Shown here: piece by piece, positions 1 to 47,558 of the stretch
Layout of the letters: every line of letters starts with the position of its first letter
Numbering within the stretch: position 1 is the first letter of the stretch
Assembly (NCBI GenBank): GCA_021604525.1
Contig: BQJD01000028.1
Span: forward strand, 1 to 47,558
DNA length: 47,558 nt
Reading direction: 5' to 3'
Source: a marine bacterium B5-7
GTDB taxonomy: Bacteria; Pseudomonadota; Gammaproteobacteria; Arenicellales; CAJQKF01
The notes under the pieces: model-generated
Databases searched by the model: none
The model's input: the letters and a program-made list of their open reading frames with translations, nothing else
What the model was told of the DNA's origin: nothing
Program-made: the position numbers and the translations under genes

Positions 1-142
1 TTTTGTGGTGGATTATGTAACCAACAAGGTCACTTGCGATGAGATCAAAACTGGAGCAATTCTTCTACCTGGATAGATAATGCACTTCAGATTTGAATCC
101 GCGAAACTTGCATGAGTTCCACAGGATAAGTATCGATGTGAC

Positions 143-1243
143 TCACTTTATTACCAACGAATAGCTTGTGCTTCTACCGCCTCCGGGGTCTTTTTGTAAT
201 GCGCCACGCTCGATGAGATCTAGAATATCTCGGTAAGCTGTGTCTTGTGAGCACTTTGCAATTTTTGCCCATTTCGATGTTGTGAGCTTTCCTTTAAAAC
301 CGCCCAGCAATCTGTTCAGCACTTTGATCTGACGCTCATTCAAAGCTTCCGTGGCAAAGCATTCCCAGAAATGTGCTTTATTCAGGACAATCTTCAATGT
401 CTCCAGGGCTCCATCGATTGCGCGTTGAAGACAGTTTAAAAACCAGCTCTGCCATCTCGTTACATCGAGATCACCTTTTTGAGTCCATTCCAGCGTGTTG
501 TAATAGTCTTTATGCTCACTCCGGATTTGTGCGGACATGCTGTAGAAGCGTTGACCAGTTTTCTCTGTGCGAGCGAGTGCCATATCTGCAATAGCGCGTG
601 CGATCCGGCCATTGCCATCGTCAAAGGGGTGGATAGTTACAAACCACAAATGGGCAAGTCCCGCGATGAGAAGGGGATCCATATCTCCTGGTTGTTCAAA
701 CCACTGTAGGAACTTTGCCATTTCATCGGGCAGTCGTTTTGCTGGAGGCGCTTCATAGTGCACCTGTTCCCGGCCAATCGGTCCCGATACGACTTGCATG
801 GGGCCATTGCTGTCATCACGCCAGCATCCGACCTGAATCCTGGTCATGCCGTTTCGCCCTGTCGGAAATAGTGAAGCGTGCCACGCAAACAGGCGCTCTT
901 CGGACAGAGGATCAGCATAGTTGCCGGTCGCATCCAGCATCATTTCAACGACGCCCTCGACATTGCGATCGGAATGGACCAACCCACCGACATCCATGCC
1001 AAGCCGCCGTACGATCGACGATCTGACCTGCTCACGCTCCAGCTTCTCACCCTCGATTTCGCTCGATTTAACCACGTCCTCTGTTAAGGTCTCAAGATGA
1101 GCCTCGCTGCGTAGTTCGAAACCAAGTGCTTCCATTCTCCCAAGAAGTCGTCCTTGTTCTCTGGAAATTTTTGCCAGTAACCTGATTAGGCTCTTTTCAT
1201 CCCAGATGAGGGTGGGCCAAGCCGATTTTTCCCATAGGTACAT
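143..1243 (-). CDS. Fic family AMP-transferase (DUF4172 N-terminus, winged-helix C-terminus)
   Basis: Fic proteins usually transfer AMP from ATP to a hydroxyl on a target protein. The catalytic loop HPFDDGNGRIAR is intact, with the catalytic His near residue 205. The N-terminus (YLWEKSAWPTLIWD) resembles the DUF4172 domain. SSEIEG near residue 62 fits the S/TxxxE(G/N) inhibitory helix of class II Fic proteins, so the enzyme is probably autoinhibited. The last 65 or so residues (NERQIKVLNRLL to the end) look like a winged helix-turn-helix, suggesting DNA binding. The first in-frame start is GTG at 1246; ATG at 1243 is preferred. No antitoxin-like partner lies beside it. The upstream region carries repeated ATTCTCCGCA half-sites, so autoregulation is plausible (inference). 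The target is unknown. Confidence 0.92.
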   Translation of the reverse strand: MYLWEKSAWPTLIWDEKSLIRLLAKISREQGRLLGRMEALGFELRSEAHLETLTEDVVKSSEIEGEKLEREQVRSSIVRRLGMDVGGLVHSDRNVEGVVEMMLDATGNYADPLSEERLFAWHASLFPTGRNGMTRIQVGCWRDDSNGPMQVVSGPIGREQVHYEAPPAKRLPDEMAKFLQWFEQPGDMDPLLIAGLAHLWFVTIHPFDDGNGRIARAIADMALARTEKTGQRFYSMSAQIRSEHKDYYNTLEWTQKGDLDVTRWQSWFLNCLQRAIDGALETLKIVLNKAHFWECFATEALNERQIKVLNRLLGGFKGKLTTSKWAKIAKCSQDTAYRDILDLIERGALQKDPGGGRSTSYSLVIK

Positions 1244-1252
1244 CACTTAAGC

Positions 1253-1347
1253 TCCGCATTTAATGCGGATATTATGACCTGCATTCTCCGCACTGGAAAG
1301 ATAATTCTCCGTAAAATTTGCGGAGAATAGAGGTTTTATTCTCCGCA
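1253..1347. promoter_or_regulatory. Cluster of ATTCTCCGCA-type half-sites upstream of fic
   Basis: Directly upstream of the Fic start lie a perfect 8+1+8 palindrome (TCCGCATTTAATGCGGA, 1253-1269), a single ATTCTCCGCA (1283-1292), an inverted pair ATTCTCCG...GCGGAGAAT (1304-1328) and another ATTCTCCGCA (1338-1347). All share a CTCCGCA-like core. The density and mixed orientation within 95 bases look like a multi-site operator. The winged helix of the Fic protein is the obvious candidate binder, but that is inference. Confidence 0.6.
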
Positions 1348-1436
1348 TGGACTGCTTTCATACCTGTTTCAGTCTTGATTTGGGTGATTTCTTCTTTGAT
1401 TGTGACGTTGTGCCTCTCTGACGTGCGATTGTAATC

Positions 1437-1498
1437 CCCCCATTTATAGTGTTTTATTGGAAGAGATCATTCGACTTGTTCATGCATTTGAATGGGGG
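1437..1498. repeat. Inverted repeat, 8-base arms
   Basis: CCCCCATT at 1437-1444 is matched by AATGGGGG at 1491-1498, with a 46-base spacer. No poly-T tail follows, so a terminator role is not supported. It lies in the gene-poor stretch between fic and the Sel1 gene, which otherwise holds only the fic operator cluster and the dispersed repeat. Confidence 0.3.
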
Positions 1499-1517
1499 CG
1501 ATGCTATCGAAAGCTAC

Positions 1518-1597
1518 GCGTTAACGCAGGACGCCGCAGCGCAAAGCGACGGCGCCCCGAAGGGGTGAGCGCCGAATCTATTTCAATCTCTCCGCGT
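1518..1597 (+). repeat. Dispersed GC-rich repeat, copy A
   Basis: This stretch (starting GCGTTAACGCAGGACGCC, with the core GGCGCCCCGAAGGGG) matches 37351-37437 almost base for base, apart from small indels and an extra GTGCGATA-type insertion in the other copy. Both copies end in a pyrimidine-rich CTCTCCGC tail; in the second copy that tail is identical to the 3' end of a tRNA-Ser. The core can fold as a CCCC..GGGG hairpin. No tRNA is next to this copy. Confidence 0.7.
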
Positions 1598-1667
1598 AAC
1601 TGTATTCAACGACATAGGATTTACTAAACTCCCCAGACGTGGTCGGTTTAAATAAATGGGCTATAAG

Positions 1668-2288
1668 TTAACGTACCCTGTTTATCGCTTCCCACTCACG
1701 AGCCAAATGTCTGGCCTCAACTATCTGATCGGGCGTCATTTGTATACTGATAGTCTCTTGCTTCCGTTTTGCGATTAAATCTCCAGATATTGCGGCGAGG
1801 TCTAGCCACTTGTAAGCCTGGACGTAGTCCTTGGGGATACCTTCACCTTTACAGTACATGACGCCGAGTTTGAACTGAGCACGAATCTCACCCTGTTCGG
1901 CCGCAAGCCCATACCACTTCACAGCTTCGGCATTATCTTTGGGGACGCCTATACCTTCAGCGTACATGACACCCAGGTTGAACTGGGCGAGTTCATCTCC
2001 CTGTTCGGCCGCAAGGCGGAACCACTTCAGTGCCTCAGTATTATCTTCGTGAACACCATCACCATATCGGTACATGATGCCCAGGTTGGTTTGTGCAATT
2101 GCATTTCCTCGTTCAGCCATTGGTTTCCATATTTCCCTGGCATTGACGAAGTCACCTCTGATGTAAGCATCGAGCGGGTCCTGAAATGTCTGCGCGATCA
2201 CACTGTTCGACACTGATAGCAGTACGACCAGTGCGAATCTGTTAATAAGTCTCTCTCCGTAAGTTAATTTCATCTGTATCTTCAACAT
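1668..2288 (-). CDS. Secreted Sel1-repeat protein
   Basis: The protein has 206 residues. An N-terminal hydrophobic stretch (RFALVVLLSVSNSVIAQ) reads as a signal peptide. It is followed by about four Sel1/TPR-like repeats of 36 residues with the typical A..NLG.MY..G.G...D..EA.KW...AA pattern, roughly residues 58-175. Sel1 repeats form helical solenoids that bind other proteins; no enzyme domain is present. The start may be ATG 2288 or the internal ATG at 2273. It is likely a periplasmic adaptor, but its partner is unknown. The neighbouring amino-acid-synthesis gene on the same strand ends 26 bases upstream (2314), so the two may be co-transcribed. Confidence 0.85.
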   Translation of the reverse strand: MLKIQMKLTYGERLINRFALVVLLSVSNSVIAQTFQDPLDAYIRGDFVNAREIWKPMAERGNAIAQTNLGIMYRYGDGVHEDNTEALKWFRLAAEQGDELAQFNLGVMYAEGIGVPKDNAEAVKWYGLAAEQGEIRAQFKLGVMYCKGEGIPKDYVQAYKWLDLAAISGDLIAKRKQETISIQMTPDQIVEARHLAREWEAINRVR

Positions 2289-2313
2289 TTAGCCTGGAAA
2301 TTGTCGGTACCAA

Positions 2314-2859
2314 TCAATCTGTGATCGGACCACTGCCAACACGAGGAAGTGGGCGTCCTCCGTCTGCAACCACCATACACATAACAATTTCATTGGGGCG
2401 GGGTGCATCAGCAACCATGATTGTCATTGTGTCGAAATGATCGAATGACCAGGCCTCGTCTTTATGCCCAAGCGGTATATCAATGGGCATTCCAATGGCT
2501 GCCACTTTTGCGTTCGAGGGTATCAATGCCTTGCCGCCCCCAACTGCTGCACGCATGGGCTTGCCCAATTTTGGATGAATCATCGCGCCGCCATGTTCCA
2601 TATCTCCAGCAACTCCAACGATGGCGGCTTTGCCATAACTAACGGGAGGTTGCACAAGCATGCTGCCGGCGCGATTCATTAGCATTTCACCAAGTTGACC
2701 ACCGATATCAAATAACGGTGACAGGTCCTGTTCAAAGCAACCAGCAGCCGGATTTTGGACTACAGCAATTGCGGCAACCCGAGTGATGGGATCGCAGGGT
2801 TCTCCAAATCCATCCGTCTTGATGATCTCTTGAATCATCATGGTTTTTCTAATATTCAT
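2314..2859 (-). CDS. Amino acid synthesis family protein (DUF1185-like)
   Basis: The protein has 181 residues from ATG 2859; a longer reading frame would add an implausible, hydrophobic 16-residue leader. The start MNIRKTMMIQEIIKTDG and the glycine-rich body (GVAGDMEHGGAMIHPKLG, then VGGGKALIPSNAKV) fit the family named 'amino acid synthesis' (PF06684/DUF1185). Members are usually about 180-190 residues and often sit next to hydrolase and transporter genes. The biochemical role is not firmly established. It is divergent from the LysR gene and shares its intergenic region, which holds GGTAA/TTACC palindromes, so it is probably part of the same regulated locus as the peptidase and TAXI TRAP genes. 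Confidence 0.75.
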   Translation of the reverse strand: MNIRKTMMIQEIIKTDGFGEPCDPITRVAAIAVVQNPAAGCFEQDLSPLFDIGGQLGEMLMNRAGSMLVQPPVSYGKAAIVGVAGDMEHGGAMIHPKLGKPMRAAVGGGKALIPSNAKVAAIGMPIDIPLGHKDEAWSFDHFDTMTIMVADAPRPNEIVMCMVVADGGRPLPRVGSGPITD

Positions 2860-2974
2860 ATAAATATACTCGCTTGGAAATATGTAAAGAATACATCCAA
2901 AACTCAAAAAATATTGAACATATTATTTTGTATTTATAGTCGATTGAGATTTTCAGATACATGGATCTCGTGAA

Positions 2975-2996
2975 GGTAAATTACCATGTCTGGTAA
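2975..2996. promoter_or_regulatory. Candidate LysR operator, overlapping palindromes
   Basis: GGTAAATTACC (2975-2985) overlaps TTACCATGTCTGGTAA (2981-2996), giving three GGTAA/TTACC half-sites in alternating orientation. A fourth pair, TACC..GGTAA, occurs at 3104-3115 just before the LysR start. The position between divergent genes is typical for a LysR-type autoregulatory site. The link to this regulator is inferred. Confidence 0.5.
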
Positions 2997-3121
2997 GATC
3001 ATTTTGACTATGCAGGTCGGTCGGTTGATGTGTCGTGTTTTTGCTGAATGATTTGCGCGACGTAATTATCTGCATGGCGATGTCTTTGAGTTGGTTCATC
3101 TGCTACCAAGGGTAATTTCTG

Positions 3122-4015
3122 ATGAAAATTACACAACTAAAAGCTTTTCATGCGCTCGCCGTTACCGGAGGGTTTACGCGAGCTGCAGAGTTGTTGCACG
3201 TGACGCAACCGGCAGTTACTACGCAGCTCAAGTCTCTCGAGCATGACTACGGCGTTGAACTGATAAAGCGTAACGGGCATGAATTGTCATTGTCTGATAT
3301 CGGCGAACATCTGTTCGGTATTACCACGCATTTGTTTGGACTTCTGGAAGCGGCACAGGAGGTGTTGGACAACGCGTCGGAATTGCGTGGGGGGCAGTTG
3401 CGTATTGCGGCAGACAGTCCATTTTTCATTATGGATTTACTCGCCAACTATAAGACACTTTACCCGCAGATGGCGGTAACGGTCGAGATGGGCAGCGCCA
3501 GTCAGTGCCAGGAGTGGCTACGAAATAACACGGTCGATGTCGCGGTGCTAACGGTAGTCGATTTACCAGTGGACCTGCATGCTGAACCGTTCTCTCGTCT
3601 TGAGTTGATGCTGTTGGTGCGCAAGGATCACGCCTGGGCAGATAGTGCCAGCATCCGTCTGCGCAAGCTCAAAGATGTGTCAATGATTTTGCGTGAGCCG
3701 ACCTCCATTACACGAGACATCTTTGTACGTTCCATGTCGGCGGTGGACATGACACCCAATGTGGCTCTTGAGTTGCATAGCCAGGTCGCTGTACGTGAGG
3801 CGGTTGCAGCAGGTTTGGGGTTGGCGGTTGAGCTGGATGGTGGATTTGCCAATGACCCCAGACTGCGGTTAATCCGCATTCGTGATTGCTCTATTAGCGG
3901 TAAGGAATATGTGGCCTGCCATCGCAATCGTGCAACTCTGCGCAAAATAATATCGTTTTTTGAATTAGCCAAGGTGGTGGCACCTACATTACCGCGGGCT
4001 GAGCGACTCAAATAA
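3122..4015 (+). CDS. LysR family transcriptional regulator
   Basis: The 297-residue length is typical of LysR regulators. Residues 1-60 form the winged helix-turn-helix (FHALAVTGGFTRAAELLHVTQPAVTTQLKSLE). From about residue 90 the periplasmic-binding-protein-like effector domain begins (RGGQLRIAADSPFFIMDLL). It is divergent from the amino-acid-synthesis gene and directly upstream of the M20 peptidase and TAXI TRAP genes, so it probably controls their expression in response to the imported compound. The sequence AAGGGTAA before the ATG serves as a weak ribosome site and also carries a half-site of the candidate operator. The effector is unknown. Confidence 0.93.
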   Translation: MKITQLKAFHALAVTGGFTRAAELLHVTQPAVTTQLKSLEHDYGVELIKRNGHELSLSDIGEHLFGITTHLFGLLEAAQEVLDNASELRGGQLRIAADSPFFIMDLLANYKTLYPQMAVTVEMGSASQCQEWLRNNTVDVAVLTVVDLPVDLHAEPFSRLELMLLVRKDHAWADSASIRLRKLKDVSMILREPTSITRDIFVRSMSAVDMTPNVALELHSQVAVREAVAAGLGLAVELDGGFANDPRLRLIRIRDCSISGKEYVACHRNRATLRKIISFFELAKVVAPTLPRAERLK

Positions 4016-4077
4016 TAAAAGTTATAATTTTCTCAAAAGAATTAATTTGCTTTTGATATTGTAGAAACTACAAACTT

Positions 4078-4109
4078 GAATCCGAACGCATATACCGAGA
4101 TTCGGATTC
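4078..4109. promoter_or_regulatory. Perfect inverted repeat abutting the M20 peptidase start codon
   Basis: GAATCCGAA (4078-4086) and TTCGGATTC (4101-4109) are exact 9-base inverted arms with a 14-base spacer; the second arm ends on the base before ATG 4110. In RNA this would fold over the place where a ribosome site should be, and no clear Shine-Dalgarno sequence is visible. It may be an operator or a translational control hairpin. Confidence 0.5.
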
Positions 4110-5501
4110 ATGATCGACACGAGTTCACTACCGCCGTCGCTACGACGGGCTCTTGATATCGCCGATGCAAACGTGGGTGAGAGTGTTCGATCGCTGTCGG
4201 AGTTGGTGCAAACGCCCAGTCTGACCGGCGAGGAAGGAACCGCGCAAGGATTCGTGGAAGCACGGTGCAAGCAGACCGGCGCGGTCACAGAAAAGCTGGA
4301 TATTGATCTCGTCGACTTATTTAAAAAATATCCCGATGTGGCCCAATTTCCGACCCATTGGCAGCACGACCTGATCCTTGGTTACGATTCACTACCAACC
4401 TATGAAGCACTACGCGACAGCGGTCTTGAAGATGTTCTGAATTATCACGGTCGTCCCAACGTTGTGGCGACATGGCGGGGCAGCGGTGGCGGCCGATCAC
4501 TTATTCTGAATGGGCATATCGATACAGTTACTGTTGAACCGCGCACCGATTGGACCCGCGATCCGTTTGGGGCAGAGATTGTCGACGGTTGCATGTACGG
4601 ACGCGGCACCTCGGACATGAAGGGCGGGTTGGTAGCCGGCATCATGGCAATGAAGTATCTCCGCGAAGCCGGTGTTGAATTGGCGGGCGATGTCATTTTG
4701 CAATCCGTGGTCAACGAGGAACATTCGGGCAACGGCACCCTTGACCTGGTGAGGCGTGGGATCACCGCTGATGCCGCGATCGTACTCGAACCAACTGACA
4801 ATCGTGTCTTCCTGAGTCACCCGGGTGGTCTTTACTGGCAGGTTACCGTACCCGGTGTGCCACGCTCTCCGGGATCGCGCTGGGAGGGCGGTCAGCAGGT
4901 AGGCGTGAGCGCCATCGAGAAACTGCCGGCCGTGATCATGGCAATGCTGGACATGGAGAGAAACGTCAATCGCACATTTGCCGAAACAAACGGCGCCGGC
5001 TCGCCGCCAATGGCGCTGGTATTCGGTAAGGTCGCCGGTGGCTACTACGAAACCGTGACAGCCGCAGAAGCCGTTTTGCGGGGATCTGCCTACTTTCCGC
5101 CGGGCATGGGTACGGTGGGAAATATGATTGATAACTTTCGTACTTGCGTTCATCACGCCAATGCGAGCGATCCCTTCTTCTCTGAACATCAGTCGCGCAT
5201 CGAGTTTCTGCATCATGACGACCCAACACGTCAGGAAGGACCGGTAGAAGTGGCGAGTCATATGGAGTCATTGATCTACGGCGAAGAGCAAGCGCGTGGC
5301 GGTGAGGAGGGAACATTCGCGTGCGACATGCGCCATCTTGTCAACCGCGCAAATGTGCCGACCATGGTGTTCGGTCCGGGTGCCATCTCCCAGGCTCACA
5401 AGCCCGACGAGCACATCAAGGTGGACGATTATCTGCAAAGCATCAGGTATCTCATCGCTTGCGTTGGGACCTGGTGCAACCTGGATAAAGAGGCCGTGTA
5501 A
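4110..5501 (+). CDS. M20 family metallopeptidase, ArgE/DapE type
   Basis: The protein has 463 residues and belongs to the zinc amidohydrolases related to acetylornithine deacetylase and succinyl-diaminopimelate desuccinylase. Visible metal and catalytic residues are His136 in NGHIDTV, Asp169 in GRGTSDMKGG, the Glu203-Glu204 pair in NEEHSGNGT and a C-terminal His430 in SQAHKPDEH. These enzymes hydrolyse N-acyl amino acids or small peptides. It sits between a LysR regulator and a TAXI TRAP importer, so it may act on the imported compound. The start is uncertain because the ATG follows an inverted repeat and no good ribosome site is seen. The substrate cannot be named from sequence. Confidence 0.9.
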   Translation: MIDTSSLPPSLRRALDIADANVGESVRSLSELVQTPSLTGEEGTAQGFVEARCKQTGAVTEKLDIDLVDLFKKYPDVAQFPTHWQHDLILGYDSLPTYEALRDSGLEDVLNYHGRPNVVATWRGSGGGRSLILNGHIDTVTVEPRTDWTRDPFGAEIVDGCMYGRGTSDMKGGLVAGIMAMKYLREAGVELAGDVILQSVVNEEHSGNGTLDLVRRGITADAAIVLEPTDNRVFLSHPGGLYWQVTVPGVPRSPGSRWEGGQQVGVSAIEKLPAVIMAMLDMERNVNRTFAETNGAGSPPMALVFGKVAGGYYETVTAAEAVLRGSAYFPPGMGTVGNMIDNFRTCVHHANASDPFFSEHQSRIEFLHHDDPTRQEGPVEVASHMESLIYGEEQARGGEEGTFACDMRHLVNRANVPTMVFGPGAISQAHKPDEHIKVDDYLQSIRYLIACVGTWCNLDKEAV

Positions 5502-5563
5502 TCTGATAGTCCGAGTGAATTCAAGGGCGCGGCCGGTAAAAACACACTGAAGAGGATGAAATC

Positions 5564-6535
5564 ATGATGAAAACTTCATACACGCAAAACCGGTCTCCCC
5601 GTCTGTTTCGAATAATCCTGCCGATGGTGCTGGCGCTGACGGTGGGTACAGCGAGCGCTGCTGATTTCATACGAATCAAGTCGTCATCAATTGGCGGTTC
5701 GTGGTATGCAGGTGGTGCCGCCCTGGCAAAGTTGATCACCGATAATTACCCGGAATTCATCGGTGTAAATGTTGCCTCGCCGGGTCTGGATAATGAGACC
5801 ATCAAGCGCATGGCACGACATGAGGCAGAACTCGGATTTCTAACAGGGCCAGGATCATACAATGCTTTTCACGGCAAGGGGCCGACCTGGACTGAAGGTC
5901 AGGATATCAAAGCCATGTTCGGGCTTTGGCCGGGTGTAATCAATGCCATCGTTATGGCTGATTCACCATATAAAACGTTGTCTGATCTGAAGGGCGCGAG
6001 CGTTGCGACTTACGTGGTCGGTGATGTCAATGGCGAGCAGGTACTTGAGCTATTGAAAGCTCATGGCGTAACGGAAGACAACACGAATTTTTTTCGCATC
6101 GCCAAATCCGATGCCAGTCGCATGTTTATCGATAAGCGTGTCGATGCCATCGTTTACTACTTTGGATACGGGCACGGAAACTTAAAGGAAATCTCTTCAG
6201 CGCGGGATATTCGCTTTCTACCACCGGATCAGGCTGCGGTTGAGACCTTCCTTGCTGAAAATCCGTTCTATTACCTGGGAGATTTCGGCGAAGAGTTTGG
6301 TGTGCCCAATGCCAAGCAACTCATTGGCCCGTATCTGCTGGCAGCACGTGGTGACCTCCCCGAAGAGACGGTCTACAAAGTGACAAAAGTCTGGTACGAG
6401 AACCTCGACTGGCTGCGTGAAGTGTTGCCGAACAACATTAAATACATGAACACGAAAGATCCCACAGCCGGTGTACCGATTCCATTGCATCCCGGTGCTG
6501 AGCGCTACTTCAGAGAAGTTGGCTTGATCAAGTAG
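5564..6535 (+). CDS. TAXI family TRAP transporter solute-binding protein
   Basis: The protein has 323 residues. A signal peptide (hydrophobic PMVLALTVGTASA, cleavage after about residue 32) is followed by the TAXI signature region (RIKSSSIGGSWYAGGAALAKLI). TAXI proteins are periplasmic receptors that hand substrate to a TRAP permease driven by a sodium or proton gradient; known members bind glutamate or other small carboxylates. The fused permease follows 47 bases downstream and is its certain partner. GAGGATG upstream of the double ATG serves as ribosome site. The substrate is unknown; the neighbouring acyl-amino-acid-type peptidase hints at an amino acid derivative (inference). Confidence 0.93.
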   Translation: MMKTSYTQNRSPRLFRIILPMVLALTVGTASAADFIRIKSSSIGGSWYAGGAALAKLITDNYPEFIGVNVASPGLDNETIKRMARHEAELGFLTGPGSYNAFHGKGPTWTEGQDIKAMFGLWPGVINAIVMADSPYKTLSDLKGASVATYVVGDVNGEQVLELLKAHGVTEDNTNFFRIAKSDASRMFIDKRVDAIVYYFGYGHGNLKEISSARDIRFLPPDQAAVETFLAENPFYYLGDFGEEFGVPNAKQLIGPYLLAARGDLPEETVYKVTKVWYENLDWLREVLPNNIKYMNTKDPTAGVPIPLHPGAERYFREVGLIK

Positions 6536-6582
6536 CGGCTCGGCGAGTATGCGGACGACCGTCTCATACGTATAACCGGAGT

Positions 6583-8562
6583 TTGAAGGTGACCCGTATC
6601 CCTGACGAGAAATCTGAATCGGTTGATAAATCCGTGGCACTTTCCATGGAACGGTCAGTTGATATCTATAACCCGGACGACATCCGCGGGCTGCTAGCGT
6701 TTGGAGGTATTACGCGGACTGTTGTCTTCGGGATCGGTGTTCTGGTCAGTGCACTTTCAATATACGAGGCGATCTGGGGTAATTTCCCACCGTCCGTGCA
6801 GCGGCCGCTACACGTGTTCCTGATGATCACGCTAACGTTCATGCTGTATGGATCAGGCGTATCAAGAGCAGGTCGGTTGGAGACAGCGCTGAATCTGGGA
6901 CTCATTGCGTTAGCCGCAGCGTCAACATTGTGGGCCGGGCTGAACTGGACACCACTTTATATCGACCCGTATCCGGATACCTTTGGCTTGGTGATGGGAT
7001 GCATCGCCATCGCGGTAGTGCTGGAGGCAACCCGACGGGCAGTCGGTGGGGCTATGGTGGTGTTGGCGCTTATTGCGCTTGCCTACGCGTTCGTTGGACC
7101 CTACCTGCCGCGAGCTATAGCCCACCCCGGCTTCTCTCTCGAGAACGTGGTTGTACATACGGTGGTCGGCACCGAGGGCATGATGGGGTTGTTGCTTAGC
7201 ATCAGTGTTAATCAGATTATATTCTTCATGATGTTCGCGGCCTTTCTCCAGGTGTCCAACGCAACACCTTTGTTTATGAATCTGGCGTCGGCCATCGCGG
7301 GCGGGTACTCCGGTGGCCCCGCGAAGGTTGCCGTCGTCGCGAGCGGTTTTATGGGCATGATCTCCGGTAGTGCCAGCGGTAATACTGCAACGACCGGCGC
7401 CGTCACCATTCCACTGATGATCAAGATGGGTTTCAAGCGGCACATCGCGGCCGCGGTCGAGGCGGTTTCGTCTACGGCTGGCCAGTTCATGCCGCCAATC
7501 ATGGGTGCCTCCGCGTTCGTGATCGCTGAATATACCGGTGTTGGCTATTGGTCAGTCTGCCTGGCAGCGACCATACCGGCGCTCGCGTATTTTATTGGTA
7601 TGTACGTAGTGGTCGACATCGAGTCACGCACTGAAGGCTTGGTGGGTCTGCCGAGATCCAGGCTGCCTGATTTGCGAGAGTCGTTTCTTAAAACTTTGCC
7701 TTTACTTATACCAATGACAGTGCTGGTGGTGTTATTGGCGAACCGCTACAGCCCGCAGTGGGCGATCCTGAACTCACTGGCGGTCCTCGTCATTGTGTGT
7801 ATTCCGATCAAGACGCAGCGTATGGCCCTTGGCAAGTTGCTGAACGGATTGGCACTGACGGCGAAAATTCTGATTCCTATCGCCACGTCGTGTGCTACAG
7901 CAGGGATTATCGTGGGGATCATGTCGCTTACCGGTCTTGGCGATCGCCTCTCGTACCTGATTGTGTCAGTGGCTCAGGGTGATCTGCTGATCGGCCTCAT
8001 CTTTACCATGTTCATGTCGATCATCATCGGCATGGGGCTGCCGACGCTGGGTGCCTATGTGGTGTTGGCAACGTTGGGAGCGCCCGCGCTTAATGCCCTC
8101 GGGGCGCCACTGCTCGGCGCACATCTGTTCATATTCTATTTCGCGGCGATTTCTGCCATTACGCCACCGGTTGCCTTGTCTGCCTATGTTGCTGCAGGCA
8201 TTGCTGGAACGAGTCCCATGCGTGTCGGCGTACACGCCATGCGTCTTGGTGCCATCAAGTACCTGATCCCCTATATGTTCGTCTTCAGACCCGGGATTCT
8301 GCTTAATGGCTCAGTGGAAGAGATACTGCTTGATATTGCTTCCCTGGCGCTGGTAATCCTGCCGGTTCAAGTGCTGGTGCAACGCTTCTGGATGCGGCCG
8401 TTGAGCTGGCTGGAAATGGCGATGTTTGCGGGTTCCCTTGCGCTTGTATTACCGGATTCACTGACAATGATGGTGGCGGCGCTAGCGCTTCAGGTGAGCG
8501 CGATAATGGTACATATCTCGCGCCATCGGCGAGCGGAACGACCAGGTTTGACTTCTACGTGA
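6583..8562 (+). CDS. TRAP transporter fused permease (4TM/12TM)
   Basis: The protein has 659 residues with many hydrophobic helices. The first third corresponds to the small DctQ-like part and the rest to the DctM-like part, a fusion characteristic of TAXI-type TRAP systems. Segments such as GFMGMISGSASGNTATTGAVTIPLM and GMGLPTLGAYVVLATLGAPAL are typical of the large permease. It forms the membrane channel for the TAXI protein encoded just upstream. The first possible start is TTG 6583; the first ATG lies about 21 codons further in, so the exact N-terminus is open. The small secreted protein follows 79 bases downstream and may be in the same transcript. Confidence 0.92.
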   Translation: MKVTRIPDEKSESVDKSVALSMERSVDIYNPDDIRGLLAFGGITRTVVFGIGVLVSALSIYEAIWGNFPPSVQRPLHVFLMITLTFMLYGSGVSRAGRLETALNLGLIALAAASTLWAGLNWTPLYIDPYPDTFGLVMGCIAIAVVLEATRRAVGGAMVVLALIALAYAFVGPYLPRAIAHPGFSLENVVVHTVVGTEGMMGLLLSISVNQIIFFMMFAAFLQVSNATPLFMNLASAIAGGYSGGPAKVAVVASGFMGMISGSASGNTATTGAVTIPLMIKMGFKRHIAAAVEAVSSTAGQFMPPIMGASAFVIAEYTGVGYWSVCLAATIPALAYFIGMYVVVDIESRTEGLVGLPRSRLPDLRESFLKTLPLLIPMTVLVVLLANRYSPQWAILNSLAVLVIVCIPIKTQRMALGKLLNGLALTAKILIPIATSCATAGIIVGIMSLTGLGDRLSYLIVSVAQGDLLIGLIFTMFMSIIIGMGLPTLGAYVVLATLGAPALNALGAPLLGAHLFIFYFAAISAITPPVALSAYVAAGIAGTSPMRVGVHAMRLGAIKYLIPYMFVFRPGILLNGSVEEILLDIASLALVILPVQVLVQRFWMRPLSWLEMAMFAGSLALVLPDSLTMMVAALALQVSAIMVHISRHRRAERPGLTST

Positions 8563-8641
8563 ACGGCGTCGGTCGCGGGCCGGCTGACGCAGCAGATGAA
8601 AAGATAATTAATCGGCCCCAAACATTAGAGAGGATAGACAG

Positions 8642-9025
8642 ATGAGAAATATGTTCCAGAGGTTTATTGCGGCAACGGCCATGTTGATTGTGGTGAGTCC
8701 CGTAATGGGTGACGCCCTGAACTTTGACATTGATTCATCAGCGGAACTACGCAAGGTTGCGATGTATCAGAAAAATATTCGGAAAGCATCCAGTGAACAA
8801 CTCGTCATCTTTGAAGTAACTTTACAGAATGTCGATACCGTGCCCCGACTTTATAGTGTCATCGTGCATATCCCGGGTGTTGGCGCTGGAGAAGATTTTG
8901 CACCTCAAAAAGGAGATGAATTGATAGAGCCTGGTGCAGAAGCAACTGCATCAGTCGCAGTACTTGCGGATACGTTTCCAACTAATGGTTACAGCATAGT
9001 TGTACGCCCCATAGAGGAACGTTGA
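8642..9025 (+). CDS. Small secreted protein of unknown function
   Basis: The protein has 127 residues. A signal peptide (RFIAATAMLIVVSPVMG, cleavage near residue 24) precedes about 100 residues rich in beta-strand-forming stretches (EQLVIFEVTLQNVDTVPRLYSVIVHIPG), which suggests an Ig-like or beta-sandwich fold. AGAGAGG upstream of the ATG is a good ribosome site. I do not recognise the family. Its place directly after the TRAP permease makes a role linked to that importer possible, for example as a periplasmic accessory, but nothing in its sequence proves it. Confidence 0.7.
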   Translation: MRNMFQRFIAATAMLIVVSPVMGDALNFDIDSSAELRKVAMYQKNIRKASSEQLVIFEVTLQNVDTVPRLYSVIVHIPGVGAGEDFAPQKGDELIEPGAEATASVAVLADTFPTNGYSIVVRPIEER

Positions 9026-9056
9026 GAGGGGAAAGATCTCATTCTGATTAACGCTC

Positions 9057-9145
9057 TTGGACATGACTATGGATGACATTATCGGATTTGATTTCCGAAT
9101 GTCTTCGGCCTCCTCATGCCAAGACTACAATGAAATCATGTCCAA
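9057..9145. other. Nested inverted repeats, possible structured RNA or terminator region
   Basis: TTGGACATGA (9057-9066) pairs exactly with TCATGTCCAA (9136-9145). Inside are two smaller hairpins: GACATT-CGGA with TCCG-AATGTC (9075-9103), and GTCTT-GGC with GCC-AAGAC (9101-9125). The two inner hairpins share 9101-9103 and so compete. The element lies between two convergent genes. The rest of 9026-9397 shows no gene that I can support. Confidence 0.4.
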
Positions 9146-9397
9146 ATACTGTTTGTAAAATTTGTTGAGCAGACTGTTGTGATATGCAAACAGGTGTTGC
9201 CAGATTGATGCTGAATTGTGGGATTCTCGGTGATTATGAAGAATTATCCGGATTTTAGTATGCGTATGCATAGCTACTCATATTAGAACCGAGCTAATGG
9301 GTGATTGTATATTTCAGAGTAGGCGGGAGTTGAATCATTGTTTTTCGCTCATCCCAAATATCCCAAGTCATACGCGGGATATTGACTACCATGAAAC

Positions 9398-9970
9398 TCA
9401 TGGAATTGTGACCTGGATAGCCTGAAAAATTATCCAGTCGAGATACCATTCCTGTTCGGCGCCGACTCTCAATCCAGCCCTGATTTCACTTGTTCCAGTC
9501 ACCATGACCATTACTGACGAGTTGGCTGGTACGCTTGTCAGGTTATATACGTCACCTATCATTTCCCCTGCCAGTTCTCCTTGGGAAATCACGATCTCCG
9601 ATAACCCGTTTATGGTAGTCCCAGGTTCCTGATCGACACGATAGTCAAACGCAAATGAAAAATTGGTCGGGTTGAAAAACTCGAACTGAACCTCATCGCC
9701 ATTGATGACATAAGTGATATACGGCCTGTTGTTTGCCTGGTTGTCGGCGTTCTGACCGGATTCCTGGATCAATTCGAATACTATTTCCGGTGCTGGTACA
9801 TCGCCCCCATCATTGGTAGTTTGTGCGTGCGCCGGTAGAATCGCCGATTCAATGATAGGTTTCGACCATTTGGTAACAGCAGTAACGCCGACGACGGTTG
9901 CCGCTGATTTGAGCGTTCTGCGACGAGACCAATGATTTCGGTTAGTCGTGTCGTGTGGTTGATGATTCAT
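9398..9970 (-). CDS. Exported protein with Tat-like signal, unknown function
   Basis: The protein has about 190 residues. The N-terminus carries SRRRTLKSAATVVGVTAVT, a twin-arginine motif followed by a hydrophobic stretch, and then AHAQ as a likely cleavage site near residue 51. The mature part, about 140 residues, contains stretches such as VQFEFFNPTNFSFAFDYRVDQ and VPANSSVMVMVTG, which look like a beta-sandwich. I do not recognise the family. Tat export suggests folding or cofactor binding in the cytoplasm, although no cofactor motif is visible. ATG 9970 or GTG 9976 could be the start. It stands alone, facing away from the thiol dioxygenase gene. Confidence 0.75.
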   Translation of the reverse strand: MNHQPHDTTNRNHWSRRRTLKSAATVVGVTAVTKWSKPIIESAILPAHAQTTNDGGDVPAPEIVFELIQESGQNADNQANNRPYITYVINGDEVQFEFFNPTNFSFAFDYRVDQEPGTTINGLSEIVISQGELAGEMIGDVYNLTSVPANSSVMVMVTGTSEIRAGLRVGAEQEWYLDWIIFQAIQVTIP

Positions 9971-10196
9971 AAGCACCCCAGGGAATAACGTATAGGTTTA
10001 ACCCGTCTTCAATGATTCTTTTGATTTGAACACACTTATAGCCAGCATTTTTCCAGGCAATAATCATTGCTGATATAAACTATAGATGGTATCTGGGGAA
10101 TTATCTATCTGAGAGGATCAGGAATCCGGTTTGGTACACCCCAATTTGATGAATATGAATTAATATTAGTCTGTTGCCAGATAGAGGAGATATCGC

Positions 10197-10784
10197 ATGC
10201 AATACAACGATTTGCGATCGCCGCTGAAAGATTTCGTCGACGAAACCAATGCACTGCTGGAAACGGAAAAGGGCGAGGCAGGTCTTTTGACCAGGGTCGG
10301 AGAATCCATGCAAAAGTTGGTCGCCAGGGACGACTGGCTCGCCACTGAGTTTGCCAGGCCGCATCCTGAGTTTTACCAGCAACATCTGTTATATGCCGAT
10401 CCCGATGACCGTTTTTCAATCGTCAGCTTTGTCTGGGGGCCGGGTCAGCAGACGCCAATACATGACCACACAGTCTGGGGTGTGATCGGAATGCTTCGAG
10501 GTGCCGAGATCGCGCAGAATTACGAAATTGCTGCCGATGGCACGCCCAATCCGGTTGGTGAAGAGGTGAGACTCACACCCGGGGTTGTCGAGTTCGTGTC
10601 ACCCAGTATTGGCGATGTGCACAAAGTAAAGAATGCACTTGATAACCAGGTATCCATCAGCATTCATGCTTATGGGGCAAATATTGGTGCTGTTAAGCGA
10701 CACGTCTTTCCAGTCGATGGTGGTGCGCCAAAGGAGTTCATTTCCGGTTATTCCAATACAGGATCCCAGGACCTATCGGGATAA
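10197..10784 (+). CDS. Cysteine/3-mercaptopropionate dioxygenase family protein
   Basis: The protein has 195 residues and a single cupin fold. Iron ligands are visible as His89 and His91 in PIHDHTVWGV and His142 in VHKV. The Ser155-His157-Tyr159 arrangement in SISIHAYGANI matches the Ser-His-Tyr triad of bacterial thiol dioxygenases. These enzymes add O2 to a thiol to give a sulfinate, for example cysteine to cysteine sulfinate or 3-mercaptopropionate to its sulfinate. The preferred thiol cannot be told from sequence. Its stop lies 5 bases before the GTG of the rhodanese gene, so the two are very likely translated from one message and share a sulfur-related pathway. Confidence 0.9.
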   Translation: MQYNDLRSPLKDFVDETNALLETEKGEAGLLTRVGESMQKLVARDDWLATEFARPHPEFYQQHLLYADPDDRFSIVSFVWGPGQQTPIHDHTVWGVIGMLRGAEIAQNYEIAADGTPNPVGEEVRLTPGVVEFVSPSIGDVHKVKNALDNQVSISIHAYGANIGAVKRHVFPVDGGAPKEFISGYSNTGSQDLSG

Positions 10785-10789
10785 ACAAC

Positions 10790-12421
10790 GTGAACAGGAA
10801 TAAACAAGTCGGGACGTTAAATACCCGGGATTACCAATATGTCCGTTCAAGGTTATTGAACCGCGAGGAGATAGCATTTCTCGATGTACGTGAAGAAGCA
10901 CCACACGCCGAAGGTCATCCCTTGTTTGCTGCAAACCTTCCGCTTACACGACTCGAACTTGATGCTTATTCAAAGCTGCCGTGTCGCGATGTTCCAATCG
11001 TGACATTTGATAACGGCGAGAGTTTGGCGGTTCGTGCAGCGGAAGTCTTGTTGAAACTTGGATACCGCAATGTAGCCAGTTTTGAAGGCGGTCTGGATTC
11101 CTGGAAAGCAGCCGGTGGAGAAGTGTTCATCGATGTTAACGTGCCCAGCAAAGCGTTCGGTGAACTGATGGAATCCGTTTGTCACACCCCGTCGTTGTCG
11201 GCTGAGGAAGTCAAGGCCATGATCGATGCCGGGTCTGACATGGTGGTCGTCGATGTGCGTCGACCCGATGAATACCAGACTATGTCCATTCCAACTGGCA
11301 TTAACGTACCAGGTGCAGAAGTGGTACTACGGGTACCGGATGTCATACCTTCTCCAAAGACCCGGGTTATCGTCAACTGCGCGGGCCGTACAAGAAGCAT
11401 AATCGGTACACAGTCCTTACTGAATGCGGGGTTGCCGAATCCTGTCGCCGCGCTCCGCAACGGTACCATTGGCTGGACCCTGGCCAAGCAACAACTTGAG
11501 TTCGGACAATCACGAACGTTTCCGGGAACCACTGAACCAACTGCCAGGCAAGCAACTCAACAGGCCCATGCAGTTGCTGATCGTGCCGGTGTAAAGCGCG
11601 TAGACAAAAACACCTTGTCTTTTTGGATGAATGAGGAAAATCGTACCACCTATCTCTTTGATGTTCGTAGCTTTGCCGAGTATGAAACAGGCCACCTTCC
11701 GGAATGTTATCCGATTCCCGGTGGGCAACTGGTACAGGAAACGGAGATGTACGCGCCAGTGAGGGGATCGCGAATTGTGCTGGTCGATGACGATGGCGTA
11801 CGTGCGAATATGACAGCTTCCTGGCTTGCACAGATGGCTTGGGATGTTTACGTGGTTGATGGACTGACTGATGATGACTTTTCGCAATCCGGTGCCTGGA
11901 AGCCGAGACTGCCTGAATTACCCGACAATCAGGGGATAACACCTGACACGTTGCACGATTGGCTGCAATCGGGAGATGTCGTTGTGGTTGATATGGCAAA
12001 GCATGCCGCTTACAGGAAGGGTCATATTTCCAGTGCCTGGTACGTTTTACGATCCCGACTTGACGAGGCTGTTCATAACCTGCCGAAGGCGTCACGCTTT
12101 GTCATCACCAGTGAGGATGGTCAGTTAGCGCAGTTTGTCGCTCCAGAGCTGGCGGAGCATGTCAAAGGTCAAGTATATGTCCTGTCCGGCGGTACCCGGG
12201 ATTGGGCGCACGGTGGATATGAATTGGAGGTTGGGGAAACGCGATTGGCCTCGATGCCTATCGATCGCTACAGGCGACCCTATGAAGGCATCAACGCACC
12301 GCCCGAGGCTATGCAAGCGTACCTTGACTGGGAGTATGGTCTGATCGATCAACTTGAGCGTGACGGTACACATCACTTCCAGCCAATGCGGTTCGACATG
12401 AAGGCATGTCCAGACGGGTAA
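10790..12421 (+). CDS. Four-domain rhodanese-related protein
   Basis: The protein has 543 residues made of four tandem rhodanese-like domains of roughly 125 residues each. Only the second domain keeps a catalytic loop, NCAGRTRS with Cys197, a six-residue loop typical of sulfurtransferases. The equivalent positions in domains one (TFDNGES), three (VDDDGVR) and four (TSEDGQL) lack cysteine and probably serve binding or structural roles. Active rhodaneses carry a persulfide and move sulfane sulfur to an acceptor. The GTG start at 10790 follows the dioxygenase stop by 5 bases, suggesting translational coupling. The pair may handle thiol or persulfide intermediates together (inference). Confidence 0.92.
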   Translation: MNRNKQVGTLNTRDYQYVRSRLLNREEIAFLDVREEAPHAEGHPLFAANLPLTRLELDAYSKLPCRDVPIVTFDNGESLAVRAAEVLLKLGYRNVASFEGGLDSWKAAGGEVFIDVNVPSKAFGELMESVCHTPSLSAEEVKAMIDAGSDMVVVDVRRPDEYQTMSIPTGINVPGAEVVLRVPDVIPSPKTRVIVNCAGRTRSIIGTQSLLNAGLPNPVAALRNGTIGWTLAKQQLEFGQSRTFPGTTEPTARQATQQAHAVADRAGVKRVDKNTLSFWMNEENRTTYLFDVRSFAEYETGHLPECYPIPGGQLVQETEMYAPVRGSRIVLVDDDGVRANMTASWLAQMAWDVYVVDGLTDDDFSQSGAWKPRLPELPDNQGITPDTLHDWLQSGDVVVVDMAKHAAYRKGHISSAWYVLRSRLDEAVHNLPKASRFVITSEDGQLAQFVAPELAEHVKGQVYVLSGGTRDWAHGGYELEVGETRLASMPIDRYRRPYEGINAPPEAMQAYLDWEYGLIDQLERDGTHHFQPMRFDMKACPDG

Positions 12422-12649
12422 GTCGTTGTCATTGATGACAAGACATGACAACAGTTCTACTTGTAAAGTTGGGGATCGTAATCCTGCAGTAAGTATTCGT
12501 ACTGCTTATCGTCAGTTGTCGGAAACTATTTGATGCCTGTTCGATCACACAGGAAATCGAATTATTGGTAGGTGGCAATGGTCACCTATGGCGTGAATTC
12601 ACCCCATTTTTGATACTGCAAGCGAGTCATTAAACCGGAGTATGTTTCC

Positions 12650-13519
12650 ATGAGTTCATCCCTGAGTGCCGAGCAAGTCGCGTCCTATCATCGCGACGGA
12701 TTTTTGTTCCCACTTCGTGCTATGCCGTCTGAAGACGCAGCGAGATTGCGCATTGAAATCGAGCGGATCGAGGCGATGACTTGTGTTGAAGGAATGAAAC
12801 ACTCTCTGAATCAGTATTTCCGCGTTAATGCCCAGATTGTGTTGCCGTGTGTCGCACGGCTTGCAGCAAACGATACGCTTGTCGATGCGGTGGAAAGCAT
12901 GCTTGGGCCGGACATACTTGTTTGGAGTGCCGAGTTGTTCATCAAGGAACCGCATTCATCCAAGCACGTTAGCTGGCACCAGGACTTAACCTACTGGGGA
13001 CTTGGCGAGACCGAGGAGTTGGTTACCGCCTGGCTTGCGCTTTCACCGGCGACTGAGGCCTCAGGTTGCATGCGATTCGTCGCTGGTTCTCACCTGCAAC
13101 CAATCGTGCCTCACATCGATACCTTCGAATCAGATAACCTGCTGTCGCGCGGTCAGGAACTCGCGGTAGATGTGGATGAGGCGGATGCCGTCAGTGTCGT
13201 TCTTGAGCCGGGAGAGTTTTCCCTGCACCACGGACGCATGTACCATTCTTCGTGTCCAAACGTATCAGAAGAACGGCGTATTGGCATCGCCATCAGATAC
13301 GTGACGCCGGGAGTAAAACAGCAGGTGGGTGAGCGCGACTACGCAATGCTCGTACGTGGCATCGATGAGCAACACAACTGGATCAATATCGCTGCACCAA
13401 CACAACTATTCTCAGACTATTCTCTCGCGCTCTACGATAGGATCCTCGGAGACCAGTCCGCTGCCTTGGCACAAGGTGCTCACCGATCGGTGAATCTTTA
13501 CTCGAATCCGCCCGACTGA
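12650..13519 (+). CDS. Phytanoyl-CoA dioxygenase (PhyH) family protein
   Basis: The protein has 289 residues and looks like an Fe(II)/2-oxoglutarate-dependent oxygenase. The facial triad is visible as His110 and Asp112 in SWHQDLTYWG and a distal His199 in YHSSCPN, followed by an Arg in ERRIGIAIRY that would hold 2-oxoglutarate. PhyH enzymes hydroxylate very diverse small molecules, from acyl-CoAs to ectoine and phosphonates, so the substrate is open. The upstream 228 bases contain short hairpins (for example around 12489 and 12571) but no clear terminator. Whether it belongs with the preceding dioxygenase-rhodanese pair is uncertain. Confidence 0.9.
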   Translation: MSSSLSAEQVASYHRDGFLFPLRAMPSEDAARLRIEIERIEAMTCVEGMKHSLNQYFRVNAQIVLPCVARLAANDTLVDAVESMLGPDILVWSAELFIKEPHSSKHVSWHQDLTYWGLGETEELVTAWLALSPATEASGCMRFVAGSHLQPIVPHIDTFESDNLLSRGQELAVDVDEADAVSVVLEPGEFSLHHGRMYHSSCPNVSEERRIGIAIRYVTPGVKQQVGERDYAMLVRGIDEQHNWINIAAPTQLFSDYSLALYDRILGDQSAALAQGAHRSVNLYSNPPD

Positions 13520-13665
13520 CCCAATGGAACAAGGAACATGGGAGTCGCTGACTTTACTGCAAACATGGGTGGTATCCGTTAGGTGTACGGGGCACTTTGA
13601 AAACTGGAGAGACAGTTATCGCGACGACGCTGCGATGGCTGGATATCTGATTTTTGAGTTAACGA

Positions 13666-14307
13666 TCACTTGTTGATTGTTATGCTTTCATGTAATTGAG
13701 GTTGATATCCGACGCTGATTGTTTTGACTATTGAACGAGGAGTCAGCACCACGACCTGTAATTCGAATGACGGTGTGTGTATCGACTTCTCATATCCACC
13801 AGGTGACCAATCAAACAGGCGACGGTTGTGTAATAGTAGAGGCTGTGTTGTATTCGGATAAGCGATGAACACACCGTCTGGCAGGTTGTTGAGGGCCGCT
13901 GTCCAGATTGGTTTACGTTTGTTCGAATCAATACGTTCACTATGTAGTATCGAATCAATCTTCGTGATCTCAGAACCGGCTCCTGCTGGAAGGTCGGAAT
14001 TGCCCTGTATCCACATCTGCTTGAAACGGTTGTAGTCTTGCCGTCGACACTCTGCACAGGGTCGATGACCTGCTGCAAGTGCCGTTGCTTCGTCAAGGAA
14101 GAACAGCTCCGTATATTTTCCAGGAGTCATCAGCAAACGCTTACGTCCCTTGAACGACAGTAGACAGGATATCCACGCCTTCCTCGCAGTCTCCCGGACT
14201 ATTCGTTGGCTGTTGTTATGCAGGCAGCCTCGATTACCCATTAATGTTCCACGCATGGGAGATTCGATTAGCTCACCCCAAGGTGTTACCCGGTTCTGCA
14301 AGGTCAT
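13666..14307 (-). CDS. Conserved protein with Cys/His cluster, unknown function
   Basis: The protein has 213 residues. The conserved-looking first half contains RGTLMGNRGCLH, AWISC and HRPCAECRRQDYNRF, four cysteines and nearby histidines that could bind a metal such as zinc. I recall similar conserved hypothetical proteins in proteobacteria but know no assigned function. PGKYTELFFLDEATALAAGHRPC looks like the core of the family. The C-terminal half (NLPDGVFIAYPNTTQPLLL) seems less conserved and resembles no enzyme I can name. It lies between two plus-strand genes and has no obvious operon partner. A zinc-binding nucleic-acid role is possible but unproven. Confidence 0.75.
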   Translation of the reverse strand: MTLQNRVTPWGELIESPMRGTLMGNRGCLHNNSQRIVRETARKAWISCLLSFKGRKRLLMTPGKYTELFFLDEATALAAGHRPCAECRRQDYNRFKQMWIQGNSDLPAGAGSEITKIDSILHSERIDSNKRKPIWTAALNNLPDGVFIAYPNTTQPLLLHNRRLFDWSPGGYEKSIHTPSFELQVVVLTPRSIVKTISVGYQPQLHESITINK

Positions 14308-14459
14308 AGTAATTACTCAGGATTACTTCATCGTCGCTGCTTCGTATCTCCAGTTTATGGGTATTCATTCCAAACCGGATTGTTTAGATCTATTAGGCCA
14401 CTTCAATTCGTGGTAAACAAGGTCTTTATCCTGGTTAATCCCTGATTGGAGTCATGCTA

Positions 14460-14831
14460 ATGTCGCAGCCCGTTTATGCGTTGAATCTTTTTAATGTTTC
14501 AGATAAGGATGAGTACTTGACCTATTCGCGGCAATCGGTCAGGGAGGTTAAAGCTCACGGCGGTCGTGTTGTGGCGCTTGGAAAATTTCAACAGGCGATT
14601 ACAGGGAGTATTGAACCACGTACAGTTCTTATACTCGTCGAGTGGGATTCGAAAGAAGCGTTCGATAGTTATTGCAACGACCCGGAGCTTGCAGATCTAC
14701 ATCCACATCGTATCAATGGCACAGACAACTATGTCTGGCATCTTTACGACAAAATTGAAGATCTACGGCCAATACTTAAATGTGAGAACCTACTGGCTAG
14801 CCAGAATTCTTCGGATCAATTGTATGGGTAA
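14460..14831 (+). CDS. DUF1330-like small alpha/beta-barrel protein
   Basis: The protein has 123 residues from ATG 14460, preferred over ATG 14454 because TTGGAG lies at a better distance. YALNLFNVSDKDEYLTYSRQSVREVKAHGG, the middle part RTVLILVEWDSKEAFDSYCNDPE and its spacing fit the DUF1330 group of dimeric ferredoxin-like proteins, related to the antibiotic monooxygenase fold. Typical members are about 95-100 residues, so the C-terminal tail is longer here. No catalytic residues can be assigned, and the neighbours give no hint of a pathway. Confidence 0.65.
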   Translation: MSQPVYALNLFNVSDKDEYLTYSRQSVREVKAHGGRVVALGKFQQAITGSIEPRTVLILVEWDSKEAFDSYCNDPELADLHPHRINGTDNYVWHLYDKIEDLRPILKCENLLASQNSSDQLYG

Positions 14832-14887
14832 CTATTGAAGTCGCAAACGCCCGATCACATCTGGCAATGATGCTGACTGATCGACGT

Positions 14888-15223
14888 TTAGGTTTTTGTC
14901 AGGTCGTCAATTTTCGCACTCGGCGCGTTTTTGGCTACAGACGCTACACCGGCATCTCGTGCACGTTCCGTCTCATACATTTCACTGGTGCCGACAACCT
15001 GACCGTTTGTAGCAGTCAGGTTAAACATGTATCTTCCTTTGCTTTCCTTTCTTGCAAATCGTTCGTCGCTTACGGCATTACGCTGAACAGACCTGATTCC
15101 GTTTGTGGCTGACGGTTTCGATTTGTAGCCTTGGCTGGCCAGGATGATTTGGCCATTCGATGCTTTCAGTCTGAAACGAAATTTCCCGCCTTTGTCCTTA
15201 TACAACTCGAATTTGCCGGGCAT
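14888..15223 (-). CDS. yegP: YegP family protein (two DUF1508 repeats)
   Basis: The protein has 111 residues with two tandem copies of the DUF1508 unit: residues about 4-52 (FELYKDKGGKFRFRLKASNG) and about 62-103 (KGRYMFNLTATNGQVVGTSE). Each has the F.L.A.NG.....S..Y....A...I.SV..NA pattern. E. coli YegP is a compact stress-associated protein whose exact role is unclear. GGGAG sits well before the ATG. It is a single gene on the minus strand, downstream of the methyltransferase gene with a gap of about 100 bases. Confidence 0.93.
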   Translation of the reverse strand: MPGKFELYKDKGGKFRFRLKASNGQIILASQGYKSKPSATNGIRSVQRNAVSDERFARKESKGRYMFNLTATNGQVVGTSEMYETERARDAGVASVAKNAPSAKIDDLTKT

Positions 15224-15329
15224 GAGTGTTCTCCCGCTAATGTTATGTTGGAATCCCCAGCAGAAATATTACGATCGAGTTTTGGGATTGTCTACTTTTT
15301 CGGGGCAATATCGAAAACACAATTGATCA

Positions 15330-15959
15330 TTACAGAACAATATACGCAAAAGCGGTGGTCAGGACGTTCGATTCGCCAGCCGGCATGGCTGCATATGCTT
15401 TTGATTTGAATATTTGTTTCCAGAGATTTGCCTTTTCATATTCTTCCAGTATTGCAGGATATGATGGATCGACCTCATCATCTGTACGAAGACTGAAAAT
15501 GATGTAACCTCCGGGTCGGGTTACCCTGATTAATTCCTTGAATGAGTGTGGCGGTGCATGACCTGGAGTAATAGTGCCGGAGGAGAGGGTATGAGCGAAC
15601 TGATCAGTTTCAAAATCGAGTCGTTCTCCCAATGTCATTTGGTGTAACGATTCATACATGTTTTTTGATTTCGCCACTTCGAGCATCCTTGCTGACAGGT
15701 CGATGCCAATGATGTTTTCGTATCCCGCCAGCGAGATTGGTTCTATCTGAAGACCGGTTCCACAACCGGCATCAAGGATTGGGCCGTCGCCGGGTTTTAC
15801 GAAACGTGTAAAAACGGCTGATGTAACGAATGGAAAGCGTGACTGGTATGAAAAAATATCTTTTTCATACGATGTGGCCCATCCGTTATAGGCTGTTTCA
15901 GACTCCATAACGGATTGTGCCGAATACACACTCTCAACCTGGGACTTATTCTCGTTCAT
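15330..15959 (-). CDS. Class I SAM-dependent methyltransferase
   Basis: The protein has 209 residues. The SAM-binding motif I is clear: ILDAGCGTGLQIEPI, followed by NIIGIDLSARMLEVAKSK. A methyltransferase-11-like body follows, with GGYIIFSLRTDDE as the later strand. The N-terminus (YNGWATSYEKDI) is typical of small-molecule methyltransferases, so a metabolite rather than DNA or protein is the likely acceptor. The substrate is unknown. The truncated ABC ATPase fragment ends 12 bases upstream on the same strand, and the two would share a transcript. Confidence 0.88.
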   Translation of the reverse strand: MNENKSQVESVYSAQSVMESETAYNGWATSYEKDIFSYQSRFPFVTSAVFTRFVKPGDGPILDAGCGTGLQIEPISLAGYENIIGIDLSARMLEVAKSKNMYESLHQMTLGERLDFETDQFAHTLSSGTITPGHAPPHSFKELIRVTRPGGYIIFSLRTDDEVDPSYPAILEEYEKANLWKQIFKSKAYAAMPAGESNVLTTAFAYIVL

Positions 15960-15970
15960 TGATCACACAC

Positions 15971-16144
15971 CTATGAAGTCTTTGCCGCACTGGATACATG
16001 GCGCAACAATGTTGTTTTACCTGCACTGGATGCGCCAACCAATGCCATCATTTCACCCATCGAGACTTCAAGATTGATATCTTCAAGTATGGGTACTTTG
16101 TTGTAAGTTATGTTCAGGTTGCTAATACAAAGAGCAGAAAACAT
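15971..16144 (-). pseudogene. Truncated ABC transporter ATP-binding protein
   Basis: From ATG 16144 this frame encodes 57 residues that read as the first part of an ABC ATPase: a strand-rich start (ISNLNITYNKVPILEDINLE) leading to an intact Walker A motif GASSAGKTT. It then stops after LLRHVSSAAKTS. A normal ATPase continues for about 150-200 residues with a signature LSGGQ and Walker B, and neither appears downstream. The frame therefore looks like the remnant of a deletion, with the methyltransferase gene now 12 bases behind it. A functional small peptide cannot be excluded, but the family evidence favours a broken gene. Confidence 0.7.
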
Positions 16145-16424
16145 GATTTTTATCTGTGTCTTTATTCCGGATGATTAATGACATCAATCTATTGACGGGT
16201 GCCTGGCATTGTAAATTATGCCTATTAGTCGTCGAGTCGGTCAGCGTACACGTAATGGGAACTCAGGAGCAATAGTTTGTGTCCGTGTGCCGTTTTGGGT
16301 AATTGACACCAATCATTTACGGTCCAACCCAAGTATCTAAAGAGGAATATGAAACTTGATGATGAAGGAAATCATGTTATCTTTTACGGCGCAGTATTTG
16401 TATAACTGGATATTGGAGAGAGAC

Positions 16425-16820
16425 ATGCAACCCGAACTATTTTATCTCTTGCTGGTAATAGTGTTCACAGCGGTACTGTGGATCCCCTATATTTTGGACC
16501 GTGTCGCTGTTTGCGGCTTCATGGATGCTGTCGGTTACCCGGAGAATCCCAAACCACAATCGGCTTGGGCGCGTCGCCTGATGAAAGCACATGCCAATGC
16601 AATAGAGAACCTGGTGATATTTGCATCGTTGGTGCTGTTGGCGGATGCCATGGACGTTTCAGGCCCAACGATTGCATTCGCCGCGATGCTGTATTTTTGG
16701 TCAAGAGTCGTCCATGCAGTTTCTTATACATTCGCCATACCGTGGGTGCGGACACTTTCGTTCGCTGTCTGCTTTGTGGCTCAGGTTATCGTGGCGTGGC
16801 AACTTCTGGTTTCAGTCTAG
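16425..16820 (+). CDS. MAPEG family membrane protein
   Basis: The protein has 131 residues from ATG 16425, which has a well-placed GGAGAGA; a longer frame from 16356 lacks this. It has four hydrophobic helices (LFYLLLVIVFTAVLWIPYIL, then IENLVIFASLVLLADAM, TIAFAAMLYFWSRVVHAV and TLSFAVCFVAQVIVAW). AHANAIENLVIFA matches the RAxxNxxE-type motif of MAPEG proteins, which in eukaryotes act in eicosanoid and glutathione metabolism. Bacterial members are mostly uncharacterised. It is convergent with ccmB and shares no operon. Confidence 0.85.
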   Translation: MQPELFYLLLVIVFTAVLWIPYILDRVAVCGFMDAVGYPENPKPQSAWARRLMKAHANAIENLVIFASLVLLADAMDVSGPTIAFAAMLYFWSRVVHAVSYTFAIPWVRTLSFAVCFVAQVIVAWQLLVSV

Positions 16821-16922
16821 GGGGGCGACGCAACCAAGGCGTCTGATGCTATTCCGGTATTTTCAAGATGACTGTGGACACGATCATTATTATTCGTGAT
16901 GCCGCCGTGCATTTTGCTTTGT

Positions 16923-17612
16923 TTAGTTAAGACTGATCCGAAGCGCAGATGCGGCGGCAATAGGCGCAAGGACAAGTGCCAGCATCAGTATGGCGGCGAG
17001 TACATAGAATTGTCCTGCGGTATCGAGTCCGAACTGGGCGGTCTTCAGCAGGTTGGCGCCGAATATCAGCACCGGGATGTACAGCGGCAGCACCAGCAGG
17101 GTCAACAGGACACCGCCGCGACGAATACCGGCTGTCAGGGCGACACCGATTGCACCGATCAGGCTCAGGCTGGGTGTGCCAATAAGCAGACTTAGCAGCA
17201 GGGTCGGCAACAAGGCAGGATCAAGGTTAAGTAACAGCGCTATGACAGGTGTTACCGCAATCAGTGGTATACCGGTTAATAGCCAATGCACCAGAATCTT
17301 GGCCAGCACCAGTATCGACAATGGATGTGGCGCAAGGGCGAGTTGCTCAAGTGTTCCATCCTCAAAGTCGGGCTTGAATAGTCCATCCAACCCTAGCAAT
17401 GTGGCAAGCAGGGCAGCAACCCATATAACACCCGGTGCAATTTCGCGAAGCTGCTCCGGGTTCGAGCCAACACCGAATGGAAAAAGTGACACGACGATTA
17501 CGAAGAACAATAACGGATTGACCAGGTCGCTACGGTTATAAAAGGCGAGGCGAAAGTCGCGTCTGACTATGGCGACAAATGCACTGCGAAGTGGTGGAGC
17601 CGTAGTGCTCAT
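16923..17612 (-). CDS. ccmB: Heme exporter protein CcmB
   Basis: The protein has 229 residues with six hydrophobic helices. Sequence such as VRRDFRLAFYNRSDLVNPLLFFVIVVSLFPFGVG and EDGTLEQLALAPHPLSILVLAKILVHW is typical of CcmB. With CcmA and CcmC it forms the membrane machine that loads heme onto CcmE for cytochrome c maturation. The ATG at 17612 overlaps the ccmA stop by 4 bases (ATGA), so the two are translationally coupled. An upstream in-frame extension is ignored. ccmC does not follow; downstream lies a convergent MAPEG gene. Confidence 0.95.
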   Translation of the reverse strand: MSTTAPPLRSAFVAIVRRDFRLAFYNRSDLVNPLLFFVIVVSLFPFGVGSNPEQLREIAPGVIWVAALLATLLGLDGLFKPDFEDGTLEQLALAPHPLSILVLAKILVHWLLTGIPLIAVTPVIALLLNLDPALLPTLLLSLLIGTPSLSLIGAIGVALTAGIRRGGVLLTLLVLPLYIPVLIFGANLLKTAQFGLDTAGQFYVLAAILMLALVLAPIAAASALRISLN

Positions 17613-18238
17613 AGTTCGATTCGTCGAGTCTCGATTGAGCCAAACGTCAGGGCCTGGTGCGACGTGATCAACACCAGGCCTCCACACTTCGCATGATTTT
17701 CCAGTACCTTCTGAAAGTCGGCAACGCCTTGTGCATCCAGTGCGGTAACCGGTTCATCGAGAATCCAGCATTGTGCTGCGGTCAATAAAAGTCGCGAGAG
17801 GGCGACACGGCGTTTTTGTCCGGCGGAAAGATAGCGACAGGGTATATCCTCGTACCCGTATAACCCGACATTTTCAAGTGCGCTTTCGGCATCCATATCA
17901 TCGCGTGTGGCGGTCAACGCGCGGATGGCGGCGAGATTTTCCAGCGGGTTGAGTTCTCCCTTGATACCATTTTGATGGCCGACGTATCCGAGGCTGGATG
18001 TAAATACTTCACGTTGCTCATCGATATCGACCCCATTCCATAATACTTGCCCGCTCTCAGGCAGGGCGAGACCGCACAGGATTCTAAGCAGGCTGGTTTT
18101 GCCTGCTCCGTTAGCGCCGAAGACCTGGCAAATCTCACCAGCCTGAACAGAAAAATCGAGCGAATCAAACAGTAAGTTCTCGCCGCGAACGCATGACAGG
18201 GCGATGCCTTCAAGGCGGCTATCCGGGAAGTGGATCAT
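17609..18238 (-). CDS. ccmA: Heme exporter ATP-binding protein CcmA
   Basis: The protein has 209 residues, the usual CcmA length. Walker A is GANGAGKTSLLRIL near residues 39-52, the signature is YLSAGQKRRVALSRLLL and Walker B is CWILDEPVTALD. CcmA hydrolyses ATP for the CcmB/CcmC complex in the inner membrane during c-type cytochrome maturation. No other ccm gene precedes it in this window, so the cluster here is only ccmAB. Upstream, 310 bases separate it from the divergent formate dehydrogenase operon. Confidence 0.95.
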   Translation of the reverse strand: MIHFPDSRLEGIALSCVRGENLLFDSLDFSVQAGEICQVFGANGAGKTSLLRILCGLALPESGQVLWNGVDIDEQREVFTSSLGYVGHQNGIKGELNPLENLAAIRALTATRDDMDAESALENVGLYGYEDIPCRYLSAGQKRRVALSRLLLTAAQCWILDEPVTALDAQGVADFQKVLENHAKCGGLVLITSHQALTFGSIETRRIEL

Positions 18239-18548
18239 GATATCGCTGAGTGATGGTGTGGGAATTCAACAGCCTGTTTTAGAAATTAACTTGGTGAACA
18301 ACTGGATAATCCCCTTAAGGCAATCTGCGATGGCATCTTTTGACGCTGCCCAGAAAGACTCTGGCGTCTTCTGGATATCGCCCTTTACTCAAGATTGTAT
18401 TATCGTGATGGTTGGTGAGATTATACAACGAGTCATGCGTTGGAAATCTTGTCAGATGATTCGAGATTCTCCATAGCACTCGCATCAGTTCCATATTTTC
18501 CAGGTAATCGCAATTTATCCTCTCGAAATCGAAGGTATTTCAAGTCTA
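18239..18548. other. Divergent intergenic region, ccmA / formate dehydrogenase
   Basis: No gene is supported. A hairpin, CCAGAAAGAC (18350-18359) with GTCTTCTGG (18366-18374), is present but lacks a T-tract. The region must hold promoters for both divergent operons. No regulator site is recognised. Confidence 0.5.
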
Positions 18549-20246
18549 ATGTCTGCACCAATAGAGATAGCTACCAGAGTAAGTGACGGCCGACGCAAAC
18601 GCGGCCAACCCAAGGGTCGTGGGGTGAACGAGCACGCATTAGCGCGAGTTTCCGGGCTGATTGATTCACCGCCTCGGCGAGATCGTCTCATCGAATATCT
18701 GCACAAAATCCAGGATAGCATCGGCTATCTCCCGAGTGATGAAATCGTTGCATTGGCCAGATTGCTCAAAATCTCCCCCGTTGAAGTTTACGAGGTAGCG
18801 ACGTTCTATCATCACTTTGATGTCGTTAAGGATAATGAATCACCGCCTGCGCCACTGACTGTGCGGGTATGTGATTCTGTGAGTTGCGAAATCGCCGGCG
18901 CCAACACTCTGATCGAGTCACTGCAAAGTGCACTCGGCAAAGACGTTCGGGTGCAGCGGGTGCCATGTGTCGGTCGTTGTGATCGGGCACCGGTTGCAAC
19001 CATACATCATCGGCGGATCGATGATGCCGATCTCGATCGCGTGATTGAAGCAGCTACCAACCCTGAATCTTTACCGCTGGTTAGTGACGAGTCGATTCGG
19101 CTTGATGCCTATATTGATGCAGGTGGCTATGAGTTGCTACAAAGCATTACGCGCGGTGAGTCAGGTGTGGACAAGATACTTGATGAGCTGGAGAGTTCCG
19201 GTTTGCGTGGCCTCGGTGGTGCCGGATTCCCCGCCGGCAGGAAATGGCGCATTGTGCGTGATTTCGATGCGCCACGACTGATGGCAATCAATATCGACGA
19301 AGGTGAGCCCGGTACATTCAAGGATCGTTATTATCTCGAAAGAGACCCGCACCGATTTATCGAAGGCATGCTTATCGCGGCACATGTTGTTGGCATTGAT
19401 CAGTGCTACGTGTATGTCCGTGATGAATATCCAGGCGTGCTTGCACTGTTGCGAGAAGAGATCGATGCGCTTGCAGCCACGGGTCGATTCGATCTGCCCA
19501 AGATCGAGCTGCGTCGGGGTGCAGGCGCATACATTTGCGGGGAAGAGTCGGCCATGATCGAATCCATCGAAGGCAAACGCGGCATGCCGCGTTTGCGGCC
19601 CCCTTATGTGGCCGAGGTTGGATTGTTCGGGCGACCGACCCTCGAGCATAACTGTGAGACGCTTTTCTGGGTTCGGGATATATTGCAGCAAGGCGATGAA
19701 GCGTTTGCCGCACACGGTCGTCACGGGCGGACTGGCCTTCGCAGCTTTTCAGTCAGTGGGCGGGTTAAAAACCCGGGTGTCTATCTCGCTCCGGCCGGGA
19801 TCACCTTAAACGAACTTATCGACGAATATTGCGGCGGTATGCAGGACGGCCACAAGTTGCATGCTTATTTCCCCGGTGGCGCCTCCGGTGGAATACTGCC
19901 GGCATCCCTTGCCAATGTGCCGATGGACTTTGACACTTTGCAGGAATATGGCTGCTTTATCGGCTCTGCAGCCGTCATGGTCTTGTCGGATCAGGATCGC
20001 GCTCGCGATGCGGCCTTGAATGCCATGGCGTTTTTTGCTCATGAATCCTGTGGACAATGTACGCCATGCCGGGTCGGTACGATTAAAGCGGTTGACCTGA
20101 TGAAACACGAAACCTGGGATGCCGGACTTCTCGAGGAACTGTGCGAGGTCATGGCCGATGCCAGTATTTGCGGTCTCGGGCAGGCAGCGCCGAACCCGAT
20201 TCGCTGCATTATCAAATATTTTCCCGATGAGGTGGGAGTGTCATGA
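18549..20246 (+). CDS. NAD-linked formate dehydrogenase diaphorase subunit, fused NuoE-NuoF type
   Basis: The 565-residue protein joins two subunits usually encoded separately (FdsG and FdsB). Residues about 30-165 are NuoE-like, with [2Fe-2S] ligands Cys108, Cys113, Cys140 and Cys144. From about residue 190 it is NuoF-like: LRGLGGAGFPAGRKWR binds FMN/NAD, and the [4Fe-4S] ligands are Cys501, Cys504, Cys507 and Cys541 (CGQCTPCRVGT). It would pass electrons from the molybdenum subunit to NAD. The ORF ends inside the start of the next gene (4-base overlap ATGA), so translation is coupled. The first 30 residues are basic and have no clear family counterpart. Confidence 0.93.
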   Translation: MSAPIEIATRVSDGRRKRGQPKGRGVNEHALARVSGLIDSPPRRDRLIEYLHKIQDSIGYLPSDEIVALARLLKISPVEVYEVATFYHHFDVVKDNESPPAPLTVRVCDSVSCEIAGANTLIESLQSALGKDVRVQRVPCVGRCDRAPVATIHHRRIDDADLDRVIEAATNPESLPLVSDESIRLDAYIDAGGYELLQSITRGESGVDKILDELESSGLRGLGGAGFPAGRKWRIVRDFDAPRLMAINIDEGEPGTFKDRYYLERDPHRFIEGMLIAAHVVGIDQCYVYVRDEYPGVLALLREEIDALAATGRFDLPKIELRRGAGAYICGEESAMIESIEGKRGMPRLRPPYVAEVGLFGRPTLEHNCETLFWVRDILQQGDEAFAAHGRHGRTGLRSFSVSGRVKNPGVYLAPAGITLNELIDEYCGGMQDGHKLHAYFPGGASGGILPASLANVPMDFDTLQEYGCFIGSAAVMVLSDQDRARDAALNAMAFFAHESCGQCTPCRVGTIKAVDLMKHETWDAGLLEELCEVMADASICGLGQAAPNPIRCIIKYFPDEVGVS

Positions 20247-22963
20247 CGACGCAAATCGAATTCAGTTTAAACGGCCAAACCACCCAAGCCGTGGTGGGGG
20301 AAACCATTTTGGACGTGGCCCGACGCGAAGGGATTGAAATACCGCGCCTTTGTTATACGGACGGTTTGCGAGCCGACGGCAACTGCCGCGCTTGCATGGT
20401 GGAGATCGATGGTGAGCGGACATTGGCACCTTCATGTTGTCGTGCACCGGCCGCTGGCATGCAGGTCAATACCCATAGTGAACGCGCAGTCCGTGCTCAA
20501 AAAATGGTGCTGGAATTGCTTGCATCTGACGTTGGCGACGCGTCATATACACCTCATTCGGAGCTCGATACCTGGCGGAACAAACTGGGGGTCGAGTCAT
20601 CGCGTTTCGCCCGTACAAGTTTACCGAAGGCTGATCTAAGTCACCCGGCCATGGCAGTAAATCTCGATGCCTGTATTCAATGCACGCGCTGTCAACGTGC
20701 CTGCCGTGAGGTTCAGGGAAACGACGTTATCGGTTACGCATTTCGAGGCGAACACTCAGCAATTGTATTTGATCTCGACGATATGATGGGCAAGAGCTCA
20801 TGTGTTGCCTGCGGCGAGTGTGTCCAGGTTTGTCCGACTGGCGCTCTGATGCCGGCCGCGAATGCAGGTCTGGCAAAAATCGATAAAACTGTCGATTCAG
20901 TGTGTCCATACTGTGGTGTCGGTTGCCTTACTCGCTATCACATCGAGGGCAATCGTATCCGTTATGTCACTGGGCGAAATGGACCAGCCAATCAAGGCCG
21001 GTTGTGTGTCAAGGGCCGGTTCGGATTCGATTATGTGAACCACCCTGAACGTTTGACGATGCCGTTGATTCGTCGCGAGGGTGTGCCCAAGGGTCTCAAT
21101 GAATACTTCGATCCGGCTGAACCACTCAAGATGTTTCGTGAGGCAACCTGGGACGAAGCGCTTGATCTTGCAGCCGGCGGATTACGGGATATACGCGAGC
21201 GCGATGGTGGCAATGCGCTGGCAGGATTTGGATCAGCCAAGGGCAGTAACGAGGAAGCCTATCTTTTCCAGAAACTGGTGCGAACCGGGTTTGGCACCAA
21301 TAATGTTGATCACTGCACCCGGCTGTGTCATGCCTCCTCTGTAGCAGCACTACTCGAGGGAATCGGTTCAGGTGCAGTATCAAACCAGGTCAGTGACGTT
21401 GAATATGCGGATGTCGTTATAGTGATCGGCTCCAATACAACGGCCAATCATCCGGTGGCAGCCACCTTTTTGAAGAACGCTGCACGATCCGGTGTCAAGC
21501 TGATCGTCATGGATCCTATTGAAACGGATATCGCCAGGCATGCTCATCATTTCGTTCAGTTCAAGGCGGATACCGATGTCGCCCTGTTGAAAGGGATGAT
21601 GCATACGCTTATCGAAGAAGAACTTCTGGACCAGGAATTTATCGATTCTCGCACCGAAGGATTTGCTGAATTTGCTGCCTGCCTTGAAGGCAGTAGCGCC
21701 GATGACATGGCGCCTGTATGTGGTGTCGATGCTGATACCATTCGTGACATCGCCCGACTGTACGCCAAAGCCGACGCCTCAATGATATTTTGGGGCATGG
21801 GTATCAGTCAGCATGTCCATGGTACGGATAACGCCCGCTGCCTGATCGCATTATCGCTAATGACAGGTCAAATCGGACGTCCCGGCACCGGGCTGCATCC
21901 GTTACGTGGCCAGAATAATGTGCAGGGCGCTTCCGATGCGGGACTTATCCCGATGATGTTTCCGGATTACCGACGGGTTGATGACGACAATGCCAACGGT
22001 GATTTCGAGAGGTACTGGGACGTCAAACTCGATCCCAAGCCTGGATTGACCGTGGTCGAGATCATGGAGGCAATTCATGCAGGAAGTATCCACGGCATGT
22101 ACATCATGGGTGAGAACCCGGCAATGTCCGACCCCAATCTGCATTTCTCGCGAGGTGCGCTGGCCGCGCTCGAACATCTGGTTGTCCAGGATATTTTCCT
22201 GACAGAAACTGCAGCTTTCGCCGATATTGTCCTGCCTGCCAGTGCATTTCCCGAGAAAACCGGCACATTTACCAATACGGATCGTCGGGTACAACTGGGT
22301 CGCGCAGCATTGGAAATGCCGGGTCAGGCTCGCCATGATTTGTGGATTATTCAAGAGCTTGCCAATCGTCTCGGTCTTCAGTGGGGACAACGTGAGGTTA
22401 GTGATGTATATGATGAAATGCGTGGCGCGATGCCGAGCATTGCCGGAATTTCATGGGAGCGTCTCGAGCGCGAGGAAAGCGTGACCTATCCAAATGACCG
22501 TGCGGATGATCCGGGGCAGTCAGTTGTGTTTACCGACAGATTTCCCACGGTCAGCGGACGTGCACGATTTGTACCCGTTGGGCTTGTTGAAGCTGATGAG
22601 AAACCTGACGAAGATTATCCGTTTGTACTGATAACCGGTCGTCAGTTGGAGCACTGGCACACCGGCGCCATGACTCGGCGTGCATCGATGCTCGATGCCA
22701 TTGAGCCTGATCCGGTGGTATCGGTTCATCCTGACGACATGATGCGTCTCGGGCTTGATGAAGGTGGCCGCATACGGGTGCGATCACGGCGTGGCGAGAT
22801 TGAAGCATATGTAAGGACGCATCGCGGCCTGCCGAAAGGGCAGATATTCATGCCGTTTTGCTACTACGAAGCGGCTGCCAATATTTTGACTAATGAAGCA
22901 CTTGATCCTTTCGGTAAAATTCCGGAGTTCAAGTACTGTGCGGTGGATGCAGAGGCTGCCTGA
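20243..22963 (+). CDS. NAD-dependent formate dehydrogenase catalytic subunit (molybdenum)
   Basis: The protein has 906 residues. In order: a [2Fe-2S] ferredoxin domain (Cys37, Cys48, Cys51 and a Cys near 65), two [4Fe-4S] clusters (CIQCTRCQRAC and CVACGECVQVC, about 145-200), then the molybdopterin part with CPYCGVGC (Cys221, Cys224, Cys228) and Cys255. The active-site loop CTRLCHASS places Cys362 where E. coli FdhF has selenocysteine, followed by His363. It oxidises formate to CO2 at a bis-MGD molybdenum or tungsten site and sends electrons through its clusters to the diaphorase subunit. The cofactor-sulfur gene fdhD and the fdsD-type accessory gene are not found nearby. Confidence 0.95.
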   Translation: MTTQIEFSLNGQTTQAVVGETILDVARREGIEIPRLCYTDGLRADGNCRACMVEIDGERTLAPSCCRAPAAGMQVNTHSERAVRAQKMVLELLASDVGDASYTPHSELDTWRNKLGVESSRFARTSLPKADLSHPAMAVNLDACIQCTRCQRACREVQGNDVIGYAFRGEHSAIVFDLDDMMGKSSCVACGECVQVCPTGALMPAANAGLAKIDKTVDSVCPYCGVGCLTRYHIEGNRIRYVTGRNGPANQGRLCVKGRFGFDYVNHPERLTMPLIRREGVPKGLNEYFDPAEPLKMFREATWDEALDLAAGGLRDIRERDGGNALAGFGSAKGSNEEAYLFQKLVRTGFGTNNVDHCTRLCHASSVAALLEGIGSGAVSNQVSDVEYADVVIVIGSNTTANHPVAATFLKNAARSGVKLIVMDPIETDIARHAHHFVQFKADTDVALLKGMMHTLIEEELLDQEFIDSRTEGFAEFAACLEGSSADDMAPVCGVDADTIRDIARLYAKADASMIFWGMGISQHVHGTDNARCLIALSLMTGQIGRPGTGLHPLRGQNNVQGASDAGLIPMMFPDYRRVDDDNANGDFERYWDVKLDPKPGLTVVEIMEAIHAGSIHGMYIMGENPAMSDPNLHFSRGALAALEHLVVQDIFLTETAAFADIVLPASAFPEKTGTFTNTDRRVQLGRAALEMPGQARHDLWIIQELANRLGLQWGQREVSDVYDEMRGAMPSIAGISWERLEREESVTYPNDRADDPGQSVVFTDRFPTVSGRARFVPVGLVEADEKPDEDYPFVLITGRQLEHWHTGAMTRRASMLDAIEPDPVVSVHPDDMMRLGLDEGGRIRVRSRRGEIEAYVRTHRGLPKGQIFMPFCYYEAAANILTNEALDPFGKIPEFKYCAVDAEAA

Positions 22964-23269
22964 CTATTTAAGTAAAGCCATAATCGTCAAAAGAAAGGAG
23001 ACAGTCGCTACAGCCAGCGCAATGGCAGTAACCATTCGCAAGCGTTTCATCGCTTTGTCGTTTGCCTGTGCGACTTCTTCAATCGCCATGGCGAGCGCTT
23101 TGGTTGACTCACTGTTATGGTTCACGGCCTCTTGTAGTTCAGTAATTTGTCGGGCTACAAGAGGATCCGCCTTTTCACTTTCCTTTTTGGTAAACGCCGG
23201 AAGAGCAGCTTGTAAGGTTGGTGCGAGGTAGGGAAGCACGACTTTGATGATTGGTAGCCAGGCAGCCAT
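22964..23269 (-). CDS. Small membrane protein with coiled coil, unknown function
   Basis: The protein has 101 residues from ATG 23269, which is preceded by AAAGGAT. An N-terminal amphipathic helix (AAWLPIIKVVLPYLAPTLQ) leads to a heptad-rich middle (ARQITELQEAVNHNSESTKALAMAIEEVAQAND), probably a coiled coil, and a C-terminal membrane helix (VTAIALAVATVSFLLTIMALL). This resembles small tail-anchored regulators, but I do not recognise a family. Its stop abuts that of the convergent formate dehydrogenase gene with no gap. Confidence 0.7.
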   Translation of the reverse strand: MAAWLPIIKVVLPYLAPTLQAALPAFTKKESEKADPLVARQITELQEAVNHNSESTKALAMAIEEVAQANDKAMKRLRMVTAIALAVATVSFLLTIMALLK

Positions 23270-23517
23270 ACAGAATCCTTTTAAAAAGTTAGCGGGTGGA
23301 GTGTCATTGTGCAACACATAGGAATTGAATCAAGACAAGATCTGTTTCGATCGACACATAGTTAATGCAGGACATCTTTTGAGTACTTTCATAACGTATG
23401 CATACAGGCATATCAATAATTCAATTGTAACGGGATTGCAGGAATCAATCTCTTTTATCAATTAATCACTGACGAAAAGGGATGAGTCCCTCAAACCATT
23501 TAGCATCAGGAGCACCC

Positions 23518-24405
23518 ATGACACATATCATTGACGGCAAGGCATTCGCCACACACTTACGTGAACAACTGACAACAAGTGTGTCGACGCTGGTCAAGCA
23601 GGGAATTACACCAGGTTTAGCCGTTGTCCTGGTTGGCGACGACCCGGCAAGTCAGGTGTATGTGCGCAATAAAGGTAAACAAACTGTCGCAGCAGGCATG
23701 CAGTCGTTTGAACACCGATTGGCAGATACCACGAGTCAGTCAGAATTGCTTGAACTCATCGCGAAATTAAACGCCGACCCGGATGTTAATGGCATCCTGG
23801 TCCAACTTCCATTACCTGAACAAATCGAGGAATCGGCGGTGATCAATGCGGTCGATCCAGCCAAGGATGTCGACGGCTTTCATTTGCACAACGTTGGTCT
23901 TTTGAATACGGGAAGTCCGGGCCTGGTGCCGTGTACGCCGCTCGGTTGCATCATGCTGTTGCGAGATCATCTCGGCGACCTGAGCGGTGCCCGTGCAGTT
24001 GTTGTCGGTCGGTCGAATATTGTCGGCAAGCCAATGGCATCCTTACTGCTAAAAGAGAACTGTACCGTAACCATCGCGCATTCACGTACTCGCGATCTTG
24101 CAGATGAATGCCGCAATGCAGATATCCTGGTGGCTGCGGTGGGGCGCCCGGAAATGATCACTGGTGATTGGGTTAAACCCGGTGCAACAGTCATCGATGT
24201 CGGTATCAACCGGATAGAAGGCGATAACGGCAAGTCCAGGCTTGTTGGCGATGTGGAATTTGAAACTGCATCTAAAGTGGCCGGGGCCATCACACCGGTA
24301 CCCGGTGGAGTAGGTCCAATGACCATTGCCTGTTTGCTTCGCAACACCGTGGAAGCAACCTGTCGTCAGAACGGTATTGATCCCGGCACAATTTTACCCG
24401 ACTAA
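23518..24405 (+). CDS. folD: Methylenetetrahydrofolate dehydrogenase/cyclohydrolase FolD
   Basis: The 295-residue length is typical. Motifs: [14 protein letters not shown] with the catalytic Lys, [22 protein letters not shown] for NADP binding and [16 protein letters not shown] near the end. FolD interconverts 5,10-methylene-, methenyl- and 10-formyl-tetrahydrofolate in the cytoplasm. ATG 23518 is preferred because AGGAG lies at the right distance; a longer frame from 23482 lacks this. It is convergent with phoU at 20 bases. Formyl-folate chemistry joins it to the nearby formate dehydrogenase in one-carbon metabolism, although the two lie in separate transcripts. Confidence 0.97.
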
Positions 24406-24425
24406 AAATTAATCAGTAATATGGA

Positions 24426-25175
24426 TCAGCCAAGACTTCCTGCGCGAATCTCGGCGGCCAGGATTTCAACACTTTGATGACGAACGTTGACGCCCTTGAC
24501 CATAAAAATCACCTGTCGACTGATACTCTTGGCATGACCGCCAATCCGGTCGAGTGAGCGCAATCCCAGTACTACCTGAACCGCGTCGCCGATACGTCGG
24601 GGATCTTCGAGAACATAGGTTGTCAGACTACGTATCGATGTATCGAACTGCTCGTTAAGATCCCGGTCCATCTCGATGACTTCAAGTGCCAGCTCGATAT
24701 CCATGCGTTTGAACGATTGGATACTCATCTCAACCATGGCAATAACGTACTTGGCCATTCGCGGGATACCACTTAGCAGGCGCTTGTCCGGATCAGAACT
24801 GTCTTCCTTGAACAGAAACAGGGCAAGTTCAGCTATGCCGTTTGCCTGATCGCCGATTCGTTCCAGGAACGATCCGATTCGGTTAACGGTTAACAGGATT
24901 CGCAAATCTTTCGCCATGGGTGCGCGTAGTGCGAGTACCCGATGTATTTCCTCATCAATCGCGATATCCAGCTGATCAATTCTGTTTTCACGATTTACGA
25001 CGCTGCGAGCTCGTTCAAGGCTGCCCTTTTTTATTGCTTTTCCTGCTTCTCGCACCTGTTCAGTTGCCAATTCGCCCATCTCCCCGACCAACTTTATCAA
25101 TGACTGCAACTCCTCGTCGAAGCGGTGGAAAATATGGCCCTCGGAATTTGAACGAGCGGTGCTTTTACTATTCAT
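24426..25175 (-). CDS. phoU: Phosphate-specific transport system regulator PhoU
   Basis: The protein has 249 residues, slightly longer than the usual 235-240. It is a helical PhoU double repeat; ELVGEMGELATEQVREAGKAI and VNRIGSFLERIGDQANGIAE are typical metal-binding-helix segments. PhoU represses PhoR signalling when phosphate is plentiful and needs the Pst transporter for this. It lies last in the pst operon, 23 bases after pstB. Confidence 0.95.
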   Translation of the reverse strand: MNSKSTARSNSEGHIFHRFDEELQSLIKLVGEMGELATEQVREAGKAIKKGSLERARSVVNRENRIDQLDIAIDEEIHRVLALRAPMAKDLRILLTVNRIGSFLERIGDQANGIAELALFLFKEDSSDPDKRLLSGIPRMAKYVIAMVEMSIQSFKRMDIELALEVIEMDRDLNEQFDTSIRSLTTYVLEDPRRIGDAVQVVLGLRSLDRIGGHAKSISRQVIFMVKGVNVRHQSVEILAAEIRAGSLG

Positions 25176-25198
25176 GACAGCAACTTACCTTGTATGGG

Positions 25199-26086
25199 TT
25201 AACCAAAACGTCCGGTGATGTACGCTTCTGTCAACGGGTGTTTGGGGTTAGTGAAAATATCATTGGTTTCACCGACTTCAACCAGGTTACCCAGGTGAAA
25301 ATACGCAGTACGTTGTGACACGCGTGCCGCTTGTTGCATCGAGTGGGTAACTATGGCGATGGTGTAGTTCTGGCGTAATTCATCAATCAATTCTTCAACC
25401 CGTGCCGTGGCAATGGGATCAAGTGCAGAGCACGGTTCATCCATCAGGATGACTTCAGGTGACACAGCAATTGCACGAGCAATGCACAGTCGTTGTTGTT
25501 GTCCACCGGAGAGCCCGGTACCGGGTTTGGTCAGTCGGTCCTTCACCTCATCCCACAATCCCGCTTTAGCCAGAGAGGTTTCGACAATTTCATTCAGCTC
25601 GGATCTGGAACGCGCCAGACCGTGGATTTTTGGTCCATAGGCAATATTGTCGTATATCGATTTCGGGAAGGGATTGGGTTTTTGAAATACCATGCCAACA
25701 CGCGCGCGTAACAGCACAGCATCCATGCTTTTACTATAGATGTTTTCATCCTGAAGGGTTATCTCACCTTCGACTCGACAGATATCGATGGTGTCGTTCA
25801 TTCGGTTCAGGCAGCGTAGAAAAGTCGATTTCCCGCAGCCTGATGGCCCAATCATCGATATCACCTCGTTTAGGCCTATGTCGAGTGATACGTTGTTGAT
25901 CGCCTGCTTTTCATCATAGAACACGTTGACACTGCGGGCGCTCATCCGGGGGTTGGGAACCGCAATGTTACCGACCGTCGCATAAGGTGATGCAGTATTT
26001 TCACTGCCTTCCTGAACCCTTGAACCGATCCAGCCGGGCTGGTGTGTTACAGGGTTTTCAATTGCATAAATATTCGCTTTGGACAT
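25199..26086 (-). CDS. pstB: Phosphate ABC transporter ATP-binding protein PstB
   Basis: The 295-residue protein energises phosphate uptake through PstCA. Walker A is [15 protein letters not shown], the signature is [14 protein letters not shown] and Walker B is [16 protein letters not shown] 26086 with GAGG upstream is chosen; a longer frame reaches back into pstA. The first 50 residues before the ATPase domain are longer than usual and have no recognised role. It lies between pstA and phoU in the operon. Confidence 0.96.
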
Positions 26087-26111
26087 GGCGTAAACCTCGG
26101 TGGTCGCTGGC

Positions 26112-27398
26112 TTACCAGCGTTTCTCAAATCGTTTGCGCAGAATGACAGCGAGCGCATTCATGGCAACAAGGAATCCCAGCAAAACCATGATGGCTGCTG
26201 AGGTGCGTTCGAGGAAGGCACGTTCTGGACTATCTGCCCACAGAAAAATTTGTACAGGCAGTACGGTGGATGGGTCCAGTGGGCTGGTAGGAATATCAAC
26301 AATAAATGCAACCATGCCGATCATTAACAGCGGCGCGGACTCGCCCAACGCCTGGGCCATTCCGATGATTGTGCCGGTCATCATTCCGGGCATCGCCTGA
26401 GGCAGAACATGATGAAATACAGTCTGCACTTTGGATGCACCGACACCAAGGGCCGCTTCACGAATAGAAAGGGGAACGGACTTCAACGATGCACGACTGG
26501 CGATGATGATGGTGGGCAGTGTCATCAACGTCAGCACCAGTCCGCCAACCAGGGGTGCGGATCGAGGCATGCCAAAAAAGTTGAGAAAAACAGCAAGGCC
26601 GAGCAGACCAAAGACGATAGAAGGCACGGCAGCAAGGTTGTTGATATTGACTTCAATAAGATCGGTAAATTGATTTTTTGCTGCGAACTCTTCGAGATAA
26701 ATTGCCGCCGCAACGCCAATGGGAAAGGCGAGTGACAGGGTGACCAACAAGGTGAATAGCGAACCCATGACGGCTCCGCCAATTCCCGCCTGCTCCGGCT
26801 CACGACTGTCGCCTGCTGTCAGGAATGTCCAGCTAAACGATTTTCGAACTGAATCACTGGCTTCAAGCTGTTCTATGAAGGCAATGCTTTGATTGGATAC
26901 GCGTCGGTCCGACTCAGGTGCGTCACGATGAATATGACCTTTGATCAACATATCGATCTCATCATCGGCAACCAGCCATAGGGTTAACCGTGTCCCGATA
27001 AGACCTGGATTATCAAGCACCGTGTCGCGAAGAGAGTAAGCCACACCGTTGCTAACCAGATTGTATAAATCGCGGCGGGCACTGCGACTGGTTGCATCGG
27101 GGAAGCGTTCCTTGAGGGCGGCTTTGTAGAGTTTGGCGAAGTCGGCCTTACCGATGACTTGAGGATCATTGGTATGGCCGGGATCAATAATTGCCGGATC
27201 ATAAAAGATCTCGAGCTCAATCTGAGTCTGTAAAAAGGCGGTATATCCCTTGCTGAAAATGTCAGCGAACAGAATCAGTACAAAACTGACACCAAAGAAA
27301 ATGGCCATTAATCCAAGTCGACGGAAACGTCGCTCGGACGCATAACGTTTGTTGAGCGATTCCTTGACGATTCGAGTGCTGTCAGCGATCTCAGTCAT
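26112..27398 (-). CDS. pstA: Phosphate ABC transporter permease PstA
   Basis: The protein has 428 residues. The inner-membrane permease domain (about residues 190-425) contains the coupling sequence [25 protein letters not shown]. An N-terminal helix ([21 protein letters not shown]) and a roughly 130-residue soluble, presumably periplasmic domain precede it, a feature of larger gammaproteobacterial PstA proteins. ATG 27398 overlaps the pstC stop by 8 bases, so translation is coupled. It forms the phosphate channel together with PstC. Confidence 0.95.
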
Positions 27399-28770
27399 AT
27401 TGTTCACGATATTTGCGCACGATGTGAAGGGCGATAACGTTAAGAACCAGGGTGACCAGAAAGAGAGATATCCCGAGTGCAAATGCGGCCAGGGTTTTTG
27501 GGCTGTCAAATTCCTGATCGCCCACTAAAAGCGTGACGATTTGAACAGTTACCGTGGTGACACTATCGAGTGGATTGATTGTCAGATTTGCTGCGAGACC
27601 TGCCGCCATGACGACAATCATGGTCTCGCCGATGGCGCGCGATGCAGCTAACAGCACCCCACCTGCTATACCGGGTAAAGCAGCCGGTATGACAACCTGA
27701 CGTATGGTCTCAGAATGCGTTGCACCAATGCCTAAAGATGCGTCCCGTAGCGACTGTGGGACTGCGTTTATAACATCGTCAGACAGTGATGAAACGAATG
27801 GGATTATCATTACTCCCATCACAAGACCGGCTGCCAGCGCGCTTTCCGAAGATACCTCAAGCCCTAACAAGCCACCTGAATCACGTATGAAAGGCGCTAC
27901 GGTCAACGCTGCAAAGAAGCCATAAACAACGGTCGGTATACCCGCAAGTATTTCCAGTATGGGTTTGGCGATTGCGCGAAGCCTGGCACTTGCATACTCA
28001 GATAGATAAATGGCGGACATCAAACCAATCGGAACTGCTACCAGTAGTGCGATAAATGAAATAAGCAGTGTTCCGGTAAGCAACGGGATAGCACCGAAGG
28101 CGCCGGATGAGCCAACCTGGTCCGTACGAATTGCAGTTTGCGGACTCCACTCGGTACCGAACAGGAATTGGGTTATCGGTATTTGATCAAAAAATCGTAT
28201 GGCCTCGAACAGCACCGATAAAACGATTCCGATGGTGGTCAAAATTGCAATTGATGAACAGATAACCAGCAAACCGCGAATAATGTTTTCAACGGTATTG
28301 CGGGCACGAAAATCAGGTGAGATTAATCGTAAGGCCATGATCCCACCGAAGATGGCGATTGCCAGTACGATAACAACAAGAGCCATGCGACTGAGCGACT
28401 TGAGTTCCTTGTAGTGCTTTGCCGCGGCAGCAATCCCGAGAGATATCTCACCGGATGTGATTCGACCTTCTGCGTAGTTTCGTATGTCGTTTATGACAAG
28501 ACCAATTCTTTGCTCGTTAAGGTCGGTTATTGCAGACGGCAAGTCAGCAATAACAATATTGGTAATGATTGTGCTTTGCAGGGCCAGCCACAAAACAAGT
28601 ACTGCCAGGGCTGGAATGCTGCACCAGATCGCAGTCCATGCACCATAGTAATGGGGCAGGGAATGAAGGTGATTTGAAGATGCGCTGACCGTAAGGGCAC
28701 GTTTGCGACCATAGTGGTACGCAATGGTCGTTAGTCCCAGAATTGCCAGTACAACGAAATAGACAGGCAT
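27391..28770 (-). CDS. pstC: Phosphate ABC transporter permease PstC
   Basis: The protein has 459 residues from ATG 28770; a TTG seven codons earlier is less likely. Several N-terminal helices and a soluble loop precede the permease domain, with the coupling motif DASLGIGATHSETIRQVVIPAALPG. It is the second membrane subunit of the high-affinity phosphate importer. A perfect 8-base hairpin lies between pstS and pstC, which could lower downstream expression relative to pstS. Confidence 0.95.
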   Translation of the reverse strand: MPVYFVVLAILGLTTIAYHYGRKRALTVSASSNHLHSLPHYYGAWTAIWCSIPALAVLVLWLALQSTIITNIVIADLPSAITDLNEQRIGLVINDIRNYAEGRITSGEISLGIAAAAKHYKELKSLSRMALVVIVLAIAIFGGIMALRLISPDFRARNTVENIIRGLLVICSSIAILTTIGIVLSVLFEAIRFFDQIPITQFLFGTEWSPQTAIRTDQVGSSGAFGAIPLLTGTLLISFIALLVAVPIGLMSAIYLSEYASARLRAIAKPILEILAGIPTVVYGFFAALTVAPFIRDSGGLLGLEVSSESALAAGLVMGVMIIPFVSSLSDDVINAVPQSLRDASLGIGATHSETIRQVVIPAALPGIAGGVLLAASRAIGETMIVVMAAGLAANLTINPLDSVTTVTVQIVTLLVGDQEFDSPKTLAAFALGISLFLVTLVLNVIALHIVRKYREQYD

Positions 28771-28792
28771 GATAAATATCTCGTTAAGCAAC

Positions 28793-28821
28793 GACGGTCG
28801 ATTGCTATGAAACCGACCGTC
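28793..28821 (-). terminator. Intercistronic hairpin between pstS and pstC
   Basis: GACGGTCG (28793-28800) and CGACCGTC (28814-28821) form a perfect 8-base stem with a 13-base loop. No T-tract follows, so it is more likely a processing or attenuation element that keeps pstS message more abundant than pstCAB than a full terminator. This interpretation is inferred from other pst operons. Confidence 0.45.
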
Positions 28822-28867
28822 ATGGCATTTCAGCGTTCACAGCTTCACAATTTGCTGAATCTTGATG

Positions 28868-29911
28868 CTATAAACCCTTAAGCGGTGTCAGGTTGGCTGC
28901 ATCTGCGGCAAACCTGGCACGCTCATCAGTTGGCATCGGAATTAGCCCTTTATCCGCCAGATAGCCTTCATCGCCCCATGCTTTTTCACTGGTAAATTCT
29001 GCTAGATAGCCTTCGATACCAGGAACCGACCCGATGTGGGCCTTCTTCACGTAGAAGTACAAAGCACGTGAGACAGGGTAGGATCCATCCGAGATGTTTT
29101 CGAATTCCGGCTCTACACCATTGATCACCGAACCCTGGACCTTGTCCGAATTTTGGTCGAGGAAGCTGAAGCCGAAAACACCGAATGCATCGGGGTTGGC
29201 ATCCAGTTTCTGGATGATGAGGTTGTCGTTCTCGCCCGCTTCGATGTAGGCACCGTCTTCGCGAACCGTGTGACAGGCAGCTTTGTAGCCTAGATTATCG
29301 GACTTCTTCATATCCTTGATCATGTCAAAGGATTTACAACCGCCTTCAAGAGCCAGTTCAGCGAATGCATCACGGGTACCGGATGTTGGTGGCGGGCCAA
29401 GAACTTCGATCCTGATGGCAGGAAGATCCGGATTTACATCGTTCCAGGTTGTGTGCGGATTGGTAACGAGATTTCCAGAGCCGTTCGGATCAGGTACCTC
29501 CTTGGCTAGTGCCAGAAAGATGTCTCTAAGGCTAAGCTCCATACGTTCGGCAGATTTGGAGTTCGCCAGAACAATACCGTCGTAACCGATTTGAATCTCG
29601 ATAATCTCATCAACACCGTTACTGGCGCACTTGTCGATTTCCGACTGTTTGATACGGCGCGAGGAATTGGTGATATCAGGATGTTCGATACCTACGCCGG
29701 CACAGAACAGCTTCAGACCGCCACCGGAGCCGGTCGACTCGATCTTCGGTGTTTTCATGTCGCTGGTTTTACCGAAATATTCCGCAACGACCGTGGCAAA
29801 AGGATAAACCGTAGACGAACCGACAATCGACACATAGTCTCTGGACGCGGCCTGTGTCGTCGTGCTGCTGATGGCCAGCGCCACCGCGAGTGCAATAGGT
29901 TTGTTAAGCAT
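28868..29911 (-). CDS. pstS: Phosphate-binding periplasmic protein PstS
   Basis: The protein has 347 residues from ATG 29911, chosen because GGAG lies 5-8 bases upstream. The signal peptide (PIALAVALAISSTTTQA) is followed by the phosphate-binding start YVSIVGSSTVYPFATVVAEYFG and the PPTSGTRDAF loop. It captures phosphate in the periplasm for PstCAB. A Pho box lies about 70 bases upstream of the start, so expression is under PhoB control. Confidence 0.96.
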   Translation of the reverse strand: MLNKPIALAVALAISSTTTQAASRDYVSIVGSSTVYPFATVVAEYFGKTSDMKTPKIESTGSGGGLKLFCAGVGIEHPDITNSSRRIKQSEIDKCASNGVDEIIEIQIGYDGIVLANSKSAERMELSLRDIFLALAKEVPDPNGSGNLVTNPHTTWNDVNPDLPAIRIEVLGPPPTSGTRDAFAELALEGGCKSFDMIKDMKKSDNLGYKAACHTVREDGAYIEAGENDNLIIQKLDANPDAFGVFGFSFLDQNSDKVQGSVINGVEPEFENISDGSYPVSRALYFYVKKAHIGSVPGIEGYLAEFTSEKAWGDEGYLADKGLIPMPTDERARFAADAANLTPLKGL

Positions 29912-29958
29912 AATTAGCTCCATAAGTTTCAAGATGGAGCGAATTATGGGAACTGATT

Positions 29959-29998
29959 GTTACAGGGATGTTGGTTTAATGTGACAGGAAAATGACAG
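29959..29998 (-). promoter_or_regulatory. Pho box array upstream of pstS
   Basis: Read on the minus strand, CTGTCAT-TTTC-CTGTCAC (29998-29981) matches the 7-4-7 Pho box almost exactly. A further unit, CTGTAAC (29965-29959), lies in the same 11-base register two units on. This is where PhoB would bind to activate the pst operon. Confidence 0.9.
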
Positions 29999-30157
29999 CA
30001 GGTTAGTCAGTCAACATGTGCGTCTTATGCGCAAAAAATCATACGTTCTGTTAGTGCAACATCTGCACCTGACCTAAAGGGATTCGCTTAACCAGCAATC
30101 ATAATAACGAATCTTATGGTCAGATGAGTCAGGACAATCGTGATGTGTTTTAAACTG

Positions 30158-31510
30158 CTATTTGATTATCGATTGTGCGGAATCGACTTCAACAAAGTCG
30201 TCCAGGGGAACAATCTCGGCACGATCTTTTGGGAAGATACAGGTGAATGTGCTTCCATGGCCGGGTTCGCTATCAATTTTAAGTCTTGCACCATGACGAA
30301 TCAGCACATGCTTGACAATGGCAAGACCGAGGCCGGTACCCCCTTTGTCGCGGGATCGACCCACATCAACACGGTAAAATCGTTCAGTCAGTCGCGGTAT
30401 ATGATGCGCTTCGATTCCCACCCCGGTATCCATCACCGAGAAACAGGGTTCATCACCACTTAACCACCAGTGCAAGTTGATGCGCCCGTTTTCAGGTGTA
30501 TAGCGAACCGCATTGTAAACAAGATTGGAGAAGGCGCTTTCGATCTCCGAAGCATTCGCGTTAAGACCAAGAGTCGCAGTAACCTCAGCGCTTATGTCAT
30601 GACCGGGATCGCCGCTTACCGAGTCGGCACCGTCTACGATGCGCTCAATCATCTGTGCGATATTCACAATTTCCTGGCCTTCAGATCGATCGCGTGTTTC
30701 CAGTCTCGATAACGTTAACAGATCTTCCACTATCCCTTTCAACCGTGTTGATTGACGATACACTTGTGTGAGAATCGGCTTCCATTGTTCAAGATCATCG
30801 TCATCATCCGCATCCAGAATGGTTTCCATATAGCCATGAACAACGGTTAGCGGCGTGCGCAATTCATGTGAGGCGTTGGCAACAAAGTCGCGGCGTACAT
30901 TTTCAAGCTGATTAAGTCGGGTAATGTCACGTGCCTGTATCAGATGTTTACCTTTGCCATATGGCACCACGCGGATTTCAAGAGAGATGCTGTAGTCGAC
31001 CGGCGCCGGGATCTGCAAGGGACGTGTGTAATCGCCACCCTCGATATATGCATGAAACACGAGGTCGTCGATATAGTCATGGATTCCCAACGCCTGCTCA
31101 CGATTCTTGCCGATGCCAAGAAGCTGGCTTGCAACCGAGTTTGCCCATTCCACCATCCAGTTTTCATCAAGCACTACGGTCGCATCGGGTAATGCGTGCG
31201 TGGACTCCTGAAAACCGCCCAGTATGTTGCGTAGTCTTTTCTTACGGGATTTGCCGCGGTTGCGGATCTCGGTGGTCTCGCTGGTTAACGGATCCCAAAT
31301 GCCAACTCGATAAGGCGCAGGTTCCCGTTTGGGGTGGGCGATCCAGTTTCTGAACCGATAGAGCTGGAAAAACAACCAGGAGATATATGTCGCAAGGCCA
31401 ACGGCGACTGGAATAGCGCCGGTATTGGTGACGATCCCGACGACGACTAATATCAGTGCGATCAGTGCGACAAGAGCAATTTCGACAAGAGTATTATCAG
31501 GCTGCGGCAT
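30158..31510 (-). CDS. phoR: Phosphate regulon sensor kinase PhoR
   Basis: The protein has 450 residues. Two N-terminal membrane helices ([33 protein letters not shown]) and a PAS-like sensor domain ([19 protein letters not shown]) precede the kinase core: the phosphorylated His215 in ASHELRTPL, the N box, DTGVGI and [10 protein letters not shown]. It phosphorylates PhoB when phosphate is scarce. ATG 31510 overlaps the phoB stop by 14 bases. It lies downstream of phoB, in the same orientation as the pst operon. Confidence 0.95.
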
Positions 31511-32204
31511 GGGGGTTGGGGCCGATGGAGAACCGATAGCCAGCCCCCCGTACTGTTTGCAACAGCGAGTCGGCACCAAAAGGTTCCAGCGCTTTGCGCA
31601 AGCGCCTTATATGTACATCGACCGTGCGCTCTTCGATATAGACATTGGTACCCCAAACCCGATCCAGAAGTCGCGACCTGGAGTAAACCTTATCCTGATG
31701 TGTCATGAAAAAGTGCAACAAACGGAATTCTGTCGGCCCCATATCAATGGGTGCATCGTTATAGCAAACGCGATGAGAGGATGGGTCGAGTGTCAGGTTT
31801 TCCGCTGATACAGCTTCTTCGGTTGCATGAGGTGCGACACGGCGGAGAACGGCCTTTATGCGCGCTATCATCTCGCGCGGTGAGAACGGTTTGCTGATGT
31901 AGTCCTCGGCGCCGGAGTCCAGTCCGCGTACCTTATCGTCCTCGTCACCCCGAGCGGTGAGCATAATAACGGGAATATCACGCGTCACTTTGTCGGCCTT
32001 GAGTGATCGGGTCAGCTCAATGCCACTGGCGCCCGGTAACATCCAGTCCATCAGGATCAAATCGGGGGGTTCATTTAACAGCAGGGAGCGGGCCAGTTCA
32101 GCGTCTCCAGCCTCAAGAACTTCGAATCCGGAGTTGCTGAGCGCCAGTGTAACCATCTGGCGAATTGCGTGTTCGTCTTCAACTATTAGGACTTTGGTTG
32201 CCAT
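31497..32204 (-). CDS. phoB: Phosphate regulon response regulator PhoB
   Basis: The protein has 235 residues. The receiver domain ([14 protein letters not shown], phosphoacceptor Asp in [13 protein letters not shown], Lys in [11 protein letters not shown]) is followed by an OmpR-type winged helix ([30 protein letters not shown]). It activates the pst operon and itself by binding Pho boxes. ATG 32204 is correct: a TTG at 32267 would place the start on top of the Pho box. Confidence 0.97.
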
Positions 32205-32249
32205 GATATTCGTCGTTCGATTTGAAGACGTGAATTCAATCGAAGCGGT

Positions 32250-32267
32250 ATTACAGTTTGATGACAA
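32250..32267 (-). promoter_or_regulatory. Pho box upstream of phoB
   Basis: Read on the minus strand: TTGTCAT-CAAA-CTGTAAT, a 7-4-7 Pho box 46 bases before the phoB ATG. It indicates positive autoregulation of phoBR. Confidence 0.8.
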
Positions 32268-32342
32268 ACGGCAGTATGGAAAACGCGATGGAGGGAGTCA
32301 GACTATGAGATTGCCGATAACCGGTGGCGTACGGCAAGTCCC

Positions 32343-35300
32343 TTAGTTTCCTTCACCGAGTACGATTTTGTTCGGGTTATAGCCGAGTATCCTCAGGTTT
32401 TCCTTGGCAACGCTGTCGCCTTGTACCGCTGCTCGTTTGAACCATTCAACGGCCTGCTTCATGTCCCCTTCAACGCCCTGTCCATTGGCGTACATTACGC
32501 CGAGATTGGTTTGCGCCCCGGAATAGCCCTGTTCCGCTGACCGAAAATACCATTTGGCCGCTTCGGAATAGTCGGGATCGACGATAAGTCCGTCCTCATA
32601 ATATGAACCAAGGTCGGCCTGGGCCCATGCCGCGCCCTGCTTGGCGGCAAGACGAATGGGTTCGAGTGCAGCCAGGAACCATTTGCGCGCCGCGGCACGG
32701 TTTGGTTCAACACCACGACCATTCTGGTACATCACCGCCAAACGGAACTGTGCGCGCGCATTGCCGTTTTCGGCCAGAGGTCGCAGGAAGCTATAAGCCT
32801 CAGCATAGTTGCCGCGATAGTAAGCGGAGATACCGGCCTGCAAGCTCATTTCTGCCTGACTGCTTGCGGCATTTTGAGCCGCCTGCTGGCTGCGTTCAGC
32901 GTTCTGAAGTGCAACCTTTTCCTCATTCGCCAGGCGGCGACGGGTTTCGATTTGTTCACGAACCACCGGAATATCCTGATTGGCTGGATCGACAGCCGCT
33001 GCGGTAGTCAGATTTCGGCCGGCAAGATCGAAGTCGTTGGTGGCCAGGGCCTGACGTGCCTGACTGACAAATTGTGATGCAATCGATTCGATACCGGCAT
33101 TGGCGGCCACATTGCCTGGATCGATTTTGAGAATTTCACGATAGAAAAACAGCGCGTTATCCAAAGGTGGCTCGACCATTTTTCCTGAATCGAAACTCGA
33201 TGTTGCGTTAGCTAAAAGTGATCGCAATGTTTCGACTTTCTGCTGTTCGGCCTGCTGACGTTCAGCCTCAGCCTGCGCTTCGCGTTGTGCCGCTTGCGCT
33301 TCTTCCTGAGCCTTGCGTCGAGCCGCTTCCGCCTCGAGTTCACGATTCAGGCGAATCTGTGCGATCTCGCTTCTTACCCGGGATATGTCGCTATTTGCAT
33401 CGTCAATACTGATGACTTTGGCGATTTCCGTCTCAGCCGTATCAAGGTCACCCTGTTGAAGCGCGCTATCCGCGCGTTCGATGAGTTGAGTGGTAATGTT
33501 CCGGATACCTTCAAGAGCTTCGGCGTTTTCAGGATCCATATTCAGGATTTCACGAAAACTCGCTAATGCGTTGGCGTTCTCCGGTGTTGTTAGCTGACCG
33601 TTTCCGAGGTGCGTATGTGCCTCCATGAAGTATGGTTCAAGACGGCGTTCCAATGCGTCGAGTTTGCGCAGTTCGGTGAATCGTTGCGTATCTGTGGGTG
33701 CCGTGATCTCGGAAGCAGATTCGAGTACAACTGTGGGCTCTGATTGAGCGGTGGTAACTGTTTGTTCTGTTTTTGTGCCAGGTTGGATGTCCGCCCGAAT
33801 ATCTTTCGGAACCACATTAATTTGCGGCAGGGCATCGTTCTGTGTTGTGCGGTTTTGTCCACTCTGATCATTATCAAGCCACAGATATGCACCCAGGAGT
33901 GCAAGCAAAATGACTCCAACCCACAGAATAGGATGACCGAGTAGCCCGACGATAACATGACCTCGACGCACCGTATCGATCTCGGCATCATCGTCAAACC
34001 AGTCTGCCTTGCCATGCCGATCATTCCGTTCGAGATCGTTATGAAGCGGGGTATCTTCTGGGGGTGGCGGCGATAAGGGTTGTTCGGGTGTTGTTACCGG
34101 TGCCTTTGTAGCTGGTGCTTTTAATATAGGCGCCTGCGATACGGGATCATTGTTTTTAAGGGTGACCGAAGGCGTTGTTTTAACAATGGGTGTTTTCACC
34201 GGCGGTTGGGCAACGGTGCTCAATGTCGACAGAGAATCGATACTTGAGGACCTGTTTTCCTGTGGTAAATTTCGCCCCTTGTTGTGAAATAGATTAGCTT
34301 TGGGCTTAGTGCGGGATGTTGACCCGGTTGCATTCTCGACCGACTTCATGGCTTGAGTCGATGCCGAAGACGTCCATTGCGATGTCGATTTCCCTGGTAC
34401 ATCCGCAGATTCGGGTTTGTTATGACGAACAGTCGGGATTTTTGCAGATTCTTTCCTGGTGTTAATTGTTGTTGAGGTACTCGAATCAAGCATTTCCAGG
34501 GCTGATTCTGCAGATGCCGGTCGATCGTCTGGTTGTGGCGACAGCATCCAGCGAATTACCTGCAACAGTTCAGGACGGTATTGCTCCTGTAGCGGCGCTA
34601 ATTGTTCGTCTAATGGATCAACACGTCCGGTACTGACCGCACCACTACGGCGAGCTGCGTGAACAGGGGGTTGTCCAGTCATGCTATGTAGCAGGACGGC
34701 AGCAAGCGAATATAAATCGCTCGCCGGAAGCATTTCAGCCTCGGAGCGGATTCGCTCGATTGGCAGATACAGGTACTCCGGTTTATGGGGCTCCGTATGA
34801 AAGGATGGACCGACACTGTTGAAGCCGATCATGATGGCATCGCCATCGCCGTCCAGCAGGATCGAGTCGGACTGAATGCCAAGGTGGAGCAGATTGGAAC
34901 GATGTGGAGCAATGAGAAAGCTGAGACAGCTTTTTAGCCAGCTTTCGATATTTGCGCCGGGAACCCGTTTGCCGCTTTCAAGAACATCTTTCAATGTGCA
35001 ACGATAATCGAAAACTGACACATAATATTCCGTGTCGTTCTGTTCGATGGTTGCTACAACACGTCCCTTGGCATTATATCTGGACAATGTTTGAGCCAGA
35101 CGTTTGAAACGAGTCAATCCGTATTCGAATTCGTTGCTGACGGTTTCGTCGCGGAGCATGACCGAGACATTGTCGAGATCCCGAACACTGATATCTTCGG
35201 GGAAGTATTCCTGAATGATTAATGATCGACGGTTATCGGAATCTGACGCCGTGTAGGCATAGCCGCTGAAGCTGCCACATACCAGTTTGCCGATAACGAG

Positions 35301-35453
35301 ATCATCGATACGCGATCCGCCATTTAACGGGCGTGATGAATATTCAGCAACACCAACCGCGTCGATGGGTCGATCGTTCGGGGTACTGTCTGCTTGTTTA
35401 TCGGTACGGTTATCGTCCAATGGTCTCGTTCCGCGAAACTTCTGGTGTTTCAA
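32343..35453 (-). CDS. Membrane pseudokinase with coiled coil and Sel1 repeats
   Basis: The protein has 1036 residues. Residues about 50-325 have a protein-kinase fold, but the key residues are replaced: the ATP-binding Lys of the VAIKEY strand is Gln81 (LIIQEYFPED), HRDxKxxN reads HLGIQSDS (190-197), and DFG reads GFN (210-212). It is therefore almost certainly catalytically dead. A Pro/Ser/Thr-rich linker leads to a membrane helix near 499-527. A helical, TPR-like part with an AEAARRKAQEEAQAAQREA coiled coil and four or so Sel1 repeats (about 870-1020) follow. The start is TTG 35453 or further in; a stop lies in frame just upstream. It lies upstream of phoB on the same strand, with 138 bases between. 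Confidence 0.88.
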   Translation of the reverse strand: MKHQKFRGTRPLDDNRTDKQADSTPNDRPIDAVGVAEYSSRPLNGGSRIDDLVIGKLVCGSFSGYAYTASDSDNRRSLIIQEYFPEDISVRDLDNVSVMLRDETVSNEFEYGLTRFKRLAQTLSRYNAKGRVVATIEQNDTEYYVSVFDYRCTLKDVLESGKRVPGANIESWLKSCLSFLIAPHRSNLLHLGIQSDSILLDGDGDAIMIGFNSVGPSFHTEPHKPEYLYLPIERIRSEAEMLPASDLYSLAAVLLHSMTGQPPVHAARRSGAVSTGRVDPLDEQLAPLQEQYRPELLQVIRWMLSPQPDDRPASAESALEMLDSSTSTTINTRKESAKIPTVRHNKPESADVPGKSTSQWTSSASTQAMKSVENATGSTSRTKPKANLFHNKGRNLPQENRSSSIDSLSTLSTVAQPPVKTPIVKTTPSVTLKNNDPVSQAPILKAPATKAPVTTPEQPLSPPPPEDTPLHNDLERNDRHGKADWFDDDAEIDTVRRGHVIVGLLGHPILWVGVILLALLGAYLWLDNDQSGQNRTTQNDALPQINVVPKDIRADIQPGTKTEQTVTTAQSEPTVVLESASEITAPTDTQRFTELRKLDALERRLEPYFMEAHTHLGNGQLTTPENANALASFREILNMDPENAEALEGIRNITTQLIERADSALQQGDLDTAETEIAKVISIDDANSDISRVRSEIAQIRLNRELEAEAARRKAQEEAQAAQREAQAEAERQQAEQQKVETLRSLLANATSSFDSGKMVEPPLDNALFFYREILKIDPGNVAANAGIESIASQFVSQARQALATNDFDLAGRNLTTAAAVDPANQDIPVVREQIETRRRLANEEKVALQNAERSQQAAQNAASSQAEMSLQAGISAYYRGNYAEAYSFLRPLAENGNARAQFRLAVMYQNGRGVEPNRAAARKWFLAALEPIRLAAKQGAAWAQADLGSYYEDGLIVDPDYSEAAKWYFRSAEQGYSGAQTNLGVMYANGQGVEGDMKQAVEWFKRAAVQGDSVAKENLRILGYNPNKIVLGEGN

Positions 35454-35835
35454 GGCAGGTCATTTTGTGGCGTACATGCCGATTGGAGGTAGGGCACGGC
35501 GCTGTGTGTCTGGTTTCACAAGTATCGTCACCAAAGGGCTTGAGATTCTCGTTTTCGAATCCTCGCATCAAAAAGACTGGGATAATCGCCGCATTCTCCT
35601 AATGATAACGGTATTGTTGCAGAAATTGAATACACTAAATCCAATAGTAAAGAACCAGTAAAAAGATTGCCGGAAAATATTTCGATACTACTGCCAGGAA
35701 TCCCGGGACAGGGCGTATCCACCTGTCGAACGCCCGGTCAATCTTGATAGACTCAATCAGTCTTGAAAAACGGTCCACATGTTCATGCCATTCCCCGGTG
35801 TGTGGTGTGTCGCCAAAATCTGAACAATTAACAAT
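35454..35835. other. Intergenic region, no supported gene
   Basis: This stretch lies between the divergent pseudokinase and aminotransferase genes. Short reading frames on both strands have no recognisable protein features and no ribosome sites. Nothing else is seen beyond presumed promoters. Confidence 0.5.
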
Positions 35836-37014
35836 ATGAAAAGAAAAATCCTTTCTGCGTCGGCACGAATTCAGAACGTTCAGACGCCGATTATCCCCGT
35901 TATTGGGGAGATGATACGTACCCATCCCGGCACAATTTCACTGGGGCAGGGCGTGGTTTACTACGATCCGCCACCGGGTGTCGCCGAATATGCGGCTGCT
36001 GCCATGGCTGATCCCGTCAATCACCGCTATCAACCGGTCGAAGGCATCGATGCCTTACGCGCTGTGCTTGTGGATAAACTCAATCGTGAGAATAAAATTG
36101 ACTGTGCCGATTCCACGGTTGTGGTAACTGCAGGCAGTAATATGGGATTTTTCAATGCCATATTGGCGATATGTGATGTCGGAGATGAGGTCATCCTCTT
36201 GACCCCGTGGTATTTCAACCACGAAATGGCAATCAGAATCGCCGGCTGCCAACCGATGGGCGTTGCGACCGATGCAGATTTCCAGCCCGACATCGCATCA
36301 ATCGAGGCGAAAATAACAAACAAGACACGGGCAATCGTAACCATATCCCCCAATAACCCCACCGGTGCAGTCTACACGCCGGACATACTCGATGCCGTGA
36401 ATGCGTTATGCGCAGAGCGCGGTATTTACCACATCAGCGACGAAGCCTACGAATATTTTGTCTATGGTGACGTAGCTCACCACTCGCCAGCGTCTCGAAA
36501 AGCAACAGAAGACCACACCATCTCGCTATTTTCGCTCAGTAAAAGCTACTCTCTCGCCAGTTGGCGAATCGGCTACATGGTGATTCCCGATCACCTCGCC
36601 GAATCAGTACGCAAAATTCAGGACACCAATGTCATCTGTCCCCCGGTTATCAGTCAGTACGCCGCGCTGCACGCGCTGAAATCCGGCTATGAATACTGCC
36701 GACCAATGATCAAGCGCATTGCAGATGTGCGCCAACATCTGTATCAAGCCCTTGAGGACGTACCAGGAATTGCGGCCAACCACGCAGATGGCGCCTTTTA
36801 TGTCTTTCTTGAAATTCCCGGTGATAATAGAATTGACATCGAGATTGTTAGCGAATTGGTGAAGGATTTCGGCGTCGCTGCCATACCGGGCAGCGCATTT
36901 GGGATCGAATCGGGTACTTACCTGCGGGTATCCTACGGCGCGTTGGAACCCGACGCGGTGAAGCGCGGAATTGACTGCCTCTGTGACGGCCTTCGTAGCA
37001 TAGTTACTCGCTAG
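35836..37014 (+). CDS. PLP-dependent class I/II aminotransferase
   Basis: The protein has 392 residues. The cofactor Lys236 sits in SLSKSYSLASWRIGYM. NPTGAVY and SDEAYEYFVYG are the usual PLP-contacting loops, and YLRVSYGA near the end carries the Arg that binds the substrate carboxylate. It transfers an amino group between an amino acid and a 2-oxo acid; aspartate-type or aromatic preference cannot be decided by eye. The ribosome site is weak, but the start fits the family. It is not part of an obvious operon; the tRNA-Ser follows at 147 bases. Confidence 0.92.
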   Translation: MKRKILSASARIQNVQTPIIPVIGEMIRTHPGTISLGQGVVYYDPPPGVAEYAAAAMADPVNHRYQPVEGIDALRAVLVDKLNRENKIDCADSTVVVTAGSNMGFFNAILAICDVGDEVILLTPWYFNHEMAIRIAGCQPMGVATDADFQPDIASIEAKITNKTRAIVTISPNNPTGAVYTPDILDAVNALCAERGIYHISDEAYEYFVYGDVAHHSPASRKATEDHTISLFSLSKSYSLASWRIGYMVIPDHLAESVRKIQDTNVICPPVISQYAALHALKSGYEYCRPMIKRIADVRQHLYQALEDVPGIAANHADGAFYVFLEIPGDNRIDIEIVSELVKDFGVAAIPGSAFGIESGTYLRVSYGALEPDAVKRGIDCLCDGLRSIVTR

Positions 37015-37160
37015 ATAAGGGCGTTGCCTTCAGACCTTGTCTGGTTTAACCTTGCGCGCCTTAGCCAATAAGGCTGTTGAAGTCGATCATTTTTGAAAAA
37101 TGATTCGCTCGGATCAGGAGTCAGTTGCAAGATTCGGACAATGTCCGACAGACGAAATAC

Positions 37161-37251
37161 GGAGAGGTGGCCGAGTGGTTGAAGGCGCACGCCTGGAAAG
37201 TGTGTATACGTTAATAGCGTATCGAGGGTTCGAATCCCTCTCTCTCCGCCA
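37161..37251 (+). tRNA. tRNA-Ser (anticodon GGA)
   Basis: The 91-base gene folds as a class II tRNA: acceptor GGAGAGG pairs with TCTCTCC, the anticodon stem CACGC/GTGTG holds the loop CTGGAAA (anticodon GGA), a long variable arm follows, and the T arm GAGGG-TTCGAAT-CCCTC is intact. The discriminator base is G and CCA is encoded. A hairpin terminator follows directly. The last 19 bases are repeated at 37419-37437. Confidence 0.95.
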
Positions 37252-37255
37252 GAAA

Positions 37256-37292
37256 CAAATAAGGCCCTCTTGCAGGGCTTTATTTGTTTCTT
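37256..37292 (+). terminator. Terminator after tRNA-Ser
   Basis: CAAATAAGGCCCT (37256-37268) pairs with AGGGCTTTATTTG (37274-37286), with one G-T mismatch, across a 5-base loop; a T-rich GTTTCTT tail follows. This is a convincing rho-independent terminator for the tRNA transcript. Confidence 0.8.
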
Positions 37293-37350
37293 GGGTCAAG
37301 ATGTATTCGAAGCCTCGAATGAAAGATGGGTTCGACCAGCCAACGCGACT

Positions 37351-37437
37351 GCGTTGGCGCAGGACGCCGGAGCGATGCGACGGCGCCCCGAAGGGGTGAG
37401 GTGCGATAGCGCCGAATCAATCCCTCTCTCTCCGCCA
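37351..37437 (+). repeat. Dispersed GC-rich repeat, copy B, with duplicated tRNA-Ser 3' end
   Basis: The sequence (starting GCGTTGGCGCAGGACGCC, core GGCGCCCCGAAGGGG) matches copy A at 1518-1597. It ends with AATCCCTCTCTCTCCGCCA (37419-37437), identical to the last 19 bases of the tRNA-Ser 186 bases upstream. A small perfect hairpin (CCAACGC-GACT-GCGTTGG, around 37340-37357) overlaps its left edge. Confidence 0.7.
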
Positions 37438-37540
37438 ATTCTATAATAAATAATATAAATATCAGATAGATAGAGATTTATCCTACTGTCAGTCCCCCAC
37501 TGAGCCCCCCATTTAGAGTCCCCGATAGGGGATCTGTAAA

Positions 37541-38085
37541 CCCCCCGCCTTTAGGCGGCGGATGATAATCTTGTACGGATGCAAGATTATAAACGCGGCA
37601 GCCACACGGTATGGGACTGTAAGTATCATTTGGTGTGGACGACAAAATACCGATATCAGGTGCTTGGTGGAGACGTAGGGCTTCGCTGCAGGGAGCTACT
37701 GCGAGAGATTTCAATCAGCAAGGAAATGATTATCTATGCGGGATCGATTAACCGAGATCATGTGCATATGTTGATAGGAGTTCCTCCACAGTTATCGGTA
37801 TCGAGGGCAGTGCAGTATTTGAAGGGAAAGAGTTCGCACAAATTGTTAAGCGAATTCAAGCAATTGAAGAAACGCTACTGGGGCCAGCATTTATGGGCAC
37901 GAGGATATTGGGTGGCGACGAGCGGAAACGTAACTGACGAGGTGTGGAAGGAGTACATTGAGAACCAGAAACCTCCCGAGCCGGATGACAATTTCACCGT
38001 GGTATGACGACAGTCGGCCGAATGGCCGACCGATCCGGCTTTCAGCCGTAACAGGAAGCCACCGGCTTTAGCCGGTGGAGTATTC
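37541..38085 (+). mobile_element. IS200/IS605-type insertion sequence (tnpA only)
   Basis: The transposase gene is flanked by subterminal hairpins: CCGCC-TTTA-GGCGG (37545-37558) on the left and CCACCGGC-TTTA-GCCGGTGG (38059-38078) on the right, both with the same TTTA loop. Such single-strand hairpins are what IS200-family transposases recognise. Exact ends are uncertain; the right end may be near TATTCAC at 38081. No tnpB is present. It lies about 100 bases after the repeat with the tRNA tail. Confidence 0.75.
37579..38007 (+). CDS. tnpA: IS200/IS605 family Y1 transposase TnpA
   Basis: The 142-residue length is typical. The metal-binding HUH motif is seen as HVHML, and YHLVWTTKYRYQVL is the usual N-terminal strand. 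The catalytic tyrosine is probably the one in KEYIENQ near the C-terminus. The protein cuts and joins single-stranded DNA at the hairpin ends during replication. It appears intact, so the element may still be active. Confidence 0.92.
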   Translation: MQDYKRGSHTVWDCKYHLVWTTKYRYQVLGGDVGLRCRELLREISISKEMIIYAGSINRDHVHMLIGVPPQLSVSRAVQYLKGKSSHKLLSEFKQLKKRYWGQHLWARGYWVATSGNVTDEVWKEYIENQKPPEPDDNFTVV

Positions 38086-38090
38086 ACTTT

Positions 38091-38573
38091 CAGTCATGGA
38101 ACGAAACTTTTATGGGCGTGATTAATCATCGAGATTTCTGCACAGCTTCGATACCGGGATGTCGGAATCTGATCCTTTTGGTATTGATACGATCTGGTAG
38201 TCGATATTTTTCGATTTCTTCGGTCGTAGAATTATTCATTAAGGGCTTGTATCCCGTCAGCGGACGGATCGCTTGGGTCACGCTGAGCTTGCACAAGTTA
38301 ATTTTCCACCAGACATTGCAACCCTGTGAAACAGTCTACGGCATAAATTTCCAGCATCGCTGTCTAGTATCTAATATCGATACTTCGTAGTCGATATTAA
38401 ATGATACTTGCAGTCCCATACTGTATGACTGCCTCTTTGGTAACCTTGCATCACGCAAAATAACCATGAATTTCCTAAAGGTGATGGATTTACAGATTCC
38501 GATCGGGGGACTATGAGCAGCTATTTTTAAATGACAACAATATGTCCAGTTCCGCTGACGGGGTATGCGCGCG
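38091..38573. other. Intergenic region after the IS element
   Basis: No supported gene. An inverted repeat AATATCGA/TCGATATT lies at 38373-38398, and TAGTCGATATT occurs twice (near 38192 and 38388). One 92-residue frame (38112-38390) has no recognisable features and is rejected. Confidence 0.5.
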
Positions 38574-39695
38574 TTAGGAGCATGCGACGAGATCGCGCGA
38601 CAAGGCCTTGACTGATGGACAGCCGATCAGGGTAAGCGTACGTATGAGGTCCGTTTTGAACATATCGATAACTTCGCGGGCTCCGGGCTCGCCAGTAGCT
38701 GCCAACCCATAGAGGATCGCGCGACCCAGCATCACTCCGTTGGCACCGAGCGATAGTGCCTTCACTGCGTCGCTCGCATCACGTATGCCACTGTCAAGGA
38801 ATAGATCGGAGCCCACTTCAGGTGGTGAGTCGATCAGCAGATTGAGGGGGGAGTCGGCGTCGTCGAGCTGTCTAGCGCCGTGGTTCGACAGTATTACTCC
38901 GTCAACACCTAGCGATACACATCGCCAAGCGTCATCCATGCGCATGATACCCTTTACTATCAGTCGGCCCCTCCACGAGTCGCGCAGGCGTGCAAGAGCA
39001 TCCCAGTCAAAACTTGTGTCCATCTTCCGAGCCATCAGGGCTGCCTGAGTCTCAAGACTAGCCGCTCCAGTCGATTTCATGTTGGCGAGTTCGGGGAAGC
39101 CATGCCGCAGTTGGCCAGCGAGCCAGCGTGGATGGCGGATCGCATCGATTGCAAGCCGCGGTCCGGGTCTGAAAGGAATTTTAAAACCACTTCGCAAGTC
39201 ACGCAGCCTCTTTCCGTTGACTGGTACGTCAGTCGTAAGGATCAATACCCGGCAGCCGACTTTCCAGGCCCGTGAGGCAAGGTCGTCGGCTAATTCTCGG
39301 GTTACTACATAGAGCTGGAACCAGAACTCACCATCGACTCGGCGGGCCACCTCCTCGATTGTGGTTGTTGCAGCGGTGGAAAGACAGAATGGAATGCCTG
39401 CACTGGCAGCCGCGCGCGCAAGAGCGACATCGCCATCCGGCCAAAGAATTCCGTTCAGTCCCGTGGGTGCGACGATGAATGGCAATGGCCGTGACTCACC
39501 AAACCAGGACGCTGATGTGTCTGGTGATGAGACGTCGACGAGACGATGCGGCCGAAATCGGACGCGACTGAAAGCGTGGCGATTTTGTGTCAGGCCCTGC
39601 TCATTTTCGGCGCCCCCATCTAGATAGTCGAACACAGCGCGCGGTAAGCGCCGTTGCGCCTTACGCCTAGCGTGGTGAATGTCTATGAATGGCAC
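38574..39695 (-). CDS. FMN-dependent 2-hydroxyacid dehydrogenase (LldD/mandelate dehydrogenase family)
   Basis: The protein has 373 residues and a TIM-barrel flavoprotein of the alpha-hydroxy-acid oxidase family. FDYLDGGAENE near the start, IVKGI with the flavin-contacting Lys, SNHGARQLD with the catalytic His272 and substrate-binding Arg275, and GANGVMLGRAILYG are all present. Members oxidise L-lactate, mandelate, glycolate or similar acids to oxo acids; the substrate cannot be fixed. It is divergent from the DctPQM operon and probably co-regulated with it. GTG 39695 is the first start. Hydrophobic membrane-anchor residues are not obvious. Confidence 0.92.
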   Translation of the reverse strand: MPFIDIHHARRKAQRRLPRAVFDYLDGGAENEQGLTQNRHAFSRVRFRPHRLVDVSSPDTSASWFGESRPLPFIVAPTGLNGILWPDGDVALARAAASAGIPFCLSTAATTTIEEVARRVDGEFWFQLYVVTRELADDLASRAWKVGCRVLILTTDVPVNGKRLRDLRSGFKIPFRPGPRLAIDAIRHPRWLAGQLRHGFPELANMKSTGAASLETQAALMARKMDTSFDWDALARLRDSWRGRLIVKGIMRMDDAWRCVSLGVDGVILSNHGARQLDDADSPLNLLIDSPPEVGSDLFLDSGIRDASDAVKALSLGANGVMLGRAILYGLAATGEPGAREVIDMFKTDLIRTLTLIGCPSVKALSRDLVACS

Positions 39696-39953
39696 GGGTA
39701 TTGTCGGCTAGTGATCGAATCATTCGTTGACTTTATGGATGGTTTTGCGCGATCAAATGCGGCGTTTACTCTACATGCATCGTATGTCTTACATTTTACA
39801 ACGACTCTGTCTTCGCCGATGACGAAAGCCGATATCGCAGACCACGCTTGCTACGCAAATTTCATTCTATCAAACTGATTAAACGTTCATAGTCGGCTCT
39901 TTAACTATATAGAGGTGCCGACGATCGCAGACACAATCACATTGGAGAGACTG

Positions 39954-41030
39954 ATGAAACGTCGAAAATTTCTTGGGCAGACCGGCTTAGCCGGTATCCT
40001 CGCAGCCGGGGCCGCGCCGACCGTCATCGCGCAGTCGACCATTCGTTGGCGTCTGGCGCACAGCTTTCCCCGTTCGCTGGACACCGTATTTGGTGGCGCT
40101 GAATTATTCGCCCAGAGGGTGAGTGAGTTGTCGGGCGGTAAATTTACCATCTCCGTTCACGGTCCTGGCGAACTCGTACCACCATTCGGAGTGCTCGACG
40201 CAGCACGCGATGGCACCGTTGAGTGCACGCATACAGCATCAAATTTTTTCGCAGGCAAGGACGAAACTTTCGCCCTGAACGGAATTCCCTTTGGCATGTC
40301 GTTCAGACAGATGAACGCATGGCAGTATCAAGGCAATGGGCTTGAGCTGATGCGCGAGTTCTATCGAGACTACAACATTATCAGTTTTCCCATGGGAAAC
40401 ACTGGCGTGCAGATGGGTGGATGGTACCGCGAGGAGATAGGCAGCCTTAGTGATCTTCAAGGTTTGAAACTGAGGGTCTCCGGGTTGATCTCTGGCCAGG
40501 TCTACGAGCAACTGGGTGTCGTGCCCCAGAGTATACCCGGCGGAGAAATCTACCAGGCGCTGGAGAAGGGGACAATTGACGCGGTGGAACTGTCAGGACC
40601 ATACGACGACGAAAAACTCGGTTTCTATAAAGTGGCCAAGAACTATTATTTCCCGGGTTGGCATGATGGTAGTCCGCAGGTCGATTTGTTCGTCAATCTC
40701 GATGCTTACGATGCGTTACCCGAAGAATACAAGGCGATTGTCGCAGCTGCGGCAATGCAGGCGCACGTCGGCGTCATGGCCCGTTACGATGGGCTCAATC
40801 CGCCTGCATTGCGTAGACTTGTTGCGGAGGGCACCAAGCTTCACCGCTTTCCACGGGAGATTGTCGAAGCCGGTTATTCGGCAGCGACGGATCTGTACGC
40901 CGATATCTCTGCGCGCAATCCACGCTGGAAGAAGGTGTACGAATCCTATGCCGCCTTTCAGAAAGACCAAAACCTCTGGTTCGGGATCGCTGAAGCAGGT
41001 CTCAACAGCTTCGTGCAGTCTAAGAACTGA
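39954..41030 (+). CDS. TRAP transporter solute-binding protein DctP
   Basis: The protein has 358 residues from ATG 39954, preferred because TGGAGAG lies at the right distance. The signal is of Tat type: KRRKFLGQTGLAGILAAGAAP. The mature part follows the DctP pattern, with SFPRSLDTVFGGAELFAQRVSELSGGKF and LQGLKLRVSGLISGQVYEQLGV; the latter carries the Arg that binds the ligand carboxylate. It is the periplasmic receptor for the DctQM channel encoded downstream. The ligand is probably a 2-hydroxy or sugar acid, judged by the neighbours. Confidence 0.94.
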   Translation: MKRRKFLGQTGLAGILAAGAAPTVIAQSTIRWRLAHSFPRSLDTVFGGAELFAQRVSELSGGKFTISVHGPGELVPPFGVLDAARDGTVECTHTASNFFAGKDETFALNGIPFGMSFRQMNAWQYQGNGLELMREFYRDYNIISFPMGNTGVQMGGWYREEIGSLSDLQGLKLRVSGLISGQVYEQLGVVPQSIPGGEIYQALEKGTIDAVELSGPYDDEKLGFYKVAKNYYFPGWHDGSPQVDLFVNLDAYDALPEEYKAIVAAAAMQAHVGVMARYDGLNPPALRRLVAEGTKLHRFPREIVEAGYSAATDLYADISARNPRWKKVYESYAAFQKDQNLWFGIAEAGLNSFVQSKN

Positions 41031-41069
41031 TAAAGGCGCTGTGCGGACCAGGAGTCGCTTCGCGTCGAC

Positions 41070-41630
41070 ATGAATACTCTTTTGTGGTTATCCGGACTCG
41101 TCGATTCGGCGAGCACTGCGATAAATCGTTTCCTGCGCTGGACGATTCTTGTGATCGTGTTTATCAGCGCAGGAAACGCCGTTTCCCGCAAGTTCTTCGA
41201 TCTTTCTTCAAACGCCTTTCTCGAAATCCAGTGGTATCTGTTCTCGGCGGTGTTTCTTCTGGGCGCGGGTTACGTGTTCCTCCGCAACGACCACGTACGT
41301 GTTGATGTGCTGTCCCAACGGCTGACACCGTCGGCACGTGCCTTAGTGGACCTTGCTGGTATCGTGTTCTTTCTCATTCCGTTCTGCGTGTTCATTGTCT
41401 ATCAGTCCACGCCCATCGTAGCGGAGGCATTGCGTAGCGGGGAAATTTCGCAGAATGCGGGAGGCCTCTTGCGATGGCCAGTCTACTTCTTACTTCCGCT
41501 GGGATATGTTTTACTGCTCGTGCAATCGCTGTCGGAGGCTATCAAACGTCTGGCCTTTCTGCTGGGTATCATCGCAGACCCTGCACCCCTGTCGGATCCT
41601 ACTGGCCACGATGACGTGCTCGGATCCTAG
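41070..41630 (+). CDS. TRAP transporter small permease DctQ
   Basis: The protein has 186 residues with four hydrophobic helices. FLRWTILVIVFISAGNAVSRK and FLEIQWYLFSAVFLLGAGYVFLRNDHVRVD match the DctQ core, including the EIQWYLF segment. It is the small membrane subunit that pairs with DctM and serves the DctP receptor. It starts 39 bases after dctP, with GGAG upstream. Confidence 0.93.
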   Translation: MNTLLWLSGLVDSASTAINRFLRWTILVIVFISAGNAVSRKFFDLSSNAFLEIQWYLFSAVFLLGAGYVFLRNDHVRVDVLSQRLTPSARALVDLAGIVFFLIPFCVFIVYQSTPIVAEALRSGEISQNAGGLLRWPVYFLLPLGYVLLLVQSLSEAIKRLAFLLGIIADPAPLSDPTGHDDVLGS

Positions 41631-41671
41631 CTGCTGTTCGTGCGCAAAGCGCTGAAGGTCCCGGCTGCTTA

Positions 41672-43351
41672 ATGGCCTGGGCCGTCGACAATTTTGTGCC
41701 GATTCTCTTCTTGGGGCTGTTCGTATTTCTACTGAGTGGTTTTCCCGTCGCCTTCGTTCTGTGCGCGGTGGGCCTGCTGTTCGGTATGTTCGGGATCATA
41801 CTTGGTCTGTTTCCTGTGGAGATGCTGCAGGCGGTACCGCTGCGCATCATCGGCATCATGCAAAACGACACGATACTCGCCGTGCCGTACTTTACTTTCA
41901 TGGGTATCGTGCTACAGAAATCCGGCATCGCCGAGGACCTGCTTGAGACAACCGGTCAGGTATTCGGGCCACTGCGCGGCGGACTGGCAATATCAGTGAT
42001 CGTCGTGGGTGCGCTGCTGGCCGCGACTACTGGGGTCATCTCCGCAGCGGTGATATCGATGGGACTCATTTCCCTGCCGGTGATGCTGCGATACGGCTAC
42101 AGCCGGCACGTCGCTACCGGTGTCATCATGGCTTCGGGTTCGCTGGCCCAGATCATTCCACCCTCTGTCATCCTGATCGTGCTGGCGGACCAACTAGGCC
42201 GTTCGGTGGGTGACATGTTTCTCGGTGCCATGATTCCCGGTCTCTGCCTGGTGGGCATCTATGTGCTGTTCGTCGTCGCTGTGGCCGTGGCCCGACCGTC
42301 CTGGGTTCCTGCGATGCCAGTTGAGGCGAGAACCTATCGAGAGGCCAGCGGCTCAAGCGGTTACCGATCTCTGTCCGTACTTTTCACAGTCGCCACTATT
42401 GCGGGTTTTGCTGCTTGGCTTTCCGGGGAACTGTTTACACAGATGAATCTTGGGACACGTGGTATGAGCGTCGACATCGTGATCTCCGTGGTAACCGGAG
42501 CTGCGACGGCGATAGCCCTTATTGGCATTGATCGCCTCTTTCACTTCGGCTGGTTCTCGACTCTGGCGGTCAGGGTGACGCTCCTCTTGTTGCCACCGCT
42601 TGTTCTCATCTTCCTGGTTCTCGGCACCGTGTTCCTAGGGTTGGCGACGCCGACAGAGGGCGGCGCGATGGGTGCTATTGGCGCGCTCGTTCTCGCAGCG
42701 ATCAGGCGTCGATTGGACGCGGTCGTTCTGCGCGGGGCGGTGGAACATACCGCTCGGCTGACTTGCTTCGTCATCTTCATACTGATCGGCGCAAGCGTAT
42801 TCAGCCTAGTTTTCAATGCCGCGGATGGTCATACATTCGTCGAGGGCCTGTTTGAGCACTTACCTGGAGGGGAGGTCGGTTTCTTGGTGGCTGTGAACAC
42901 GCTTGTCTTCTTCCTGGGATTTTTCCTAGATTTTTTCGAGATCGCCTTCATCGTCATCCCGATCCTCGCGCCCATAGCCGAGGGCATGGGCATCGATCTG
43001 ATCTGGTTTGGTGTGCTGATCGCTGTCAACCTGCAGACGTCGTACCTCACACCGCCATTTGGCTTCGCGCTATTCTTCCTGCGCAACGTGGCACCTCGCC
43101 AGGACTATGTTGATCGCGTTACCGGCGCGAGGATTTCCCGTATCAGCACCGAGCAGATCTACCGTGGCGCTGTTGCCTTTGTAGTGTTGCAACTCGTGAT
43201 GATCGCCATCCTGATCATACGGCCGGGACTGGTTACCGACCAACTCGGTGTACGGTCGACCATAGACCCGACCAGTGTGATCATCAAGATCGAGCCCGAG
43301 ACATATCCCGATGCTGACGATGATCCGATGCGCGGCTTTCGTGTCGAATAG
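41672..43351 (+). CDS. TRAP transporter large permease DctM (enlarged)
   Basis: The 559-residue length exceeds the usual 425 or so. The N-terminal half (FLLSGFPVAFVLCAVGLLFGM, GVISAAVISMGLISLPVML) and C-terminal half (ATPTEGGAMGAIGALVLA, FFLDFFEIAFIVIPIL) are typical. Between them, about residues 210-310, lies an extra 100-residue segment with two or three membrane helices. Such larger DctM forms exist in other proteobacteria. It moves the substrate across the inner membrane with a cation gradient. Confidence 0.93.
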   Translation: MAWAVDNFVPILFLGLFVFLLSGFPVAFVLCAVGLLFGMFGIILGLFPVEMLQAVPLRIIGIMQNDTILAVPYFTFMGIVLQKSGIAEDLLETTGQVFGPLRGGLAISVIVVGALLAATTGVISAAVISMGLISLPVMLRYGYSRHVATGVIMASGSLAQIIPPSVILIVLADQLGRSVGDMFLGAMIPGLCLVGIYVLFVVAVAVARPSWVPAMPVEARTYREASGSSGYRSLSVLFTVATIAGFAAWLSGELFTQMNLGTRGMSVDIVISVVTGAATAIALIGIDRLFHFGWFSTLAVRVTLLLLPPLVLIFLVLGTVFLGLATPTEGGAMGAIGALVLAAIRRRLDAVVLRGAVEHTARLTCFVIFILIGASVFSLVFNAADGHTFVEGLFEHLPGGEVGFLVAVNTLVFFLGFFLDFFEIAFIVIPILAPIAEGMGIDLIWFGVLIAVNLQTSYLTPPFGFALFFLRNVAPRQDYVDRVTGARISRISTEQIYRGAVAFVVLQLVMIAILIIRPGLVTDQLGVRSTIDPTSVIIKIEPETYPDADDDPMRGFRVE

Positions 43352-43441
43352 GGTTATGACTTGGTCGCAATCAAACCTGTTCGATTCTATACCAGCATTC
43401 TCTATTGCCGTCGTCATCTCACACATCTCCCTGGAGGACAA

Positions 43442-44596
43442 ATGAAAATTATTCGAGTCAACGCTACGCCGATTAATCTAACTGCGGAGTTTGAGGTGTC
43501 CGGTGGCAAAAAGGACACCGCGTTGTCCCTATGTCTGGTCGACGTGGAAACGGATGCCGGTATCGTCGGCACCGGCATGACCGCGATAACTGAGGAAGAG
43601 GTGATTGCGTCTATCATCAACGACGTTGTTGGCCCAAACCTGATCGGCATGGACCCAATGCGTAACGAACAGGTCTGGGATAAGTTGTACTGGCTGCTGA
43701 CTCCGCGCGGTCAGTCCGGTTATGCGAGTCACGCCATCTCGGCGGTGGACCTTGCACTTTGGGATATTAAGGGAAAAGCGTTAGATCAACCGTGCTGGCA
43801 GCTAATGGGGGGGGCTCGGGACACGGTGCCAGTGTACGTAACTTTCGGCTTTAACTTCTTTGATCGCGAGGAACTCGCCGAGGCTGCAGCCGCGTGGGTA
43901 TCACGCGGGTTTACGCGGTTGAAGATGACGGTCGGGCACCATGGATTACAACGCCGTGACGAGCCTCGTCCGCTGGACGAGGTCATCCGGGAGGATGTGG
44001 AGCGGGTTCGTGCGGTCCGCGATGCGGTCGGATCCGACGCCGATATCTATATTGATGCAAATTGCAGTCTCGACTATTTTTATGCGTTGGCGCTGACTCA
44101 ACGCGTCAAGGAACTGCGTATCAGCTTCTTTGAGGAGCCGGTGTCGCAAAACGATGTCGGGAACCTGGTCAAGCTGCGTGGCAAGACATCGATACCCCTG
44201 GCAGGTGGGCAGAACGAAGGGCTCGCCAGCCGTTTCCGGGACTTCCTCGTGCATGGCGCCCTGGACGTTATCCAGGCGAATGCCTGCATCGGCGGTGGTT
44301 TCACTCAATGCCTGAAGATCGCTGGTATGGCCCAAGCGTTCAACACCCGGTTCGCCAACGGCGGCGCCTGGCCACACCACAACATGCACCTGCACGCTGC
44401 ATTGGCAAACGGTACGCTGGTTGAGTACCACGCCGCGGCCGTGAATATTTGCGAGCAAATATTCGACGACCTGGCTGTTCCCGAGGCGGGCACGCTGCAA
44501 CTTCCGAAGACACCGGGTCTGGGTTTCTCTCCAAACCCGGCGAAAGTGGCCGAGAAGGCGAGGCGTCCGCTCTCGAAAGGTAAGGGCAAGGCGTGA
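43442..44596 (+). CDS. Enolase superfamily (mandelate racemase/muconate lactonizing) enzyme
   Basis: The protein has 384 residues from ATG 43442, with GGAGG upstream. The capping domain (about 1-125) is followed by the barrel: Lys161 in LKMTVG, the metal ligands Asp205 (IDAN) and Glu231/Glu232 (FFEEP), then Gln257-Asn-Glu259 where GE is more usual, and His312/His313 near the end (WPHHNMHL). The second Lys of the KxK racemase pair is Thr163, so a dehydratase acting on a sugar acid is more likely than a true racemase (inference). It lies after dctM and before a serine hydrolase. Confidence 0.88.
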   Translation: MKIIRVNATPINLTAEFEVSGGKKDTALSLCLVDVETDAGIVGTGMTAITEEEVIASIINDVVGPNLIGMDPMRNEQVWDKLYWLLTPRGQSGYASHAISAVDLALWDIKGKALDQPCWQLMGGARDTVPVYVTFGFNFFDREELAEAAAAWVSRGFTRLKMTVGHHGLQRRDEPRPLDEVIREDVERVRAVRDAVGSDADIYIDANCSLDYFYALALTQRVKELRISFFEEPVSQNDVGNLVKLRGKTSIPLAGGQNEGLASRFRDFLVHGALDVIQANACIGGGFTQCLKIAGMAQAFNTRFANGGAWPHHNMHLHAALANGTLVEYHAAAVNICEQIFDDLAVPEAGTLQLPKTPGLGFSPNPAKVAEKARRPLSKGKGKA

Positions 44597-44636
44597 ACGG
44601 GCGCGAAGAGATCGATACAGTCGGTACGCACCTGTC

Positions 44637-46103
44637 ATGTCAGGCGAGATAGTCCCAGTTGAGCGCCTGTTAGCCACGGCGGCAAAGGTGTTGTGTTCGG
44701 CGGTCTTCGTTTCTGGGCGAGATCCCTGTGAGGCGTTTGATAACAGCGCTGCAACAGCCCTGCAGGCGGCACAGTTACCCGCAGCGATGTCGCCGCTGAT
44801 GCGCTGGCACGTCGACCATGACACTGGATCGGTAGAGATGAGTGCGCGTATCGATGCGTCAGCAGCCCGTCGGCTTGTCGAAGTTTGCTGCGATACGTAT
44901 CCCGGCTTCGACGGGGGCTGGAGGTCGGAAATCGAGCGACTCACGCGGCTCGGCGAAATTCGCCGTGTTGCGCGCTATATTGGCGACCAGGGCGTCATCA
45001 TCACGCCCCGTGACGGCAACGACCGGCTATTCTTCACGCCTGCGTCGGTAACTCGCGGACCGGCGCCGAGCTCCGGCTGGCTGCCGGATGCCATGCAAAA
45101 CTTCGAGGCGCTGTCTCCACTCGCACTCGACGAGTCACGTCGGCGAGTAGACAAAGTGCTGGATGCAGCTTTCTTGGATCGCGACGCACACCATGCGGCC
45201 GTCCTGGTTGCGTGGCACGGCCACCTCATCGGTGAATGCTACGCTGACGGGTTCGATGCCGACATGCCGCTTGAAAGTTGGTCCATGGGTAAGACTATCC
45301 TGTCGGCCCTCGTCGGTCAGCTAGTCGGTCGAGGGGCTCTGGTACTCGACGCGCCAGCACCGGTCGGAGTATGGCGGAGTCCAGGTGATCCACGGGGTGG
45401 AATTACGCTACGACACCTCCTGAACATGTCCAGCGGCCTGTCCTGTAGCGGCATGGAACAGCCGCGGCAGGACTGGAATGGCGCCCTGCCGGATCACTTC
45501 ATGCCCTATGCCAGCGCGATTGACGTAGCACGATACGCCACTGATCGACCTGCAGAGCACCCGCCTGCCACCGTGGGTCGGTATCGCAACTGCGATCCCC
45601 TTGCACTCTCGCTCATTCTCCACGACACGGTGCGTAATGTGCTCCGCGAGGATCCTCTCGCCTGGCCACAGACCTCACTCTTCGATCGCATCGGCATGCG
45701 TGGCCTCATTCACGAAACAGATCGCTACGGCCGCTTCATCATCACTGGTTTCAACTATGGCAGCGCGCGTGATTGGGCGCGATTCGGTCACCTCTACCTG
45801 CACAACGGGTTATGGAACGGCGAGCGAATTTTGCCAGCGGGATGGGTCGGGTTCAGCCGCACTCCGGCACCGGCGTGGCCGGAGGCCGACTATGGCGCAC
45901 AGTTATGGATCAACACGAACCGCGCCTTTCCGCTCCCGCCGGATGCGTTCTATCTATACGGTGGCGGCGGCCAGTATGTTTTTGTGGTGCCCGGCGACAA
46001 TATCGTCATCGTGCGTCAGGGTCACTCTAGAGGCTGGGCAGGGGCAAAGGTAAACGTGGAGCGACTACTGTCGAAAATTATGACTGCTCTTGGCCGTACA
46101 TGA
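44637..46103 (+). CDS. Serine hydrolase of the class C beta-lactamase family
   Basis: The protein has 488 residues. The C-terminal 330 or so have the penicillin-binding fold: Ser216-x-x-Lys219 (SMGK), Tyr316-Arg-Asn318 (YRN) and GGGGQ (442-446) in place of the KTG triad. The family includes esterases, amidases and 6-aminohexanoate-oligomer hydrolases. No signal peptide is seen, so it probably acts in the cytoplasm. The first 150 residues are extra and not recognised. Its place after the enolase-family gene suggests it opens an ester, lactone or amide in the same pathway. It is not a likely antibiotic resistance gene. Confidence 0.88.
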   Translation: MSGEIVPVERLLATAAKVLCSAVFVSGRDPCEAFDNSAATALQAAQLPAAMSPLMRWHVDHDTGSVEMSARIDASAARRLVEVCCDTYPGFDGGWRSEIERLTRLGEIRRVARYIGDQGVIITPRDGNDRLFFTPASVTRGPAPSSGWLPDAMQNFEALSPLALDESRRRVDKVLDAAFLDRDAHHAAVLVAWHGHLIGECYADGFDADMPLESWSMGKTILSALVGQLVGRGALVLDAPAPVGVWRSPGDPRGGITLRHLLNMSSGLSCSGMEQPRQDWNGALPDHFMPYASAIDVARYATDRPAEHPPATVGRYRNCDPLALSLILHDTVRNVLREDPLAWPQTSLFDRIGMRGLIHETDRYGRFIITGFNYGSARDWARFGHLYLHNGLWNGERILPAGWVGFSRTPAPAWPEADYGAQLWINTNRAFPLPPDAFYLYGGGGQYVFVVPGDNIVIVRQGHSRGWAGAKVNVERLLSKIMTALGRT

Positions 46104-46145
46104 TCACTTCCCGCAGCAGTCCAACCGGGATGGCCCAGCTCGACC

Positions 46146-47072
46146 TTATCTCCACTCCTCGGAATCGCTATTGTGCCGCTCACGCTCGCTGCGTAGCGCT
46201 GCGATAAAGGTTTTCGCAGCCGGTGAAACGGGCACGTCTCGGCGCGTGGCAATTCGATGCACCCGTGTGGCCCAAGTATCGCATAGCCGGATCGCCTTGA
46301 TCGGCAGCGTAGCAAGTTGCGGCCTGATAGCCTGAAGTGGCAGCATGCCGACGCCCAGCCCGGCGGCGACCATGCGGGTGATGGCGTCGAACCCGTGCAT
46401 ACGCATGCGAATTCGCAGCGTCTTGTTCGCGTAGGACGCAGACATCGCAAGCCTGGCCGACAGCGCCGTGGACTCAATGAGCGCAATGAATTCTTCATCG
46501 AGAACCGTGTTCAGGTGAACCCTCTCGTGCTGGGCAAGCGGGTGGTCGACGTGAACGACAATCACAATGTCGTCACGGAAGAAGTCCTCCAGGTCGATGC
46601 CACGTACCCGGATAGGGGCATCCACCACACCGACGTCGGCGAGGCCGTCGAGCAGGGCGCGCTGGGTCTGGGAACTGCTCCGCTCCTCCACCTCCACCTG
46701 GATGCGTGGTGATTGTTGGGCAAAGCTGCTCAGGACGTCGGGAAGAATTTGTAGCAGCGAGGAACTGTTGGCAAGGACATGAACGTGTCCTTCAAGGCCC
46801 TGGCGATACTCGTACATGTCCGTGTACAGGCGATCCGCATCAGCAATTATGCGCCGGGCCCGCTCGACGAGCACGTTGCCGTTCGGCGTCAGATGTACGC
46901 CGCGCGGAGATCGTTCGAATATCCGAAAGCCCAGTAACTTTTCAAGTGCAGTTATTCGGGCACTGGCCGCGGCGGTGGCTAATTCGAGCTGGTCCCCCGC
47001 CGCGCTAATCGAACCACAGCCAGCGGCAGCCACGACCACACGTAAGGTGATGAGATCAAAGTTGTCTTTCAT
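46146..47072 (-). CDS. LysR family transcriptional regulator
   Basis: The 308-residue length is typical. Residues 1-60 are the helix-turn-helix (VVAAAGCGSISAAGDQLELATAAASARITALEKLLGFRIF). From about residue 92 the effector domain follows (GHVHVLANSSSLLQILPDVLSSF). It is convergent with the serine hydrolase gene, only 42 bases apart, at the end of the second TRAP locus. It probably controls that locus, although it does not share the usual divergent promoter. The effector is unknown. Confidence 0.93.
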   Translation of the reverse strand: MKDNFDLITLRVVVAAAGCGSISAAGDQLELATAAASARITALEKLLGFRIFERSPRGVHLTPNGNVLVERARRIIADADRLYTDMYEYRQGLEGHVHVLANSSSLLQILPDVLSSFAQQSPRIQVEVEERSSSQTQRALLDGLADVGVVDAPIRVRGIDLEDFFRDDIVIVVHVDHPLAQHERVHLNTVLDEEFIALIESTALSARLAMSASYANKTLRIRMRMHGFDAITRMVAAGLGVGMLPLQAIRPQLATLPIKAIRLCDTWATRVHRIATRRDVPVSPAAKTFIAALRSERERHNSDSEEWR

Positions 47073-47410
47073 CTGAATATCATTAACGGCGAAATAGTAA
47101 GTGGCTTAACTATACCGATTATTTAATGACAGTCCTGTTTTGGTCAGGTATTCAGAGTTGATTCGTCCAGATAGTAACAGTATGGCGTTAGATGATAGTT
47201 TCCATAGGCGCTCTACTATAGAACAACTTTGCTTGATGAGTATGTTTGGTATTGTACAGAAACAGCTATTTGCAAAGATTAATCTGCACAGATTCGATCT
47301 TGATATAGATCTTTTTTCGTAAAGTTTCTTGAAATGTATGCTGAAATACTGATTAGTTGAATCGTGTCGCAGATACCGTTTGTCTGAGGTGATTTCACAC
47401 AGCTCTTGCT
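47073..47410. other. Intergenic region before IS66-type fragment
   Basis: AT-rich, with no supported gene. It holds the promoter of the LysR gene and perhaps the left part of an IS66-type element. No inverted terminal repeat could be recognised. Confidence 0.5.
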
Positions 47411-47558
47411 ATGATCAATGAGGCGATTAAGCGCCATCAGACTCGTGAGCAACAACTGACCCACGAACTCGCGTTACTCAAACGGCATCGCTACGGCCAA
47501 CGGAGTGAAGGCTTAAATAGTGGACAGTTAAGCCTGCTCAAAGAACAGATTGATGAAG
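47411..47558 (+). CDS. IS66-type transposase, partial (runs off the window)
   Basis: From ATG 47411 the frame stays open to the window end and encodes 49 residues. LTHELALLKRHRYGQRSEGL followed by QLSLLKEQIDE matches the leucine-rich N-terminal part of IS66 TnpC transposases (typically ...LR...FGRRSEKL...QLSLF.E). A stop lies just upstream at 47390, so the usual longer N-terminus is missing here or begins elsewhere. Whether the element is complete cannot be judged. Confidence 0.7.
   Translation, partial: MINEAIKRHQTREQQLTHELALLKRHRYGQRSEGLNSGQLSLLKEQIDE

Follow-up and report, generated by a model that had tools for sequence, protein, structure and literature searches.

Gene and predicted layout of the protein

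The window, that is, the whole stretch of 47,558 nucleotides analysed here, carries on its minus strand a long open frame for a kinase homologue, flanked by phoB and by a divergent aminotransferase gene (Table 1). The initial annotation placed the gene upstream of phoB, which is true in the reading direction, where 138 bp separate its stop from the phoB ATG at 32204. The likely true start is the TTG at 35420 (residue 12), which gives a protein of 1025 aa and leaves the first 11 codons of the frame probably untranslated. We consider this start probable because the homologues in G001 and G003 begin at a codon matching residue 12, likewise TTG; an in-frame stop lies immediately upstream in both.

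Table 1. Positions of the pseudokinase gene, its predicted parts and its neighbours in the window
Feature	Positions	Strand	Basis or remark
Pseudokinase gene	32343..35453	minus	Single open frame, 1036 codons counted from a TTG
Kinase-like domain, PpkA-type, residues 38-325	34479..35342	minus	Pfam Pkinase and 5hnv matches
Gln81 replacing the β3 (VAIK) lysine	35211..35213	minus	Alignment to PpkA and family
Leu119 replacing the αC glutamate (FxxEAR)	35097..35099	minus	Family alignment
HLG (190-192) replacing HRD; Asp position is Gly192	34878..34886	minus	Alignment to PpkA and family
GFN (210-212) replacing DFG; Asp position is Gly210	34818..34826	minus	Alignment to PpkA and family
Variable linker, residues 326-495	33969..34478	minus	Sequence comparison across family
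The one predicted membrane helix, about residues 500-518	33900..33956	minus	Hydropathy
TPR-like/coiled-coil region, residues 586-866, presumably periplasmic	32856..33698	minus
Sel1 repeats, residues 867-1036, presumably periplasmic	32346..32855	minus	Best conserved region of the protein
Pho-box-like site, 2 mismatches, 45 bp upstream of the phoB start codon	32250..32267	minus	Between pseudokinase stop and phoB
phoB, from its ATG (32204)	31497..32204	minus	NCBIfam TIGR02154; neighbouring unit outside the family's wider conserved neighbourhood
Divergent PLP aminotransferase (PRK05957-type)	35836..37014	plus	Conserved neighbour in f1 and f3

Pfam Pkinase matched residues 134-319 with 34.9 bits against a gathering cut-off of 31.7. 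Among solved structures, the kinase-like part comes closest to P. aeruginosa PpkA (5hnv), which was matched at E 6e-23 when residues 1-344 were the query and at E 4e-59 by a 14-sequence profile, and which aligns to residues 32-323. An hhalign comparison of the family alignment (A1) with that of the intact relatives (A3) gave a probability of 100 over 286 columns. Judged from these alignments, Hanks-type (PpkA-like) kinase homology spans the whole bilobal domain. Single-sequence structure prediction gave a pLDDT of 38.6, so that the kinase fold rests on homology. Sel1 (PF08238) scored 86.3 bits in three stretches of the window protein. The initial description of a large transmembrane protein that retains its fold and a coiled-coil/Sel1 architecture was borne out: Pkinase, TPR/coil and Sel1 were all recovered, the fold by sequence homology, and hydropathy predicted one membrane helix.

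Catalytic residues of the window protein

The β3 Lys, HRD Asp and DFG Asp of an active Ser-Thr kinase are all absent from the window protein, where Q81, G192 and G210 occupy their positions, which agrees with the three replacements noted before. The glycine loop is degenerate, its last glycine being the one that still matches the family, and the catalytic-loop Asn is Ser in the window's branch. This branch has lost the nucleotide- and metal-binding residues.

Distribution of the family and intact relatives

Homologues were surveyed in 60 relatives first and then in 109 genomes of the order. In what follows, f1 is the window's own family, f2 and f3 are two further families of the same order, and G and L denote genomes and loci. 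Long homologues occur in f1, f2 and f3: 38 of the 109 genomes gave a match of at least 331 bits, every one in these families, and addition of G002 and G089, both cut by contig ends, brought the set to 40. The contig end falls before the Lys column at L012/L042 (G002) and L169 (G089), and also cuts L165 (G072). The open frames are about 850-1050 aa long in many genomes; the homologue at L055 is broken in two frames.

The β3 Lys was missing from all 38 genomes of f1-f3 in which the column is visible (37 Gln, and Glu in G087), and the DFG Asp was Gly in 40/40. The HRD Asp position is Gly in the four f1 genomes, and Glu (22), Gln (2) or Asp (1, in G087) in the 25 f3 genomes. All 11 f2 genomes retain this Asp, and the αC Glu is mostly retained there too. 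Since these residues remain in f2, residual catalysis is possible in that family. Five more divergent pseudokinases (f4, f5, f7, f12) all lack the β3 Lys; L034 (f12) retains both the HRD Asp and the DFG Asp, and L035 (f4) retains the HRD Asp.

These residues bear on the idea that the kinase-like domain has gained a different catalytic activity, for which the pseudokinase field holds precedents. The retention of the HRD Asp throughout f2 agrees with it. On the other hand, the residue at the HRD position varies between families, and the window's branch has lost the Lys, the αC Glu, both Asp residues and the catalytic-loop Asn besides its regular glycine loop; we judge such an activity very improbable.

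In a class-wide scan of 369 genomes, the top match outside the order scored 309 bits. The best match was fetched from each of the 28 highest-scoring of these outside genomes, and the Lys, catalytic Asp, Asn and DFG Asp were present every time (28/28). Intact kinases were also found inside the order (L007, L032, L037, L038, L069, L071, L072, L163 twice, and L168). The initial annotation had named intact homologues in an otherwise identical setting as what would speak against its reading, and none was seen among these; L069 is an intact TM-Sel1 kinase of the order, but it lies on another branch of the tree and in another neighbourhood. A scan of a viral collection found no relative of the pseudokinase, and a scan of genome contigs gave two weak relatives, one matching Sel1 alone and the other an intact kinase.

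Tree and order of residue loss

A tree was built from 74 rows, 38 of them pseudokinases of the order, and these formed a single clade (100/99) that excluded the intact kinases; f1 grouped with f3 at 100/98, and f2 formed a group at 92/94. Forcing f1, f2 and f3 into one clade was 4.46 log units worse in the AU test (p-AU 0.156), which neither supports nor rejects such a clade. The tree, which carries a long-branch warning for L030 with L035 and for L033 with L034, was built before G071, G072, G087, G089, G092, G093 and G096 were fetched, and a partial second match in L123 was excluded from both tree and count. It fits an early loss of the Lys and a later loss of the αC Glu and HRD Asp in the f1 + f3 branch. 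The β3 Lys may have been lost first, since it is gone from every clade row with a visible column, and the DFG Asp next, since only L034 still has it; loss of the αC Glu and HRD Asp in f1/f3 may have followed. This order is provisional because L034 and its like have long branches.

Selection and conserved architecture

The dN/dS ratio was estimated from four pairs, two from f3 and two from f2 that share one member. It was 0.081-0.145 for the kinase-like domain, 0.329-0.479 for the linker and 0.049-0.128 for Sel1, and the kinase-like domain is under purifying selection in these f2 and f3 pairs. Synonymous changes in the domain were saturated between the window protein and G001, and dN/dS was not used in f1; the evidence for conservation of the domain there is therefore identity alone. 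Identity of the window protein to G001 and G003 was 70% and 61% in the domain, 31% and 19% in the linker, and 81% and 67% in Sel1. Over f1-f3 the mean pairwise identity was 0.41, 0.21 and 0.55 for the three regions, respectively.

A decaying kinase or pseudogene would account for the lost catalytic residues and for the one broken frame at L055. It is at odds with the long open frames in many genomes, with the identical replacement residues kept across families and with a domain dN/dS of 0.08-0.15 in f2 and f3, by which it was rejected for the f2 and f3 pairs; we regard decay as exceedingly unlikely.

The architecture is constant among the pseudokinases: Pkinase and Sel1 were both present in 23 of the 23 scanned with Pfam. 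The 21 intact relatives scanned were L069 and 20 kinases that do not belong to the order; Pkinase was present in all of them and Sel1 in four. WD40 or PEGA domains occur in some of the others. In 25 of 27 pseudokinases the kinase-like domain is followed by a hydrophobic segment, the exceptions being the broken L055 and L060, in which none was found at the threshold. The flank on the N-side of the helix is the more positive one in 23 of the 25 with a predicted helix, from which we infer a cytoplasmic kinase-like domain and a periplasmic TPR/coil/Sel1 part; the two exceptions are the window protein itself and L043.

The phoB neighbourhood

The genes phoB and phoR follow the pseudokinase gene in all three genomes of the window's genus. 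In G003, which belongs to the same family and a different genus, a convergent folD lies 124 bp after the pseudokinase gene; it is 75.5% identical to the window folD, which in the window lies beyond phoU. Since G003 has folD at this place, the window's genus is, among the genomes seen, the only one in which the pho-pst block comes after the gene. No pstC match at E up to 1e-30, a cut-off that a more divergent pstC could escape, was found in G003 (f1) or in G005, G033 and G043 (f3). In the f2 genomes G004, G015 and G054, pstC is on another contig than the pseudokinase, and likewise, with a weaker match, in G032 of that family. G002, too, gave no match for pstC, although there the contig breaks off inside pstS.

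The window was scanned with what we take to be the Pho-box consensus. At three mismatches the pattern was no commoner than chance over the whole window (7 observed, 4.5 expected). The best site, with one mismatch, is at 29981-29998, before pstS. The site in front of phoB recurs in G002; when chance occurrence is modelled simply from base composition, a site with at most two mismatches has a probability of 0.0005 in 138 bp of one strand. In G001 there was no such site at up to three mismatches, the aligned place having four by eye.

The initial annotation pointed to phoB and called for a survey of neighbours, and a functional relevance of the linkage was not supported: it was seen in one genus only, phoB has a Pho-box-like site of its own, and the pseudokinase family is present in genomes without a detected pstC or with pstC on another contig. 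With folD in place of the pho genes in G003, we rejected Pho linkage as a functional clue, and the adjacency appears to be a local accident. The same evidence weighs against the pseudokinase being a component of the Pho regulon that tunes PhoR/PhoB by an envelope signal. The constant phoB-phoR adjacency within the genus and a sub-threshold match of the Sel1 region to the model of ExoR, a regulator, would agree with such a component, but the unlinked or undetected pstC in several f1-f3 genomes, the separate phoB site and the folD orthologue beside the G003 gene make it very improbable. A role independent of the Pho regulon is what we infer as part of the explanation preferred below.

Other neighbours and the search for a partner

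The divergent aminotransferase gene adjoins the pseudokinase gene at 25 of the 25 f1/f3 loci with flanking sequence, in 24 genomes of 29; L042, L052, L161 and L169, which have no such flank, and G098 are left out of this count. No orthologue was found at E 1e-60 in six f2 genomes, for which reason the aminotransferase is not a universal partner. There was also none in G002, in which the pseudokinase lies at the end of its contig. At L056, the one f2 locus annotated, the neighbours are D-amino acid dehydrogenase, succinate-semialdehyde dehydrogenase and phosphotransacetylase, and those looked at in f4, f5, f7 and f12 differ. Among the neighbourhoods compared, no partner gene was conserved across the whole family. 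The window genome gave no FHA match and no match to VipB (PF05943), the sole T6SS family searched, which was found in the E. coli control. A T6SS or FHA relay was rejected on these results.

A partner could also be encoded elsewhere in the genome: the window protein might serve as allosteric partner to a Hanks-type kinase that is active in the cell, such as the intact PpkA-like kinase (L068) that lies beside rph and rdgB in the window genome. Many pseudokinase genomes do contain a second match. However, the genes of the active kinase and the pseudokinase are not linked, and in the drafts G033 (95% complete) and G087 (92%) the family profile hit no further protein at E 1e-30. Partnership with a canonical kinase appears not to be general across the family, since the pseudokinase is the sole Pkinase match over the cut-off in G087 and the only other one in G033 is a 258-aa protein covering profile positions 1-141. 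We regard this partnership as unlikely.

Proposed role and precedents

The explanation that we prefer, with a confidence a little better than even, is that the window protein is a single-pass inner-membrane, receptor-like protein derived from PpkA-type transmembrane Ser/Thr kinases and now working without phosphotransfer. Its ancestor would have been such a kinase, in which phosphotransfer was lost early in the order. With the N-terminal kinase-like domain in the cytoplasm and TPR/coil/Sel1 in the periplasm, the periplasmic repeats may bind an envelope protein or a cell-wall component. On binding, the cytoplasmic domain would change its conformation or oligomeric state and might then dock or release a protein partner. 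A transmembrane switch or docking platform is thus a plausible and the likeliest role, because the domain and repeats are still conserved in the window's branch after the loss of its nucleotide- and metal-binding residues. The scaffold suggested in the initial annotation fits these findings, and its 'allosteric sensor' is likewise a possible role.

Proteins described in two papers serve as precedents for a switch or docking platform. PknS of Xanthomonas citri has an N-terminal cytoplasmic kinase domain, one TM and periplasmic TPRs; it autophosphorylates and phosphorylates a sigma factor, and truncated forms failed to complement (PMC13147305). Its layout is like that of the window protein, which lacks the catalytic residues and adds Sel1. 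In EssB/YukC and MviN (ActPs3), pseudokinase domains linked to the membrane play structural or recruiting roles (PMC12599244). EssB/YukC is a secretion component of Firmicutes (PMC12599244), and Pfam matched its family neither in the window protein (E up to 1) nor in the 23 members scanned. MviN is a membrane protein active in peptidoglycan synthesis that contains its pseudokinase and recruits FhaA via phosphorylation (PMC12599244), whereas no FHA match was obtained in the window genome.

Relation to described kinases and pseudokinase families

The kinase domain of PpkA is homologous to that of the window protein from end to end. PpkA is listed among the kinases with a membrane region and a periplasmic domain in PMC13147305; it is a kinase of the T6SS and carries a vWA domain at its C-terminus (PMC13147305, PMC1262709). 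In contrast, the window protein has no vWA among its Pfam matches at E up to 1 and has lost the catalytic residues, and its genome lacks a VipB match.

Seven bacterial families are wholly or largely pseudokinase according to PMC12599244, in whose main text neither 'Sel1' nor 'PpkA' occurs. A literature search, whose coverage did not extend to most subscription papers, found no paper on a Sel1 pseudokinase of the window type. We tentatively propose, with rather less than even confidence, that the homologues form an undescribed family of transmembrane pseudokinases in which periplasmic Sel1/TPR repeats act on a cytoplasmic domain without phosphotransfer, and whose members may record the order of residue loss. 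Few bacterial pseudokinases have a known role. The constant architecture, intact outgroups and staged loss would make it possible to test by what steps a receptor kinase turns into a non-catalytic switch, and the same family would let one test which envelope signals bacterial Sel1 repeats respond to.

By motif and architecture, as these are described in PMC12599244, the window protein fits none of the GLW, CP1, DYD and DLHK groups. In GLW pseudokinases GLW replaces HRD, Leu or Trp replaces the β3 Lys and a TM follows the domain (PMC12599244); the window protein agrees in the TM and differs in its HLG and Gln. CP1 pseudokinases have no TM and are linked to a COG3899 ATPase (PMC12599244), whereas the window protein has a predicted TM and no ATPase domain. 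DYD pseudokinases, of actinobacteria and firmicutes, have Arg for the β3 Lys and a DYD motif (PMC12599244), in place of which the window protein has Gln and GFN. DLHK pseudokinases are proteobacterial, lack a TM, keep the HRD Asp, have helicase/nuclease partners and often contain helicase/DNA2 domains (PMC12599244). The window protein differs from them in its predicted TM, Sel1 repeats, Gln, lost HRD Asp and lack of a helicase match. The P. aeruginosa DLHK member keeps HRD, has GFG and reads AVLT at the Lys position (table in PMC12599244), and the kept HRD with a GFG pattern is a likeness between DLHK and f2.

Gene neighborhood of the pseudokinase

The pseudokinase gene is divergently paired with a gene for a PRK05957-type aminotransferase, and this pair was found at all 25 of the 25 loci of families f1 (the family of the marine bacterium B5-7) and f3 whose flank sequence is present. 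Between f1 and f3, identity in the kinase-like domain is only ~30% despite the common aminotransferase pairing. The aminotransferase, which is present in f1 and f3, gave no match in the six genomes searched of f2, the third family of the order with long pseudokinase homologues. A 142-aa ORF of the window presumably resembles an IS200-type transposase.

In the window, the whole phoB–phoU block separates the pseudokinase from folD, whereas in G003, from another genus of the same family, the pseudokinase adjoins folD with no such block between them. A search of the G003 genome gave no match for pstC. An additional Pho-box-like site (two mismatches) lies in the window distant from the pho genes and may be a chance match.

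Features of the window and of comparison loci
Feature	Source	Coordinates
Stand-alone Sel1 protein, 206 aa	window	1668-2288
Additional Pho-box-like site	window	17231-17248
Interval of pseudokinase, phoB–phoU block and folD	window	23482-35453
PRK05957-type aminotransferase, divergent from pseudokinase gene	window	35836-37014
ORF, 142 aa	window	37579-38007
Pseudokinase adjoining folD	G003, L043	1461-5319
Intact transmembrane kinase with Sel1 repeats	G009, L069	7014-9299

Related proteins in the window and order

The stand-alone Sel1 protein is 44% identical to the pseudokinase C-terminus (residues 864-1024). Within the same order, genome G009 encodes a transmembrane kinase that carries Sel1 repeats and retains its catalytic residues, as well as a divergent pseudokinase (L062). 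At locus L163 of genome G076, two PpkA-like kinases, both intact, face each other on opposite strands ~4.6 kb apart. Genome G108 has the pseudokinase on two contigs (L167 and L178) with equal scores; the second copy is either the product of a recent duplication or a duplicate created by the assembly.
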